This document shows positions 1-64,000 of a stretch of DNA of 64,000 nucleotides, one piece after another; the stretch's first letter is position 1, and every line of letters starts with the position of its first letter. Below the pieces are notes generated by a model. That model was not told the DNA's origin. It did no database searches and was given only the letters and a program-made list of their open reading frames with translations. Source of the stretch: Polyangium mundeleinium (GTDB lineage Bacteria; Myxococcota_A; Polyangia; Polyangiales; Polyangiaceae); NCBI RefSeq assembly GCF_028369105.1, contig NZ_JAQNDO010000001.1, positions 10,386,501 through 10,450,500 on the forward strand, written 5' to 3'. The position numbers and the translations under genes were made by a program.

Positions 1-1085
1 ATCGAAACATCTTCCTCGCCGGCTCGTACGAGGGGGCCCTCGATCTGCCGAACGACGTCAAGCTCACGGACATCGGCGGCCAGTCCGACGTGTTCGTCGT
101 GAAGCTCAACCCGGAAGGCGCGACCGTGTGGGCGAAGGGATTCGGGGACGGCTCGCAACAGCCGAAGATCGCGACGACGATCGCCGTCGACAGCCAAGGC
201 AATGCGGTCATCGCCGGCTATTTCTCGGGCTCTTTGGAGTTCATCCCGAGCCAGCCGATCAGCACGATGAGCAATCGAGACGTCTTCCTCGCGAAGCTCG
301 ACAAGGACGGCAATCCGCTCTGGAGCAAGCGCCTCGGCAACGGGGACCCGGGCGGCCCGGAGAACCGCATCCTCTGCCGCGTCGCGCTCGATCACCAGGA
401 CAACATCGTCCTGGAGACGGCCTTCACGGGCACGATGAGCCTCGGCGCGCCGCTGCCCGACGTGGCGCCCGCGGGCAGCCGCGGCATCCTGCTCGCGAAG
501 TTCGCCCCGGATGGCAAACCCCTCTGGCAGCAGGTCTTCGGCGCTGCAAATGCAGAGCAACGCAGCCGCGCTCTCGCCGTCGATTCCAAGAACAACATCG
601 TCCTCACGGGCGACATGGCCGGCACGGTCAATTTTGGGGGCGCGTCGCTCTCGACCTCGGCGACCGGCGACCCGGATCTCTTCGTCGCGAAGTTCGATCC
701 GGATGGCAAGCACGTCTTCAGCCTGCGCGCCGGCAATGGCCAACCGCAGGAAGGCAGGGCCATCGCCGTGGACGCCCACGACAACGTGATCGTCACGGGC
801 AGCTATTACGGCGTCCTCGATTTCAATACCGAGGGCACGCTCGTCGGCAGCGGGCTCGGCGGCGGCGATTACGACCTCTTCGCGCTGAAGCTCGATCCGA
901 ACGGCAAGCTCGTCTGGGCCAAGGCCTTCGGCAACGGGGACCATCAAGACACCGAGGCCATGGCCCTCGATAGCAAGGGCCACACGATCTTCGGCGGCTC
1001 GTTCGACGGGAACATCAACCTCCCGAACGTGGTGCTGACGAGCACCGGGTATGACGATATCTTCTTGATGAAGCTCTCTCCGTGA
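1..1085 (+). CDS. Beta-propeller-like secreted protein, 5' truncated by window edge
   Basis: The frame is open from base 3, so the true start and signal peptide lie outside the window. The protein is built of repeats of about 50 residues with the pattern 'D.FV.K.(D/N)P.G...W...FG' followed by 'A(I/V)D...N....G.(F/Y).G...F', which resembles SBBP-type (seven-bladed beta-propeller) repeats. At least six such units are visible. The stop codon is directly followed by a second gene encoding nearly the same protein, so this is the upstream copy of a tandem duplication. By analogy with the downstream copy it is probably an outer-membrane or surface lipoprotein. The function is unknown; no catalytic motif is seen. 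Confidence 0.8.
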   Translation, partial: RNIFLAGSYEGALDLPNDVKLTDIGGQSDVFVVKLNPEGATVWAKGFGDGSQQPKIATTIAVDSQGNAVIAGYFSGSLEFIPSQPISTMSNRDVFLAKLDKDGNPLWSKRLGNGDPGGPENRILCRVALDHQDNIVLETAFTGTMSLGAPLPDVAPAGSRGILLAKFAPDGKPLWQQVFGAANAEQRSRALAVDSKNNIVLTGDMAGTVNFGGASLSTSATGDPDLFVAKFDPDGKHVFSLRAGNGQPQEGRAIAVDAHDNVIVTGSYYGVLDFNTEGTLVGSGLGGGDYDLFALKLDPNGKLVWAKAFGNGDHQDTEAMALDSKGHTIFGGSFDGNINLPNVVLTSTGYDDIFLMKLSP

Positions 1086-1100
1086 ATGGGGGTATCCACC

Positions 1101-2618
1101 ATGGCGGCTTCCTCCTATCGTGGTATCCTTCTCGCAGGAACGGCAGCGGTCATCCTCACGGCATGCCTCTCGCTCGATACGTCGAAACCGCCGGGCAGCA
1201 CGAGCTCGTCGAGCGTGGGTGGCAGCGGCGGAGCCGGGGGGACGGGAGGCGCCGGCGGAACCGGAGGCATGGCGACCGGCGATGTTCTGTGGGGAAAGGC
1301 GTTCGGCGCTCAGTTTAACGACCAACGCGCGTCGGGGGTCGCCGTCGATCCGACGGACGACACCATCTACCTCGTGGGGAGCTACGAGGGCGACTTCTCG
1401 TTCGACGGAGCGAACAATCTGTCGAATAATGGGAGCTCGGACATCTACCTGGCCAAGTTCGATTCGACGGGCGGATTTCAATGGTCCGTCCGTTCGGGCG
1501 ACTGGCAAGACCAGTACGTCAACGCCATCGCCGTCGGGGGCGATCGAAACATCTTCTTCGCCGGCTCGTACGAGGGGGCCCTCGATCTGCCGAACGACGT
1601 CACGCTCACGGACAGCGGCGGCGGGTCCGACGTGTTCGTCGTGAAGCTCGACCCGGAAGGGGCAACTGTGTGGGCGAAGGGATTCGGAGACGGCTCGCAA
1701 CAGCCGAAGCTCGCGACGACGATTGCCATCGATTCGAAAGGCAATACGATCATCGCCGGGTATTTCGAGGGCGCGCTCGAGTTCATCCCAGGCCAGCCGA
1801 TCAACGCGATGAACAGTCGCGACGTCTTCCTCGCGAAGCTCGACAAGAACGGCACTCCGCTCTGGAGCAAGCGCCTCGGCAATGGGAACCCGGGAGAGCC
1901 ACCGAACCACCTCCTCTGCCGCGTCGTGGTCGATCACCTGGACAACATCGTCCTGGAGACGGCGTTCTCGGGCACCATGAGCCTCGGCGCACCGCTGCCC
2001 GACGTGGCGAGCTTCGGCAGTCGCGCTATTCTCCTCGCCAAGTTCGACACGAACGGGGCGCCGCTCTGGCAACAGGTCTTCGGGGCCGCGAATGCGGAGC
2101 AACGGAGCCGCGCGCTCGCCGTCGACACCAAGAACAACATCCTCCTCGCGGGTGACATGGCCGGCACCGTGAACTTCGGCGGAGAGCCGCTCTCGACCTC
2201 GTCGAACAGTGACCCGGACCTGTTCGTCGCGAAATTCACCCCGGATGGCGAGCACCTGTGGAGCCTCCGAACCGGCAGCGTCCAGCCGCAGGAGGGAAAG
2301 GCCATCGCCGTGGACGCGGCCGACAACGTGATCGTCACGGGGAGTTTCCTCGGCGTTCTTTCGTTCGGCGTGGGCGAACCCCTCGTGAACATCCAGGGAG
2401 ACGACGACCTCTTCGCGCTCAAGCTCGATCCGAACGGAAAGTTCCTCTGGGCCAAACAGTTCGGGGACAGCTCGGCCCAGGTGACCGAAGCCATGGCCGT
2501 CGACAGCAAGGGAAATACCGTCTTCGGCGGCGCGTTCGATGGAAAGATCGGCTTGGGCACCACGGAGATCTCGAGCACCGGGTATGACGATATCTTTTTG
2601 ATGAAGCTCTCCCCTTGA
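1101..2618 (+). CDS. Beta-propeller-like lipoprotein, tandem paralogue
   Basis: A 505-residue protein. The N-terminus is a lipoprotein signal with lipobox LTAC (Cys22), followed by a Ser then Gly-rich linker (about residues 30-60) of the kind common in myxobacterial lipoproteins. The rest is a series of beta-propeller-type repeats ('FVVKLDPEG..VW', 'A(I/V)D...N.I..G.F.G'). An ATG at 1086 in the same frame touches the upstream stop, but the ATG at 1101 has a GGGGG ribosome site at 1089-1093 and is preferred. The repeat region matches the upstream gene almost residue for residue. Predicted to sit in the outer membrane or on the surface; ligand or partner unknown. Confidence 0.85.
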   Translation: MAASSYRGILLAGTAAVILTACLSLDTSKPPGSTSSSSVGGSGGAGGTGGAGGTGGMATGDVLWGKAFGAQFNDQRASGVAVDPTDDTIYLVGSYEGDFSFDGANNLSNNGSSDIYLAKFDSTGGFQWSVRSGDWQDQYVNAIAVGGDRNIFFAGSYEGALDLPNDVTLTDSGGGSDVFVVKLDPEGATVWAKGFGDGSQQPKLATTIAIDSKGNTIIAGYFEGALEFIPGQPINAMNSRDVFLAKLDKNGTPLWSKRLGNGNPGEPPNHLLCRVVVDHLDNIVLETAFSGTMSLGAPLPDVASFGSRAILLAKFDTNGAPLWQQVFGAANAEQRSRALAVDTKNNILLAGDMAGTVNFGGEPLSTSSNSDPDLFVAKFTPDGEHLWSLRTGSVQPQEGKAIAVDAADNVIVTGSFLGVLSFGVGEPLVNIQGDDDLFALKLDPNGKFLWAKQFGDSSAQVTEAMAVDSKGNTVFGGAFDGKIGLGTTEISSTGYDDIFLMKLSP

Positions 2619-2646
2619 TCTCATCCCGTGGCAGGATGCGGGTTCG

Positions 2647-2987
2647 ATGCGACGACCCCTTCCCTTCCCCGGAGCCCTCCTCGTCTCGCTCCCGCTGCTC
2701 GCCGCGTGCCAGGCCGCCGCGCCGACGCCTGCCTCGTCGCCTCCCTCCGATATGGCCCCGGCGACGCCGGCGCTCCCCTTCGACCAGCCACAGGCGGCGG
2801 AGTGGACGAACGACGCCAATATCTTCACCGTCGTGCTTGGCCCGAACGGCGCCATAAGGATCGATGGGCAAGTCGTCCCGTCCGAAGAGGAGGTGCGTGC
2901 GCTGGCGAAACGCGCCCACGAGCAGGTCCCGGATGTCCGGGCCGTCATCCAGGCGGACGAGCTGACCCTGTGGAGGAGCGTCTTGCA
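2647..2987 (+). pseudogene. ExbD/TonB-like lipoprotein gene, 5' half (interrupted by transposon)
   Basis: The 5' half encodes a lipoprotein signal (lipobox LAAC, Cys21), a Pro/Ala linker, and the first part of an ExbD/TolR periplasmic domain ('VVLGPNGAIRIDG', then 'ALAKRAHEQVPDVRAVIQAD'). The domain breaks off at the codons for RSVL, where the 4.4-kb transposon begins. The missing remainder ('MDLLKQAGIEKVAFGV') is found at 7378 onward. Joining base 2987 to base 7378, keeping one copy of the 9-bp CGTCTTGCA, restores 699 bases, one uninterrupted frame of 232 residues. As it stands the frame runs on into the transposon to a stop at 3051, adding an unrelated tail. Confidence 0.88.
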
Positions 2988-2999
2988 GGTCCTGATCAA
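2979..2999. repeat. Left target duplication and terminal inverted repeat
   Basis: CGTCTTGCA (2979-2987, target duplication) is followed directly by GGTCCTGATCAA (2988-2999, left terminal repeat). An inverted TTGATCA follows at 3002-3008. Confidence 0.85.
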
Positions 3000-3104
3000 A
3001 CTTGATCAGCCGGTTCGGCGCGACGAACGCGCGCACGTTTCGGGCCGATGACCTCTCGCCGCGAACTTGTACGCCGGCACCCTGTCGAGGGTACCGTGGG
3101 CGGC

Positions 3105-3362
3105 ATGCCCCTGAAAGTATCGATCGCCACGAAGAAAGAAGACGTTCAGTTGTCCGGTCGTGAGGCCGAGACGGTCAACGCCCTCTTAGAGACGCGCTTT
3201 GACATGCTGGTCATGGGCGCGACGGTCATGGAGGAGATCCACGGCACTCAGATCATGACGACGGCGCGAGCACGGGAGTATGCGAAGGACGTGCATGAGT
3301 GGGCACGGGCTCACTTCTCGGATCTGGACATAGAGGTTCGGTTTGAGGGCGAGATGAGGTAG
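3105..3362 (+). CDS. Small hypothetical protein of the transposon (85 aa)
   Basis: An ATG at 3105 opens an 85-residue frame without a signal peptide or membrane segment. The protein is mixed alpha/beta in composition, with a Met-rich middle ('FDMLVMGATVMEEIHG') and an amphipathic C-terminal half. The frame is also open upstream to 3048, but that part overlaps the transposon end and has odd composition. It lies on the transposase strand, 347 bases upstream of it. I do not recognise the family. It may be an accessory transposition protein or cargo; coding status is moderate because the ribosome site is weak. Confidence 0.5.
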   Translation: MPLKVSIATKKEDVQLSGREAETVNALLETRFDMLVMGATVMEEIHGTQIMTTARAREYAKDVHEWARAHFSDLDIEVRFEGEMR

Positions 3363-3709
3363 CCAAGCCGAAGAGTCGCCGGAAGTAGTTCGTGTCCGCC
3401 CCGCCGACGAACACGTACCCCCGCCCGCCCGAGTCTCGCGTGTTGCTCATACCTGTGAGGATACCGACGAGACAACGTACGTCCATCCATATCGCACGGC
3501 ACGGTTGTTCCTCGGATCGACGCCCCAATCTCCGCGGGCAAACGGTCCTACCTCGGACAATTCATGTCCTAGCCTATTACCGAATAACCACGAAAACACG
3601 ACGAATCGTGATAGATTCATCCCATCGAGTGAGCCGCTGAAACGGTCGAGCCGACGACGCGCATGGGGCGCGACGCGGCACCCGTGGCGGCCCTTGCTGG
3701 GGCTTCGTC
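3363..3709. other. Non-coding stretch inside the transposon
   Basis: These 347 bases separate the 85-aa ORF from the transposase. Short frames occur on both strands but none has a ribosome site or recognisable protein. The stretch around 3540-3640 is more AT-rich than its surroundings and could hold the transposase promoter; no clear -35/-10 pair is visible. Confidence 0.4.
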
Positions 3710-4858
3710 GTGGCCAACGTCCTGCCGCTCGACAAGCGCGTGAACGTCGTTCGGCACCTCGTAGAGGGTGCGAGCGTTCGCGCGACGTCGCGGCTGACGG
3801 ACGTGTCGATCCCGACAGTCCTGTCGACCCTGCTCCGCATGGGCGAGGGGTGCGACTACCTGCACAACCTGCTCGTGAGGGACCTGGACATCCGCGAGAT
3901 CGAACTCGACGAGATCTGGTCCTACGTGCAGAAGAAGCAGGCCCGCGTGACCGCGGAGGATCCCGCGGAGTTCGGCGACGCCTACGCCTACCTCGCCATG
4001 GCCCGGACGAAGAAGCTCATGATCGCCTACCGCGTCGGCAAGCGGGACGAGGCGAACACGAAGGCGTTCGTCGCGGATCTCCGCGCGCGCCTCGTGACGA
4101 TCCCGGAGCTGTCCACGGACGGCTGGCAGAGCTACCCCGTCGCCGTCGGGCAGAGCTTCGGCGGCGCCGTCGACCACGCCGTGATCCAGAAGAACTACAC
4201 GAAGAAGGGCCGCGCGGATGGGCAGCGCCACGACCACCGCTACGAGCCCCCGCGCGACCCGTTCATCACGAAGAAGACGGCGCACGGCGCGCCGAACCTC
4301 GACCGCGCGAGCACGTCCCACGTTGAGCGCGCGAACCTCACGGTCCGGATGCACGTCCGCCGGTTCACGCGCCTCTGCAACGGCTTCTCGAAGAAGATCG
4401 AGAACCACCGAGCGGCGATTTCGCTGCACGTGGCCTGGTACAACTTCTGCCGAGTCCACGAGAGCTTGCGCGTCACGCCCGCCATGGAGGCGGGCATCAC
4501 GGATCACGTCTGGTCCGTGCAGGAGCTTGTCGAGCGCGCCCTTGCCGCGGAGCCGTGCGCGCCTCCGGAGCCGAAGAAGCTCGTGCCGCCCGCCCCGGCC
4601 CCCGGGGAGAAGCTGGGCGCCGCCCGCGAGTTGCCGAACGGCAAGGGATGGCTCCGCGTCGTCGACGGCGGGAAGGGCAAACCCAGCGCGCCACCGCGCG
4701 CTCCCACGCCGCCCACCGCGCCACAGGCGAGGGTCGGGACGGGGGAGGCTCCGCGCGAGGCTCTATCGCCTCCAGGGACGCAGCTAGACCTGTTCGCATG
4801 GCGCCCAAGACCCAAGGATGGCCTCCAACTACATCTGTTCGAGTGGTCAGATGAGTGA
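3710..4858 (+). CDS. IS1-family DDE transposase with C-terminal tail
   Basis: A 382-residue protein starting at GTG 3710. Residues 1-45 form an HTH ('ASVRATSRLTDVSIPTVLS'). The catalytic core follows IS1 order: 'ELDEIWSYVQKK' (first Asp), 'STDGWQSYP' (second Asp), 'SHVERANLTVRMHVRRF' with the Glu of the HxxE-R-N-L signature, then 'FSKKIENHRAAISLHVAWYN'. It is longer than IS1 InsAB by a Pro/Ala-rich tail from about residue 275. The tail ends in two copies of a QLxLF motif (QLDLF at 358-362, QLHLF at 373-377), which matches the sliding-clamp binding consensus. It probably mobilises the whole 4.4-kb element. No frameshift is needed, unlike IS1 itself. Confidence 0.85.
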   Translation: MANVLPLDKRVNVVRHLVEGASVRATSRLTDVSIPTVLSTLLRMGEGCDYLHNLLVRDLDIREIELDEIWSYVQKKQARVTAEDPAEFGDAYAYLAMARTKKLMIAYRVGKRDEANTKAFVADLRARLVTIPELSTDGWQSYPVAVGQSFGGAVDHAVIQKNYTKKGRADGQRHDHRYEPPRDPFITKKTAHGAPNLDRASTSHVERANLTVRMHVRRFTRLCNGFSKKIENHRAAISLHVAWYNFCRVHESLRVTPAMEAGITDHVWSVQELVERALAAEPCAPPEPKKLVPPAPAPGEKLGAARELPNGKGWLRVVDGGKGKPSAPPRAPTPPTAPQARVGTGEAPREALSPPGTQLDLFAWRPRPKDGLQLHLFEWSDE

Positions 4859-4859
4859 T

Positions 4860-5276
4860 CTATGGCTGGATAGGCGTCACAGTGGCCACCTGGGACAGGT
4901 CGGTAGCTTCGTGAGAGGCTAGCACAGCATTCCGCCGAATTTCAGCGGATATTCTTTTGTGGGACGCGAACTTGCGTCTCCACGCGACACCAAACCATAG
5001 CGTTGAAACCAAAAACAGCGCCGTCAAAGCAACGTGTACCGCAACCCGGGTTGGCGACGCGTCACTCGATGGCCACCCTAAAACACCGCCGATCATGGCA
5101 CCAAAGGCGGCTGTACAGAACGTTGCAGCGTTCTTCTCTTCGCCTGCTGCCTCCTCAAGACGGTCCAAGTCGCTCGCCATGACCTCGTATGTAACGATGT
5201 TCTTGAGCCGGTGCAACTGCACTTTCGGCTCGCGAACGTCGACTAGGCTTAGCTTCTGGGGGTCGGTGGGCGTCAT
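4860..5276 (-). CDS. Two-helix membrane protein, cargo of the transposon
   Basis: A 138-residue protein with a cytosolic N-terminal part (about residues 1-45, containing 'VQLHRLKNIVTYEVMASDL') and two hydrophobic segments at about 50-66 and 80-98, followed by an Arg/Lys-rich helix. It has no signal peptide. It lies seven bases downstream of the zinc-ribbon gene on the same strand, so the two form an operon. The topology resembles small two-helix membrane proteins of SLATT type, but I cannot assign a named family. The stop faces the transposase stop two bases away. Confidence 0.65.
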   Translation of the reverse strand: MTPTDPQKLSLVDVREPKVQLHRLKNIVTYEVMASDLDRLEEAAGEEKNAATFCTAAFGAMIGGVLGWPSSDASPTRVAVHVALTALFLVSTLWFGVAWRRKFASHKRISAEIRRNAVLASHEATDLSQVATVTPIQP

Positions 5277-5282
5277 CGAGAG

Positions 5283-5600
5283 TTAGCCCGGCTGATTGCG
5301 AAGTAGGCCCATGCTGCCTGCATGAAATTGCATTACGTACGAGCAGTTGAGACATATCACGGTAACCAGTGGGAAGGACCCGTCTACAAACTGGCTCGTC
5401 GCCGGGTGGTCATAAATCGGGGTGCAGTAAACGACGCCGAGCACACCCATATTGTTACTCTTGCACACCGGACAAGAGAGTGTGATCTTCTTGTCGTTGA
5501 ACCACTTGTTCAACTCGGTGGCATCGACTTTAATGGCAGGAATGGTAGCCTCCCGAACGCGTGTGGTACCACGTTGACACGCGCGGACAATACGGGACAA
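5283..5600 (-). CDS. Zinc-ribbon protein, cargo of the transposon
   Basis: Up to 105 residues with two CxxC knuckles: 'CPVCKSNNMG' in the middle and 'CLNCSYVMQFHAGSMGL' near the C-terminus, spaced as in a zinc ribbon. The family-like part begins at 'IPAIKVDATELNKWF'. ATG 5600 gives 22 extra, oddly basic residues. A GGGAGG site sits just ahead of an in-frame ATT near 5543, so the annotated start is doubtful. Probably binds zinc and acts with the membrane protein encoded directly downstream. Similar small zinc-ribbon proteins occur scattered in bacteria without known function, so the role is open. Confidence 0.65.
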   Translation of the reverse strand: MSRIVRACQRGTTRVREATIPAIKVDATELNKWFNDKKITLSCPVCKSNNMGVLGVVYCTPIYDHPATSQFVDGSFPLVTVICLNCSYVMQFHAGSMGLLRNQPG

Positions 5601-5693
5601 AATTCGTGCTGCTACAGTCGAACGCAGCCACGAACGGTTCGTTTGGGACGGAGGAGCAGGCGAGCGCCACCGGATTAGGCGGCGCTCGCCCGT

Positions 5694-6290
5694 TCAGCGT
5701 TTGCGCTTCCGCGTCTTCCACGTGGGGCGTGGAGCCTGCTTCGGGGCGGGGACCGCGCCGAGCTTCCGGAGGGCGGCGCGGAGCCGCTTCTCGTAAGCGA
5801 AGAACGTCGCCCGGGGTTGCCCCGCGGCGCGTGCCGCGTCGGCCCCGATGAGTCCGCGCGCGGCCAGCTCCACGACGCGCGCAACGTTCGGGTTCGACGC
5901 CACGACCCGCGCGAGCAGGTCCGCCGCTTCGATGCCGGGCATCGGGTCCGGCGAGACGAGGACCGGAACGTCCCGAAGCGCGGACGCCGGGGCCTCGTAC
6001 AGCGTCGATGCGCGTCGCGAGAGGTTCATGGCGTGGAACCACGCTGTTTGCCGTGCGAAGCCGCCGAGCGCCGCCTCGGGGGGCGTTCTCTCCCCGCCGC
6101 GGACGCGCCCCTCGTTCAGGGCCTCCCACGTCGTGATCGTCGTCTCTTGGACGACGTCGTCCGCGTGCCGCCGTTCCACGCCGATCGCGCGGACATAGCG
6201 GAGGAGCATCGGGCGTATGGCCTCGATGTCCTCCGCGTCCGCCTCAACAATCGGCGCGCCCCCACTGGGGGAGGCGCGGTACCGGATCAC
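5694..6290 (-). CDS. Sigma-70-like (ECF-type) factor, cargo
   Basis: A 198-residue protein starting at GTG 6290; the start overlaps the stop of the preceding HTH gene as GTGA. A region-2-like helix pair is visible ('ERRHADDVVQETTITTWEAL', then 'AWFHAMNLSRRA'), followed by a region-4-like HTH ending in 'FFAYEKRLRAALRKL' and a basic tail (KTRKRKR). The order and length fit an ECF sigma factor, although the region-4 helix is divergent. It is the last gene of a four-gene coupled operon with three small HTH proteins. It could redirect RNA polymerase to the element's own promoters; this is inference. Confidence 0.65.
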   Translation of the reverse strand: MIRYRASPSGGAPIVEADAEDIEAIRPMLLRYVRAIGVERRHADDVVQETTITTWEALNEGRVRGGERTPPEAALGGFARQTAWFHAMNLSRRASTLYEAPASALRDVPVLVSPDPMPGIEAADLLARVVASNPNVARVVELAARGLIGADAARAAGQPRATFFAYEKRLRAALRKLGAVPAPKQAPRPTWKTRKRKR

Positions 6291-6550
6291 GTGCTGCCCC
6301 CTCGAACCAGGGCGACGAGGTCCACGCCCACGGCGCGGGCGATCCGGGACGCGAGGACGTCCGAGCACGGGACCTCGCCGCGCAGGAACGCGCAGATGTA
6401 CATGCGGGCGAAGCCGATGGCCTTCGCTACCTCGCGCCGGGTCTTCCCCGTGGCGTACGCGGTGAGCGCCTTCCGGACGCGCGCCGCCTGTTCCGCGGAG
6501 AGGATCGCCGGGATGCTCGGCGGCTCCTGGTCGTGGTCGTGCTCGGTCAT
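6287..6550 (-). CDS. Small HTH protein C of the regulator operon
   Basis: An 87-residue protein without signal peptide. A helix-turn-helix of Xre type is visible ('TRREVAKAIGFARMYICAFL'), followed by 'LASRIARAVGVDLVALVRG'. This second motif is shared with the two upstream genes ('ARAVGLPLDDALAG' and 'ARAGGIPVEQVLTG'), so the three are paralogues. The start ATG overlaps the upstream stop as ATGA, and its stop overlaps the sigma-like start as GTGA, so translation is probably coupled. Likely binds DNA as a repressor or activator of the element; the target is unknown. Confidence 0.65.
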   Translation of the reverse strand: MTEHDHDQEPPSIPAILSAEQAARVRKALTAYATGKTRREVAKAIGFARMYICAFLRGEVPCSDVLASRIARAVGVDLVALVRGGST

Positions 6551-6870
6551 GAAGCACCGCCCTTCCGCTTCGGAGGCGTCACGAGCGAGAGGGACGGCGC
6601 CTTACGGGGCGGCGCCTTGCCCGCGAGGGCATCGTCGAGCGGGAGCCCCACGGCGCGCGCGATGCTCCTGGCGAGCGCCATGTTCCCGGGCTCCGTCCCG
6701 TCGCAGAACGCGAGCACGGTGGAGCGGCGGAAGCCAAGCTTGTGCGCGACGGCGATCCACGTTCCGTGCTCGCGGTGAAGGTGACGCAGCAAGGCGCGGA
6801 GGTTCGCCCGCTGGATCTCGATGAGGTCGGTCCCGCGAAGGGGCCGATCGCGGAAGCGGGACGCGGCCAT
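6547..6870 (-). CDS. Small HTH protein B of the regulator operon
   Basis: A 107-residue protein. The ATG at 6870 overlaps the upstream stop as TGATG and is preferred over the longer frame from 6906. It contains 'WIAVAHKLGFRRSTVLAF', an HTH in the position equivalent to the neighbours, then 'LARSIARAVGLPLDDALAGK', and a basic C-terminus ('PPKRKGG'). It is a paralogue of the genes on either side and is probably a DNA-binding regulator. The three differ mainly in length of the N- and C-terminal tails. Confidence 0.65.
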   Translation of the reverse strand: MAASRFRDRPLRGTDLIEIQRANLRALLRHLHREHGTWIAVAHKLGFRRSTVLAFCDGTEPGNMALARSIARAVGLPLDDALAGKAPPRKAPSLSLVTPPKRKGGAS

Positions 6871-7202
6871 CACGACGCGCCTCCCTTCCGCCCGCAGAGA
6901 GCGCACGCGCCCGCGACGTGGGGACGCCCGGTGAGGACCTGCTCCACGGGGATGCCGCCTGCGCGGGCGACCAGCACGGCGACGGCGTAGGACGCCTGCT
7001 GCCCGGCTCGGATGAGCGTGGCGCGGTGGATCCCCACGACCGCGGCGAGGACGTCAACCCCGCCATAGGCGCGGGCGATGTTGCGGATCGTGGCGCGGAT
7101 CCGCCGGCGTTCTTCGGACGTGGGGAGGAGAGCGGGGCTCTTCCGGCCGGAAGGCGGACGAGTCCCTTGGCCCCGCGGCGCGGGGTGGACTAAACGAAGC
7201 AT
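6870..7202 (-). CDS. Small HTH protein A of the regulator operon
   Basis: A 110-residue protein and the first gene of the four-gene operon that runs inward from the right end of the transposon. It has a basic N-terminal tail, then an HTH ('VLAAVVGIHRATLIRAGQQA'), 'VARAGGIPVEQVLTGR', and a C-terminal 'CALCGRKGG', a lone CxxC. The exact start is uncertain, because the first 30 residues are Pro/Arg-rich and a later start is possible. The 160 bases upstream to the transposon end must carry the operon promoter. Confidence 0.6.
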   Translation of the reverse strand: MLRLVHPAPRGQGTRPPSGRKSPALLPTSEERRRIRATIRNIARAYGGVDVLAAVVGIHRATLIRAGQQASYAVAVLVARAGGIPVEQVLTGRPHVAGACALCGRKGGAS

Positions 7203-7356
7203 CGGGTTGCGACTCCGGGTTACGGGGTTGCGGCCAAGTCGCCCCGGGGGTTTGCAGACCCTTCGGGGCGGCGCCTTTTCCAGGCCCGCCGAACCTACGC
7301 GCCGAAATCGCTATTCGCTACGGCCGAATGCCGAACTTGATCAGCTCGGCCCTATC

Positions 7357-7377
7357 TTGATCAGTACCCGTCTTGCA
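7357..7377. repeat. Right terminal inverted repeat and target duplication
   Basis: TTGATCAGTACC (7357-7368) is the complement of the left terminal repeat with one mismatch. It is followed directly by the second CGTCTTGCA (7369-7377). Confidence 0.85.
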
Positions 7378-7735
7378 CACGATGGACCTCCTGAAGCAGG
7401 CCGGCATCGAGAAGGTCGCGTTCGGCGTGGCCAAGCAAGACCAATCGAGCGGCAACATGCCGCCCCCCATAAATCCAGGGAACAACGTTTGGGACTGCAA
7501 ATTCCCAGCAGCGTCCGATGCGGCGGGGATCGACGACGCCATCGTCACGCTGACGGTCTCGGTGGCCGCCAACGGATCCCCGGAGTGGGTGCAGATCGTG
7601 AGCGATCCGGGTTATGGGTTCGGCATGGTCGCCGCGCAATGCGCGATGGCGAGAACGTATTCACCCGCGCTCGACAAAGACGGCCGGCCGATGGCGGCGA
7701 AGACCCCGCCGATCCGGGTCAGGTTCGTCCGATAG
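7369..7735 (+). pseudogene. ExbD/TonB-like lipoprotein gene, 3' half
   Basis: This is the continuation of the gene begun at 2647. It first encodes the end of an ExbD-type domain ('MDLLKQAGIEKVAFGV'), then about 90 residues that resemble a TonB C-terminal domain: a 'VTLTVSVAANGSPEWVQIVS' strand pair, 'DPGYGFG', a conserved-looking Ala/Cys helix and a final 'PPIRVRFVR'. The first nine bases (7369-7377) are the right copy of the target-site duplication. Before disruption the gene would have made one lipoprotein combining ExbD-like and TonB-like domains. The TonB assignment is from motif resemblance only. Confidence 0.82.
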
Positions 7736-7799
7736 GGGACCGCGCCCCGCACGGGCGGGAGGAACGCCCCGCCTCCCCCGCGTCCCTCCCCTGCTCCGG

Positions 7800-7990
7800 A
7801 ACCCGATCCCCTGTGGGGGATCACCGTCCGGACCGGGGGACTGTACGATCGGATACGGGGGATCACTTGCCGGACCGGGGGGATCACTTGCCGGACCGGG
7901 GGGATCACTTGTCGGGACCGGGGGATTGTACGATCGGATACGGGGATCAGGTTCCGGGAGGGGGGGATCGACGTCCGGGAGCAGGGGACC
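7800..7990. repeat. Short tandem GGGGGATCA repeat cluster between convergent genes
   Basis: Between the ExbD 3' fragment and the hotdog gene lie repeated units of about 20-22 bp: GGATCACTTGCCGGACCGGG occurs twice near 7861-7903 with a third variant (CACTTGTCGGGACCGG) directly after. A longer unit containing GTACGATCGGATACGGGG occurs at about 7843 and again at about 7928. Related GGGGATCA motifs flank these. GTACGATCGGATAC is partly palindromic. No protein-coding frame fits. The flanking bases (7736-7799 and 7991-8014) show nothing else. Confidence 0.6.
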
Positions 7991-8014
7991 CAGCGCGGGG
8001 CCCTCTTTTCGCCC

Positions 8015-8524
8015 TCATTCCGGGGCATCCAACCCGATCGGATCCCCCTCTCCCACCTTCATCCACACCGCGCTCTGCTCCCCCTCGTAACACACGTCAC
8101 CTTCGTGCCGGAATTCGAAGGCATACCGCACGAAATGCTTCGTCGCGCCCCGCCGCCCGCGCACCTCGCGGCAGGTCGCGATGATCGGCGCGCCCGGCGG
8201 CACGAGCTTGCGGAAGACCACCTGGTAGAGGTGCGTCCCGTATCCGATCCAGCCGGCCGCGTGGCGCATTCCGTGGAGGTAATACGAATGGATGAACCCC
8301 AGCATCCCCGAGGCGTGCACCATCGTCGCGCCCGCCACGTGCCGCGGATGGCGCACCGGGTGCGCGCGCTGCGAGGTCGTGAACGGCAGCGGCTTGTCCG
8401 TGGGCATCTGGCAGACGACGCGTCTTCCCTCGGGGTCGAGCTCGACGATCGCGTCGAAGAGCAGGACCTCCGGGTCGTAGGGCAGGTCGGCGAGGAACGC
8501 GTCGTCGAACGGCTGAAGGGGCAT
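8015..8524 (-). CDS. Hotdog-fold protein (dehydratase/thioesterase-like)
   Basis: A 169-residue soluble protein. The central stretch with 'HPRHVAGATMVHASGMLGFIH' and the following strands ('QVVFRKLVPPGAPIIATCREV', 'FVRYAFEFRHEGDVCYEGE') fits the hotdog fold of the FabZ/MaoC/thioesterase superfamily. The length is right for a single hotdog domain. The catalytic Glu/Asp or His of a specific family cannot be assigned with confidence. ATG 8524 is chosen because the five extra residues of the longer frame lack a ribosome site. It probably acts on an acyl-CoA or acyl-ACP thioester. It stands alone, downstream of the EF-hand gene on the same strand. Confidence 0.65.
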   Translation of the reverse strand: MPLQPFDDAFLADLPYDPEVLLFDAIVELDPEGRRVVCQMPTDKPLPFTTSQRAHPVRHPRHVAGATMVHASGMLGFIHSYYLHGMRHAAGWIGYGTHLYQVVFRKLVPPGAPIIATCREVRGRRGATKHFVRYAFEFRHEGDVCYEGEQSAVWMKVGEGDPIGLDAPE

Positions 8525-8555
8525 GCCGCGTGGTAGCAAGGCCCCTCCCCGCGCG

Positions 8556-9347
8556 TCAACGCGGCTCTCGCCCCGAGCCCTCGGGCCGCATTCGCTCCCG
8601 CATCCGCCGCTCGAGCTCGGGGCTCGTCGGCGGCGGCCTCCCCGCCGCCGCGGGCACGAGCGACACCCAGTTGCCGAGCAGCGCCGTCGCCGCCTGCGCC
8701 TCGTCCGGGGAGAGCTCCCCGTCCTCGTTCGCGTCCGCGGCCGCGAACGCCGCGCGCGCCGGCACCAGCATCGCAGCCTCGAACTCGCGCGCGTCGAGCG
8801 TGCCGTTCCCGTTCCCGTCGGCCCTCTCGAACGCGGACGTCGCCATCCGCGCGGCGAACGCGGCGGCCCCCTCGTGGAGCTCGCGGCGCGAGATCGTCCC
8901 GTCGCCGTCCGCGTCCACGGCGCCGAAGAGCGCGTCGACCGCGCGCTCGGTCGCCTCGTGCGCCTGCGCGGCCGAGATCGATTCGCCCCAGGTCACCCCG
9001 ATCCGGGCCTCCAGCGCGTCGAGCGACTCGCCGGACATCTGCCCCGTCAGCGCGCCGAGCACCCGCGACAGCGCGGGCATCGACGCCGACGCTTCTCGCG
9101 CCTCGTCGGCCGACACCACGCCGTCGCCGTCCGCGTCGGCCCGGAAAAACACGGCGCCGACGAGCATGTTGAGCTGCGTCATCGCCTCCTGCCGCTCGAT
9201 CCTCCCATTCTGATCCGCGTCGAGCCCCAAAAAGGTGCGATCGAGGAGGACACTGCCCTCCTCGCCTGGCCCCTGGGCTCCTGCCACGCTCGCCGCTGTA
9301 ATCGTCGCGAGTGCAACGATCCCTTGCGTGAACCTCCGTGCTGCCAT
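8556..9347 (-). CDS. Secreted EF-hand (calmodulin-like) protein
   Basis: A 263-residue protein with a cleavable-looking signal peptide (residues 1-24, ending AGAQG). At least five EF-hand loops are visible: DADQNGRIERQE, DADGDGVVSADE, DADGDGTISRRE, DGNGNGTLDARE and DANEDGELSPDE. Each has Asp at position 1, Gly at 6 and Glu at 12, so each should bind calcium. ATG 9347 follows a GAGAGGA ribosome site and is preferred over the longer frame from 9392. The C-terminus is Arg/Glu-rich. It is probably a periplasmic calcium sensor or buffer. Confidence 0.85.
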   Translation of the reverse strand: MAARRFTQGIVALATITAASVAGAQGPGEEGSVLLDRTFLGLDADQNGRIERQEAMTQLNMLVGAVFFRADADGDGVVSADEAREASASMPALSRVLGALTGQMSGESLDALEARIGVTWGESISAAQAHEATERAVDALFGAVDADGDGTISRRELHEGAAAFAARMATSAFERADGNGNGTLDAREFEAAMLVPARAAFAAADANEDGELSPDEAQAATALLGNWVSLVPAAAGRPPPTSPELERRMRERMRPEGSGREPR

Positions 9348-9470
9348 GGTTTCCTCTCTCGGGTCGATTCGTCGAATCATTCTCCTGGACAAACAGACGG
9401 GGGAGCCGACGCGAGGCGCGCCGCTCCCCCGGGTTCGAACGGAAACACTGCGGAGCCACAGGCCGCTGCC

Positions 9471-9893
9471 CTATTGCTTCTGTTGCGGCTGCTCCTGCTT
9501 CGGCTGCGGCGCCGGTTGTTGTTGCTGGGCCGGTCGGATCACGACGTCGAGCCGCACCTGATCCCCCTCTTTGTAGTTCTGGAGGGACGCGGGCGGGAAA
9601 TTGAACTCGAGCTGGCCTCGCTCGGTCTCCACCTTGAGGTCGCCCTTTTCCTTGTCGATGTCGACGATGCGGCCCGTCACCTGATGACGCCCGATCCCGG
9701 CCTGCGCCATCTTCTGGGCGGCCTGCTGCTTGGCCTGCTGCTTGGCCTCCTCCTTGCGCTGCTGCATCTGCTGATGCTGCTGCTGCTGCGCGGCGCCTTG
9801 CTGCGGCTGTTGCTGCGCGCCTTCCTCGGCCATCACGGCGCCGGCGCTCACCATGAGCGCGGCCGCGGCCATCAGACCAAAGAGCTTCTTCAT
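9471..9893 (-). CDS. Secreted Gln-rich protein with a small beta domain
   Basis: A 140-residue protein with a signal peptide (MKKLFGLMAAAALMVSAGAVMA), then a low-complexity Gln/Ala/Lys helix (residues 25-65), then about 50 residues that look like a small beta barrel ('VTGRIVDIDKEKGDLKVETE', 'YKEGDQVRLDVVIRPA'), and a Gln/Pro-rich tail. The pattern 'G.I..ID...G...V.T..G' followed by 'GD.V.V' resembles OB-like periplasmic domains. A GGAGGAGA ribosome site precedes ATG 9893. Function unknown. The 264 bases upstream hold no gene and probably carry its promoter and that of the divergent VKOR gene. Confidence 0.75.
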   Translation of the reverse strand: MKKLFGLMAAAALMVSAGAVMAEEGAQQQPQQGAAQQQQHQQMQQRKEEAKQQAKQQAAQKMAQAGIGRHQVTGRIVDIDKEKGDLKVETERGQLEFNFPPASLQNYKEGDQVRLDVVIRPAQQQQPAPQPKQEQPQQKQ

Positions 9894-10157
9894 GGCTTCT
9901 GTCTCCTCCGACCCATTGACGCTCGGGAAGCCGGGCCATGACGAGCCTGGTTCCCCCCCCGAGGTCCCGGTGGGCCTCCGCCCTCACCGCCTCGCAACGG
10001 TGATGCCGTCCGGAACCGAGACGGATCGCGTACGCCCGCTTCTTCTTCAGCATGCCCGTCTGCGCAGACTGGGAACGCTGGTTTCCACCTCCGCCCGTTC
10101 GGCGGGCCACCCCAGAGACCGTTTGACGGGCCGGGGTCTCCGGCGTAAGCCCACGAC

Positions 10158-11420
10158 ATGTCCGGCGCACCTCGTCGCTGGCCCTCGGCCCTCGCGCTCG
10201 TCGCATCGCTGATCGGGCTCGTCTTTGGCGGCCTCTCGACGCTCGATTATTCGAAGCACCTCGACCGCCAGGTCCACGACATCCACTGCTCGTTCATCCC
10301 TGGCCTCGCCTCCGGCGGGGCGGGTGAGAGCGCTTGCCGCGCGGCCATGTACAGCCCGTACTCCGCGCTCTTCCGCGACCGGTACTGGGGCGGCATCCCG
10401 ATCTCGCTCTTCGCCGTCGGGGCCTTCGCGTTCTTCGCGGCCTACGCGCTCTACCTCCTGCTCGCCGGGCCCCGGGCCCCGCGCCGCGCCGCCCAGTTCT
10501 TCGGCGCCGTGAGCCTCACGCCCCTGCTCGTCTCGGCGCTGATGTTCGCGATCTCGGCGCTCAAGCTCGGGCAGTACTGCAAGACGTGCGTCGGAATCTA
10601 CATCTCCTCCGTCCTGCTCGCCGTGAGCGGAATCTTCATCCTGCTCGACGCGCGGTCCAAGGGCGCGCCCGCCCCGGCGGCGGACAAACCGGAGGGCGCC
10701 GCGGAAGGCGCGAGCGCCGGGCGGCCCGTGGGCTCGCTCTGGCTCGTGCCCGGCTGGCTCGTCGCGCTCGGGATCTTCACGATCACGCCGACCCTGATCT
10801 ACCTGAGCGCGCTGCCGAGCTACGCGTCGTACATCACGGGCTGCGGGAAGCTCGCGAAGCCCACCGAGCCGAACAACGCGCTGCTCCGGCACACGCCGGC
10901 GGGCGCGAAGCAGCCCGCGACGCTCTTCGTCGATCCGCTCTGCCCGACGTGCAAGGCGTTCCACAAGCGCCTGGAGGCCGACGGGATCTTCGAGCGCCTC
11001 GACACGACGCTCGTGCTGTTCCCGCTCGACAACGAGTGCAACTGGATGCTCGACCGCCCGCTCCACCCGGGCGCCTGCCTGGTTTCGAAGGCCGTGCTCT
11101 GCGGGGAGAACCGCGCGGTCGACGTGCTCGAATGGGCCTACGACAACCAGGAGCGGCTGCTCGAAGGGGCGAAGTCGCCGGCGGGGCTCGCCACCGTGCG
11201 CTCGGCGATCCGGGAGAAATGGTCGAACCTCGACGCCTGCATCGATTCGAAGGACACGAAGCTTCGGCTCGATCGAATGCTCCGCCACATCGTGAACAAC
11301 CAGCTGCAGGTCAGCACGCCGCAGCTCTTCCTCGGCGATACGCGGCTCTGTGACGAGGACAGCGACATCGGCCTCGCCTACAGCATCCGCAAGCTCGCGC
11401 CGGATTTGAGGTTGCCATGA
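10158..11420 (+). CDS. VKOR-DsbA fusion, disulfide-bond formation
   Basis: A 420-residue membrane protein. The N-terminal half (1-165) is a vitamin K epoxide reductase-type domain with several membrane helices, a loop cysteine pair (Cys44 and Cys60) and the quinone-proximal CKTC at 141-144. A Pro/Ala linker and one more membrane helix (about 193-215) lead to a periplasmic thioredoxin-fold domain with CPTC at 262-265 ('FVDPLCPTCKAFHKRL'). Such fusions replace the DsbA/DsbB pair: the Trx domain oxidises exported proteins and is reoxidised by VKOR using quinone. It overlaps the next gene by four bases (ATGA) and heads a three-gene redox cluster. Confidence 0.9.
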   Translation: MSGAPRRWPSALALVASLIGLVFGGLSTLDYSKHLDRQVHDIHCSFIPGLASGGAGESACRAAMYSPYSALFRDRYWGGIPISLFAVGAFAFFAAYALYLLLAGPRAPRRAAQFFGAVSLTPLLVSALMFAISALKLGQYCKTCVGIYISSVLLAVSGIFILLDARSKGAPAPAADKPEGAAEGASAGRPVGSLWLVPGWLVALGIFTITPTLIYLSALPSYASYITGCGKLAKPTEPNNALLRHTPAGAKQPATLFVDPLCPTCKAFHKRLEADGIFERLDTTLVLFPLDNECNWMLDRPLHPGACLVSKAVLCGENRAVDVLEWAYDNQERLLEGAKSPAGLATVRSAIREKWSNLDACIDSKDTKLRLDRMLRHIVNNQLQVSTPQLFLGDTRLCDEDSDIGLAYSIRKLAPDLRLP

Positions 11421-12115
11421 AATACGCAGGAATCGTCGGAATCGTGGCCGGGTGCACGCTGCTCGCGGGGTCCGCCTTTGCGGTGCACGCGGAGGTGAAA
11501 TCCTCGGCGGAGCGGTTGAAGACGGGGATCGCGGAGTCGGTGAAGCCTGCGGTGGCGATCGCGAACGACGCGGAGGCCCCCTATTGCACGCCGAAATTCA
11601 AGGAAGTGCTGGCGCGCGTGATTCACGCGTGCGGCCTCGAAGGCGGGGCGGCACGGCGCGGCTGCCAGCCGGCCGACGTGAAGACGCTGGCCTCGATCAG
11701 CGACGACGATTTCAACGCGCTCTTCACGCCGCTGAAGGATCGCGGGGGCGTCGTGATGTACGACGACGGCTCGGAGAAGCTCGACGACGACGGCAAGAAG
11801 ATGCTGGAGGAGCTCTGGGTCGAGCGGAAGGGCGCGCGGTATTTCTTCATCGTCGCCCGCGCCTCGAAGACGGGCACGCCGGACTTCAACCGGTCGCTCT
11901 CGCACAAGCGCGCGAACAGCGCGTTTTTCCACGTCGGCGACAAGTTCAAGGAGCCCGATCTCGACAAACAGGTCGGCCTGCTCTGGCTCGGCAACGAGTT
12001 CGCCCAGCTCGGCAAGGAATACTGCGAATGGAATGTCTCGCGGAAAGGCAAGCCCTGCGCCGCGGAGGCGATCAACCGGAGCGCGTTCGTATCATGGGTC
12101 GATTGTCAACTGTGA
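11417..12115 (+). CDS. Exported Cys-containing protein of the thiol-redox operon
   Basis: A 232-residue protein with an N-terminal hydrophobic signal (MKYAGIVGIVAGCTLLAGSAFA). It contains paired cysteines at the start and end of the mature part ('YCTPKF', 'HACGLEGG', 'RGCQPADV', and near the C-terminus 'YCEWN', 'KPCAAE', 'VDCQL'), suggesting disulfides. A central stretch ('LDDDGKKMLEELW..', then 'YFFIVARASKTG') loosely resembles an OmpA-like fold, but this is uncertain. It is coupled to the VKOR-DsbA gene (ATGA) and to the TlpA-like gene (TGATG), so it may be a client or partner of these enzymes. Confidence 0.75.
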   Translation: MKYAGIVGIVAGCTLLAGSAFAVHAEVKSSAERLKTGIAESVKPAVAIANDAEAPYCTPKFKEVLARVIHACGLEGGAARRGCQPADVKTLASISDDDFNALFTPLKDRGGVVMYDDGSEKLDDDGKKMLEELWVERKGARYFFIVARASKTGTPDFNRSLSHKRANSAFFHVGDKFKEPDLDKQVGLLWLGNEFAQLGKEYCEWNVSRKGKPCAAEAINRSAFVSWVDCQL

Positions 12116-12891
12116 TGGGGGCTCCGGCCAGCCCTGCGGGCCGGCCTCTGCCCCCAAACCGCCCCGCGATGAGGGCTCCGGCCAGCCCTGCGGGCCGGCC
12201 TCTGCCCCCAAACCCCCGCGTTTCGCTCGCTGCGTGCGTATTCACGCTGGCTCTCGCGGCTTGTGAAAACGGCGGGACGGTCAAGCCGGAGCCGCCGGTG
12301 ACGGGCCGCAGCAATGCGGTCACGGCCGGCAGCAGCGCGGCCGCGACGACCCCGGCCTCGGCCACGCCCTCCGCGAAGCCGAGCGCCGCGCCCGCCGCGC
12401 CCCGCAAGCTCTGCGCCGATACGGCGGCACGCCAAGCGCCCAAGGGCGCCCTGAAGACCGCCGCGGCCCCGGGCGCGACGGCGCTGCCCGCGAGCCTTTC
12501 GTTCGGCGTCGGCAAATGGGTCTGGGTGAACCTCTGGGCGGCCTGGTGTGGGCCGTGCAAAGAAGAAATGCCCCGGCTCCAGAACTTCCAGAGCCGCCTG
12601 CGCAACGCCGGGGTGATGATCGACCTCGCGTTCGTCTCGCTCGACGACGACGAACGGCAGCTCTCGCGGTTCCTCGAAGCCCAACCCGAGGCCGGGGTGC
12701 GCGCGTCCTACTGGCTGCCCGAGGGCGGCGGGCGCGACACCTGGATCGGGGCCCTCGGCGTCAAGGACGCGGGCAACCTCCCCGTCCACGCCCTCATCGC
12801 GCCCAGCGGGCAGCTCGCCTGCCTCATCCAGGGGGCCGTCGAGGAGACGGACTACCAAGCGATCGCCGACATCGTCAGCGCGAAGCGATGA
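12115..12891 (+). CDS. TlpA-like thioredoxin lipoprotein
   Basis: A 258-residue protein. The thioredoxin fold (about residues 120-255) has the active site WCGPC at 144-148, preceded by 'WVWVNLWAA', and a cis-Pro region ('LPVHALIAP'). The N-terminus contains a lipobox-like 'TLALAAC' (Cys50) and a Ser/Ala/Pro linker. ATG 12115 overlaps the upstream stop (TGATG); starts at 12094 and 12169 are also possible. The first 33 codons are formed largely by two copies of a 42-bp repeat, which pushes the signal helix unusually far from the start. It probably works as a reductase or resolvase with the VKOR-DsbA protein in the envelope. Confidence 0.82.
   Translation: MGAPASPAGRPLPPNRPAMRAPASPAGRPLPPNPRVSLAACVFTLALAACENGGTVKPEPPVTGRSNAVTAGSSAAATTPASATPSAKPSAAPAAPRKLCADTAARQAPKGALKTAAAPGATALPASLSFGVGKWVWVNLWAAWCGPCKEEMPRLQNFQSRLRNAGVMIDLAFVSLDDDERQLSRFLEAQPEAGVRASYWLPEGGGRDTWIGALGVKDAGNLPVHALIAPSGQLACLIQGAVEETDYQAIADIVSAKR
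12119..12214. repeat. Two 42-bp direct repeats at the 5' end of the TlpA-like gene
   Basis: Bases 12119-12160 and 12173-12214 are identical 42-mers, 54 bases apart start to start. Each contains a hairpin-forming core (CCGGCC and GGGCCGG around AGCCCTGC). Because 54 is a multiple of three, both copies stay in frame and encode APASPAGRPLPPN twice. Confidence 0.85.
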
Positions 12892-12927
12892 CGCGCGGCG
12901 CCCTTCGCGGTAGAAGCTAGCCCGCCC

Positions 12928-15309
<2,382 letters not shown>

Positions 15310-15492
15310 TCCGCCCTCGCTGCGCGTCGTTTCGTCCTCTCTGTGAAAGCTCGTTCGCCCGGGTACGTCCGCGTGCTCCATGCCTCCAAATGCACGGGGA
15401 AAACGTTGACATGGACGTAAAAGTTGGCGAGGTTGTACACGCGGCGGGGGGCCCACGAAGGCTCCGCGCGAGATCACAGGAGCTTGGTGCAG

Positions 15493-15714
15493 ATGAGCAA
15501 ATGGCTACTCAGCGCGAGCGCCTTCGTGCTGCTGTCGGGCGCCTTCGGATGTACGCCGCCGAAGGTCGTCACGCAGATCACGAGCGCTCGTGACCAGATG
15601 AAATTCCTGGTCGTCCAGGGCAACTCGCAGCAGGTCGTCAAGTGCCAGGTGGCCGCGGACGGCGCGCTTTCCGGATGCAAACCGATGCAGCTCGTCCTTC
15701 AGGACGAGGATTGA
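15493..15714 (+). CDS. Tiny lipoprotein 1 (73 aa)
   Basis: A 73-residue protein with a lipoprotein signal ending in SGAFGC (Cys20). ATG 15493 is preferred over an upstream frame because it begins the signal sequence and has AGGAG at 15480. The mature part is 54 residues with 'VVKCQVAADGALSGCKPM', two Cys spaced as in its neighbours. It is the first of four small lipoprotein genes on one strand with 11-17 base gaps. The 183 bases between the kinase stop and this start hold no gene; a TTGACA at about 15405 may be a promoter element. Function unknown. Confidence 0.78.
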   Translation: MSKWLLSASAFVLLSGAFGCTPPKVVTQITSARDQMKFLVVQGNSQQVVKCQVAADGALSGCKPMQLVLQDED

Positions 15715-15725
15715 GAGGAGTCACC

Positions 15726-16016
15726 ATGTCCCGCATCCCGATGGCGCTCGCCTCTCTTGCCCTCGCGGCTCTCTCGACGGGTTGTGTCACGCGCACGATC
15801 ACCCGCTTCGAGGACAACCAGAAGAGCCCCGTGACCGCGCTCGAGGTCAGCAAGTTCGAGAATTACCTGTTCTTCGCGAAGAAGACGCACCAGTTCTACC
15901 TGTGTCAGGACACGGGGGACAAACTGATCTGCAAGCTGTCGTGTGACGGCCAGAACGACGTCGTCTGCCCGCAGGCGGGCGGCACGTATTCTGGCGCGAC
16001 GACGAACGTCCGCTGA
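15726..16016 (+). CDS. Tiny lipoprotein 2 (96 aa)
   Basis: A 96-residue protein with lipobox LSTGC (Cys20) and a mature part with four further cysteines ('FYLCQDTGDKLICKLSCDGQ', 'VVCPQAGG'). GAGAGGAG precedes ATG 15726. It belongs to the four-gene small-lipoprotein operon. The 'C....G..L.C' pattern recurs in lipoproteins 1 and 4 and suggests common ancestry. Function unknown; no catalytic motif. Confidence 0.78.
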   Translation: MSRIPMALASLALAALSTGCVTRTITRFEDNQKSPVTALEVSKFENYLFFAKKTHQFYLCQDTGDKLICKLSCDGQNDVVCPQAGGTYSGATTNVR

Positions 16017-16031
16017 GAAAGGAGACGCACG

Positions 16032-16301
16032 ATGAAATCGATTCGTATCGCGCTCGTCGCGCTGCTCGCGCTCGCCGGCGTCGCGTGTGGACCGCCCCCG
16101 AAGATCCTGACCTCGCAGACGTTCCTGGGCCCCGAGAAGGTGTACCAGGAGCGCATCCAAAACACGGGCCAGGTCGATCCCTCGACGAAGAAGCAGCTCT
16201 TCAACTTCTCCGTCACTGTGTGTGACGTCACCGACACCGGCTCCGCGAATTGCAAGGAGACCAAGGTGCTCGACAACGTCCTTCCCGAGAGCATTTACTG
16301 A
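16032..16301 (+). CDS. Tiny lipoprotein 3 (89 aa)
   Basis: An 89-residue protein with lipobox AGVAC (Cys19), then 'GPPPKILTSQTFLGPEKVYQ', and two Cys near the end ('VCDVTDTGSANCKETKVLDN'). AAAGGAGA precedes ATG 16032. The closing motif 'C......ANCKETKVLDN(V)LPE' is similar to the end of lipoprotein 4 ('CVDDTTANAMLNKDLPE'), suggesting the two are related. Part of the same operon; function unknown. Confidence 0.78.
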   Translation: MKSIRIALVALLALAGVACGPPPKILTSQTFLGPEKVYQERIQNTGQVDPSTKKQLFNFSVTVCDVTDTGSANCKETKVLDNVLPESIY

Positions 16302-16318
16302 CAGGAGGAGCGACTGCC

Positions 16319-16615
16319 ATGAAGAAACTTCTTTGGGCCTGCGCGGCGCTCTGCCTGCTGACTGGCGTCGGGTGTTCGAACCAGGTCCGTTACCGCACGG
16401 CCGGTCACTGGATGTCGACGGCGGACGGCAAGCCCGTCCTTTACCAGACGTTCCTCGAGGGTACGTGCTCCAGCGGCTTCGCCGGCTTCGGCAAGGGCTG
16501 CTCGGACACGAACTCGAAGCTCAAGCGCTGCACGCTGAACCCCGACAACACGCTCACCTGCGTGGACGACACCACCGCGAACGCGATGCTCAACAAGGAC
16601 CTCCCCGAGCGTTGA
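16319..16615 (+). CDS. Tiny lipoprotein 4 (98 aa)
   Basis: A 98-residue protein with lipobox TGVGC (Cys19). The mature part contains 'VLYQTFLEGTCSSGFAGFGK' and two more Cys pairs. AGGAGGAG precedes ATG 16319. An upstream in-frame extension to 16250 overlaps lipoprotein 3 and lacks a signal, so it is rejected. It is the last gene of the operon; a hairpin directly downstream probably terminates transcription. Function unknown. Confidence 0.78.
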   Translation: MKKLLWACAALCLLTGVGCSNQVRYRTAGHWMSTADGKPVLYQTFLEGTCSSGFAGFGKGCSDTNSKLKRCTLNPDNTLTCVDDTTANAMLNKDLPER

Positions 16616-16616
16616 T

Positions 16617-17306
16617 TCAGGGCCCTCGCAAAGGAGGGCCCCGATCGAATGCCTCGAGGATTTCGTCCCACGCCGCTCCGTCCCGGAGCCCGAGCGTCTC
16701 CCGCCTCGCCGAAAGACACGCCTCGCTGCCGGCCACGAAGGCCCGGCAGTCCTCGGGGCGAATCTCGTAAATCGTGCACCGTTTGTCCGGGCCGAGCAAT
16801 TGGCACCGGCCCTCCGGGGCGAGACGAAGCGTGACCCGCCCGTCCCGCGACCGCTTCACGTACGCCCGGCCCGCGAGGTCCCTGCGGCCCGCGGCGCGAA
16901 ACCGCGCGAGGTCGTGCTCGTCGAGCCGCACGTCCGGTTCGTGGCAGCAGGCCGCGCAGGTCGTGCAATCGAGGGGCATCACGCGCGTCGGCCCCTCGTA
17001 CAGCGCATCACGCGCGCACCAGTCGAGGACGGCGGGCCGGAAGCGGGGCCGGATCCGTACGAGGGCGAGCCCGGCCAGAGGGCCCGCCTTCACGCGCTGG
17101 AATCGCCGCTGCTCCAGGGTGAGCAGGGCGCAGAGGCCGAGCTCGGTGAGCTTTCCCTGCTCGGTCAGGCCGAGGAGGATCTGCACGCAATCCCGGTCGT
17201 CCACGATCGCCGCGTGCCCGCCCGCACGCACGTGAGCCGCGGCGCGCGCGAGAAAACGCGGTCGGAACCTGCGCCAGACGGGGCGCTCCACGGGCGGCGC
17301 GGACAT
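16617..17306 (-). CDS. YkgJ-type Cys-cluster protein
   Basis: A 229-residue soluble protein. The centre holds the cluster 'CTTCAACCHEPDV' (CxxCxxCC) followed by 'GRCQLLGPDKRCTIYEIRPE' and 'DCRAF', the Cys spacing typical of the YkgJ/UPF0153 family, which probably binds zinc or an Fe-S cluster. The N-terminal 110 residues are a family-specific extension with 'DDRDCVQILLGLTEQGKLTE', resembling metal-binding domains of larger relatives. The start is divergent from the glutamine amidotransferase gene, 50 bases apart. Biochemical role unknown. Confidence 0.8.
   Translation of the reverse strand: MSAPPVERPVWRRFRPRFLARAAAHVRAGGHAAIVDDRDCVQILLGLTEQGKLTELGLCALLTLEQRRFQRVKAGPLAGLALVRIRPRFRPAVLDWCARDALYEGPTRVMPLDCTTCAACCHEPDVRLDEHDLARFRAAGRRDLAGRAYVKRSRDGRVTLRLAPEGRCQLLGPDKRCTIYEIRPEDCRAFVAGSEACLSARRETLGLRDGAAWDEILEAFDRGPPLRGP
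16620..16641. terminator. Hairpin between convergent genes
   Basis: GGGCCCTC and GAGGGCCC form an 8-bp perfect stem around GCAAAG. It lies just after the stop of lipoprotein 4 and inside the last codons of the opposing YkgJ-type gene. It has no U-run, so strength as an intrinsic terminator is uncertain. Confidence 0.5.
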
Positions 17307-17356
17307 GTCGCCCCTATAACGTGCGCGGCTCCAGGAGGGGGACCTTTTCCGGCAAC

Positions 17357-18118
17357 ATGATTATGATCGGAGGGATGGCTGCCGAGCGCTCGGATCGATC
17401 CCACCGGAAAATCTTCATCATGAAGACGGGCGAGCCCGTCCCCAAGGTGCGCGAGCGCCGCGGCGAGTTCGCGGATCTCATCACCTCCGTGATCGGCGAG
17501 GCCTGGAGCGGCGGCTACGAGACGTTCGACGCGCGCGAGGGCGGGCCGCCGGACATGCGCGACGCCGCCGCCCTCGTGATCACCGGCTCGGCCGCGAACG
17601 TGCCCAACCGCGAGCCGTGGATGCTCGCCACCGAGGGATTCTTGCGGGAGGTCGTGGGCCTCGGCGTGCCCACGTTCGGGATTTGCTTTGGGCACCAAAT
17701 TCTCGCCCAGGCGCTCGGGGGCGAGGTGCAGCGCAACCCGCGCGGCCGGGAGATCGGCTCGCGGGCGATCTACAGGCTCGCGGACGACCCGATCTTCGAC
17801 GGCCTGCCCCAGGTCTTCACGGCGAACGTGACGCACGTGGACACGGTCGTGCGGCTGCCGCGCGGAGCGACGGCGCTCGCGAAGAACGACCTCGAAGACC
17901 ACCACGCGATCCGCTTCACCGAGACCTGCTATGGCGTGCAGTTCCACCCCGAGCTCGATGCCGACGTGATGCGCGGCTACATCGAGCACCGCTGGGAGGT
18001 CCTCGCCAGCGAGGGATTTTCCGTGGAGACGCTGCACGCCGAGATCGAGGAGGGCGACTTCGGGCGGCGCACCCTCGTGAACTTCATCCACCACGTCCTG
18101 CCGCGCGGCGCGCGCTGA
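17357..18118 (+). CDS. Class I glutamine amidotransferase (GMP-synthase-like)
   Basis: A protein of about 253 residues. The triad of class I glutaminases is visible: nucleophile Cys in 'GICFGHQILAQALGG' (about residue 110) and His/Glu in 'GVQFHPELDADV' (about 196-199). An oxyanion-type motif 'VITGSAANV' comes earlier. There is no synthetase domain, so it is a free-standing amidotransferase or a gamma-glutamyl hydrolase-like enzyme; the amino acceptor is unknown. ATGs at 17357, 17363 and 17375 are possible; AGGAGGGGG at 17332-17340 favours 17357. Confidence 0.82.
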   Translation: MIMIGGMAAERSDRSHRKIFIMKTGEPVPKVRERRGEFADLITSVIGEAWSGGYETFDAREGGPPDMRDAAALVITGSAANVPNREPWMLATEGFLREVVGLGVPTFGICFGHQILAQALGGEVQRNPRGREIGSRAIYRLADDPIFDGLPQVFTANVTHVDTVVRLPRGATALAKNDLEDHHAIRFTETCYGVQFHPELDADVMRGYIEHRWEVLASEGFSVETLHAEIEEGDFGRRTLVNFIHHVLPRGAR

Positions 18119-18232
18119 CATTCCTCGCGATGCTCGCGCGACGTTACGTCAGCAGCGTAAAAAACTGACTCACGGGTCAGGTCCGGACGAACCCCTCTCA
18201 GGGAATTGAATGACCGGCCGGTCTGCGGCGCG

Positions 18233-18874
18233 TTATGCGCTCTTTTTGCGGGTCTTGCGGGGCTTCGGGGGGACCGAGACGGGCGGCTCGAGGGCGCGAT
18301 CGATGCGCAGATAGCCGCGCTGCAGGAGGCGGAAGATCTGCTCGACGAGCTGCTCGCGGGGCCATGCCTGGCCGCGATCGGTGCTCTCGGTGAAAATTTC
18401 CTTGAGCGCGCCGACGGTGAACGTCGCGTACATCGAGGTGTCGCCTTCGGCCACGATTCCGAGGCGCTGGCCCTCGTCGAGGCTCACGCGGAGGAGCGTC
18501 TTCACGCCGTCGTAGAAGGAGCGGATCTTCGCGGCGAAGGCCGGATCGAGGCCCGGCGCGAAGGAGAGCAGGAGCTGCGTGAGCGCGGGGTCGTCGAGCA
18601 GGACGGCCACGATGCCGCGGATGTTGTGCTTGATCTGCGCCTCGATGTCGCCCTGCGTGTCGACGGTGAGGATCGCGGCGCCGAGGCGCGAGAAGAGCCC
18701 GTCGACGAGCTCCACGAAGACCGAACGCTTGTCGGGGAAGTAGAGATAAAACGTGCCCTTGGCGACGCTCGCCCGGGCCACGATGTCGTCGACCTTCGCC
18801 GCGTGATAGCCCTTCGTCGCGAAGACGTCGCGAGCCGCGCGGAGGAGCTCGAGACGGCGCTCGGCCTTGTCCAT
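18233..18874 (-). CDS. TetR-family repressor
   Basis: A 213-residue protein. Residues 1-50 contain the TetR HTH ('AARDVFATKGYHAAKVDDIV', 'ASVAKGTFYLYFPDKRSVFV'), followed by an all-helical ligand domain and a basic tail (KPRKTRKKSA). ATG 18874 starts the canonical N-terminus; the longer frame from 18964 would run into the promoter region. It is divergent from the 2-hydroxyacyl-CoA dehydratase-like operon, and a 20-bp palindrome in the gap is its probable operator. It likely senses an acyl-CoA or fatty acid; this is inference. Confidence 0.88.
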   Translation of the reverse strand: MDKAERRLELLRAARDVFATKGYHAAKVDDIVARASVAKGTFYLYFPDKRSVFVELVDGLFSRLGAAILTVDTQGDIEAQIKHNIRGIVAVLLDDPALTQLLLSFAPGLDPAFAAKIRSFYDGVKTLLRVSLDEGQRLGIVAEGDTSMYATFTVGALKEIFTESTDRGQAWPREQLVEQIFRLLQRGYLRIDRALEPPVSVPPKPRKTRKKSA

Positions 18875-18977
18875 GAGGGGCCTTGTACCACCTCGCCCCC
18901 GTGATACGCACCACGGATACGCGCCCGGCGAGCGGCCTCTGCCTTGCCCCGATCCGGTCACCATGATACCCCATTCT

Positions 18978-18997
18978 GACTGACTGGACAGTCAGTC
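18978..18997. promoter_or_regulatory. Palindromic operator candidate for the TetR repressor
   Basis: Arms GACTGACTG and CAGTCAGTC, perfect 9-bp complements, flank a GA spacer. It lies between the divergent TetR gene (start 18874) and the dehydratase-activase operon (start 19027). Size, symmetry and the TGACTGACYGG-like sequence fit operators of fatty-acid-type TetR regulators. Confidence 0.7.
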
Positions 18998-19026
18998 GGG
19001 GGCAAACGGGACGGGAGAGAGACCGC

Positions 19027-22623
<3,597 letters not shown>

Positions 22624-22648
22624 CGTCGAAGGAGTCACGGAGGAATCG

Positions 22649-24571
22649 ATGGAAACTGCAGTCCAGAAGACGCGGCTGCCGATCATGGGCAGCGCCAAGC
22701 AGTCGAAGGTCGACGAGGCTCTCGAAGCCGAGCTTCGCGCATTCGAAGAGGCGGAGCGCGAGCGTCTCGGCATCAAGGCCGAGCGCAAGCAGTGGGTCGA
22801 CACGATGCTCAACCCGCAGGTGAAGCGGAATGAGCGCGAGAACGTGACGCTCCTGATCTCGGGCCTCACGGCGGCGCAGGACTTCCTCGTGGAAGGCGCG
22901 CTCGGCGGCCTCGGTTACAAGATCAAGAACATCGGCTGTCCGGATCAGGAAGGCCTGCAGGTCGGCAAGGAGTTCGGCAACCGCGGGCAGTGCAACCCGA
23001 CGTACTTCACCGTGGGCAACCTGGTGAACTACCTGATCAAGCTCCGCGACGAGCAGGGTTTGACCAGCGAGGAGGTCATCAAGAACTACGTGTTCCTGAC
23101 GGCCGGCGCGTGTGGTCCCTGCCGCTTCGGGATGTACGTGACGGAGTACCGAAAGGCGCTGCGCGACGCGGGCTTCGACGGCTTCCGGGTGATGCTGTTC
23201 CAGCAGACCGGGGGCCTCTCGCAGGCGACAGGCGACGACGTGGGCATCGACATGAACCCCGCGTTCTTCGTGGGGATCGTGAAGGGCATCGTGTGCGGCG
23301 ACGTGCTGAACGCGCTCGGCTACCGCATCCGGCCCTACGAGGTGGTTCCCGGCGCGACGAACAAGGCGCTCGAGGAGGCCAAGCGCACCATCTACAAGGC
23401 GCTGCACGACCAGACGAACGTGTTCGTCGCGCTCTACAAGTGCCGCAAGCTCTTCGAGGCGATCGAGGTCGACAGGCTGCGGGTGCGCGCGAAGACGTCG
23501 ATCATCGGCGAGTTCTGGGCGATGACGACGGAGGGCGACGGCAACTACCAGCTCCAGAAGTTCCTCGAGAGCGAAGGCGCCGAGAACGACATTCAGCTCA
23601 CGACGGCGTGGCTGCTCTACAACGTGTGGGAGGTCCGGCACGACACGCAGGATCGCGAGGTGCTGCGCGGCGTGGACGAGGGGACGAACAGCCTGAAGGA
23701 CCACCAGGGCGAGTTCGACGTGGCGAAGCGGATCGCGACGATGCGCCTCGCGGAGGGCGTGCTGAAGCTCGGCTTCCAGGCGTTCGCGCAGCCGATCGGC
23801 CTGCACGACTATCACCTGCCGGACATGGACCTCGTCGCGAAGATGGCCGAGGACTACTACTCGAACGACCTGCGCGGCGGCGAAGGGCACATGGAGGTCG
23901 GCAAGCTGATCGTGAACACGGTGCGCGCAAAGGCGCACATCACGGTGAGCGTGAAGCCGTTCGGATGCATGCCCTCGTCCGGCGTCTCCGACGGCGTGCA
24001 GTCGCTGATCACCGGCAAGTACCCGGGCACGATCTTCTGCGCGGTCGAGACGAGCGGCGACGGCGCGACGAACTTCTACTCGCGCATCCAGATGTACATG
24101 TTCAAGGCGCGGATCGCGGCCGAGCAGGAGCTCGAGCGCGTGCTCGCCGAGCAGGGCTTGACGCTCGATGAGGTGCGCGCGTTCCTCGACGCGAACCCGA
24201 AGTACAAGAGCGCGCTCTACTATCCGCCCCACCGCGTCGCAGGGACGGCGGCAAACCTGGTCTACGCGGTGGCGCCGCTGATCAAGAAGTCGGCCGCGGA
24301 GCGCGCGATCGACAAGGCGAAGCACACCGCCGAGGCGCTGCGCGACGCGGCCGTGAGCGCGCCCGGGGTGATCGCCGAGGCCTACCGGAAGGCGATGGAT
24401 CCCGAGACGATCGCGAAGGTCCGCGAGGACGCGCTCGTCCTCCGGGACATCGTGCGCGGCAAGGCGATGGACCGGTTCCGTCCGCTCTTGCAGCAGCTCA
24501 TGGGCAAGGCCGTGTTCGAGAACGACCCCGAGATCCGAACGACGACCTACGAGCCGATCGCCGCGGAGTGA
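22649..24571 (+). CDS. 2-hydroxyacyl-CoA dehydratase-like partner protein
   Basis: A 640-residue protein related to HgdB/BcrB-C-type and DUF2229 proteins. Conserved-looking cysteines lie in 'IGCPDQEG' (about 97), 'NRGQCNPTYF' (about 115), 'AGACGPCRFGMYVTEY' (about 153-160), 'GIVCGD' and 'KPFGCMPSSGVSDG' (about 438), which could hold Fe-S clusters. The C-terminal 150 residues are helical and basic. AAGGAGTCACGGAGG precedes ATG 22649. With the double activase it probably forms a two-component enzyme under TetR control. The substrate is unknown; no other aromatic-degradation or amino-acid-fermentation genes adjoin. Confidence 0.8.
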   Translation: METAVQKTRLPIMGSAKQSKVDEALEAELRAFEEAERERLGIKAERKQWVDTMLNPQVKRNERENVTLLISGLTAAQDFLVEGALGGLGYKIKNIGCPDQEGLQVGKEFGNRGQCNPTYFTVGNLVNYLIKLRDEQGLTSEEVIKNYVFLTAGACGPCRFGMYVTEYRKALRDAGFDGFRVMLFQQTGGLSQATGDDVGIDMNPAFFVGIVKGIVCGDVLNALGYRIRPYEVVPGATNKALEEAKRTIYKALHDQTNVFVALYKCRKLFEAIEVDRLRVRAKTSIIGEFWAMTTEGDGNYQLQKFLESEGAENDIQLTTAWLLYNVWEVRHDTQDREVLRGVDEGTNSLKDHQGEFDVAKRIATMRLAEGVLKLGFQAFAQPIGLHDYHLPDMDLVAKMAEDYYSNDLRGGEGHMEVGKLIVNTVRAKAHITVSVKPFGCMPSSGVSDGVQSLITGKYPGTIFCAVETSGDGATNFYSRIQMYMFKARIAAEQELERVLAEQGLTLDEVRAFLDANPKYKSALYYPPHRVAGTAANLVYAVAPLIKKSAAERAIDKAKHTAEALRDAAVSAPGVIAEAYRKAMDPETIAKVREDALVLRDIVRGKAMDRFRPLLQQLMGKAVFENDPEIRTTTYEPIAAE

Positions 24572-24630
24572 TCGGCCCCCTCGCGCCTCCTGTCTTGACC
24601 ACCGCGTGACCCCCTGCGACCGTGGGGGGC

Positions 24631-25455
24631 ATGGCTCCGGAAGAAGAGAAGACGGCCCTGACCGTGGGCGTCGTGCTCACGTCGGATCCAGAGGGGTCAC
24701 GCGCGTCTCTCGCGGCGTTCTGCAAAGCGCTTTCGGACGCGACGGGCTTCGAGGTGAACGGCCTCGGAGGCTGGAACTACAACACGCTGCTCGAAGCCCT
24801 GGAGACGGGCGAGGTCGATCTCGCCTGGCTGCCGCCACTCGTGGCGATGCGCGCGACGAGCCGCGCGCGCGTGATGCCGATCGTGCTGCCCGTGCGGAAC
24901 GGGGCGTCGTCGTACAGGACGGCGCTGTACGCGCCGCAGGACTCGCCGATCCGCGACATCAGCGATCTCCAGGGGCTCCGCGCGGCGTGGGTCGATCGGC
25001 AGAGCGCCGCCGGGTACATCGTGCTCCGGGCGCACCTGCGCGCGATCGGCGTGGACCTCGATCGCGCCTTCCGTGAGAACCTGTTCTTCGGCTCGCACGG
25101 CGAGGTCGCGCGCGCGGTGCTCCAGGGCTCCGCGGACGTGGGCGCGACGTTCGTGCACGTGGAGCCGGATCCGAGCCATCCACGCGGCGAGCGCGTGGTG
25201 CGGGCCGGATGGGAAGCCGCGGAGGTGCACGTGATCACGTGCGCAGGGCCGATCCCGGCGGACGTGATGGCCGCGAGCGTGCGCGTGCCGGTCGCGACGA
25301 TGCGCAAGGTGCAACGTGCGCTCGTGGGCAGCGGAAACAACGAGCTCGGTCGGGCCGCGCGAACGCTCTTCGGCGCGGAGGGGTTCGTCGTGGCGCTGAG
25401 CGAGCACCTGGATCCGCTGGCGAAGCTCATCGCGAAGCAGGAGTCCGAGGGCTAA
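24631..25455 (+). CDS. PhnD-like substrate-binding domain protein (no signal peptide)
   Basis: A 274-residue protein of the phosphate/phosphonate-binding (PhnD/TctC-like type 2 periplasmic-binding) fold: 'TVGVVLTSDPEGSRASL', 'LLEALETGEVDLAWLPPLVA', 'DISDLQGLRAAWVDRQSAAG', 'LQGSADVGATFVH'. It lacks a signal peptide or lipobox, so the protein is predicted to stay in the cytosol. No ABC permease or ATPase gene adjoins, so it may be a sensory or enzyme-associated domain. A GTG at 24622 is an alternative start. It overlaps the opposing downstream gene by four bases. Confidence 0.75.
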   Translation: MAPEEEKTALTVGVVLTSDPEGSRASLAAFCKALSDATGFEVNGLGGWNYNTLLEALETGEVDLAWLPPLVAMRATSRARVMPIVLPVRNGASSYRTALYAPQDSPIRDISDLQGLRAAWVDRQSAAGYIVLRAHLRAIGVDLDRAFRENLFFGSHGEVARAVLQGSADVGATFVHVEPDPSHPRGERVVRAGWEAAEVHVITCAGPIPADVMAASVRVPVATMRKVQRALVGSGNNELGRAARTLFGAEGFVVALSEHLDPLAKLIAKQESEG

Positions 25456-26000
25456 GGCGCGTTCGTCTGCGGCGCCTTTCCTTGTTCGAGGGCGCGCAGG
25501 GCCGCGTCGAGGGCATCGGCCGACGCGAGGCCGAAGTTGCGGAAGACCTCACGGCCCTGGGGATCGAGGATGACGAGGCTCGGGACGTGGTGAAGGCCCT
25601 GGAAAGGCCCCGCGCCCGCGATCGTGGCCTCGTCGGCCATGGCGACCGGATACGGCGGATCGACGACCTTCGCGAAGGACTCGACGAGCAGCTTGTGGTG
25701 CGGCGGTTCGAGGACGACGAGGCCGGCGTTGATGCGCGGGACGTGCCGCCGCACGAGGGTCGAGAGGAAGCGCGCTTGGGCGTGGGACGAGTCGTCGTAG
25801 GTCGCGACGAACGCGATCACGGTGTAACGGCCCGCGACGGTGGCGGTGGACAAGGCGCCGCCGTCGAGCGTCTCGTAGGAGAAGACGATGCGCGGGCCGC
25901 GCGCGAGCGACTGCATGGGCGCATCGGGCGGAGGCGTGGAGGAGCACGCGACCGGCGCCGCGAGGAGGGCGAGGAGCAGCGCGCGCCTAGCGCGGATCAT
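25452..26000 (-). CDS. Thioredoxin-fold lipoprotein without active-site Cys
   Basis: A 182-residue lipoprotein (lipobox APVAC, Cys19). The mature part reads as a TlpA/AhpC-TSA-like fold ('AGRYTVIAFVATYDDSSHAQ', 'VDPPYPVAMADEATI', 'VPSLVILDPQGREVFRNFG'). The position of the usual CxxC reads YDDSSHAQ, so it cannot act as a thiol oxidoreductase and may bind a partner instead. ATG 26000 gives a canonical signal; its start overlaps the preceding gene's end by 14 bases. It is the last of three coupled genes on this strand. Confidence 0.8.
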   Translation of the reverse strand: MIRARRALLLALLAAPVACSSTPPPDAPMQSLARGPRIVFSYETLDGGALSTATVAGRYTVIAFVATYDDSSHAQARFLSTLVRRHVPRINAGLVVLEPPHHKLLVESFAKVVDPPYPVAMADEATIAGAGPFQGLHHVPSLVILDPQGREVFRNFGLASADALDAALRALEQGKAPQTNAP

Positions 26001-26631
26001 CAATCGCCTCGAAGTCGGCGTCGAAGAGGTCGGCGAACTCGCGCAGCGACGCGGGCAGCTCGCGGCCGCGACGGCGATGGGCGAGGATCGCATGCGCGAG
26101 CTCCTCGACGACGGGGGTGAGCGGCGTGGTTTCGAGCAGGATGCCGTCGACGACGGCGCCACTGCGAGGCGCGTCGCCCTCGCTGAGGAGGCAGTCGTGC
26201 CGAGCCCAGAAAAAGCCTTCGTCGGGCAGGTAGCGGCACCAGAGGACACGGACGAAGCGGAGGTAGACGGGCTGGACGAGCGCGACGACACGCGCACCGC
26301 CGCGCGCCATGCCGGAGAGCGCGCGGATGGGCCTGCCGCGCCACGCGGAGGTGTCGCCGAGGACGATGGCCGCCTCCATGCGCGCGCGGCGGTCGGGATC
26401 GGCCTCGACGGCGAGGAGCGGGGCGTAGAGGGCGACGAGGGGAACGGACAGATCGGGCGCGTCCTCGGCAAGCGCGTCGAGCCAAGCGTCGCGGGCTTCG
26501 GGCGCGAGGCCGGCGTAGACGTCGGCCGCGGCGAGGGCCGCGTCGGCGTCGTTGGCGAGGGCGCCGAGCCACTCGCGCCAAGCCGCGAGGATACGAGGCT
26601 CGGGGTTTCCAGGCTCCTGCGGCTCGTTCAT
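25987..26631 (-). CDS. Hypothetical protein (214 aa)
   Basis: A 214-residue soluble protein, Ala/Leu/Asp-rich. A core with 'VVALVQPVYLRFVRVLWCRY', 'GFFWARHDCLLSEGDAP' and 'VVEELAHAILAHRRRG' is likely helical. No family recognised. ATG 26631 overlaps the stop of the upstream gene as ATGA. It sits in a three-gene coupled unit with a small DUF4911-like protein before it and the Cys-less thioredoxin-fold lipoprotein after it, which suggests a joint role. Confidence 0.72.
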   Translation of the reverse strand: MNEPQEPGNPEPRILAAWREWLGALANDADAALAAADVYAGLAPEARDAWLDALAEDAPDLSVPLVALYAPLLAVEADPDRRARMEAAIVLGDTSAWRGRPIRALSGMARGGARVVALVQPVYLRFVRVLWCRYLPDEGFFWARHDCLLSEGDAPRSGAVVDGILLETTPLTPVVEELAHAILAHRRRGRELPASLREFADLFDADFEAIDDPR

Positions 26632-26852
26632 CGATCCCTCCCCGCTTCGACCTCGGGATGGACGCGCGCGTCGATCTCCCGCACGAGATCGTCGAGCAGC
26701 TCGACGAGATCCTTTTCGCGATCGGGCGGCGCGGCCACGACGAGCTCGCCGCCTCGCTCGGCGAAGATGGTGCCGAGGCCCTCGCTCGCTTCGAGGATGC
26801 CCTTCAAAAAAACGACATCCGCGGGGCGGACGTCGACACGACGCACGAGCAT
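26628..26852 (-). CDS. Small DUF4911-like protein (74 aa)
   Basis: A 74-residue protein ('VRRVDVRPADVVFLKGILEA', 'GLGTIFAERGGELVVAAP', 'LVELLDDLVREI'). The alternating beta-alpha-beta pattern and the phrase about 'LK.ILEA..G' recall DUF4911 proteins found in Myxococcota. ATG 26852 is chosen; a GTG at 26867 is possible. It is the first gene of the three-gene unit (ATGA overlap with the next). The 290 bases upstream to the divergent acidic-protein gene hold no convincing gene. Confidence 0.65.
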   Translation of the reverse strand: MLVRRVDVRPADVVFLKGILEASEGLGTIFAERGGELVVAAPPDREKDLVELLDDLVREIDARVHPEVEAGRDR

Positions 26853-27142
26853 GCCCGCCGAGACCACGGGGATCGGGAGTGCGCGTCGCCGCCTTTCTGG
26901 ACCGCCGTGGCCAGGGCTTCGCGCTGCGGAAGGCGCTTGGTCGGCGTGCGGCGTGCAGGCGCCATCGGAGGGATGCGCCGTGTCGGGCGAGGGCATGGGA
27001 CGGAACAGGTAAGCACCGCCCGAGGCCGGGATCCAGCACGGGCACCACCCGCCGCGCGTGATGCGCCGGGGCGGCCTCTCCAGCAGAGGAAGCGTCGCTC
27101 CCGCCGTGCTCGTCGAGGCAAAGGCGCTAGATTCGTGCCGCC

Positions 27143-28687
27143 ATGTCGTACGGGAAAGACGATCGGGTTGCCGAAGTCGCTTGCGATCCGCGGAGCCGGG
27201 ACGGGAAGCCCGGGTGGGAGGACGAACCCGGGCGCGTGCGCGCGTTCGGCGCCCCCGCTCGCGTTCCCCGGAAAACCGAGGAAGAAGAGGACGACGACAT
27301 GGATCTGCCGCCGCTCGACACGGACCCCGACGGCGGGGACGACGAGGCCGCAGGCGGCGACTTCGACGACGCGCTGCCGGATCTGCGCGACGACGGCGGA
27401 GATCCGCTCGACGACGCGAACGCCCAGGATCTCGACGTGGGGCTCGACGTCGAGGACGAGGCGGACGAGGGCGCAGGCGACGACGCCGAGGAGGGCGTGG
27501 ACGTGGGCGCGCTCGACGAGGACCTGGTGACGCTCGACAGCGAGGAGAGCGCGCTCGGCGACGATCGGGACGAAGGCGCATACGGCGACGACGACGCGGC
27601 AGATCTGGAGCTCGACGCGACCCAGGACGACGGCGGCGCGGAAGGAACGGGCGAGAGCGCGGAGAACGACATCGACGAGTCGGCGCTGCCCGAACTCGAC
27701 GAGAGCGCGAACGACGAGGCCGACGACGACGCGCTCGCCGATGAGCTGCTCGAAGAAGCGGCGCGTGAAAAAATGCCGCCGTGGGCGCCGAGCCGGTTCG
27801 TGGTGCTCGAAGGCGCCGGCGCGCCCGTGCCGTGCACCGCGGTGACGGTATGCGGGGGGCGCGTGCTCGCCGCCGGGGACGTGGTGCTCGTGGTGGACGA
27901 GGGCGCGCACGCGGCGCGGCAGACGGGGCTCGATACGCCGAGCACGGCGGTCGTCGCGACGGACGAGGTGACGGTGGTGGCGTCGGCGCGCGGCGGGCTG
28001 CTCGTGAGCCGCGATGGCTGCGCGTCGGCGACGCCGGTCGCGGGGTTCCGGTCGGGGAAGGGTCCCGTGGAGCTCGCGGCGACGCCGGGGCGGATCTGGG
28101 CCCTGCACGAAGGCTCGCTCTGGTCGATGACGGGCCGCGAAGGGACGCCGGTGCTCGCGCGGGAAGGCGGAGTGCGGGCGATCAAGGCCGCGGGCGGTAC
28201 GCTCGTGGTGCTGGCGACGCGGCCCGACGGCGCGGCCATCGAGCGGCTGCGCGGCGACGACGAGGCCTGGCAAAGGGCGTCGCTCGAAGGCGCGGCGGCC
28301 GATCTCGCGGCACGGGATCCGAGGCCCGGCCTGGCCGTCGCAGCGGCAGGGAGGCGCGTGGCGATCGTGTCGCCGCGCGGGCTCCTTCTGTCGAACGACG
28401 GCGGGCATTCGTTCGAGTCGATCGATCTGCACGACGTGATCGGCGCATGCTTCGCGGGCGACGAGGAGGATGCGCCGCTCTACGCGCTGATGGCGCCGAG
28501 GGGTGGCGCGATGTCGTACGTGGTTCGCGTGGGCGAAGACGGCGACGTGTCGCGTGTCGCGGAGCTACGCGGGCAGGACGGCACGGACCTCGGCGAGGCG
28601 TCGATCGCGTGGGACGGCTCGCGCGAGTTCGTGTGGATCGCGAGCCGCCTCGGCCTCGTCGCGCTCGGCCCGGCACGGCCGCACTGA
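27143..28687 (+). CDS. Large acidic protein with beta-propeller-like C-terminus
   Basis: A 514-residue protein. Residues about 45-210 are an extremely acidic low-complexity region (Asp/Glu in almost every second position). The C-terminal 300 residues contain repeated strands with 'GGRVLAAGDVVLVVDEG', 'SRDGCASATPVAGF', 'PGRIWALHEGSLW', 'SNDGGHSFESIDL', which resemble sialidase/BNR or propeller repeats. No signal peptide is present, so it is probably cytosolic or exported by another route. No family recognised. The stop is nine bases from the opposing aspartate kinase stop. Confidence 0.72.
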   Translation: MSYGKDDRVAEVACDPRSRDGKPGWEDEPGRVRAFGAPARVPRKTEEEEDDDMDLPPLDTDPDGGDDEAAGGDFDDALPDLRDDGGDPLDDANAQDLDVGLDVEDEADEGAGDDAEEGVDVGALDEDLVTLDSEESALGDDRDEGAYGDDDAADLELDATQDDGGAEGTGESAENDIDESALPELDESANDEADDDALADELLEEAAREKMPPWAPSRFVVLEGAGAPVPCTAVTVCGGRVLAAGDVVLVVDEGAHAARQTGLDTPSTAVVATDEVTVVASARGGLLVSRDGCASATPVAGFRSGKGPVELAATPGRIWALHEGSLWSMTGREGTPVLAREGGVRAIKAAGGTLVVLATRPDGAAIERLRGDDEAWQRASLEGAAADLAARDPRPGLAVAAAGRRVAIVSPRGLLLSNDGGHSFESIDLHDVIGACFAGDEEDAPLYALMAPRGGAMSYVVRVGEDGDVSRVAELRGQDGTDLGEASIAWDGSREFVWIASRLGLVALGPARPH

Positions 28688-28696
28688 CTGCGGGAA

Positions 28697-29932
28697 TCAG
28701 CTCTCGACGAAGGCGTGGTGCAGCGCGCGCTGCGCCTCGGCGAGGGCGCTCGCGGGGACGACCGCGCTGAGCCGCAGCGGCGTCGCGGTGAGGGCGCTCG
28801 GGGTTGCGGAGACGCCGCGGAGCGCGGCGAGGAAACGCACGAGGGGCTCGGTCGTCGCAGCCAGGCCATCCCCAACGACGCTGACGATGGTCACGTCCTC
28901 GACGAGCGCGAGCAACGGCAAGGCGCCCGTGAGCCGTTGCTTGGCCCCACGCCAATCCGGCACGTTGAGCAGCGACACCACGAAGCTCACGCCGCGCTCG
29001 TTCACCGCGAGGTCTCTCAAGGGCACCTTCGCTTCGCCGGCGACACGGAGGAGATCGTCGAGGCTCGCCACGTCGGGCAGGCTCCCGAGCGCGACGTTGC
29101 CTTCGCCGACGACGGCGCGGGCGCGGAGGTCCTCGCGCGGGCCGAACTTGCGCACCACGGTTTGCCGCGCGCCCTCGTCCTCCGCGTCGAACGTCGAGCG
29201 CGCATAGATCGCGATGTTCGCGCGGCGCGCCCACTCGACGGCCTGCGCGCAGACGACCTTCGCGCCGCTCTCGGCCATCTCCTGCAGCATGGCGTGATCC
29301 AGCTCGGGCAGGTGCTTCGCGTCGGGTACGACGCGCGGATCGGCCGAGTAGACGCCGTCGACGTCGCTGTAGATCTCGCACCGCTCGGCTTCGAGCGCGG
29401 CGGCGAGCGCGACGGCGGTGGTGTCGGAGCCGCCGCGGCCGAGGGTCGTGATCTCGCGCCGGTAGCTCATGCCTTGGTAGCCAGCGATGATCACGATCTG
29501 CCCGCGCGCGAGCTCGTCTTCGATGCGGTGCGGCCGGACCTCGATGATGCGGGCGTCGAAGTGGCGGTCGTTCGTGAGGATGCCGGACTGCGAGCCGGTG
29601 AAGGAGATCGCGGCCTCGCCACGCGCTTGGATCGCGATCGAGAGCAGCGCCATGGAGACGCGCTCACCTGTGGAGAGGAGCATGTCGAGCTCGCGGCGCG
29701 GCGGATCGGCAGCGCCTCCGGCCTGGCTCGCGACCTGCCGCGCGAGCGAGAGCAGGCCGTCGGTCGTCTTGCCCATCGCGCTCACGACGACAACGACATC
29801 GTTTCCCGCGCGCTTCGCGGCGACGACCCGATCGGCCACGCGCCCGAGCTTCTCGACGTCGGCCACCGACGAGCCGCCGTACTTCTGGACGATGATCGGA
29901 CGCCGCCTTCCGTTGGGCTCACTGCCTTGCAC
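28697..29932 (-). CDS. lysC: Aspartate kinase
   Basis: A 411-residue protein of normal length for a monofunctional aspartokinase. It has the kinase signature '[15 protein letters not shown]' near the N-terminus, '[14 protein letters not shown]', '[19 protein letters not shown]' and '[14 protein letters not shown]'. Two ACT domains follow ('[20 protein letters not shown]' and '[17 protein letters not shown]'), which usually bind lysine and/or threonine as feedback inhibitors. It catalyses ATP-dependent phosphorylation of aspartate, the first step to Lys, Met, Thr and diaminopimelate. Starts at GTG 29932. It follows the TPR gene on the same strand with an 88-base gap. Confidence 0.95.
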
Positions 29933-30020
29933 GAGGTACCTCGGAGAGAAGAGGGCGCGCGAGCGCGCCTTCGTCGACCGCTAGCACGAGTGCAACGGAA
30001 GGGGCAAACACGCGGCGAGG

Positions 30021-32393
30021 CTAGTCTTCCTCGCTCGCCGCCATCATTTCGTAGAGCTCCGCCTCCGAAGGCCGGCCCTCGGCCCGCGCCGTCACCGCGA
30101 GCCGCTCGAGCACTGCGCGCTTTCGCGGCCAGAGCTCGCGCCGGACCTCGTCGCCGCCCTCCTCGATACGCGCCGAGAGGAGCGCGAAGAGCTCGAGATC
30201 ACGGCCGAGCCGCGCGAGCGCATCGGCGAGACGAAGCGCGACCTCGTGATCGTGCGGGTTCGCGCGAAGCTTGTCGGTGAGCCGCTCGACGAGGATCTCG
30301 TCGCCCTCGTCGTCTTCCTCTTCCTCGTTCGTGGGCGCCTCGTCCATCGGACGAGCGGCCTCCACAGAGGACGCAGGAGGCGTGAAGGAAGGCGCGCGCT
30401 CGGAAGGTGTGATCTCTTCGACGGGGACAGGCGGAGGCGCGGCCTGGGGCGGAGGCGCAACGCGGCCGAGCTCGGTCGAGATGCGACGGAAGGCGGCGCC
30501 GATCTGGCGATCTCGCGGGCGCAGCCGGATCGCGACGCCGAGGTGGCGCTGCGCGGCTCGCAGATCCCCACGGGCGTTCTCTTCGATGTCCGCGGCCTCG
30601 ACGAGCATCGCGGCCACGGAGGCGGCACGATCGGGATCGTCCGGAGAAACCGCCTCCGCCGCTTCGCGCAGTCGAGCGAGCGCGAGCGAAGCGCCCGCGA
30701 GGTCCCCGAGCTCGGCGCGCCAACGACCTTCGAGCGCGCGCGCCTCGGCGGTCTGCACGAGCCCAGGCGGGATCGCACGAACACGCGCGATCGCGGCCGG
30801 GCGATCGGACGCGTGCTCGACGAGCGCCCGCGCGAGCTCGATCTCGACCGAAGGCAAGGTGCGTCCCGCGCGCGCAGCGAGCGAGGCCGCACGCGCGAGC
30901 AGATCCAGGGCGCGCCGTCCTTCGCCCGCGGCGCGGAGCGAGAGCGCGAGCCCGAGCGCAGCCTCGGGGCTGTCAGGCGCGTACCGGAGCGCCCGCTCGA
31001 ACAGCACGCGCGCCTCGGCCACGTATCCGCGCGACAGGAATGCGTCGGCGGCACGGCTCCAGATGCGATGGCGTGCCTCGGGCCCGCGGGCCGCGGCTTC
31101 GAGGTGCTCGGCGTCTGTTCGCGCGCCCTGCGCGTCTCCCACGTCGAGCCGGGCCTCGATCCGCGCCCAGCGCGCGTCCTCCAGCATGGGCGAGCGCACG
31201 ACGGCTTGATCCAGCGCATCGAGCCGCGTCGCGAGCTCCGACGAGACCCGCGCGACCTCGAGCCACACGAGCGCCGCGAGCGGCCCGAACGCCTCGGCGT
31301 GCGCGGCGCGCGCGTACGCCGCGACCGCTCCACCTTCGTCACCGATCGCCGCGAGCAACGCGCCGCCGAGCAGGCCCGCGTCGATCGCCGGGATCGCGTC
31401 GACCAGCGTCGAGAGCGCGGCCTCGGCCCGCTCTCCCTCGGCGACGTCGATCCACGCGATCCGCGAGGAGATCTCGGGGTGCCGCGGCGCGCGCTCCAGC
31501 GCGAGAAGATACCGCCGGCGCGCCTCTTCGAGGTCCCCCGAGGCCGCGATCGCATCCGCATCCGCCGTGAGCTCGGCTTGCTCGATCGCGCGGATCGCCG
31601 CTGCCGCGAGCGCTGGCGGCGACGCGGTGGCATCGGCGCGCAGGGACAAACTCCCCTCCTCTACGGCCGGCGCTTCCCACCGCACGCCGTGCACCGAAGG
31701 CGCGCGCGCGCCGGCCGCCGGCATCACGTGCCGGACGAGCGAGACCACGGCGTCGGGCAGGATCACCGCGCTGCCTGCGAGGCGCCCGAAGGGCCGACAA
31801 ACCGCGGCCAGCACGCGAAGTGCAAGCACGTGAGGCGGTGCGCCGAGGCCCACGCCGCGCGCGCGCTCCGGCACGAGACGCACGTCTCGCTCGTTCGGCG
31901 CGATCACCACATCGAATGCAAGCGCCGCGGGCCCGAGCCGCATCCCGACGCGCAGCCCCACCTCCGCCGCGACGATCCCGATCTCCGGCGTCCCTTCCCC
32001 GAGCACGCCGCGCGCGCGCGGCGCCACGAAGGCCGCGAGCTCCTCGGTCCTCGTCGACACGGCGAGCCGCCCGAGCACGCCACGACGATGCCGGAACCGC
32101 GTGACGCCGCCCGTGAGATCCACCGGAAAACGCACGCTCGGTAGCGCAATCGCAAGCTCGTCGACGACGAGCGGACCTACGGCGAACGGCGCGTCGAGCT
32201 CGATCGAGAGCGTCCCGCGCTGCACCGAGAGCAGCAGGATCGGCCGATCCGTCGGGCGAGGCTTCGCCTCCGCGCTGCTGCTCCCCGTCGTCGTGGGGAC
32301 GCGGAGCGGCTCAGCACGTCCGAAGGGGCGCACCCGCCCTCCCGGCCCGACACCAAAAGCCACGCGCCCTAGCCTACCAAAGAGGCGCGTCAC
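30021..32393 (-). CDS. TPR-repeat protein (790 aa)
   Basis: A 790-residue protein starting at GTG 32393. Residues 1-250 form a mostly beta domain ('LLLSVQRGTLSIELDAPFAV', 'VTRFRHRRGVLGRL') of unknown type. From about 285 on it is a long array of TPR-like helices ('DLEEARRRYLLALERAPRHP', 'YVAEARVLFERALRYAPDSP', 'DLRAAQRHLGVAIRLRPRDR'), then a Pro/Glu-rich linker and a last TPR pair. No signal peptide or membrane helix. It is probably a scaffold; the partner is unknown. The frame avoids rare codons and is strongly GC3-biased, so it is coding. Confidence 0.8.
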   Translation of the reverse strand: MTRLFGRLGRVAFGVGPGGRVRPFGRAEPLRVPTTTGSSSAEAKPRPTDRPILLLSVQRGTLSIELDAPFAVGPLVVDELAIALPSVRFPVDLTGGVTRFRHRRGVLGRLAVSTRTEELAAFVAPRARGVLGEGTPEIGIVAAEVGLRVGMRLGPAALAFDVVIAPNERDVRLVPERARGVGLGAPPHVLALRVLAAVCRPFGRLAGSAVILPDAVVSLVRHVMPAAGARAPSVHGVRWEAPAVEEGSLSLRADATASPPALAAAAIRAIEQAELTADADAIAASGDLEEARRRYLLALERAPRHPEISSRIAWIDVAEGERAEAALSTLVDAIPAIDAGLLGGALLAAIGDEGGAVAAYARAAHAEAFGPLAALVWLEVARVSSELATRLDALDQAVVRSPMLEDARWARIEARLDVGDAQGARTDAEHLEAAARGPEARHRIWSRAADAFLSRGYVAEARVLFERALRYAPDSPEAALGLALSLRAAGEGRRALDLLARAASLAARAGRTLPSVEIELARALVEHASDRPAAIARVRAIPPGLVQTAEARALEGRWRAELGDLAGASLALARLREAAEAVSPDDPDRAASVAAMLVEAADIEENARGDLRAAQRHLGVAIRLRPRDRQIGAAFRRISTELGRVAPPPQAAPPPVPVEEITPSERAPSFTPPASSVEAARPMDEAPTNEEEEDDEGDEILVERLTDKLRANPHDHEVALRLADALARLGRDLELFALLSARIEEGGDEVRRELWPRKRAVLERLAVTARAEGRPSEAELYEMMAASEED

Positions 32394-32441
32394 ACCGCGA
32401 ATTTCCCGAGCGAAGAGCGGCGACGACCTTCGAAACGCAAA

Positions 32442-32471
32442 CGGCCCCCGGGCTCGTTCGCCCGAGGGCCG
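32442..32471 (-). terminator. Intrinsic terminator after mlaC
   Basis: Read on the minus strand, CGGCCCTCGGGC and GCCCGGGGGCCG form a 12-bp stem with one mismatch around GAACGA, followed by TTTGCGTTT. It lies about 25 bases after the mlaC stop. Confidence 0.75.
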
Positions 32472-32495
32472 CTGTTCATGGGGGCGGAAGGCGCT

Positions 32496-33092
32496 TCAGA
32501 CGTCGCCCTTCGCGAGCTTGTCCTTCATCTTCTTGATGAGCGCCGGGAAGCCGTCTTTCTTGACGATCTTGGTGAACTGGGAGCGGTAGCTCGACACCAG
32601 GCTCACGTCGTCCGTGATGATGTCCTTCACCCGCCACGCGCCGTTTTTCTCGGCCATCACGTAGGCGATCTCGACCGGCTCGCTCCGCGCGTCCTTCTTC
32701 GACACGGCGCGCGTCTTCACCACGATCGCGTCGCCCTTCTTCTCCTCGGCCGTGTACTCGATGTTGAAATCGAGCGTCTTCTTGAGGTTTCGCTCGTACG
32801 ACTTGCGGACGAGCTGCTTCAAGAGATCGCTGAACTGGGCCTTTTCAGCGTCGGTCCGGGCCGCCCACTCCGATCCGAGCGAGGCCTCCGCGAGCGCCTG
32901 GTAATCGAGCAGCTCGTCGAACATCGCGCTGACCTTCGCGTCGTTCGAGGGCTTCTTGAGGAGATCGAACAAGGCCGACTGCTTGGCCTTCACCACGTCC
33001 GTCGCCGCTCCGGCATGCGCGAGGCCCGCGGCGCCCACGAGCGACACGGCGAACGACAAGACCAACGCGCTGACAAAGTTCGTTCGTTTCAC
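32496..33092 (-). CDS. MlaC/Ttg2D-family periplasmic phospholipid carrier
   Basis: A 198-residue protein with a signal peptide (ending GLAHAG) and the MlaC/Tol-toluene fold: 'MFDELLDYQALAEASLGSEW', 'FSDLLKQLVRKSYERNL', 'VEIAYVMAEKNGAWRVKDII', 'SYRSQFTKIVKKDGFPALI'. GTG 33092 is preceded by GGAGGAG at eight bases and is preferred over the ORF start at 33161. MlaC shuttles phospholipids between outer and inner membrane, working with MlaFEDB; those genes are not in the window, so this may be a stand-alone copy. Confidence 0.85.
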   Translation of the reverse strand: MKRTNFVSALVLSFAVSLVGAAGLAHAGAATDVVKAKQSALFDLLKKPSNDAKVSAMFDELLDYQALAEASLGSEWAARTDAEKAQFSDLLKQLVRKSYERNLKKTLDFNIEYTAEEKKGDAIVVKTRAVSKKDARSEPVEIAYVMAEKNGAWRVKDIITDDVSLVSSYRSQFTKIVKKDGFPALIKKMKDKLAKGDV

Positions 33093-33290
33093 GTTCCAGC
33101 TCCTCCTGCCTCCGCCGCCATTCGCCGCCTGGGCGTCGCGGAACCAAAGGCAGACGTCCATGTCCCCCGTTTATTCACCTTCCGTGCCACGCGCCGGATC
33201 TAGCCGATTCCAACGCCCAATGTCAGGTCCTGTGAACGGGCGGCCACGACACGCGTGGCGCCTTTGTCGCTCGCAAGGCACCATCGGGCC

Positions 33291-33542
33291 ATGAAACGCC
33301 GTCCGATCCTCCTCGCAGCGGGGCTCGCCGGCGCGATCGGCTTCTTCAGCCTCGGCTGGCTCGCGTCGCGCGGGTGTTCGCCCTCGGACGCGCCGCCCGC
33401 GCCCCGCGCTCAGGGAGCCTCCGAAACGCCCGACGCCGGCCCGCACGAGCCGATCCTGCTCCTCGACGCGTCCTCGATCGTGCTGCTCCCGGACGCCTCG
33501 CTCCGGATCGATCCGCCGGTCGCGCCCTTCGAGGAGCCCTGA
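33291..33542 (+). CDS. Small membrane-anchored protein (83 aa)
   Basis: An 83-residue protein: a hydrophobic N-terminal segment with 'LLAAGLAGAIGFFSLGWLAS' and Cys at about 25, then a Pro/Ala/Asp-rich extracytoplasmic part ending 'PVAPFEEP'. ATG 33291 is preferred over an in-frame 33255 because it directly starts the signal. It may be anchored or lipid-modified. It is divergent from mlaC and convergent with the histidine kinase, four bases apart. Function unknown. Confidence 0.65.
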   Translation: MKRRPILLAAGLAGAIGFFSLGWLASRGCSPSDAPPAPRAQGASETPDAGPHEPILLLDASSIVLLPDASLRIDPPVAPFEEP

Positions 33543-33546
33543 TCCC

Positions 33547-34854
33547 TCAGCTCGGCGTGAGCGCGAGCTCCTTCGAATGCGGGATTCGCACGCGGAACGT
33601 CGTGCCCTTCCCGGGCTCGCTCTCGACCTCGATCACGAACCCGTGATCGTCGAGGATCCGCTTCACCACTGCGAGGCCGATGCCCATGCCCTGCGATCGC
33701 GTCGTGAAAAACGCGTCGAAGAGCCGCTCGCGCGCCTCCGGCGGGATCCCCACGCCCCGATCCTCCACCGCGAGCACCACCGCGCCGCCCGCGTCCGCCT
33801 CGACGCGCACGATCACCTCCGCGCCCGCGGAGCTCGCCTGGATCGCGTTGCGCAGGAGGTTCCACACGACCTGCCGCATCTGCGCCGTGTCGGCCTCGAT
33901 CTCGAGCGAATCCGGCCCCACGTAGCGCAAGGGGACGTCGCGGCCGCGGCCCGATTTCCCGGCCAGCACCACCACGTCGCGCGCGGTCCCGGCAAAATCC
34001 ATCGGCGCCTTCGAGGGCGCGCGTGGGCGCGAGACGTCGAGCATGTCGGTCACGAGCTCGTTCAGGCGCGTCGTCTCCCGCTCGATGATCGCGCAGAGCG
34101 CGTCATCCTCGGCGCCGAGGGATCCACCCGTCCGCAAGAGCTCGATGGAGGCCACGATCGATCCGAGCGGGTTTCGGATCTCATGCGCGAGCCCCGCCGC
34201 GAGCCGGCCGAGCGCCGCGAGCCGCTCCGCTTGCTCGGCGCGCGCCGTCGCCACGACGAGCCGGCCGCCCGTGACGCGGAGCCGTTCGGCCAGATAACTG
34301 CCGAGCAGCGCCACCACGCTCATCGCCAGCAGGTTCAGCACGAGCGGGAACGCGGCCTCCGACCAACGCGTCGCATACGCTTCGAGCGGCTGATCCGGCG
34401 GCGGAAGCAGGTAGCCCTGCACGAGCAGCGTGCAGAGCAACGCGTACGACGAGGCCCCTGCGATCAGGCCGATGAGCGCGCCGCGCAGGCCGAGCAGGAT
34501 CGCGCCGCAGAGGCACGTGAAACCGTAAAGCGAGGTCGCGCCGCTCGCTGCGCCACCGGAGACGTAGACGATCATCGACCACGCGATCTGATCGATGAAC
34601 ATCTGCCCGTACGCGAGCAGCGGCAGGCCCTTGCCGATGCGGAGCACCGCGGCGTAGACGCCCGTGAGCGCGAACGCGACCGCGAACGTGAGCATCGCGA
34701 TCCGGCTCGAATCCGCGCGCGTCCCGATGCCGCCGAGGTAGATCGTCGTCATGACGATCAGCACGATCGTGAGGACGATCAGGCGCAGCCCCGTGAGCCA
34801 CGCGAAGCGGACCGCGAACGAGCTCTCGGCGCCGTCGCGGAGGCCGAGCTTCAT
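33547..34854 (-). CDS. pilS: PilS-like sensor histidine kinase
   Basis: A 435-residue protein. Residues 1-185 contain about six membrane helices. A HisKA dimerisation helix carries 'LAHEIRNPLGSI' with phospho-accepting His224. The HATPase domain follows: N box 'VVWNLLRNAIQAS', G1 'VEDRGVGIPPE', F box and G2 'GMGIGLAVVKRIL'. The six-helix membrane part and HEIRNP motif are typical of PilS, and the start overlaps the pilC stop as TGATG, the order pilC-pilS known from Myxococcus. PilS phosphorylates PilR to control pilin transcription; no pilR or pilA lies here. Confidence 0.82.
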   Translation of the reverse strand: MKLGLRDGAESSFAVRFAWLTGLRLIVLTIVLIVMTTIYLGGIGTRADSSRIAMLTFAVAFALTGVYAAVLRIGKGLPLLAYGQMFIDQIAWSMIVYVSGGAASGATSLYGFTCLCGAILLGLRGALIGLIAGASSYALLCTLLVQGYLLPPPDQPLEAYATRWSEAAFPLVLNLLAMSVVALLGSYLAERLRVTGGRLVVATARAEQAERLAALGRLAAGLAHEIRNPLGSIVASIELLRTGGSLGAEDDALCAIIERETTRLNELVTDMLDVSRPRAPSKAPMDFAGTARDVVVLAGKSGRGRDVPLRYVGPDSLEIEADTAQMRQVVWNLLRNAIQASSAGAEVIVRVEADAGGAVVLAVEDRGVGIPPEARERLFDAFFTTRSQGMGIGLAVVKRILDDHGFVIEVESEPGKGTTFRVRIPHSKELALTPS

Positions 34855-36074
34855 CACTCGCCCTTGATGTTGCCTGCCAGGCTGAAGATCGGGAGGTACA
34901 TCGAAATGAGCACCACCCCGACGACCGCGCCGACGACGACCATGAGCAGAGGTTCGAGCAGCGAGGTCAACGCTGAGACCGCGACGTCGACCTCCTCCTC
35001 GTAGAAGTCGGCGATCTTGTTCAGCATCGTGTCGAGCGCGCCGGTCTGCTCGCCGACGGCCACCATCTGCACGACCATGCCGGGGAAAACTTTGATCTCC
35101 TCCAGCGGCTCGGCCATGTTCTTGCCCTCGGAGATCTTGGCCCGCGCGTAGACGAGGCCCTCCTCGACGATCACGTTGCCCGCGGTCTTCGCCACGATGT
35201 CGAGCGCGTCGAGGATCGGCACGCCCGAGCCGAGCAAGGTGCCGAGCGTCCGTGTGAACCGCGCGACCGCGATCTTCTGCATCACCGGCCCGAAGATCGG
35301 CAGCTTCAGCAGGAGCCTGTGCGCCATGCGTTTGCCCTTCGGGTTGTTGTAAAACCGGATCGCCCCGAACACGAGGCCGATGCTGCCTACGATCGTGAAG
35401 GGCAAGGCGCTGACGAACGCCCGCGACGTCGCGATGACCGCCTTCGTCAGGCCCGGCAGCGCGTCCTTCGCGCCGAACTCGGCGAACATGCCTTCGAAGG
35501 CCGGGATCACGAAGGTCATCAGCACGATGATGACCACGATCATGATGATGATGACCGCCGTCGGATACGCCATCGCGCCGCGCACCTGGCGCGCGAGCTT
35601 GACGCGCTTCTCGATGTAGCCCGCGAGGCGGTTCATGATCGTGTCGAGGATGCCGCCGACCTCGCCAGCCTGGACGAGGTTCACGAAGAGCTCGTCGAAG
35701 ATCTTCGGGTGCCGCCGCAACGAATCGCTGAACGTCGCGCCCTGCTCGACGCTGTTCTTGATGTCGCGCAGCGCGACCTGGAAGCGCGGGTTCGGCTCCT
35801 GGTTCGAGAGGATGTCGAGGCACTGCACGAGCGGGAGGCCCGCGTCGATCATCGTCGCGAACTGGCGCGTGAACTTGACGAGGTCCTGCGAGCTGACGCC
35901 CGAGCCGATCGTGACGTTCTTGAGATCGAGGCCCTTGCGCTTCTGCGTGATCTTCGTCGGGTTGAGCTGCAAGCCACGCAGGCGGGTCTGCACGGCGGCC
36001 TCGTTCTCCGCATCCATCACGCCCTTGCGGACCTCTCCGGTCCTGGCACGGGCCTCCCATGCAAACTCGGCCAT
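34854..36074 (-). CDS. pilC: Type IV pilus inner-membrane platform protein PilC
   Basis: A 406-residue protein with two T2SSF domains and three membrane helices: 'MAEFAWEARARTGEVRKGVM', 'FTRQFATMIDAGLPLVQCL', 'GGILDTIMNRLAGYIEKRVK', 'VIIIMIVVIIVLMTFVIPAF', second domain 'ARFTRTLGTLLGSGVPILDA', 'VGEQTGALDTMLNKIADFYE' and the C-terminal membrane helix. ATG 36074 gives the canonical MAEF start; the longer frame adds 19 unlikely residues. PilC is the platform on which the PilB and PilT motors act. Neither motor gene is beside it. Confidence 0.92.
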   Translation of the reverse strand: MAEFAWEARARTGEVRKGVMDAENEAAVQTRLRGLQLNPTKITQKRKGLDLKNVTIGSGVSSQDLVKFTRQFATMIDAGLPLVQCLDILSNQEPNPRFQVALRDIKNSVEQGATFSDSLRRHPKIFDELFVNLVQAGEVGGILDTIMNRLAGYIEKRVKLARQVRGAMAYPTAVIIIMIVVIIVLMTFVIPAFEGMFAEFGAKDALPGLTKAVIATSRAFVSALPFTIVGSIGLVFGAIRFYNNPKGKRMAHRLLLKLPIFGPVMQKIAVARFTRTLGTLLGSGVPILDALDIVAKTAGNVIVEEGLVYARAKISEGKNMAEPLEEIKVFPGMVVQMVAVGEQTGALDTMLNKIADFYEEEVDVAVSALTSLLEPLLMVVVGAVVGVVLISMYLPIFSLAGNIKGE

Positions 36075-36202
36075 GGTTTCTTGCTCGACTCCCGGCCTAC
36101 CAGGATAAGGGGCGAGCGCGCTCGGGGTCAAAGACGCGGCACGTTTGATCGAATCGCGAGATCGTTGACACCCCCTCCCCCTCGGGCTCGATCCTCACCG
36201 CC

Positions 36203-37345
36203 GTGAAAAACGCCGCCCCCGCCATCGACCTCACGGCCGCCGCGCGCGTCGTCGTGGACGATCACCACGCCGCGCCGTGCGCCGTGGTCGCCGCCGCCAT
36301 GCGAACGCGCGCAGGCTGGATCCACGGCGCAGGCGCGGCAGGCGTGCTCTCGTTCGAAGAAGGCGCGCCACGCGCGGACCTCGATACGCCCTTCGATTTG
36401 GCCTCTGTCACGAAGCCGGTCACCGCGCTCGTGATGGCGCGGCTCGCTCGCCATGGGTCGCTCGCCCGCTCGGAGCCGCTCGCCGATCTCGTGCCGACGC
36501 TCGCGAATACACGCTCCGCGCGCGTCCCGCTTGATCTCCTCGCGGCCCATCGCGCGGGCCTCGACGCGCACGGCTCGCTTTACGCGCCGCTCGTGCGAGG
36601 CGAAGCCGTCGACGTCGAGGCCGCGCTCGTCATGGCCGCCGACGCGCGGCGCGACGACTGCACGGGAGATCCGCCGCCGGAAGGATTTCCGCCGGTGTAC
36701 AGTGACCTCGGATACGTCCTTCTCGGCGCGGCGCTCGCGCGGCGGAGCGGGCTCGATCTCGACGCGCTCGTGACGCGTGAGGTCACGGGGCCGCTGGGTC
36801 TCGACATCGGGTCGGCGCGCAACTTCCGCGCAAAACATGCTTCGTTTGATGCGCTTGTCGCGCCGACCGAGATCGTCCCGTTCCGCGACGGCCTCGTGCG
36901 AGGCGTCGTCCACGACGAGAACGCCTGGGCGCTCGTGGGTCATGCGTCCGCGGGGCACGCGGGCCTCTTCGGGGACGCGCGCTCGGTCGCGCGGCTCGGC
37001 ATCGCCGTGCTCGAAGCCCTCGCCGGCGAACGCCGCGATTTCCTCGCCCCGGCCGACCTCGCGCCGCTCGTCCGACCTCGCCCGGGTGGCTCGCTGCTCG
37101 CGGGCTTCGATCAGCGCAGCGGCGACGAGCCGAGCTCCGGCGCGCGCCTCGGGCCGCGGACCTTCGGCCACCTCGGCTTCACGGGCACGAGCCTCTGGAT
37201 CGATCCGGACGCCGGTTTCGTCGGCGTTCTGCTCACGAACCGGGTCCATCCGACGCGCACCGCGCTCGCGATCCGGCAGGCCCGACCGGCCGCCTACGAC
37301 GCCATGTTCGACGCGATGGTGGAGGCGCAACGAGCCGCGGGATAA
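36203..37345 (+). CDS. Serine hydrolase, beta-lactamase (class C)-like
   Basis: A 380-residue protein of the serine beta-lactamase/DD-peptidase superfamily. SxxK is SVTK at 68-71 ('FDLASVTKPVTALVMARLAR'), YxN-like is 'YSDLGYVLLGAALARRSG', and 'HLGFTGTSLWIDPD' takes the place of the K/HTG triad. No obvious signal peptide, so it may be cytosolic or use an uncommon start. Such EstB/EstA-type proteins are esterases or peptidases and seldom confer antibiotic resistance. A CDS for a UbiB-like kinase starts 10 bases downstream, so the two may be co-transcribed. Confidence 0.88.
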   Translation: MKNAAPAIDLTAAARVVVDDHHAAPCAVVAAAMRTRAGWIHGAGAAGVLSFEEGAPRADLDTPFDLASVTKPVTALVMARLARHGSLARSEPLADLVPTLANTRSARVPLDLLAAHRAGLDAHGSLYAPLVRGEAVDVEAALVMAADARRDDCTGDPPPEGFPPVYSDLGYVLLGAALARRSGLDLDALVTREVTGPLGLDIGSARNFRAKHASFDALVAPTEIVPFRDGLVRGVVHDENAWALVGHASAGHAGLFGDARSVARLGIAVLEALAGERRDFLAPADLAPLVRPRPGGSLLAGFDQRSGDEPSSGARLGPRTFGHLGFTGTSLWIDPDAGFVGVLLTNRVHPTRTALAIRQARPAAYDAMFDAMVEAQRAAG

Positions 37346-37354
37346 GCTCGCCCC

Positions 37355-39121
37355 GTGTCGCAAGGCGCCCCATCCCTCCAGGAACAGCCGCGCGCGAGTC
37401 TCATCGCGCCCGCGGCGAAGGCGCCTTCGAAGCCGGCCAAGCGAGGCGCGGGGCCGCGCGGCATCCGGCCGAAGGGACGGCAGAGCTACCGCTTCATCCG
37501 CGCCTACACGACGACGTTCGTCGTCCTCGGCAGCTACCTCTGGTTCTTCTTCCTCGGACGCTGGTTCGGGCAGACGTGGCTCGACGCGCGCATGGCCGAC
37601 GTGCACGGGCGCAACGCGCGCCGCGTGCTCTCCACGATCGTCGAGCTCCAGGGCCTGTTCATCAAGGTCGGGCAGCTCCTCAGCATCATGGCGAACTTCC
37701 TGCCCGCGCAGTTCCGCTCGGGCCTGGAGGCGCTGCAGGATCAGGTCCCGCCGCGGCCCTACCGCGAGATCGCCGAGCGCATCGAGCGCGAGCTCGGCAA
37801 GCCCGTCGGCACGCTCTTCGATCGCTTCTGCGAGGAGCCCATCGCGAGCGCATCGCTCGGCCAGGTGCACGAGGCGTGGCTCAAGAACGGCGCGCACGTC
37901 GCGGTCAAGGTCCAGCACCGCGACATCGACGAGATCGTGCGGCTCGATCTCACGACGATCCGCCGCATCATGCAGATCGTCAGCATCTTCGTTCCCGTGC
38001 AGGGCCTGGACGCCTACTACCACCAGGTCCGCTCGATGATCCTGGAGGAGCTCGATTTCCAGAGCGAGGCGCGGAACATCACGCGCATCGCCGACAACTT
38101 CCTCCGTGATCCCACGGTGCGCTTCCCGCGCCCGGTCGACGGCTATTGCACGAGCCGCGTGATGACCACGGACTTCGCGCCTGGCGTGAAGATCGGCGAC
38201 ATCGCCGCGCTCGACGCGCGCGGGGTCGATCGCAAGGCGCTCGCCCGCAAGGTCGTCCAGGTCTTCTGCCAGCAGATCTTCATCGACGGCATCTATCACG
38301 CCGATCCGCACCCCGGGAACATGCTGGTCGGCGACGACGGCGCGCTCATCCTGCTCGATTTTGGCGCCGTCGCGGAGCTCTCGCCGCAGATGCGCGAGGG
38401 CATCCCCGAGTTCCTGGAGGGCGTGATCCGCCGCGACACCGATCAGCTCATCAAGGCCATGCGCAAGATGGGCTTCCTCTCGCGCACGGACTCACCCGAC
38501 GTGAGCGAGAAGGTCATCGAGTTCTTCCACCAGCGCTTCCAGGACGAGGTGAAGATCGACACCTTCAACCTCAAGGACATCAAGCTCGATCCGCAGAAGG
38601 GCATCGAGAGCCTCGTCGATCTGCGCAAGATGAACATCGGCCTGAAGGAGCTCTCGGGCGCCTTCCACATCCCGCGCGACTGGGTCCTGCTCGAACGAAC
38701 GATCCTCCTGCTCACGGGGCTCTGCACGCAGCTCGATCCCGAGCTCTCGCCGATGGAGGTCATCCGGCCCTACCTGCAGGACTTCGTGCTCGGCAACCGC
38801 GACTGGGCGCAGATCGCGGTCGACGCGGCGAAGGACATGGCCCTCAAGGCCATCACGATCCCCGAGGATCTCCGCAAGTACCTGAACCGCGCGAACCGCG
38901 GCGAGTTCGAGCTCCGCGTGAAGGGCCTGCCGAGCGCGGCCCGTCTCGTCTACGCCGGGATCCGCCAGCTCATCTACGCGGCGATCGGCATCGCCTCGGG
39001 CTTCGCCGCACTGCAGCTCCACCTCGCCGGCCAGGCGCACCTCGCCCGGTATTGCCTCTACGGCGCCGCGGCCGCGGGCGTGCTCCTCCTCGGGAGCCTC
39101 CTGCTCACGCGGACGAAGTAG
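37355..39121 (+). CDS. ABC1/UbiB-family atypical kinase
   Basis: A 588-residue membrane protein. UbiB signatures appear in order: KxGQ ('LFIKVGQLLSIMANFLP'), the Ala-rich nucleotide loop 'ASASLGQVHEAWLKNG' with 'VAVKVQH', 'DGIYHADPHPGNMLV' and 'LLDFGAVAEL'. Two C-terminal membrane helices follow ('LIYAAIGIASGFAALQL', 'YGAAAAGVLLLGSLLL'). Relatives support ubiquinone/menaquinone biosynthesis and have ATPase rather than protein-kinase activity. It probably acts at the inner membrane. Starts at GTG 37355. Confidence 0.92.
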   Translation: MSQGAPSLQEQPRASLIAPAAKAPSKPAKRGAGPRGIRPKGRQSYRFIRAYTTTFVVLGSYLWFFFLGRWFGQTWLDARMADVHGRNARRVLSTIVELQGLFIKVGQLLSIMANFLPAQFRSGLEALQDQVPPRPYREIAERIERELGKPVGTLFDRFCEEPIASASLGQVHEAWLKNGAHVAVKVQHRDIDEIVRLDLTTIRRIMQIVSIFVPVQGLDAYYHQVRSMILEELDFQSEARNITRIADNFLRDPTVRFPRPVDGYCTSRVMTTDFAPGVKIGDIAALDARGVDRKALARKVVQVFCQQIFIDGIYHADPHPGNMLVGDDGALILLDFGAVAELSPQMREGIPEFLEGVIRRDTDQLIKAMRKMGFLSRTDSPDVSEKVIEFFHQRFQDEVKIDTFNLKDIKLDPQKGIESLVDLRKMNIGLKELSGAFHIPRDWVLLERTILLLTGLCTQLDPELSPMEVIRPYLQDFVLGNRDWAQIAVDAAKDMALKAITIPEDLRKYLNRANRGEFELRVKGLPSAARLVYAGIRQLIYAAIGIASGFAALQLHLAGQAHLARYCLYGAAAAGVLLLGSLLLTRTK

Positions 39122-39139
39122 CGACGTCGCGCTTTCCCC

Positions 39140-39170
39140 CGTTGACGGTGGCCCGGGACGAACGTCAACG
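39140..39170. promoter_or_regulatory. Inverted repeat upstream of the coiled-coil gene
   Basis: CGTTGACG and CGTCAACG form a perfect 8-bp inverted repeat with a 15-base spacer, between the UbiB stop and ATG 39178. It could be an operator; no regulator is identified. Confidence 0.35.
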
Positions 39171-39177
39171 TTCGCCC

Positions 39178-39702
39178 ATGAGCAGCGAAGTGCAAGAGAG
39201 GCTCGAGGCCGCCCGGAAGGCAGCGGAGGCCGAGGTCGAGCGTCTGAAGGCGGAACACGACAAACTCGCGGAAAAGATCGCGATCCTCGGCGACGACTCA
39301 CCAGATCGCCGATCCGAGCTCCGCCGCCGCAGGGCGATGGTCGTCGACGCGCGCGAGGCCCTGAAGGACACGGAGGCCGCGCTCCGGTTGTTCGAAAAAA
39401 CCGGCAAGGAGCACGCGATCGTCGCGGAGGGGACGCGTGTCTTCGGCTCGATCGCCGTCCGCGTTCCGCCGGGCACTTCGCACGAGGCGCGTGGTCGCGC
39501 GATCGACGAAGAGCTCGCGGGATCCCTCGGCGACGTCGCGGCCGAGCTCGGCGTCGTCCTCGCGGCCGCGCCTTCGCGTTACACCCGCGAGCGCCCCGGC
39601 CGCGACGCCGAGGGCCGCACGGTGCTCGACGTCTACGGCCGCGTCGAGGGCGACACGCTCGTGCCCGCGATCAGCAGCGCATCGCGCAACCTCCGCACCT
39701 GA
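39178..39702 (+). CDS. Coiled-coil protein (174 aa)
   Basis: A 174-residue soluble protein. The N-terminal 75 residues are a coiled coil ('VQERLEAARKAAEAEVERLK'). The C-terminal part is alpha/beta ('FGSIAVRVPPGTSHEARGRA', 'TVLDVYGRVEGDTLVPAI'). ATG 39178 is chosen; the longer open frame upstream is antisense-type noise through the UbiB gene. Not recognised. It is convergent with the M48 peptidase, three bases between the stops. Confidence 0.7.
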   Translation: MSSEVQERLEAARKAAEAEVERLKAEHDKLAEKIAILGDDSPDRRSELRRRRAMVVDAREALKDTEAALRLFEKTGKEHAIVAEGTRVFGSIAVRVPPGTSHEARGRAIDEELAGSLGDVAAELGVVLAAAPSRYTRERPGRDAEGRTVLDVYGRVEGDTLVPAISSASRNLRT

Positions 39703-39705
39703 CGG

Positions 39706-40515
39706 CTATTTTCCGCCCTGCATCCGCTCGCGGATCGCCTTCGCGCGCGCCGCGCTGTCCGGGTGTGTCGAGAGCAGCTCCGGCACGGGCGCGGATTCGA
39801 GGCTCTCGAGGAACCGCGCCAGGCCCTCGGGGCTCTTCTTGCTGCGCGCGAGCAGATCCACCCCGAACGCGTCGGCCTCTTCCTCCATCGAGCGGCTGTA
39901 GCTCAGCGTATCGAGCTGCGAGGCGCCAGCGATCACCGTGGCCGTGATGTCGTTCAGGTCGCCCACGACGAACGCGATCGTCAGCCCGAACAGCGCGTTC
40001 CGCACGAGCGATCGCACGCCGTGTCGCTTCACCGCGTGCCCGATCTCGTGCGCGAGCACGCCGCGCAGCTCCTCGTCATCGTCCTTCGATCGATCAAGCA
40101 GCCCCGTCAGCACGAAGACCTCGCCGCCGGGGAGCGCAAACGCGTTCACCTGATCGTCCTTCAGCACCGTGATCCGCGGCGCTACGAGGATGCGTTTTTC
40201 ATCGTCCGTGAGGTCCGATCGCAGCTCCTCGAAGATCCGATCGACCCGCGCCTTTTGGTCCTCGGTCGGCGCGCCGGAGAGCCCGTGTTGCGCGCGCATC
40301 GCTTCGCCGGCGGTCTTTCCGATCGCCGCGTCGGCGTCGGGCGGGATCACCGCGATGATGGCCGTCGACGCGCATCCGGCGCATCCGCGCGCGGCGAAGA
40401 TCAGCCCCACGATGGCGAGAAGCAGGATCCCGAGCTCAGCGACCAGGCGCTTGGGGCTGTGCCCGAATCCCGTACCGGACGCACCTTGCCCACTTCCCGC
40501 TTCCGCTCCCGACAT
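39706..40515 (-). CDS. M48-family membrane metallopeptidase
   Basis: A 269-residue protein with one N-terminal membrane helix (about 22-42) and a zinc-protease domain. The HExxH motif is HEIGH at 156-160 ('LRGVLAHEIGHAVKRHGVRS'), and the third ligand Glu is in 'RSMEEEADAFGVDLLAR'. A PDZ domain is absent. It is probably anchored in the inner membrane with the catalytic domain in the periplasm, like BepA or LoiP, and may degrade misfolded envelope proteins. Divergent from the AIM24 genes, 109 bases apart. Confidence 0.92.
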   Translation of the reverse strand: MSGAEAGSGQGASGTGFGHSPKRLVAELGILLLAIVGLIFAARGCAGCASTAIIAVIPPDADAAIGKTAGEAMRAQHGLSGAPTEDQKARVDRIFEELRSDLTDDEKRILVAPRITVLKDDQVNAFALPGGEVFVLTGLLDRSKDDDEELRGVLAHEIGHAVKRHGVRSLVRNALFGLTIAFVVGDLNDITATVIAGASQLDTLSYSRSMEEEADAFGVDLLARSKKSPEGLARFLESLESAPVPELLSTHPDSAARAKAIRERMQGGK

Positions 40516-40624
40516 GTCTCCGTTATACCCTGCCCGCCTCTCGGCCGCCCGTGGGGGGAGCGCGTCGAAACGCACGCCGTCCCGGCCGAAAGACCTCCTC
40601 CCGAACGAATGGGGAAGGATTCGG

Positions 40625-41320
40625 ATGCAACACATCGTCAAGTACGAGCCGACGTTCTCGATGCTCCAGGTGAGCCTCGCTCCGGGCGAGACGATCATCG
40701 CGGAGGCTGGGTCCATGGTCGCCCGCTCGAGCAGCCTCACGATGGAGGTCAAGCTCAATGCGGGGAAAAACGCCGGTTTCTTCGGCAAGATGAAGGCGTT
40801 CTTCATCGCGATCATCCGCAAGATCGTTGGTGGTGAAACCTTCTTCGTGAACCACTTCTCCAGCCCGCAAGGCGGCTGGGTGTGGCTCGCGCCCTCGCTC
40901 TCGGGCGGCATCAGGCCGATCCAGCTCGCCGGCAACTCCATGATCTTCAGCGCGGGTGCGTTCCTCGCGAGCGCGGGCGACATCGACCTGAAGATGCGCT
41001 GGGGCGGCCTGCGCGCGCTGCTCGCGAAGGAGGGCGCGTTCTTCATCGAGGCCTCCGGCAACGGGCAGGTCTTCGTGACGAGCTACGGCGCGATCGACGA
41101 GATCGACTGCAACGGCAGCTACATCGTCGACAACGGCCACATCGTGGGCTTCGACTCGTCGTTGAACTTCAAGATCCGCAGCGGCGGCGGCGGCCTCCTC
41201 GGCTTCATGGCCTCGGGCGAGGGCATCGTTTGCGAGTTCCAGGGCCAGGGCAAGATCCTCATCCAGTCGCGCAACACGAGCGCGCTCGTCGACTGGCTCA
41301 CGCCGATGCTGCCGCCGTGA
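40625..41320 (+). CDS. AIM24/TIGR00266-family protein 1
   Basis: A 231-residue protein of the AIM24 family: 'LQVSLAPGETIIAEAGSMVA', 'LSGGIRPIQLAGNSMIFSAG', 'GSYIVDNGHIVGFDSSLNF', 'GEGIVCEFQGQGKILIQSRN'. The fold is a beta-sandwich repeated within the protein. ATG 40625 starts the family core; the longer frame to 40169 is shadow. It is the first of three paralogous tandem genes on this strand, with gaps of 34 and 13 bases. Family role in bacteria unknown; the yeast homologue is mitochondrial and needed for inner-membrane organisation. Confidence 0.85.
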   Translation: MQHIVKYEPTFSMLQVSLAPGETIIAEAGSMVARSSSLTMEVKLNAGKNAGFFGKMKAFFIAIIRKIVGGETFFVNHFSSPQGGWVWLAPSLSGGIRPIQLAGNSMIFSAGAFLASAGDIDLKMRWGGLRALLAKEGAFFIEASGNGQVFVTSYGAIDEIDCNGSYIVDNGHIVGFDSSLNFKIRSGGGGLLGFMASGEGIVCEFQGQGKILIQSRNTSALVDWLTPMLPP

Positions 41321-41354
41321 GGCGATGGGCAACCGGAGATAAGGACGAACAGCG

Positions 41355-42023
41355 ATGCAAGTGAATCTTCTTTACCGCCCGTCGCAGTCGCTCGCGCAGT
41401 GCTGGCTGCAAAACGGCGAGTCCGTGGTCGCCGAGAGCGGGGCGATGGTCGGCATGTCGACCAACGTCCAGATGCAGACGCAGTCCGGCGGCTTCATGAA
41501 GGGCCTCAAGCGGCTCTTCGGCGGCGAGTCGTTCTTCCGCAACACCTTCACCGCGCAAGGCGGCCAGGGCGAGGTCCTCTTCGCCACGCCGCTCTGCGGG
41601 GACATGGCGGTGCTCGAAGCTGGACACAAGCAGTGGTGCATCCAGAACAGCGCCTACGTCGCTTCGAGCCCCTCGGTCGACGTGAAGACGAAGACCGGCG
41701 GCTTCAAGGGCATGTTCTCGGGCGCGGGCCTCTTCCTGCTCGAAACGCAGGGGATGGGCCAGGTCGTCATCGGCACGTTCGGCGCGCTCGAACAGGTGCA
41801 GGTCGACGGCAGCATGGTGATCGACACGGGACACCTCGCCGCGTGGGAGTCGACGCTCACGTACAAGGTCGGCAAGAGCGGATCCGGCTGGATCGCCTCG
41901 TTCCTCTCGGGCGAGGGCCTCGTTTGCCACTTCGAGGGGCAGGGCACCGTGTACCTGCAGTCCCGCAACGCCGCCGAGTACGGCTCGACGATCGGCGCTC
42001 TCTTGCCACCGCGCGAGCAGTGA
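41355..42023 (+). CDS. AIM24/TIGR00266-family protein 2
   Basis: A 222-residue paralogue of its neighbours: 'LQNGESVVAESGAMVGMSTN', 'FKGMFSGAGLFLLETQGMGQ', 'SMVIDTGHLAAWESTLTYKV', 'LVCHFEGQGTVYLQSRN'. The 'FGGESFF.NTFTA' motif is shared with the third copy ('LGGESLFQNTFTATAPG'). No signal peptide or membrane helix, so it is probably cytosolic or membrane-attached by surface contact. It is in one operon with proteins 1 and 3. Confidence 0.85.
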   Translation: MQVNLLYRPSQSLAQCWLQNGESVVAESGAMVGMSTNVQMQTQSGGFMKGLKRLFGGESFFRNTFTAQGGQGEVLFATPLCGDMAVLEAGHKQWCIQNSAYVASSPSVDVKTKTGGFKGMFSGAGLFLLETQGMGQVVIGTFGALEQVQVDGSMVIDTGHLAAWESTLTYKVGKSGSGWIASFLSGEGLVCHFEGQGTVYLQSRNAAEYGSTIGALLPPREQ

Positions 42024-42036
42024 AGAGGTCTTAACC

Positions 42037-42729
42037 GTGCGACACGAGATCCGTCACAACCCCGACTTCGGCCTGGTCCAGGTCTACTTCGACCAACCCG
42101 GCGAGCAGATCATCACCGAGAGCGGCGCGATGGTCGCGCGCGACACGGGCATCGAGATGAAGACGAGCTTGCAGGGCGGCATCGGCGGCGCCCTCAAGCG
42201 CAAGCTGCTCGGCGGCGAGAGCCTCTTCCAGAACACGTTCACGGCGACGGCGCCGGGGCAGAGCATGTGGTTCGCGCCCGCGCCCGAAGGCGCGATCGTG
42301 TGCATCACGATGCAGCCGGGCATGGAGCTCTTCCTGCAATCCGGCGCCTACCTCGCTTCCACGCCGGGCGTCACGCTCGACACGAAGTGGCAAGGCGCGA
42401 AGGGCTTCTTCTCGGGCGGCCTCTTCCTCATCCGCGCGTACGGCCAGGGCTACCTCTGGTTCAACTGCTACGGCGGCGCGCACGTGCTCGACATCGGCCA
42501 GCAGTACTACGGCTACATCTGCGACAACACGCACATGGTCGCGTTCACGCAAGGCCTGCAGTACAACATCAGCAAGGTCGGCGGCTTGAAGAGCCTCTTC
42601 CTCGGCGGGGAAGGCCTCGTGTGCAACTTCCAGGGTCAGGGCCGCCTCTGGCTCCAGACGAGGAACCCGAGCTCGCTCGCGTCCTTCCTCCACCCGTTCC
42701 GCCCGGTCAAAGCCAAATCTTCGGGTTGA
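42037..42729 (+). CDS. AIM24/TIGR00266-family protein 3
   Basis: A 230-residue paralogue starting at GTG 42037, with AGAGG ten bases ahead. Core motifs: 'FDQPGEQIITESGAMVARDT', 'GAKGFFSGGLFLIRAYGQGY', 'YYGYICDNTHMVAFTQGLQY', 'GLVCNFQGQGRLWLQTRNPS'. It is closer in pattern to copy 2 than to copy 1. The three could form a hetero-oligomer, as three distinct, conserved copies in a row are retained. No further gene is found in the 154 bases before the FHA gene. Confidence 0.85.
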   Translation: MRHEIRHNPDFGLVQVYFDQPGEQIITESGAMVARDTGIEMKTSLQGGIGGALKRKLLGGESLFQNTFTATAPGQSMWFAPAPEGAIVCITMQPGMELFLQSGAYLASTPGVTLDTKWQGAKGFFSGGLFLIRAYGQGYLWFNCYGGAHVLDIGQQYYGYICDNTHMVAFTQGLQYNISKVGGLKSLFLGGEGLVCNFQGQGRLWLQTRNPSSLASFLHPFRPVKAKSSG

Positions 42730-42883
42730 ACGTGAGCGCGACGAGGCCCGAAGTCGCGTTGGTCTCGTCGCGCACCTCGCAGCAGTTCCCCTCACCCCCG
42801 TCCACAAACGAGCATTGCGTTCGGCGGGGATCCATCGGTAAAGTACCTCTATCCGTCGAGCCACGCCTCGCGGCAACCCGTCT

Positions 42884-44398
42884 ATGTGGAAGCTAACGAT
42901 CGAGGACGACGAGGGGAAACAGACCGTACTCCCTCTCGCCCACGACGAGTACGGGCTCGGACGCGGCGAAGGTAACTCGATTCGCCTGACCGACCGCAAC
43001 GTCTCGCGTAAACACGCGCAGCTCAAGCGGAACGGCCAGGGATGGTCGATCTCCGATCCATCGAGCTACAACGGGACCTTCGTCAACGGCGTCCGTGTCG
43101 TCGGGGATCAGGCGATCAACGGCGGCGACGTCATCCAGCTCGGCGACTACCGCATCGAGCTGGTCGACGAGTCGAAGGTGGTGCCTGCACCGGACGCGAC
43201 GGCGCAACAAGGCGCGCTCGCGCAGGTGCCGGTCCATCAAAGGCCGAACCGCCTCGTCGTGGTCGTCGGGCCAAACCCCGGTGCCGAGTATCCGCTCGAT
43301 CGCGAGCACTTCACGATCGGCCGCGCCGAAGAGGCGACGATCTCGATCAACCACAGCTCCGTCAGCCGCCTGCACGCCGAGCTCATCGCGCTCGGCAACG
43401 GCCGCTACGAGATCATCGACAAGGGCAGCGCGAACGGCATCCGCATCAACGGCGTGGAGCTGAAGCGCGGCATCCTCGAAGCGGGCGACGCGCTCGAGCT
43501 CGGCGACGTGCGCCTGCGGTTCGTCGGCGCAGGCAAGATCTTCCGCGCGGGCATGGGCCTCGGCGTCGACGGCCAGGCCATGCGGCCGATGGGCTCGTTC
43601 GACAACGTCGCGACGAGCGTGGGCACGCCCGCGCCGCCGCCGCGTGGCCCGAGCCTCGGCAAGCTCATCGGCATCGGCGCGGTGGTGGGCCTCGTGGTGA
43701 TCGGCGTGATCATCGGGATGACCCGAAACCCGACCACGACCACGACGAACACCGTCGAAACACCGGAGATGAGCGCCTTCGAGGCGCAGGTCCTGAAGGA
43801 AGCCCAGGAGCTCGTCGACGCGAAGGACTTCGATCGCGCGCACACGAAGCTCCAGGCCATCAACGACAACTCGCCCGTCCGCGAGAGCCAGCCCTTCAAG
43901 GACATCGAGTCGAAATGGGCCGACTGGATGTTCAGCAAGGCCGATCAGCTCGAAGACGTGGCCGAGAAGAAGCGCATCTTGCAGCAGATCGCCTCCACGC
44001 CGAGCGTGAGCGCGGACCAGCGCAAGAAGGCCGCCGATCTGCTCCACGCCCTCGCCGGGCCCGAGCCGACGTCGCCCACGCCGAACAACGGCGGCGGCTC
44101 GTACGTCCCGCCAAACCCGGGCGGCGGGAGTTTCAACAACGGGAGCACGGGCGGCGCCACAGGCGGCGCCACGCCGGCAAAGTCGGCGGAGCCGACGGCG
44201 ACGACGACGACGACCGCGCCGCCGCCCCCTGGACAGTTCGACGAGGCCGCGATCCGCAAGGGCCTCGAGCCGAGGGTCTGGTCCGGCAAGGCGAGCGAAG
44301 CGGACATCAAGATGCTCATCGCGATCTGCAGGCATCAGCGCGACACGGCCTGCAAGGACCGCGCAATCGCGATGCTCAAGCAAAAGCAGGGCGGCTGA
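42884..44398 (+). CDS. Double FHA-domain membrane protein
   Basis: A 504-residue protein. Two FHA phosphothreonine-binding domains: the first at about 20-95 ('YGLGRGEGNSIRLTDRNVSR', 'KHAQL', 'YNGTFVNG'), the second at about 138-215 ('FTIGRAEEATISINHSSVSR', 'LHAEL', 'SANGIRING'). The conserved Gly-Arg, Ser-x-x-His and Asn-Gly signature is complete in both. A membrane helix follows (about 258-280), then TPR-like helices and a Pro/Gly/Thr-rich linker. It probably docks phosphorylated proteins of Ser/Thr kinases in the cytosol; the membrane part suggests a signalling scaffold. Confidence 0.88.
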   Translation: MWKLTIEDDEGKQTVLPLAHDEYGLGRGEGNSIRLTDRNVSRKHAQLKRNGQGWSISDPSSYNGTFVNGVRVVGDQAINGGDVIQLGDYRIELVDESKVVPAPDATAQQGALAQVPVHQRPNRLVVVVGPNPGAEYPLDREHFTIGRAEEATISINHSSVSRLHAELIALGNGRYEIIDKGSANGIRINGVELKRGILEAGDALELGDVRLRFVGAGKIFRAGMGLGVDGQAMRPMGSFDNVATSVGTPAPPPRGPSLGKLIGIGAVVGLVVIGVIIGMTRNPTTTTTNTVETPEMSAFEAQVLKEAQELVDAKDFDRAHTKLQAINDNSPVRESQPFKDIESKWADWMFSKADQLEDVAEKKRILQQIASTPSVSADQRKKAADLLHALAGPEPTSPTPNNGGGSYVPPNPGGGSFNNGSTGGATGGATPAKSAEPTATTTTTAPPPPGQFDEAAIRKGLEPRVWSGKASEADIKMLIAICRHQRDTACKDRAIAMLKQKQGG

Positions 44399-44408
44399 GC
44401 GCGCGCCG

Positions 44409-46106
44409 ATGACCGGTCGTCGTCGGCGCCGCGCGGCGGCCGCCGCCCCGCGCGCACAAGCCAAGAAATCCCCCGCAAAGGCCCAAGCCCCCGAGGCGGC
44501 GCCAAAGGCGGCCCCCGTGCCGCAGGAAGCGCCGCATACGGCGTCGCAGGCCAAGGACGCGCCGCAGGCCAAGGACGCGCCCCGCGTCGCGCCTGCGCCC
44601 ACGGAGGCGGCAGCGCGGCCCACAGCGACGCCCGACGAACCCGAAGTGCCGCGCGTGAATGGTCTGCACTCGCAGGCCGTGATCGCGATCGTCACGCTCG
44701 CCGCGCTCGTCGCCGTGCCCTACCTCGCCCCGTCGCTCGCGCGCCTGCGCCTGCTCACGCCGCTGCCCGAAGGCGAAGGCCTCGTCGCGGTATCGCCCAC
44801 GCCCGAGCCCGCGGCCTCCGTCGGCGAGACGGCGCTCGCGATGGAGACGACGGAGCAGGCCGAGTTGCGCCAGCCCGAGGAGGTCGCGCTCCCGCCCGCC
44901 GCAGCCGAGATCGTGCCCGCGGCGAGCACCACCGAGACGGGCAAACCCCCGCGATCGATCGAGGATCCCTCGGGCCACGCGCTCGACGCGTTTTACGGCC
45001 GCCTCGCCGCCGTCGAGCGCAAGGAACCGAAGGCGATCGCGCGCGTCACCTACTTCGGCGACTCGATCGTGGCGAGCGACTTCGTCACGGCGACGCTGCG
45101 CCGCAAGCTCCAGCGCCGCTTCGGCGACGCGGGCCATGGCTTCATGCTCATGGCGAACGCCTGGCCCGGCTACTTCCACAACGACGTCGTGCGCTTCGCG
45201 GCGCCGGGCTGGCAGGTCAGCCGCGTCGTCGGCCCCTACGCGAAAGACGGCTTCTATGGCCTCGGCGGCGTCTCGTTCCGCGCACAAGGCAAGGGCGCTT
45301 TCTCGCGCTTCGCGACCACGAAGACCGGCACCTTCGGACGCGCCGTCTCGCGCTTCGCCGTGAGCTACCTCGAACATGCCGACGGCGCTCCGATGAGCGT
45401 GAGCATCGACGGCGCCCCGCGGGAAACCATCGACACGCGCGCCGACGCCTCGGCCTCACGGCAGCGCGTCTACGAGGTCCCCGATGGCCCGCACGAGCTC
45501 GAAGTGCGCGCCGAGGGCCCGGGTGTTCGCGCGTTCGGCGTGACCATGGAGCGCGACGTGCCCGGCGTCGTGCTCGACGCAATCGGCATCCAGGGCTGCC
45601 GCATCCGCTTCCTCGACAAGAGCGACGACGCGCATTTCGCCGAGCAGCTCCAGACGCGAGATCCCGCGCTCACCGTCTTCCAGTACGGCATGAACGAGAG
45701 CGAAGACGGCGAGCTCTTCCCGCTCGATCAGTACGCGTCCACGATGAAGGCCGTGCTCGTGCAGGCGCGCGCGGCGCTGCCTCAGGGCTCGTGTTTGCTC
45801 ATCGGGCCGATGGATCGCGCCGACAAGAAAGGTACGGGCTACACGAGCCGCCCTGTCGTGCCGAAGCTCGCAGCGATCCAGCGCAAGGTCGCGGCAGAGG
45901 TCGGCTGCGGGTACTGGGACACGCTGAGCGCGATGGGCGGGCTCGGATCGATGGGCGTGTGGGTGCAGCGCGGCCTCGGCGGGGCCGATCTCGCGCACCC
46001 GTCGAGCGCCGGCGCCGAGGTGCTCGGCGGCTGGATCTACCTCGCGTTGATGGAGGGCTACGAGGCCTTCCTCGCGCGGGGCGGCGGGCGCGCCGCGCCT
46101 CGCTGA
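44409..46106 (+). CDS. Membrane-anchored SGNH/GDSL-type hydrolase
   Basis: A 565-residue protein. A basic, Ala/Pro-rich N-terminus (1-80) and one membrane helix (about 90-110) precede a Pro/Glu linker and the catalytic domain (about 190-555). The nucleophile block is 'VTYFGDSIVASDFV' (about 213), the Gly/Asn block is 'VFQYGMNESEDGELF', and the catalytic Asp/His block is 'GADLAHPSSAGAEVLGG' (about 523). This fits the SGNH hydrolases that act on peptidoglycan or polysaccharide O-acetyl groups. It follows the FHA gene by ten bases. Substrate unknown. Confidence 0.8.
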   Translation: MTGRRRRRAAAAAPRAQAKKSPAKAQAPEAAPKAAPVPQEAPHTASQAKDAPQAKDAPRVAPAPTEAAARPTATPDEPEVPRVNGLHSQAVIAIVTLAALVAVPYLAPSLARLRLLTPLPEGEGLVAVSPTPEPAASVGETALAMETTEQAELRQPEEVALPPAAAEIVPAASTTETGKPPRSIEDPSGHALDAFYGRLAAVERKEPKAIARVTYFGDSIVASDFVTATLRRKLQRRFGDAGHGFMLMANAWPGYFHNDVVRFAAPGWQVSRVVGPYAKDGFYGLGGVSFRAQGKGAFSRFATTKTGTFGRAVSRFAVSYLEHADGAPMSVSIDGAPRETIDTRADASASRQRVYEVPDGPHELEVRAEGPGVRAFGVTMERDVPGVVLDAIGIQGCRIRFLDKSDDAHFAEQLQTRDPALTVFQYGMNESEDGELFPLDQYASTMKAVLVQARAALPQGSCLLIGPMDRADKKGTGYTSRPVVPKLAAIQRKVAAEVGCGYWDTLSAMGGLGSMGVWVQRGLGGADLAHPSSAGAEVLGGWIYLALMEGYEAFLARGGGRAAPR

Positions 46107-46111
46107 TCGAG

Positions 46112-46621
46112 CTACCGCGCGCTGCTCGGCCCGGACGCCGGGAACGCGCCGGAGCCGCCACGCGGCGGATCGAGCCACTTGATGCAGACGACGCGCAAGC
46201 CGCGGCCCGGCGCGTTCTCCATCTCGACGTGGCTCATCATGCGCGCCACGGCGCCGAGCCCGACGCCGAGCCCCTGCCCGCTGCGCCGCTGCGTGCCCGG
46301 CTCGAGCCTTCGCCCTTCGGAAAAACCGTCCTCGAACACGCTCGCGGGGTCGTCGATGCCGGGACCCGCGTCCTCGACGACGATGCGTATTCCGAGGCGC
46401 GGCTCGGTCACGGTCGAGAGCGCGAGCGTGCCCCGCCCGGCGAACTTCGCGACGTTCGAGATGAGCTCGGCGATGCAGATCGCGACCTCGCCCTGGGCCT
46501 TGGCGTCGAAGCCGATCACGGAGGCGTAGCGGCGGCCCTCTGCGGCGCACCAGAAGCGGTCGTGCTCGTTGCCGATTTCGAACGAGAGCGGCTCGGGCAC
46601 GAGCGAGGGCAGCTTCGACAT
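46112..46621 (-). CDS. RsbT/RsbW-type ATPase, second copy
   Basis: A 169-residue GHKL ATPase without membrane helix: N box 'EVAICIAELISNVAKFAG', G1 'VEDAGPGIDDPASVFEDGFS', G2-like 'GQGLGVGLGAVARMM'. The pattern matches serine kinases of the RsbT/RsbW class. Its start overlaps the RsbX stop (TGATG), and it is the last of five genes in the stressosome operon. It may act on the same STAS proteins as RsbT or on another partner. Confidence 0.85.
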   Translation of the reverse strand: MSKLPSLVPEPLSFEIGNEHDRFWCAAEGRRYASVIGFDAKAQGEVAICIAELISNVAKFAGRGTLALSTVTEPRLGIRIVVEDAGPGIDDPASVFEDGFSEGRRLEPGTQRRSGQGLGVGLGAVARMMSHVEMENAPGRGLRVVCIKWLDPPRGGSGAFPASGPSSAR

Positions 46622-47190
46622 CAGCGGTCCAGGTAACGCACGACCACGCATGTCGCGTCGTCGTGCGATTTTCGATAGCCCTCGAGGACCGAGCGGGCGA
46701 TCACCGTGGCGCTCTGGTGCTTGACCTGATCGATGTCGAAGCTGCCGGAAATTCCGTCCGTGTAGAGCGCGAACATGTCGCCGTGCACGAGGCCGTAGCG
46801 GAAGATCCGCACGTGGCGAATGCCGCGGCCGAGCACGCCGCGCGCGGGCAGCGGCTGGATCTTCTCCTTGCTCCACGAGCGGAGCGCGACGTTGCCGACG
46901 CCTGCGACGTCGAGCGTCGCGGTCTGCGCATCGACGCGCGCGAGCATCACGGCGGCGCCGCGCGTGCTGGCCACGGCCCTGTCGGCGCCGCGCAGGAGCA
47001 TCTCGAGCGGCTCGTCGACGTGCTCTTCGACGAACTTGCAGAGCGTCGAGGCGGCGAGCGCCGCGTGGGGGCCGTGGCCGAGGCCGTCGGCGACGAGGAT
47101 GAGCGTACGGGGCTTGCGCTCCAGAATGAGGTGTGCGTCGCCGCAGACGGTTTCCCCATCTGCGGGGCGCTCTGCCGTGCCGATGTCCAC
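46621..47190 (-). CDS. RsbX-like PP2C/SpoIIE phosphatase
   Basis: A 189-residue protein starting at GTG 47190. It is a SpoIIE-type PP2C domain: 'LILVADGLGHGPHAALAAST' (metal-binding Asp-Gly), 'LDVAGVGNVALR', 'GDMFALYTDGISGSFD' and 'HDDATCVVVRYLD' with the last Asp. It has no sensor domain, as expected for RsbX, which removes phosphates from RsbS/RsbR and resets the stressosome. Three bases separate it from the RsbT stop. Confidence 0.85.
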   Translation of the reverse strand: MDIGTAERPADGETVCGDAHLILERKPRTLILVADGLGHGPHAALAASTLCKFVEEHVDEPLEMLLRGADRAVASTRGAAVMLARVDAQTATLDVAGVGNVALRSWSKEKIQPLPARGVLGRGIRHVRIFRYGLVHGDMFALYTDGISGSFDIDQVKHQSATVIARSVLEGYRKSHDDATCVVVRYLDR

Positions 47191-47193
47191 GGG

Positions 47194-47877
47194 CTACTCG
47201 GCGTACTTTCGGATGCGGACCGTGGTGCCGAGGCCGGGGTGCGTGTCGAGTTCGAACTCGTCGACGAGCCGCTTGGTGCCGCGGAGGCCGGCGCCCATCC
47301 CCCACTTCGAGCGATAAGCGCCGCTCAGGATCAGCGCCGGGTCGGAGATGCCCGGGCCTTGATCACGAGCGACGACCTCGATCCCACGCCGTTTTCCTTC
47401 GATCCGTCGGATCCGGATTTCGCCGGTTCCGGCGTACTGGAAGATGTTGCGCGCGAGCTCGGAGACGGCCGTCGCGACCTTCGTTTGGACGACCTCGGAG
47501 AAGCCGAGCTGCTTGGCCATGTCCTTGCCGAGCGTGCGGGCACGAACGACGTCGTGCTCGGCGCGAATCGGAACGCTGATGCCATCGGGGCGCGACTCGG
47601 CCTGCTGCTGCGGGGGCTCCATGGAGGAGATCGATGGAGCGTTCTCCACGGCCACGAGCGCGAGCAGGCTCTTACAGTTCTGGAGCTTCTCCGGCTCCTG
47701 CAAGAAGATGTTCAAGCCCGGACCGAGCTGCTGGACGAGCTGCGGGATCTCGGGTCGCGCCAGCATCTCGAGCCTCACGTTCGCTCGTCTCGCGGCGGAC
47801 GTGAGGAGCGAGCGACTCGTCGGCTCCGAGAGGTACCGCCGCAAGATGGCGAGGATTTCCCCCGCGATCTCGTTCAT
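47194..47877 (-). CDS. RsbT-like serine kinase with N-terminal extension
   Basis: A 227-residue protein. The C-terminal 125 residues are a GHKL ATPase: N box 'VATAVSELARNIFQYAGTGE', G1 'ARDQGPGISDPALILSGAYR', G2 'GMGAGLRGTKRLVDEFEL', typical of RsbT. The N-terminal 100 residues ('ILAILRRYLSEPTSRSLLTS') are an extra helical domain that short RsbT lacks. ATG 47877 follows GGAGGAGGAGG. RsbT phosphorylates RsbS/RsbR and is released on stress to switch on a target. Confidence 0.85.
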   Translation of the reverse strand: MNEIAGEILAILRRYLSEPTSRSLLTSAARRANVRLEMLARPEIPQLVQQLGPGLNIFLQEPEKLQNCKSLLALVAVENAPSISSMEPPQQQAESRPDGISVPIRAEHDVVRARTLGKDMAKQLGFSEVVQTKVATAVSELARNIFQYAGTGEIRIRRIEGKRRGIEVVARDQGPGISDPALILSGAYRSKWGMGAGLRGTKRLVDEFELDTHPGLGTTVRIRKYAE

Positions 47878-47923
47878 CGATCGCGCCTCCTCCTCCACCA
47901 CCGCGTCGTCCGGAAGACGTGGG

Positions 47924-48352
47924 TCACGCCTCGCCCTCCCACTCGTCCCCTTCGCCGGCGAGGTCGTTCGGCAGCCCCTCTGGCTGGAGTGAATCGAGCA
48001 GCGCGAGGGCGCGATCGAGGTTCAGCGCGGTGCGCACGCCGGGCAGCTCCATGCCCATCTCGACCAGCGTCATCGCGACAGCGGGCCGGAGCCCGCAGAC
48101 CACGGTCTCCACGCCCATCAGCCTCGCCATGACCGCGAGGTCACGCAGGCTGCGCGTGATGTAGCTGTCGAGCACGTCGACGCCCGAGACGTCCACGACG
48201 AGCCCTCGCGCGTCCCCACGCTCGCAAGCGGCCGCGACGTCCTGCTGCAGCCGATCCACCACGGTGTCCGAAAGCGCGGTCTGGATCGATACGATCAGCT
48301 TTCCAGACAGGCGTACGATCGGGATCCGCTGCGTTTCCATCATCATGACCAT
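47924..48352 (-). CDS. RsbS-like STAS protein
   Basis: A 142-residue STAS domain: 'RIPIVRLSGKLIVSIQTALS', 'GLVVDVSGVDVLDSYITRSL', 'VETVVCGLRPAVAMTLVEMG'. The motif 'DVLDSYITRSL' is the RsbS phosphorylation site, Ser in 'DSY'. ATG 48352 has AGGAGGG five bases upstream and is preferred. It overlaps the upstream RsbR-like stop by ten bases. RsbS is the core scaffold on which RsbT is held. Confidence 0.88.
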   Translation of the reverse strand: MVMMMETQRIPIVRLSGKLIVSIQTALSDTVVDRLQQDVAAACERGDARGLVVDVSGVDVLDSYITRSLRDLAVMARLMGVETVVCGLRPAVAMTLVEMGMELPGVRTALNLDRALALLDSLQPEGLPNDLAGEGDEWEGEA

Positions 48353-49359
48353 CGGGCCCTCCTGGCCTCGCCCTCGCTCACCGTGTTTTGCCCGGTATCC
48401 TCGGCATCGAGCCACCGCAGACAGTAGCGAAGCCCGTGCTTCAAGTTTCGCAACGTTTCGAGCTGGCCGAAGTTGACGTCGAGATCGACCAACGTTTGCG
48501 CGACCGCGGGCCGGATACCGGTCAGCACGCAACGCGCGCCGATCAGCCCGACGGCCTTGACCAGCTTCATGAAGTGATCGGCGGTCGAGGTGTCGATCAC
48601 CTCGACGCCCGTGAGATCGATGATGACGAACCTCGACTGACTACGCACGATCTCGTCGAGCAGTCGCTCCATCATCTCCGCGCTGCGCCGAGAATCGACC
48701 ACGCCGATCACGGGCAGCGCGAGCACGTCCTCCCATAGGGTCAGGATCGGAGTCGAGAGATCCTGCACGGCCATCCTCAGCCGCGCGATGAGCTCCGACT
48801 TTTCCGACTCGCTGGCGACGAGCTCCTTGTTCCGCAGCGCGACTTCTTCCTCGAAGTTCTTGCGCGACTCGCTGCTGATGAACACCGAAACCGCACCCAT
48901 CTGCGTCCCCGCAGCGTCGCGCAGCGGCGCCGCGTGCACCTCGTGCCACGCGCCCTCGGGCAGGTTCTCGTTGCGGAGGAAGACCTCGGCCGTCCGGACG
49001 GACTCGCCGCGGAGCGCACGGGCGTGCGGCAACTCCTCCAGCAGATAAGGCGTGCTCTTGTCGCCGTGCAAGTACACGGTCGACTCTCCCCATTCCTCCA
49101 CGGGCGGAGCCTTGGGCGAAGGCTCGGTGCCATCGAGGACCCCAAGGAGCCGCTGGGACTCGGAGTTCGCCATGAGCACGTTGCCTACGAGATCGGTCGC
49201 CCACACGCCGACCGGGAGCTGGTCGAAGAGAGAACGCAGGCGCGCGTTCTCCGCGCGCAGCGAGGCTTCGGAGCGCTCACGCTCCTCGAGCTTCTGCTGA
49301 AGGGCCGCCAATTCGGCCTTCAGCCGCTCGATCTCCGAACCTCGAGTACCCTCTTCCAA
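48343..49359 (-). CDS. RsbR-like stressosome protein (PAS-STAS)
   Basis: A 338-residue protein, start TTG 49359 with GGAGGCG six bases ahead. The N-terminal coiled coil (1-40) leads to a PAS domain ('LFDQLPVGVWATDLVGNVLM', 'AAPLRDAAGTQMGAVSVFIS') and a C-terminal STAS domain with 'IIDLTGVEVIDTSTADHFMK' and 'ARCVLTGIRPAVAQTLVDLD', matching the RsbR motifs with phosphorylatable Thr ('DTST'). The sensor part is PAS rather than the globin of Bacillus RsbR, so the input may be a small ligand or a redox cofactor. Confidence 0.88.
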   Translation of the reverse strand: MEEGTRGSEIERLKAELAALQQKLEERERSEASLRAENARLRSLFDQLPVGVWATDLVGNVLMANSESQRLLGVLDGTEPSPKAPPVEEWGESTVYLHGDKSTPYLLEELPHARALRGESVRTAEVFLRNENLPEGAWHEVHAAPLRDAAGTQMGAVSVFISSESRKNFEEEVALRNKELVASESEKSELIARLRMAVQDLSTPILTLWEDVLALPVIGVVDSRRSAEMMERLLDEIVRSQSRFVIIDLTGVEVIDTSTADHFMKLVKAVGLIGARCVLTGIRPAVAQTLVDLDVNFGQLETLRNLKHGLRYCLRWLDAEDTGQNTVSEGEARRARWS

Positions 49360-49677
49360 ACTCGCCTCCAGCAGAGCCGACGACGCACGCGCAGACGCTC
49401 AGGATATACACGAAGCGCATTCGGAAGACGACTGCTGCCGGCACGGTCACGCGAAAACGATCTGCGCCCATGGCTGCGGCCTGTGGGAAACCGCACCCGA
49501 ACACAAGTTCGCCCCAAACAAGGGAACGCATAAAGGAAACGAGCCGCGGTTCAAGACAACGAAGCGTCAACGCTTCGCCGCTTCGTCCACGTCGTCCATC
49601 CTCGATAGCGCGTCCCGATGGGCGCGTACCGCCGGAAAACTGCTACGATGCCCCGATCGTGCTCTCCGCGCTCGCGG
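49360..49677. other. Non-coding region upstream of the stressosome operon
   Basis: These 318 bases lie between the lipase stop and the rsbR-like start. It is less GC-rich than the genes on either side. Several short frames on both strands lack ribosome sites. It probably carries the operon promoter, but no clear -35/-10 pair is visible. Confidence 0.4.
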
Positions 49678-50805
49678 CTAATAACCGCGCTTGCGCAGCT
49701 CGGTGACGACGTCGGCGTAGAAGACCTTGTGCTTCCAACCGTTGCCGATGCCAGCCGAATCGCCGAAGAGCTGCCCCACCTCGTCGAGGTGATCCGCAGG
49801 CAAGCAGCCCCAGAACTCACCACGCTTCGAATCGACGACGCGCACGAGCCCGTCGTTCGGGTACGGGTCGCCGAACCCGCCGTCGAGGATCGACTCGAAG
49901 ACCGAGAGCAGCGGATCCACCGTGTCGAGCTTGCCCTTCCACTCGGCGATGAACGGCAGCGAGACATCGGCGTCGCAACTATCACCGCCGATGTGTAGGT
50001 CCGTGCGTCCCGCGATCGAGGCGTAAAACACGCCCGGCTCGTCAGGATGCGCCTGGTTGAAGGCGGCGATCCCGGGCTGGCTGAAGAGCTCGAGGGGCTT
50101 CCACACGTTCGTCTGCTCGCCGAACTCGTCGTAGAGCGGCGCGCCGATGAGCTCAAGCAGATCACTCACCACGTCCTGCGCGGCCGGATCACTCACGAGG
50201 TCGAGCGCGATGTCCGCGACGCGGGATCCGCCGTGCGGCGTCGCCACCGTGACCACGCTGGCCACGAGATCGGGCCTCAGGTTCGCCGCGACGCGCGCGT
50301 CGAGTCCGCCTTGCGAGTGGCCGATGATGTTGACTTTCTCGTGCCCGGTGATCGTGAGGATCTGCTTGATGTGCTCGACGAGCTGGGCGCCGCGAAAATC
50401 CGAGGAGTTGAACGGATCGACCGCCGGCGTGAACACGTTGAGCTCGCCCTGCGACGCGAGATGGTCTTTGACCTCGTAAAAGTAGGTCACGAACCCGGCC
50501 CCGGCGAAATCTTCGAACCCAAAGAATCCGTGCGAGAGCACGAGCGGATAGGGCGGCCCGAGCTTCACCTCGCTCCCGCCCGAGCCGCCCGAGCCGCTCG
50601 AGATCGAGGACGACGCGGACGACGCGCCGCCGTCCCCGCCCACGCCCGCGCCCGTGAGGACGCCGCCGTTCCCCCCGTTGCCGCCCGCGGGAATCCCGCT
50701 CGACGCGGTCTCTCCGGCCGAACCACACGCAGCGGCGAGGCCCATCAAAACGAGCGCACACGTAGGCCACACATGCGCGGCAAGCGTCCGGTCGAAGAAC
50801 CGCAT
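49678..50805 (-). CDS. Triacylglycerol lipase-like lipoprotein
   Basis: A 375-residue alpha/beta hydrolase with lipobox AAAC (Cys27) and a Ser/Gly-rich linker (30-78). The nucleophile elbow is GHSQGG at 162-167, the oxyanion region 'LVLSHGFFGFEDF' at about 90-100. A loop 'VATPHGGSRVADI' and Asp/His candidates ('DGLVRVVDS', 'PADHLDEVG') complete a lipase class 2-like pattern. ATG 50805 has GGAGGG at six bases and is preferred over 50811. It is probably surface-anchored and hydrolyses lipids or esters of prey. Confidence 0.85.
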   Translation of the reverse strand: MRFFDRTLAAHVWPTCALVLMGLAAACGSAGETASSGIPAGGNGGNGGVLTGAGVGGDGGASSASSSISSGSGGSGGSEVKLGPPYPLVLSHGFFGFEDFAGAGFVTYFYEVKDHLASQGELNVFTPAVDPFNSSDFRGAQLVEHIKQILTITGHEKVNIIGHSQGGLDARVAANLRPDLVASVVTVATPHGGSRVADIALDLVSDPAAQDVVSDLLELIGAPLYDEFGEQTNVWKPLELFSQPGIAAFNQAHPDEPGVFYASIAGRTDLHIGGDSCDADVSLPFIAEWKGKLDTVDPLLSVFESILDGGFGDPYPNDGLVRVVDSKRGEFWGCLPADHLDEVGQLFGDSAGIGNGWKHKVFYADVVTELRKRGY

Positions 50806-50962
50806 TTCCATCCCTCCGAAGGCGTGAGAAGGCAGCATCACGAGCGTCGAACGACGCCCTCGTCGCGTCAAGAATGCGCGCCCGTGGAAAGACGAGATCC
50901 CATCCGATGGGAGCCTCGACTTTGCACCCCGACGCGCTGGACGTTCGGATAGCTTGGAGCGC

Positions 50963-51745
50963 ATGCACGTGGCCTTTCCCGACCCCTCGCGCCGCCGCAG
51001 CGCGTGGTGTTCCGTCCTCGGCGCCGCCGCGATCACGCTCGTCCTCTCCGGCTGTGGCGGATCGGCGGAGCCCGCGAACGATGCATCGCAAGCGAAGAAG
51101 CCTGCGCCCAAGGTCGACGTCGCTGAAAGCCCCGAAGCGCCGAAGGAGGAGCCCGTCGCGTTCCCGACGGCGTGCGCGAACGAGGGCTCGGAGCTCTGCG
51201 TCCCCCCGAACGCCTTCGTGCGCCGCCTCTGCGCCGCAGGGATGCCCGAGATGGCGCTCGCTTTGTTTGCGAAGGGCACGCCGTGGGTGCGCGGATACCT
51301 GGCCCGCGCGACCGAGGCGTGGGACGCGTCGGGCGGCCCGTCGTCGAGCAACAAGCTCGCGTTCGAGGAGGAAGTGATCATCCTCGAAAAGCGGACGCCG
51401 AACACCGGCGGCATGGTCGTGAGCGGCGCGAGCGGCAGCTACGACGTGCTGCGCTGGAACGGGAGCTGCGCCTCGCTTCAGGCCGAGGAGATCCGGATGC
51501 GCGTGCCCCCCGAGCCGCTCCACGCCGAGATCCCGTGGCGCAAGCTCGACGACAACGTGCAAGAAGCGCTGATCAAGGACGAGAAGATCGCGACGCGCGC
51601 GGCCGAGCAGAAAAAAGAGTGCAAGGGCGTGTCGTCGGGGCAGACGAACGCGAAGTGCGAGAAGGCGCAGAAAGCGCTGGGGAAGGCGATCGTGGCGTTC
51701 GTGCGCCGCGGGGGCGCGCTCCCGCCGCCGCCCGCGCTGCCGTGA
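50963..51745 (+). CDS. Lipoprotein of unknown function (260 aa)
   Basis: A 260-residue lipoprotein (lipobox LSGC, Cys near residue 31) followed by a Pro/Ala/Lys-rich linker, then a globular part with Cys pairs ('TACANEGSELCVPPNAFVRR', 'SCASLQAEEIRMRVP') and a C-terminal Lys-rich helix. ATG 50963 is preferred over 50954. Not recognised. It is followed by a broken heme-c gene. Confidence 0.72.
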   Translation: MHVAFPDPSRRRSAWCSVLGAAAITLVLSGCGGSAEPANDASQAKKPAPKVDVAESPEAPKEEPVAFPTACANEGSELCVPPNAFVRRLCAAGMPEMALALFAKGTPWVRGYLARATEAWDASGGPSSSNKLAFEEEVIILEKRTPNTGGMVVSGASGSYDVLRWNGSCASLQAEEIRMRVPPEPLHAEIPWRKLDDNVQEALIKDEKIATRAAEQKKECKGVSSGQTNAKCEKAQKALGKAIVAFVRRGGALPPPPALP

Positions 51746-51764
51746 AAGAAGAAGGAGAGGCTTC

Positions 51765-52065
51765 GTGCCAAGTCTCGCGAAAGGCTTGGGGATCGCGGCG
51801 ATGACGTTTCTCGCCGCGGCCTCGATCGGCTGCCGCCAGGACGACGATCCGGACAGCGCGGACGAGCTCTGGACGCGGATCCAGGACGCGAAGTTCCGCA
51901 CGTAGACGCGCGCCCGGCTACGAGACCCGGAAAGGTTCGAGCGCGCGTCATGGGACCTCGGTGGAAATCTTCATGAACGACGTGATCGCGGACGCGCCGT
52001 CGATCTGCACCGATTGCCACGCCGTCGGCGCGGACATGGTGCGCGCGTTTGATCTCCCGCCGTGA
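51765..52065 (+). pseudogene. Broken heme-c lipoprotein gene (cytochrome P460-like)
   Basis: GTG 51765 opens a lipoprotein-like N-terminus with a Cys after 'AAAASIG' and reads 'DELWTRIQDAKFRT' to a TAG at 51903. The frame one base on then continues the same protein: 'RAPGYETRKGSS', 'HGTSVEIFMNDVIADA' and 'PSICTDCHAVGADMVRAF' to a stop at 52065. The CTDCH is a heme-c CxxCH motif. A two-base loss at 51905 explains both the stop and the shift. About 50 residues expected between 'MNDVIADA' and 'PSICTDCH' also seem missing. The family call is from memory of P460-like sequences. Confidence 0.65.
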
Positions 52066-52160
52066 CCCTGTTCGCCTCGCACGAATTTGATCTGCCGGCG
52101 AAACAGTTTGTCCGATAGTGGGGCGCCGGACGGACCGGCCACAGGTTCGGGGTTTGTCCC

Positions 52161-55100
52161 ATGAAACGAACACGCTGGATGGTGACGCTCACGACGGCGG
52201 CCTTGCTCGTCGCGTGCGGAGGAGAGGAACCCGGAGGCTCGGGTACGACGACGAGTTCGAGCGGCAGCGGCTCAGGATCCGGCGGGCTCGGCGGCGCGGG
52301 CGGCACCGGTGGCATCGGTGGGGCCGGTGGATCCGGCGGCATCGGCGGCATCGGCGGTTCGGGCGGCACCGGCGGCGAAGGCGGGGCCGGCGGCGCGGGC
52401 GGCATCGGCGGTGCAGGGGGCGCGGGGGGATCCGGCGGCATCGGCGGCGCGGGCGGCGCAGGAGGATCCGGCGGCGCGGGTGGTTCGGGCGGCGCGAGCG
52501 CGCTCTGCGGAGATGGATCCGTCGAGGGCGCGGAGGGCTGCGACGATGGCAACACCGTCCCGTCCGACGGGTGCGACGATCAATGCGCCGTCGAGCTTGG
52601 CTGGACTTGTGACGGCGCGCCGAGCACATGCAGCGCGCTCTGCGGCGACGGCATCCTCGCGGGCGTCGAGGCCTGCGACGACGGCAACATGGCCCCGAAC
52701 GACGGCTGCGACAGCACATGCGCCGTCGAGCTCGGGTGGACTTGCAACGGCATGCCGAGCGCCTGCGCGACGAGCTGCGGGGACGGCATCTCCGCAGGCA
52801 ACGAGGCCTGCGACGACGGCAACACCACGGCGAACGACGGCTGCAGCGACGCCTGCGTCGTCGACGCTGGATGGACCTGCACCGGCGCGCCGAGCGCATG
52901 CGACACGACCTGCGGTGACGGCATTTCCACGGGCAATGAGGCCTGCGACGACGGCAACACCACGGCGAACGACGGCTGCAGCGACGCCTGCGTCGTCGAG
53001 GCTGGATGGACCTGCACCGGCGCGCCGAGCGCATGCGCCGCGACCTGCGGCGATGGGCAGAAGGTCGGCGCGGAGAGCTGCGACGACGGCAACACCACAG
53101 CGAACGACGGCTGCAGCGACGCCTGCGTCGTCGAGGCTGGATGGACCTGCACCGGCGCACCGAGCGCATGCGCCACGACCTGCGGCGACGGCATCCCCGC
53201 GGGCAACGAGGTCTGCGACGACGGCAACACCGCGACCGACGACGGCTGCCTGCCCTCCTGCCAGGCGCCTTCCGGCGACTCCTGCGCGGAGCCCCTCACG
53301 CAGAAAAATGCGCTCGTCATCGGCAACGTCCATCGATGGAACCTCGCCGAAGCAAGCGTCGCGACGGCCAACGGCGCGTTCGCCTGCGACCCCAACGGCA
53401 CCGGCCCGGACGCGGTCATCAAGTACGTGAAGACCTCGCCGGACCTCGCGAATGGCGGCAAGCTCCTGCACGTCGAGGCCCGCACCTCGCAGACCGCCGC
53501 GAGCGCCCTGCTCGACATCGAGATCATGAGCGGCACGTGCGACCCCACGCTCGCCGTCTCGGAGAAATGCCTCTGGTACAAGCAGATGTGGGGCGCGAAC
53601 GTCGACGGCCCGCCCGGGACCTATTTCGTTTGGGTTGCAAAGAATGCGCCCGGCGCGCCCTTCCCGCCCGTCGCAGTGACGATCGAGGAGATCGATCCCG
53701 CGGCCGCGGAAGGCGAGGGCTGCTTCGCGCCGTACACGACGGCGAGCGCGAATTACACGCCGCCTGCGCAGCCCGAGGACCCGCACGTATGGGCGCTCCC
53801 GGACACGGTGAACGCGTTCGACATGGCCGCGACCTGGGGCGAGCCGGGCTCGATCTCCTGCGACAACCACACCACCTACGGCGACATCCACGGCGTGGAC
53901 GCGGTCATCGAGTACGACAAGGCCTCGCCCACGAGCATCCTGCAAGTCGAGGTGCAGAACCTCGATCCGGTCCTCACGCAAAGCGCGCTCAACGTCGAGG
54001 TCCTGAACGAGTGTGATCCCGAATCACCGACGAAGGTCTCGTACAACTGCCGCGCGAACGCCGACGCGCACAACCTCTCGTTGCCAGCGCCCCAGGGCCC
54101 GCTCTACGTCTGGGTGAGCACCGAGGCGACGAGCCAGGACTTCAACGGCGCGACCGTGAAGATCCGCGAGATCAACCCCGGCCTCGGCGAGAGCTGGGGA
54201 ACGGCGGAGCCCCTCACGGCTGGCACAGTCCCCATCACCCCGACGTCGACGATGCGCCTCGACGTGCCGAGCTGCTTCCCCGCCGGCGTGAACGTGCACT
54301 GGTACGTCTACACGGTGCAAAACGGCGGCGTCTCGCTGCAATCGAACCCCCCCACGGGCACGCTCGCGCTCTTCGGCGAAGGCAACCAGCAGATCTTCTG
54401 CGGCCCGGGGAGCCCCCTCGCGAGCCTCGGAGGCGCCTACCCGCCGGGCACGAAGTTCTACCTCGCGGTGCCCGTGGGCGGCACCATCACGTCGCTCGCG
54501 GTCTCGGACATCCTCTACAACGGCGTGAAGACGCTCGTTCCGCTCGGCGTCACGTTCCCCTCGTCGGCCTCGACGACGTACGGCATGGCCGTGAGCGGCA
54601 CGGAGATCTTCCTCGGCGGCCTGAGCAAGGTCTTCCAGTTCCCGATCGCGGGCGGCGCGCAAGCCGTCGAACGAGGCACGGCCGACGGCCTGACGACGAC
54701 GCACCTCGGCTACGATCTCACGTTCGCAGACGGCCAGCTCTTCAGCGTCGACAGCACCACGACGGCGAGCGCGAACCGCCTCTTCCGCATCCTGAACGGC
54801 ACGACCTGGGGCCCGACGACCTGGGATCTCACGCCGTCCTATCCCGCGACCTCGGGCTCCTACACGGTCGCGTTCGACGGGACGAACGTCTTGCTCGCGA
54901 CACGAAATACGGCGGGGAAGGTCGACTTCTACGCGTTCCCGACGACGGCGCCGAGCGCGGCGGTGCACCTCGGGACGAACACGAGCGTGGACTCGGTGGT
55001 GGGCCTCGCGGCCGACACACAGTTCCTCTACGTCGCGGGGCGCGAGGTGAGCACGTCGAGCGAAGGCGTCCTCCGCATCCCACGCGCCGCCATCACGAGC

Positions 55101-55379
55101 GCAGCGACGAGGCTCGCGACGGTCAACACGGACAGCGCGGGCCCGACGAACATCGAGCTCGACGACCTCGTCGCCCCGCAGCACCTCTACGTGCGCTCCT
55201 ATGGCGGATTCATCCACGCGGTCGTGGATCCGGCGGGCGCTGCGTTCACGCACATCCCGAGCATCTCGACGCTCGGCGACACGACGGACTACGCGATGAC
55301 GTTCGACCGAGCGACGAAGACGCTCTACTTCGTGGAAACGTTGACGGCCACGAGCGGCGCGGTCTGGAAGATCCAGTGA
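52161..55379 (+). CDS. Large surface lipoprotein with Myxococcus Cys-rich repeats
   Basis: A 1,072-residue lipoprotein (lipobox LVAC, Cys19). Residues 25-110 are an almost pure Gly/Ser/Ala linker. Residues about 115-375 are six Myxococcus-type disulfide repeats with the pattern CGDG....(A/G)E.CDDGN....DGC...C and a closing W(T)C.G.PS.C, about 42 residues each. The C-terminal 700 residues are beta-rich with several 'TPPAQPEDPHVW'-type domains and a last propeller-like part ('FDGTNVLLATRNTAGKVDFY'). It is probably exposed on the cell surface. Nearly identical repeats 3-5 suggest recent expansion. Confidence 0.88.
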   Translation: MKRTRWMVTLTTAALLVACGGEEPGGSGTTTSSSGSGSGSGGLGGAGGTGGIGGAGGSGGIGGIGGSGGTGGEGGAGGAGGIGGAGGAGGSGGIGGAGGAGGSGGAGGSGGASALCGDGSVEGAEGCDDGNTVPSDGCDDQCAVELGWTCDGAPSTCSALCGDGILAGVEACDDGNMAPNDGCDSTCAVELGWTCNGMPSACATSCGDGISAGNEACDDGNTTANDGCSDACVVDAGWTCTGAPSACDTTCGDGISTGNEACDDGNTTANDGCSDACVVEAGWTCTGAPSACAATCGDGQKVGAESCDDGNTTANDGCSDACVVEAGWTCTGAPSACATTCGDGIPAGNEVCDDGNTATDDGCLPSCQAPSGDSCAEPLTQKNALVIGNVHRWNLAEASVATANGAFACDPNGTGPDAVIKYVKTSPDLANGGKLLHVEARTSQTAASALLDIEIMSGTCDPTLAVSEKCLWYKQMWGANVDGPPGTYFVWVAKNAPGAPFPPVAVTIEEIDPAAAEGEGCFAPYTTASANYTPPAQPEDPHVWALPDTVNAFDMAATWGEPGSISCDNHTTYGDIHGVDAVIEYDKASPTSILQVEVQNLDPVLTQSALNVEVLNECDPESPTKVSYNCRANADAHNLSLPAPQGPLYVWVSTEATSQDFNGATVKIREINPGLGESWGTAEPLTAGTVPITPTSTMRLDVPSCFPAGVNVHWYVYTVQNGGVSLQSNPPTGTLALFGEGNQQIFCGPGSPLASLGGAYPPGTKFYLAVPVGGTITSLAVSDILYNGVKTLVPLGVTFPSSASTTYGMAVSGTEIFLGGLSKVFQFPIAGGAQAVERGTADGLTTTHLGYDLTFADGQLFSVDSTTTASANRLFRILNGTTWGPTTWDLTPSYPATSGSYTVAFDGTNVLLATRNTAGKVDFYAFPTTAPSAAVHLGTNTSVDSVVGLAADTQFLYVAGREVSTSSEGVLRIPRAAITSAATRLATVNTDSAGPTNIELDDLVAPQHLYVRSYGGFIHAVVDPAGAAFTHIPSISTLGDTTDYAMTFDRATKTLYFVETLTATSGAVWKIQ
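52624..53250 (+). repeat. Tandem 126-bp Cys-rich repeats within the lipoprotein gene
   Basis: Five of the six disulfide repeats lie here in register, 126 bases per unit (42 codons). Units 3-5 share long identical stretches, for example around GCGACGACGGCAACACCAC. This fits tandem duplication or gene conversion. Confidence 0.8.
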
Positions 55380-55400
55380 TCCGCGCCGCCGCCCGCCCGG

Positions 55401-55676
55401 CTACTTGCTCTCCTCGGGCTTGAAGTCGGGCGGGAGCGCGGCGCCCTCGCCGAAGAAGTACTTCTCGCACTCGGTCATCCAGATGCGCTGACCGTGCTCG
55501 CTCATGAGGTCGAGGCGGAACTCGTTGATGAGCATCTTCGAGTGCTCGAGCCACATCTTCCACGCCTGCTTGGAGACACCATCGAACACGCGCTGGCCGA
55601 GGGGCCCCTTGAAGGGCGGCTTCTCCATCCCTTCCGCCTCCTGACCGAGCTTCACGCACTGCACCATCCTCGCCAT
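55401..55676 (-). CDS. Fe(2+)-trafficking protein YggX
   Basis: A 91-residue protein matching the YggX family over its length: 'MVQCVKLGQEAEGMEKPPFK', 'GPLGQRVFDGVSKQAWKMWL', 'INEFRLDLMSEHGQRIW', 'CEKYFFGEG'. The N-terminal Cys ('QCVKLG') is the conserved one. ATG 55676 is chosen; the longer frame to 55820 is not conserved-looking. YggX protects Fe-S enzymes from oxidants and is thought to deliver iron. Its promoter should lie between 55677 and 55900. Confidence 0.93.
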   Translation of the reverse strand: MARMVQCVKLGQEAEGMEKPPFKGPLGQRVFDGVSKQAWKMWLEHSKMLINEFRLDLMSEHGQRIWMTECEKYFFGEGAALPPDFKPEESK

Positions 55677-55923
55677 GTCGACCTCGCTGGGAAGAGCCTT
55701 CACCCGGCTGGGGGCGCCCATCCGGCGCCACCCTGGGGGTCCCTCTCCGTCTAGTCGAGGCTCGAAAGGTCGTCGAGGGGCGCGCCGAAGACGCGCAAAC
55801 GTTGACGGTCCCAAACACAAGCTCCAAGCATCACGGAAGCCTCGCCCCAGGAGCTGAGGGTACGGAGGAGGGGCGCGAGCCGAGCTCGTCCGCTCGCAAC
55901 GTCCGAAGCGCCCGAACGAGGGG

Positions 55924-55951
55924 TTGACGCCAAAGGCTGGTGTCCTATGCT
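55924..55951 (+). promoter_or_regulatory. Sigma-70-type promoter of ssrA
   Basis: TTGACG (55924-55929) and TATGCT (55946-55951) are separated by 16 bases. The -10 box ends 41 bases upstream of the mature tmRNA 5' end, leaving a short 5' leader for processing. Confidence 0.65.
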
Positions 55952-55991
55952 TTCGGGGCTCGGGCCTGACGAAGGTCCGAGGTCACCACGA

Positions 55992-57546
<1,555 letters not shown>

Positions 57547-57548
57547 GG

Positions 57549-57731
57549 CTATGCGGCCCTCCGGAGGTAGGGAATCCAAAGCTTCGGGTCGACCGGTTCA
57601 ACCGGTAGCAAGCCACTGTCACGGAACGAGAAGTAGCTGCGCCCCGCGGCCACGATGACGTGGTCCGAAAGCGGAACCCGCAATACCTCGCCCGCGTTGT
57701 ACGCGAGGATCGTCAGAATCAAGTCATCGAA
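57549..57731 (-). pseudogene. RadC/JAB-domain gene fragment
   Basis: A frame of about 60 residues ends two bases before the integrase start and reads 'LSDHVIVAAGRSYFSFRDSG' with 'FDDLILTILAYNAGEVLRVP' before it. The pattern 'EVL.(I/V)PL.DH(V/I)IV......FSF(R/A)..GLL' fits the C-terminal end of the RadC (JAB/MPN) domain. The catalytic HxHxxxG part that should come before it is missing because the IS701-type element begins at 57737. Such RadC-like genes occur in integrative elements. Assignment by motif only. Confidence 0.5.
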
Positions 57732-57736
57732 GCTAG

Positions 57737-59247
57737 CACTACTCTGCCATCCTGACCGACCCTGCCCGCGACCTGACGCGTGCCGAGCTTGATCTACGGC
57801 CCTTCGTGGTCTGCCGTGGCGAAAAATTTGGCCCAGCGTCTTCCCTTGCGCTGGTTTGCCCGCGTGACCGCCGTCAAACCCACATTCGAGAGTGACGAAC
57901 TTCCTGAGGAACACTGGGAGCGCGAGTTCGAGCACTGGTTTGCACCGTTCCTGCACGAGTTCGGCTACCCGTCCCAGCAGAAGTGGGGCCGGTCTACCTA
58001 CGTGGGCTGCTCGGGCCAGGCGACCGCAAGAGCATCGAGCCGATGGCCGCGCGAGTTTGCCCAGGTGAGACGCAGCAGCTTCACCCCTTCATCTCGACCT
58101 CTCGCTGGGACACGGCCGGGCACGAGCGCGTGCTCCTCGAGAAGGCTGGAGCGCTCGTCGGCGGCAAGAACGCCCACCTCATCATTGACGACACCGCAAT
58201 TCCAAAGAAGGGAACGCACTCGGTCGGCGTCGCGCATCAGTACTGCGGGCAACTCGGCAAGAACGCCAACTGCCAGGCTCTCGTCTCCATCACGCTTGCG
58301 CGTGACGAGGTGCCCGTCCCGGTCGCGCTCCGGCTTTACCTCCCGAAGGAATGGGCGCGCGATCCAGAGCGACGGCGACGCGCGAAGGTACCCGAGGACG
58401 TGGTATTCCGGACGAAGTGGCAGATCGCGCTCGCCGAGATCGAGCGCATCATGCGCAGCGGCATCGAGTTCGGCGATGTCTTGGCGGACGCGGGGTACGG
58501 CGCGTGCGCCGCGTTCCGGCGTGGGCTTTCGGAGTTGAAGCTGAAGTGGGCAGTGGGCGTGAATCCGAACCAGCTCGTCTATCCGAAGTCCGTTCGTGTG
58601 GCCGCGCCCGAGCGAACACGACCAGGCGGGCGTCCGCCAAAGCGTGGGAAGGTGTCGGCTGCTCCGAGGAAGGCGCAGGAGGTATTCTCGACGCGCGCAA
58701 AGAACGGCTTCAAGGAGGTACAATGGCGTGACGGGACGAAAGGCCCGCTCTCCGCGTCGTTTGCCGCCATCCGCGTGCGTGTGGCTGATGGGCCGAAGGT
58801 CATCGGACACAATCGTGGGCCAGGCGAAGAAGCCTGGCTCGTCTGCGAAAAGCGCGCGAACGGCGTGCGGAAATATTACCTTTCGAACTACCCGCCCGAC
58901 ACCGAACTCGGAACGCTCGCCTCGGTGATCAAGGCGCGCTGGGCTTGCGAGCAAGCACATCAGCAGATGAAAGAGGAGCTCGGACTCGACCATGTCGAGT
59001 GCCGCTCCTGGCACGCGCTGCATCATCACGCGCTCCTGACGATGATGGCCTTCGCCTTCCTTCAGCACCTACGCAACGCCGAAAAAAACGCTTGGGCACA
59101 GCGGCCCACCGCCTGAACCGTCGCTACCGGAGATCCGGCGGCGACTGATTCAAAGGCTCGCTGCGCCCATGAGATGCGCGCGGTGCGGAGCGACGGTGCG
59201 GGCGCTCGTGCCGATATGAAGGTGTGGTTGGTGGTGGCAGAGTAGTG
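57737..59247. mobile_element. IS701-type insertion sequence (1,511 bp)
   Basis: Terminal inverted repeats CACTACTCTGCCA (57737-57749) and its complement TGGCAGAGTAGTG (59235-59247) are perfect over 13 bp. They are bounded on both sides by CTAG (57733-57736 and 59248-59251), a 4-bp target duplication as known for IS701 elements. The one gene is a frameshifted DDE transposase. The right end abuts the IS1182-type element. Confidence 0.8.
57864..59116 (+). pseudogene. IS701-family transposase, one-base frameshift
   Basis: GTG 57864 starts 'KPTFESDELPEEHWEREFEH' and 'FGYPSQQKWG'; a missing G in the run near 57987 shifts the frame to the long remainder beginning 'GPVYLRGLLGPGDRKSIEPM'. This contains DDE-type blocks 'KNAHLIIDDTAIPKKGTHSV', 'GDVLADAGYGACAAFRRGLS' and 'ARWACEQAHQQMKEELGLDH'. 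With the base restored it would be about 417 residues, normal for the family. It could also be a sequencing error or a programmed shift. Confidence 0.75.
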
Positions 59248-59251
59248 CTAG

Positions 59252-60701
59252 CAGCCCGTGGATCTATGCGACAACAATCGCGATCCCGACATAGCGCACC
59301 TGACTCGGGCGCATCCCGGGAGAATCGTGCCAATTGCCTCGACATGCCTCGCGCCACAGTCGCCATGGCTGCCCATATCACCAAAACGGCAAGGGCGAAG
59401 CCCTTCCGGGCCGCGGCCAGGCCTCGCGGGGTCCCTGCGCCGAGGATTTTGCGGAGTACGAACCCCAAGTTGAGCGCAGCGACATGGGCCAGGTAGCGTT
59501 TTCGCACGTTCTCCCGGCCCCTGACTCGGCCCCTTCTCATTCCGCCCGTCTCGCATGCATGCGCGAATGTTCGCTCGATGAGTTCTCCGCGTTTACGTTG
59601 AAGTGCGCGACCTTTCGGACGACGCACGCGGTATCGATTTCCGTAAAACGCTTGCTGCATGTCCCAGCCCTTGTCTCCCCACTTGCGGACGGACTGGCTC
59701 CTCTCTGGGACATAGGTGCGGTAGCCGGACTCCTTCAACGAGAGGAGCAGCTTGGCCTTGTGATACCCCTTGTCCGCCACGACCTCGATCACGGCCCGCT
59801 CGAGCTGCACGTCGCCGCTGCCGCCTCCCGGCGGTGGTACATCGTCCGAATCACGCTCCTCGCTGTCCTTCGCCTGCTCGACGTTCGCGCGCGCCTGCTC
59901 CAGGCTTTGCACCATCGTCGCCGGGTCAGCGTGGTCCGCTGAATAGACCTCTGCTGCGACCACGACGCCCGTGCTCATATCGACGACATGTTCGGTCTTG
60001 TAAGCCAGTCGCGTGCGGCCATCCTTGAGTTTCGTGATGCGGGCATCTTCGTCCGTGGCGCTTTTCCAATCCTTGTTCGACGTCTTCTTGCCCTTGCGCT
60101 TCCGGTCGAGCCGACGGGCATCCTCCACGGTCAGATTCTCGATGCCTTCCTCTTTCGCCAGCCGCTTGATGAAGTCCGCTTACACCTCGCCCGTTTCACG
60201 CCGCACGATCGCCTTCATCGAGGCATCCGAGCGCAGATACGCCGAGTCCACGCCCATGACTTTGCCCTGGAGAAGCCCGGAGCGATTGACCACCCCGAGC
60301 ACGAACGCGAACATCGCCTCGAAGACCTCACTGCCGAGGCGCTTGCGCATCTTGGACAGTGTCGAATGATCGGGCACCGTTTCGCCCGGCAACAACCCGA
60401 GAAACTCCCGCAGGGCCAGCGAGTCCGAGCATCGCCACTCGAGCCCGCGCTCGGACTCAATCCCCTCGAAATAACCGACCAGCAGCATCCGAAAGTAGAG
60501 CCCCAGCGCGATCGACGGCCTGCCCGCCGTCCCGTCGGCCTCGAAGTACTTCGCGCACGCCGCCTCCATGGCCCGGTCAAACCCGTTCTCACGCAGAAGA
60601 TCGTTCAGCTTCTCGTAAAACCGGTGCCCCGGCGACCGCGGCAGCGAAGGCGCTGCCACCCAGAGCGGCGCCTGCTTCTCCTGTCTTCGACCCATCGACA
60701 T
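59252..60701 (-). pseudogene. IS1182-family transposase with internal stop
   Basis: ATG 60701 starts the N-terminal half ('HRFYEKLNDLLRENGFDRAM', 'ALREFLGLLPGETVPDHSTL', 'GKVMGVDSAYLRSDASMKAI'). A TAA at 60182-60180 interrupts the frame at 'RRETGEV', and the same frame then resumes as 'ADFIKRLAKEEGIENLTVED' and 'KTEHVVDMSTGVVVAAEVYS', 'VVADKGYHKAKLLLSLKESG', 'RTFAHACETGGMRR', 'LNLGFVLRKILGAGTPRGL'. A TAC-to-TAA change would explain the stop. The frame has no stop inside the element and runs into the IS701-type DNA, so the C-terminus may also be damaged. Confidence 0.78.
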
Positions 60702-60767
60702 GACGCGGACAAACTACCATCGTCGCCAGTTCCTGTCGATCCTCCTTCGGGATAAGTCCACGGGCTG
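59252..60767. mobile_element. IS1182-type insertion sequence (1,516 bp)
   Basis: The left end CAGCCCGTGGA (59252-59262) and the complement TCCACGGGCTG (60757-60767) form an 11-bp perfect inverted repeat. Flanking bases are CTAG on the left (shared with the IS701-type target) and TTAG on the right, so a 4-bp YTAG target is likely. The IS701-type element inserted exactly at the left boundary. The single gene is on the minus strand and broken. Confidence 0.7.
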
Positions 60768-61177
60768 TTAGGTGGCGGCACCGGGATTGCTCTCTGGGCG
60801 AGCACTGCGCCCGGCGCCGCCACCCAAGGCCGGCGGCCCCTCTCCGAGGTGCCCCCACGCGATACGATCTTCGATCCTCCCTCGTGGCATGCGCGATTTT
60901 TCGCCTGGCTCGCGAGCCTACCTTGGCGGGCCCGCGCATGGGTGCTCGCCAAGAGGCAGGCTCCGCGCCTCTCCAAAAGCTTGCCACCTGTCCCAAGGCG
61001 CTTGCCCCCCGAGTCGACGAGGGTTTCGGTGGGCCTGGTGTCGCGGAATGAACGCTTCGAATACCTCCTGCTCGAGCCCCTGCGAGCCCCACGCGAGTAC
61101 CAATCGGCCGTAATAGCCGTCGCGCGAAGGGGCAGTTCCTTCGTAATCAAGGTGGCAACGCGTATGCGGACGGCCTG
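60768..61177. other. Region without a supported gene, right of the IS1182-type element
   Basis: These 410 bases have several open frames on both strands but none carries a recognisable domain. 'RFEYLLLEPLRAPREYQSAV' at about 61053-61110 in one plus frame, followed by 'NAYADGLVHFAASRIAPE' in another from 61142, suggests one ancestral gene with a frameshift near 61130. Otherwise nothing is seen. Confidence 0.3.
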
Positions 61178-61405
61178 GTGCATTTCGCGGCATCGCGGAT
61201 CGCACCCGAGACCGACGGTACCGTCCCGCTTTCGCGTCTCCGAGACATCCTCTGCGACCAATCCTTCGACAAGATGGTTCTGCCGGCGCTGATTCGGCTC
61301 CGGGACGGCGGCTTCGTCGAGCTTGTCTCCGAGCCAGACGACGTGCAGGGTAGCGGAGGCTCGGCGTGGCGGTTCCACCGTGTGAAAATGCTGGTGCAGC
61401 CGTGA
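61178..61405 (+). CDS. Small hypothetical protein (75 aa), possibly 3' part of a longer gene
   Basis: A 75-residue frame from GTG 61178, open upstream to 61052: 'FAASRIAPETDGTVPLSRLR', 'DQSFDKMVLPALIRLRDGGF', 'VELVSEPDDVQGSGGSAWRF'. The helical part could be a winged helix. The stop overlaps the next start as GTGA, which argues for translation. I do not recognise it. It lies directly right of the insertion sequences and may have lost its 5' end to a frameshift. Confidence 0.5.
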   Translation: MHFAASRIAPETDGTVPLSRLRDILCDQSFDKMVLPALIRLRDGGFVELVSEPDDVQGSGGSAWRFHRVKMLVQP

Positions 61406-61812
61406 GTGCACGAAGCCGCCAGGAACCGGAGCTGCGATTGCCGACGGCATACGCGCGCGGGAGCGATGGCGTGTACTACGTCGAGGAGTCCTTCGTCGAT
61501 GACTCGTTCGGAGCGCGCCGGGTCCCGATCACGCGCTACGCGCTTTGGCCTCGGGAAGCGGCTGAATTCAACGCGCGCCCCAAGATCCAGCAGCGCTACG
61601 CCCCCTACGCCATCGGCTGCGATGGGCTCATTTACGTCGGGGACGATAAGCTCATCGGGGTTTCGGGGAGAAAGGTGTTTCGTGGGGTCCCCGTCGATTC
61701 GGACCTCGCGGCATGCATCGCCGAGGAGATCTACAGGCTGGGCTCCGATGTCGTCGCTCTCGCGCGCATTGCGAGGAAGCAGCAGGCAGGGGCGAAGACA
61801 CGCTCGGTATGA
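61402..61812 (+). CDS. Hypothetical protein (136 aa)
   Basis: GTG 61402 overlaps the preceding stop (GTGA). The protein is soluble: 'TAYARGSDGVYYVEESFVDD', 'RRVPITRYALWPREAAEFN', 'RYAPYAIGCDGLIYVGDDKL', and a C-terminal helix 'ACIAEEIYRLGSDVVALARI'. Its stop overlaps the next start as ATGA. Not recognised. It belongs to a coupled set of three small genes, the last of which is dead. Confidence 0.6.
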   Translation: MSARSRQEPELRLPTAYARGSDGVYYVEESFVDDSFGARRVPITRYALWPREAAEFNARPKIQQRYAPYAIGCDGLIYVGDDKLIGVSGRKVFRGVPVDSDLAACIAEEIYRLGSDVVALARIARKQQAGAKTRSV

Positions 61813-62040
61813 GTTTCGAATCCGTCATCGCGTACTTGGGGTGAGTGGTGCCGGGGCGGTTTCATCGCCCGAGGTGATTCAGCGGTGGCGCTTTATGTGG
61901 ATTGAGTGGAGCACGACGAAGGGGCTTTTCTTGCGCCCAGGACAGACCCAGAGCAATCGTACGATGTCTCCGCTCCGGATTACCGCGCCAGACCATCCAA
62001 AGGATCGTGGCTGATTCCAGGCGAGGTGAAGGCGAGCTGA
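61809..62040 (+). pseudogene. Decayed third gene of the coupled set
   Basis: ATG 61809 (ATGA overlap with the preceding stop) reads only 'MSFESVIAYLG' before TGA. Another frame then continues 'VALYVD', a TGA, and 'VEHDEGAFLAPRTDPEQSYD' and 'GSWLIPGEVKAS' to TGA 62038-62040. The two pieces look like one protein broken by a frameshift and a stop. No family is recognised. Confidence 0.45.
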
Positions 62041-62150
62041 CGGGCGCTCTACGAGGCGTTCGACGCCTACAACGCCGAGTATTTCGACAGAGCGCTGAAG
62101 CAGTCGCTCATCCTGATGACTACGCCCGCTTCACCGCGGGCCGAGGGCGA
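62041..62150 (+). pseudogene. Fragment of a SprT-like gene
   Basis: Directly after the preceding stop a frame without start codon reads 'RALYEAFDAYNAEYFDRALK' and 'QSLILMTTPASPRAEGD'. This resembles the N-terminal part of SprT-like metalloprotein-fold hypothetical proteins, before their HExxH motif. It merges into the Gly/Ser-linker of the next gene near 62150, so the rest is deleted. The assignment is from motif memory and should be treated as tentative. Confidence 0.4.
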
Positions 62151-62884
62151 CTCCGTCAGGCAGCAGCAGCACCTCGGCGTCGAGCGGCGGGGTCGGCGGA
62201 TTCAGCTCGAGCAGCAGCAGCGCGGCGTCGAGCGGCGCCGGTGGATCCAGCTCGACCGACGCCGGTGGATCCGGCCCGAGCGGCGGCAGCATCAGCGGCG
62301 GCTCGGGCGGCGCCAACAACACGCTGTTGAAATCGTGCCGCAAGACATGCAGCACCACGGCCAACTGCTCGAAGAGCAAACTCCCGACGTACGGCGCGGA
62401 CAACTACGAATGCGTCGCGGGCGCATGCCAGTACAAGGGATGCAACACGTCGCAAGAATGCACCGATCAATACAAAGTCACGTCGGTGTGCGCGCCGAGC
62501 CCAGACCCGTTCCCCGGCAACCGCTGCTACATGCCGTGCACCTCGGTGAACGATTGTTTCCATCCGGGCGCCCCTGCGACCAAGGACGCCGACAACTTCG
62601 CCTGCATCGATGGGATGTGCCGGGACGTGGGTTGTGGCTCCGACCGGGAATGCATCAATGCCCTCGGCGAGCCCGACCTGGTGTGCGCGAAGTTCGCCGA
62701 CCACCTCTTGAAGATTTGCGTACGCAAGTGCAGCGTCGCAGCCGATTGCGTGACCCTGGGCGCGCCGCCGACGCGCGACGAAGACAACTTCGTCTGCACG
62801 AACGGCCTGTGCAAGCCCACGGGGTGCAACGCGGATCTGGAGTGCAACGCGACTGGGGATCCGATTCCGTTCGTGTGCCGGTGA
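62120..62884 (+). CDS. Cys-rich lipoprotein gene, 5' end lost
   Basis: The frame opens at 62120 without start codon or signal peptide: a Ser/Gly linker ('TPSGSSSTSASSGG', 'GGSGPSGGSISGG') then Cys-rich modules with the repeated pattern 'C...C.....C........AD(N/D)(Y/F).C..G.C...GC......C', three times. Typical lipoproteins of this kind begin with a signal and lipobox before the linker; here that part is replaced by a SprT-like fragment. A TTG at 62327 could start a short product, but without export signal. Probably inactive; the modules match secreted disulfide-rich proteins. Confidence 0.6.
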   Translation, partial: LRPLHRGPRATPSGSSSTSASSGGVGGFSSSSSSAASSGAGGSSSTDAGGSGPSGGSISGGSGGANNTLLKSCRKTCSTTANCSKSKLPTYGADNYECVAGACQYKGCNTSQECTDQYKVTSVCAPSPDPFPGNRCYMPCTSVNDCFHPGAPATKDADNFACIDGMCRDVGCGSDRECINALGEPDLVCAKFADHLLKICVRKCSVAADCVTLGAPPTRDEDNFVCTNGLCKPTGCNADLECNATGDPIPFVCR

Positions 62885-62935
62885 CGCCCTCGGTCGTTCG
62901 TCGCGGGAGGCGCGCCGGGCCGCGCCCGCCGTGAC

Positions 62936-64000
62936 CTACCGGAACTCCGCCGGCACGGAGCGGCCGAGCTTGCGATATTCGCCCGCGAGGCCGCAAACGA
63001 CGTCCGCCATCTCGATGGGCCTTTTCTCCTCGCGCGCCAGCACGGCCGCCGTCAGCACCACGTTGCGGATGTGCCCGCCCGATAGATCCACCGCGGCCGC
63101 CAGGCGATTCAGGTCCCGCGGCGCGATCCGGTGCGCCCCGCCGAGGTGCGCGAGCCAGAGCGCGCGCCGCTCCTCCGGCCCCGGCAGCGGGAACTCGATG
63201 ATCGCGTCGAGCCGGCGCGCGAACGCCGCGTCGAGCCGGCTCTTTGCATTGCTCGTGAGGATGGCGATCCCGTCGAACGACTCGATGCGCTGCAGGAGGT
63301 AATTCGTCTGCGCATTGGCGAACTTGTCGTTCGCGTCGCGGACGTCGGTGCGTTTGCCGAAGAGGGCGTCGGCCTCGTCGAACAGCAAAACCACCTCCGT
63401 CTCCTCCGCGCGCGCGAAGAGCTGCGCGAGGTTCTTCTCGGTCTCGCCGATGTATTTGCTCGTCACGGACGCGAGATCGACGCGGAACAGCGGCAACGCG
63501 AGCCGCGTGGCGATCCAGGCCGCCGCCAGCGTCTTTCCCGTGCCGGACGGCCCGACGAAGAGCGCCCGCAGGCCCGCGTGGTAACGCGCGCGCGCCGAAG
63601 GACCGAGCCCCTCGGCGAGCTCGTCGCGGCTGCGGCATCGAAGCAAGAGGATGCGCAGCTCCGTGCGTAATGCCTCCCCGAGCACGAGCGCGTCGTCGCC
63701 GATGGAGTCCGCGATCGGCTGCGCCAGCGCGCCGAGTCCGCCGCCTTCGCTCGTCCGGCTCGCCGCGAGCACGTCCTCTTCGAGTGGTTTTTCCCGACCG
63801 CACAGCGTCGCGTGGTGGCGGGCGATGCGGCCTATCTCGGCGATGCGCCCGGCCCGGTGGCGGTGCGTGATCGCGAGCTTCTGCGCGAGCTCTTCCCCGC
63901 CGATCGCATCCCTCCAGAGCGGCTCGCGCTCGGCCCGCGAGGGCCGCGCCGGCGTGAATTCGAGCGGCGAGAGTTCGCGCCCGTCGATATGGCCGTCGGA
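62936..64000 (-). CDS. AAA+ ATPase of contractile-injection-system type, 5' end outside the window
   Basis: The frame is open from the right edge to a stop at 62936. A helical N-terminal region ('EEDVLAASRTSEGGGLGALA') precedes the AAA+ domain: Walker A 'LFVGPSGTGKTLAAAW', Walker B 'VVLLFDEADALFGKRTDV', sensor 1 'IAILTSNAKSRLD', Arg finger 'AFARRLDAIIEFP', sensor 2 region 'LSGGHIRNVVLTAA'. The arrangement, with a basic region 'LSPLEFTPARPSRAEREPLW' upstream, is like the ATPases coded with extracellular contractile injection systems. No sheath or tube genes are visible. Its start is beyond the window. Confidence 0.85.
   Translation of the reverse strand, partial: SDGHIDGRELSPLEFTPARPSRAEREPLWRDAIGGEELAQKLAITHRHRAGRIAEIGRIARHHATLCGREKPLEEDVLAASRTSEGGGLGALAQPIADSIGDDALVLGEALRTELRILLLRCRSRDELAEGLGPSARARYHAGLRALFVGPSGTGKTLAAAWIATRLALPLFRVDLASVTSKYIGETEKNLAQLFARAEETEVVLLFDEADALFGKRTDVRDANDKFANAQTNYLLQRIESFDGIAILTSNAKSRLDAAFARRLDAIIEFPLPGPEERRALWLAHLGGAHRIAPRDLNRLAAAVDLSGGHIRNVVLTAAVLAREEKRPIEMADVVCGLAGEYRKLGRSVPAEFR

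Follow-up and report, generated by a model that had tools for sequence, protein, structure and literature searches.

The window (the whole 64,000-bp stretch of Polyangium mundeleinium DNA that was analysed) contains a transposon at positions 2988-7368, which splits a gene combining ExbD-like and TonB C-terminal segments. The features of the locus are as follows.

2647-2987, + strand: 5' portion of the disrupted host gene, resembling ExbD (Pfam match weak, E 0.021)
2979-2987: left copy of the 9-bp target duplication, CGTCTTGCA
2988-2999, + strand: left terminal inverted repeat, GGTCCTGATCAA
2992-3009: left-end dyad CTGATCAA-AC-TTGATCAG, read from the sequence
3048-3362, + strand: 104-aa ORF of the left variable region, different in sister copies (the gene-calling script starts it later, at 3096)
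3710-4858, + strand: IS1-like transposase, 382 aa, matching PF03400, with D67, D137 and E206
4781-4795, + strand: QLDLF codons, first predicted beta-clamp-binding motif of the transposase tail (consensus match)
4826-4840, + strand: QLHLF codons, second predicted beta-clamp-binding motif (consensus match)
4860-5276, - strand: 138-aa protein of the variable cargo slot, probably membrane-bound (hydrophobic stretches read by eye)
5283-5600, - strand: 105-aa zinc-ribbon-like protein of the variable cargo slot (CPVC and CLNC pairs, by reading)
5694-6290, - strand: ECF-sigma-like protein, 198 aa, of the operon conserved in the group
6287-6550, - strand: HTH-a, 87 aa, XRE-like (HTH_31, E 4e-5, under cut-off), of the conserved operon
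6547-6870, - strand: HTH-b, 107 aa, of the conserved operon
6870-7202, - strand: HTH-c, 110 aa, with a conserved C-terminal CxxCG, found in some subgroups
7337-7344, + strand: subterminal repeat TTGATCAG, 20 bp away from the right-end copy
7357-7368, - strand: right terminal inverted repeat, TTGATCAGTACC on the + strand (reverse complement GGTACTGATCAA)
7369-7377: right copy of the 9-bp target duplication, CGTCTTGCA
7369-7735, + strand: 3' portion of the disrupted host gene, with a TonB C-terminal domain (24.2 bits, slightly under the Pfam cut-off of 24.6)
7815-7968: 21/42-bp repeat array

The window element is real. Its 12-bp inverted ends, which begin GGT, match at 11 of 12 positions, and the flanking CGTCTTGCA copies form an exact 9-bp direct repeat. 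Excision in silico of the element together with one copy of the repeat restores the ExbD/TonB-C reading frame, and the uninterrupted gene exists in another Polyangium, aligning with the 600-bp joined flank at 562 of 600 bp without gaps. (The empty site at L183 also has a 21-bp array nearby.) Ends, duplication, restored frame and the seven genes beside the transposase (eight ORFs are counted between the ends) had all been described in the first-pass annotation and are confirmed, and the empty site that it proposed to look for in relatives has been found. Dyads similar to that at the left end of the window element occur at the left ends of several Polyangium subgroups.

The transposase scores 39.9 bits against Pfam DDE_Tnp_IS1 (PF03400), above the cut-off of 24.1; against NF033558, the curated NCBIfam IS1 model, it gives E 1.2e-18 and 67.8 bits, which is under the 100-bit cut-off. 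The candidate DDE triad, D67, D137 and E206, is invariant across 30 aligned relatives.

A group of elements with a common operon and a variable slot

By sequence comparison the window element belongs in one group with other IS1-related, cargo-carrying transposons of Polyangiaceae. In four genera of this family, 44 related elements of 2730-7030 bp (2.7-7.0 kb) have been delimited, 43 of them with 8-bp duplications and one, the window element, with 9 bp. (Elements were delimited by ends of the form GGT...ACC together with a perfect duplication of 8-10 bp, and at least 9 of 12 end positions match in every element. With the right half reversed as a control, there are 32 of 720 hits at 8/12 and 0 of 720 at 9/12; an earlier control run gave 28/740 at 8/12.) The 44 comprise a first 40 and four found later. 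The L074 element, reached from both its transposases, is counted once; E44 is a duplicate of E43 and was removed; E01 (9/12) is included, and L185 (ends 9/12, arrays present) stands outside the 44. Ten transposases are without resolved ends (L009, L011, L043, L051, L052, L056, L057, L062, one in L070, and L071), and five of these (L009, L051, L052, L056, L062) have a phased array no more than 0.8 kb away. Per-genome candidate counts are lower bounds, at most the 10 best candidates having been scored in each genome.

Conservation in the group extends to both IS1-type ends, to the transposase with its QLxLF tail and, in the majority of members, to the operon. A predicted beta-clamp-type motif (the consensus is drawn from the available portions of PMC4549789 and PMC5371812) is present in the transposase tail of 42 of the 44 elements by a loose definition and of 37 by a strict one, as against 0.07% of shuffled tails. 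Motifs of this type are present in transposases of many families, according to the available portion of PMC4549789.

The first-pass annotation had proposed that the regulators and the membrane/zinc-ribbon pair travel as one set, recurring with the same ends. This stands for the operon: in the first 40 elements, gene clustering places small HTH genes in 34 and the ECF-sigma-like gene in 28. It fails for the pair, since the filling of the slot varies: among 108 family genomes the zinc-ribbon gene has a close match solely in its own, with three weak matches (31-34%) elsewhere in the family, and it is absent from the other five Polyangium genomes. Recurrence of the operon between ends of the same kind, with clean duplications, shows that it is no chance nested insertion. 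The arrangement that had been named as the sign of such insertion, with the ends tight against the transposase and no cargo, is not seen among the 44, of which even the smallest is 2730 bp; distant relatives do include a few shorter candidates (L123, and with weaker evidence L091 and L128).

Variable DNA lies between transposase and operon and also to the left of the transposase; the window element, L007 and L008, besides their ends, align at the DNA level in the transposase and operon regions only. Judged from these comparisons, the membrane/zinc-ribbon pair is one among many unrelated fillings of a variable slot. Cargo of other elements includes DinD-like, RadC, ParA-like and Bro-N proteins. 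Gene calls come from a simple composition script, applied to the first 40 elements and not to the four later ones; it under-calls cargo, having failed to pick up the membrane and zinc-ribbon genes of the window. A defence role of the cargo was considered and dropped: of 10 cargo proteins scanned, PADLOC matched the DinD-like protein of L007 alone (best PDC-S13, E 5e-62), and gave nothing for the window's membrane/zinc-ribbon pair or the seven others.

The ORFs of the HTH operon overlap, and the operon is usually convergent to the transposase. That its three HTH proteins are paralogous, as claimed at first pass, is supported by profile comparison: HTH-b matches HTH-a at hhalign E 1.2e-7 and HTH-c copies of sister elements at a best E of 1.2e-8 (E 8.7e-4 for the window's own HTH-b/HTH-c pair). 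The factor previously called sigma-like is ECF-type across its family, with Sigma70_r2 in 14 of 24 members and Sigma70_r4_2 in 10 of 24; the window protein alone reaches 22.8 bits, just under the Pfam cut-off of 24. When its fold model (mean pLDDT 71) is compared with the PDB, the best matches are ECF sigma factors (best E 2.2e-4, two at E <=0.001, TM ~0.3, which is low). On the strength of regions 2 and 4 and of the modelled fold, the operon protein is an ECF-type sigma factor with a putative role at promoters.

The operon looks like part of the element's core. It adjoins one end in most elements in spite of diverged transposases, and in its own genome the sigma-like protein matches three close element copies only. 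The HTH and sigma proteins may act at the terminal dyads to regulate transcription of the element itself, and perhaps its transposition. It is also conceivable, if rather unlikely, that the operon belongs to the ordinary cargo, as an independent regulatory or defence-like module that one transposon lineage has carried along. Its make-up does vary by subgroup (a sigma and XRE set; HTH117 with an 83-aa protein; Sorangium variants), and 24 distant relatives have elements without operon clusters 2, 3 and 4; against this stand the usual place of the operon beside one end and the confinement of the sigma-like protein, in its own genome, to the three close elements. Other Polyangium genomes have matches without a detected transposase.

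Insertion sites

Homing to phased repeat arrays is the group's most unusual trait, and one that the first-pass annotation did not foresee. Tandem arrays whose period is close to a multiple of 21 bp enclose 33 of the 44 elements. For the first 40, empty sites fall in tandem repeats in 29 cases, compared with 7 of 390 positions drawn at random from those loci; loci of two other transposase families, taken as a control, have a phased array anywhere in 2 of 43 cases. Fisher tests against the two controls give p 3e-33 and 4e-12. Outside the elements, phased arrays account for 586 bp out of 95,956 bp of noncoding DNA (0.6%), an estimate that, like the random-position control, covers loci around elements rather than whole genomes. 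The period classes called phased were set after the first 40 sites had been viewed; the only independent check is provided by the four later elements, all of which lie in phased arrays.

Insertion tends to be centred on a local dyad: the mean palindromicity rank is 0.79 for 42 sites and 0.75 for 33 distinct duplications (KS p 4e-7). As read from the flanks, the dyads are about two helical turns apart. Targets are reused, 14 of the 44 insertions having a duplicated 8-mer in common with another, and diverged members use an identical 8-mer. One orthologous array locus holds different elements in two species (E25 and E41; flanks 92% and 82% identical). One 21-bp array family, grouped manually, is found at 22 loci, 8 of them at an element; the reversed pattern is found at 0. 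Array families differ in sequence, and a sequence consensus as the determinant of target choice is rejected, 38 sites yielding just a slight, symmetric bias towards CG in the middle, C at -6 and G at +5. Target regions have a tendency to fold (median z -1.68, n=43, against -0.20, n=149; p 2e-5); several targeted arrays are without it, including the CTACGACG family, which is used by four elements.

The window element, inside a gene and 447 bp from the nearby array, is an exception. Eleven of the 44 resolved sites are without an array (E08, whose right flank is only 14 bp, is among them). Two tailed members from other genera, E18 and E31, have insertion sites outside arrays, and L243, a tail-less relative, is inserted in a 42-bp array. 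Ends were found at 7 of 16 further loci, 1 of the 7 being in an array.

Possible mechanisms of target choice

Targeting guided by the clamp or by hairpins is the preferred, unproven mechanism. The transposase tail, as predicted from its short motif, would dock on the replication beta clamp, and insertion would take place at phased dyads whose hairpins expose the fork or stall it; such sites may be low-harm landing places, and the window copy would be an off-array event near an array of this kind. The combined reading, that of a cargo-carrying IS1-related group, self-regulating through its HTH and sigma proteins, whose clamp-docked tail directs insertion to hairpin-forming phased dyads, with the window copy off the array, is put forward with moderate confidence. 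More tentative is the stricter proposal that the architecture of a target matters and its sequence does not: dyads phased at multiples of two helical turns might be read by the clamp-bound transposase, possibly together with the element's own HTH proteins, where hairpins stall the fork, and diverged members would in this way come to the same register in unrelated arrays. The tail, the operon and the use of arrays all go with a single lineage and two host genera, so their association may not be causal.

The arrays might instead be operators of a host DNA-binding dimer that recruits the transposase, or else one of the element's HTH proteins, in place of clamp or hairpins. Spacing of the dyads at about two helical turns resembles arrays for a cooperative dimer, the exact reuse of an 8-mer by diverged elements is in keeping with such tethering, as are the targeted arrays that lack a fold tendency; the array families differ in sequence, however, which one sequence-specific protein could hardly serve, and on balance host tethering seems improbable. 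That insertion is near-random and copies mostly persist in arrays as the least harmful places is very improbable: 31 of 41 sites do lie outside coding sequence as predicted by a rough caller, but phased arrays take up so little of the noncoding DNA at these loci and are so rare at loci of the other transposases in the genus, and harmlessness leaves dyad centring and 8-mer reuse unexplained.

Transposons need landing sites that spare the host, and how small DDE elements find them is mostly unknown. The 44 elements constitute a natural data set in which most sites have a helical spacing and a dyad in common while their letters differ, a pattern that hints at a new way of choosing landing sites. 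Arrested forks may help transposons to reach safe havens, as suggested in the available portion of a review (PMC5371812), and the Polyangiaceae group makes this idea testable. In large-genome myxobacteria, IS1-type transposases are seen here to act as cargo vehicles with a conserved operon of control genes. Among the open-licence matches listed, as far as their text was available, there is no paper on IS1-type cargo transposons of myxobacteria and none on IS homing to phased arrays.

Comparison with known systems

The IS1 family is compact, its members being about 0.7-1.2 kb and carrying transposase genes only. ISfinder places in it a subgroup, ISMhu11, whose members reach about 4.6 kb (the name was not found in open-licence literature). 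The first-pass assignment to the IS1 type holds on a PF03400 match above cut-off, GGT-type ends (which the search required) and 8-9 bp duplications. The group differs from the family in that its transposase falls under the NF033558 cut-off (67.8 against 100 bits) and is a single long ORF with a C-terminal tail, in its size of 2.7-7.0 kb (smallest 2730 bp) with operon and cargo, and in homing to phased arrays.

IS1-type transposases with extra genes occur beyond myxobacteria too, in MAGs of Acidobacteria, Deltaproteobacteria, Verrucomicrobia and others and on alphaproteobacterial plasmids (loci L090-L127 and L235-L237). Twenty-four such distant relatives were chosen from 26 loci (L090 onward) with ends under a looser GG...CC rule; L091 (1751 bp, 9/12) and L128 (1026 bp, partial match) were left out. 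They share with the group a homologous transposase (about 38-48% identity), mostly GGTAGTG-type ends and 8-bp duplications, and most are 2.1-4.9 kb long with unrelated extra ORFs (L123, with a short transposase, is only 1476 bp). In contrast to the group, their transposases are shorter and have the QLxLF-type tail motif in 0 of 24, operon clusters 2, 3 and 4 are absent (there is one weak cluster-0 match), and insertion in phased arrays is seen in 0 of 24, one being in a 16-bp repeat.

The term tIS denotes, in the available portion of PMC7986276, an IS that carries passenger genes. IS-type ends and a transposase around unrelated passenger genes are found in the group as well; in place of one incidental passenger, the group has a conserved operon and a variable slot in dozens of copies, and a specific target architecture.

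Tn7 TnsE and the clamp-binding IS (IS1634, IS608) have, according to the available portions of PMC5371812 and PMC4549789, a QLxLF-type motif and a replication-tied choice of target, which for the present group is the proposed mechanism. The motif of the group sits instead in an IS1-type transposase. A TnsE-like orientation bias is ruled against by 7 of 14 elements being co-directional with the fork, a count of low power that assumes the terminus opposite dnaA; and the targets of the group, unlike those of TnsE, are arrays and not termination regions.

REP- and BIME-targeting IS, such as IS1397 and IS621, each recognise one repeat sequence. Insertion into repeated extragenic palindromic DNA is what the group has in common with them. 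Its arrays, on the other hand, differ in sequence, and the trait that they share is a phasing of about 21 bp together with a dyad.

An insertion in an ExbD/TonB-C gene

The element interrupts an ExbD/TonB-C host gene and is delimited as follows.

Window 2988-7368: IS1-type transposon, flanked on both sides by the direct repeat CGTCTTGCA

The host gene is restored once the element and one copy of the repeat are taken out, as the first-pass annotation had it, and the comparison of empty sites in relatives that it proposed turned up an uninterrupted ExbD/TonB-C gene in another Polyangium (genome G148), identical to the joined 600-bp flank at 562/600 positions without gaps. Because this empty site exists, and in view of the ends, the window element is shown by sequence comparison to be mobile. 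(Just upstream of the interrupted gene, adjacent ORFs at window 90-1085 and 1086-2618 encode strongly similar proteins. Elsewhere the window holds a tmRNA gene at 55992-56337, with the tag ANDNAYALAA, and a pair of oppositely oriented DDE_Tnp_1 (IS4-type) transposase genes at 58466-59050 (+) and 59466-60032 (-); a place elsewhere in the same genome gives an equal score for the former.)

A transposon group with a recurring operon and changing cargo

The window's own genome has six transposase homologues, and two close copies (loci L007 and L008) have ends of the same kind as the window element and 8-bp target duplications. A transposase match is found in at least 26 of 183 genomes of the order, six Polyangium and five Sorangium among them; one further Sorangium genome, the sixth of its genus, has no match. 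With GGT...ACC ends and an exact duplication as requirements, an automated search resolved 40 distinct elements; four were added later, giving 44 in all, of 2730-7030 bp (median ~4.5 kb). At least 9 of 12 end positions match in 44/44, and in 0/720 of the reversed control. Elements with ends close around the transposase and no cargo had been named as evidence for chance nested acquisition; no such compact, transposase-only element is among the 44.

DNA-level alignments between the window element, L007 and L008 cover only the ends, the transposase region and the regulator operon; left and middle parts differ. The proposal that the cargo set recurs as such holds for the operon, but the remaining cargo changes from copy to copy: a probable membrane protein and a zinc-ribbon-like protein in the window element, a DinD-like protein in L007 (NF008573, E 9e-52, 176 bits, below the model cut-off of 242), RadC in L044, a ParA-like ATPase in L046, and Bro-N proteins (below cut-off) in L049 and L053. 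When the genes of 40 elements are clustered, 34 elements have an HTH cluster, 28 have the sigma-like cluster and eight, mostly small ones, encode an 83-residue partner. Judged by gene coordinates in these 40, the operon usually begins near the far end, converges on the transposase and has overlapping ORFs; a minority of elements have it upstream of the transposase and in the same direction. Its HTH proteins are paralogous to each other, and the sigma-like protein, ECF-like across its family, has no match in its own genome outside the three close copies. The operon may control the element. (Six loci of other Polyangium genomes, L174 and L177-L181, have sigma-like matches with no transposase detected; these may be remnants or non-autonomous copies, or else ECF sigma factors of the ordinary kind.)

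Insertion sites and phased repeat arrays

Flank sequences place most elements within tandem arrays. Joined empty sites fall in an array (TRF) for 29/40 elements, compared with 7/390 random positions in the same loci, and for 33/44 when the four later elements are included. All 33 array sites have at least one period of 20-23, 41-45, 62-66, 83-88 or 125-130 bp, that is, near multiples of 21 bp; these classes were fixed only after the first 40 elements were known, and the later four fit (4/4). In 492 kb of these loci there are 91 background arrays: thirteen have a period of 21 bp and one of 63 bp, and periods of 22, 41-44 or 83-88 bp do not occur. Phased arrays account for 586 of the 95,956 noncoding bp in these loci. 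For two other transposase families of the same genus, a phased array occurs in 2/43 loci, counting the whole fetched locus.

A pattern search of six genomes for one 21-bp array family yields 22 loci (by our grouping), of which 8 are at an element; the pattern read backwards yields none. One unoccupied array lies near 1.77 Mb in the window's own genome. At L078 (G152:C15:114000-133999) three diverged elements lie adjacent in a single 21-bp array, all with the duplicated 8-mer CTACGACG, and two different elements, E25 and E41, occupy one orthologous array in two species. (By eye, Sorangium arrays at L050, L053, L046 and L048 seem to alternate two different palindromes ~21 bp apart in a 41-43-bp unit.) The window copy is exceptional: its duplication is 9 bp, and it lies within a gene, 447 bp from a 21/42-bp array at 7815-7968. 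The empty site in locus L183 is also near a 21-bp array.

Palindromicity at the insertion point exceeds that at neighbouring offsets (mean rank 0.79 for 42 sites, 0.75 when limited to 33 distinct duplications), and exact duplicated 8-mers are used repeatedly, counting either strand: TGTCGAGA occurs at five Sorangium sites, CTACGACG at four sites, CGCCCACG at three and AGACGTCT at two. A folding tendency is seen in target regions (median z -1.68 vs -0.20), though it is absent from sites in the CTACGACG array.

The transposase tail and relation to known elements

The transposase has a tail of ~100 residues, absent from distant relatives (24 IS1-related elements outside the group); close to the end of this tail, 42/44 members carry QLxLF-type motifs. 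The beta-clamp-binding consensus is given as QL(S/D)LF or QLxLF (PMC5371812, PMC4549789), and the tail is predicted from this motif to dock on the beta clamp; insertion would then occur where phased dyads disturb the fork. Counting against this proposed mechanism are the absence of orientation bias relative to the fork (7/14 elements) and lineage confounding. Tail-less relatives of the same order are in an array in 1/7 delimited cases; the distant relatives have a phased array in 0/24 and a 16-bp repeat in 1/24.

By Pfam the transposase groups with IS1, yet it scores below the NCBI IS1 cut-off. IS1-related elements that combine GGTAGTG-type ends with extra genes are widespread beyond myxobacteria. 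They include elements of 2.6-4.2 kb on three alphaproteobacterial plasmids, of Hoeflea, Acidiphilium and Mesorhizobium (L235, L236, L237); these have transposases annotated as IS1 family, perfect or near-perfect ends of this type, 8-bp duplications and additional genes. (Cargo read from the sequence of distant relatives L101 (element 228-4239), L096 and L121 is XRE-metallopeptidase-like, ATPase-like and thymidylate-kinase-like.) IS bearing passenger genes are likewise an established concept, the tIS (PMC7986276). Neither an operon-bearing group of this kind nor its homing to helically phased dyad arrays is described among the open-licence literature matches listed; thus, while IS1 and tIS elements are known, the targeting principle of this group is possibly new.
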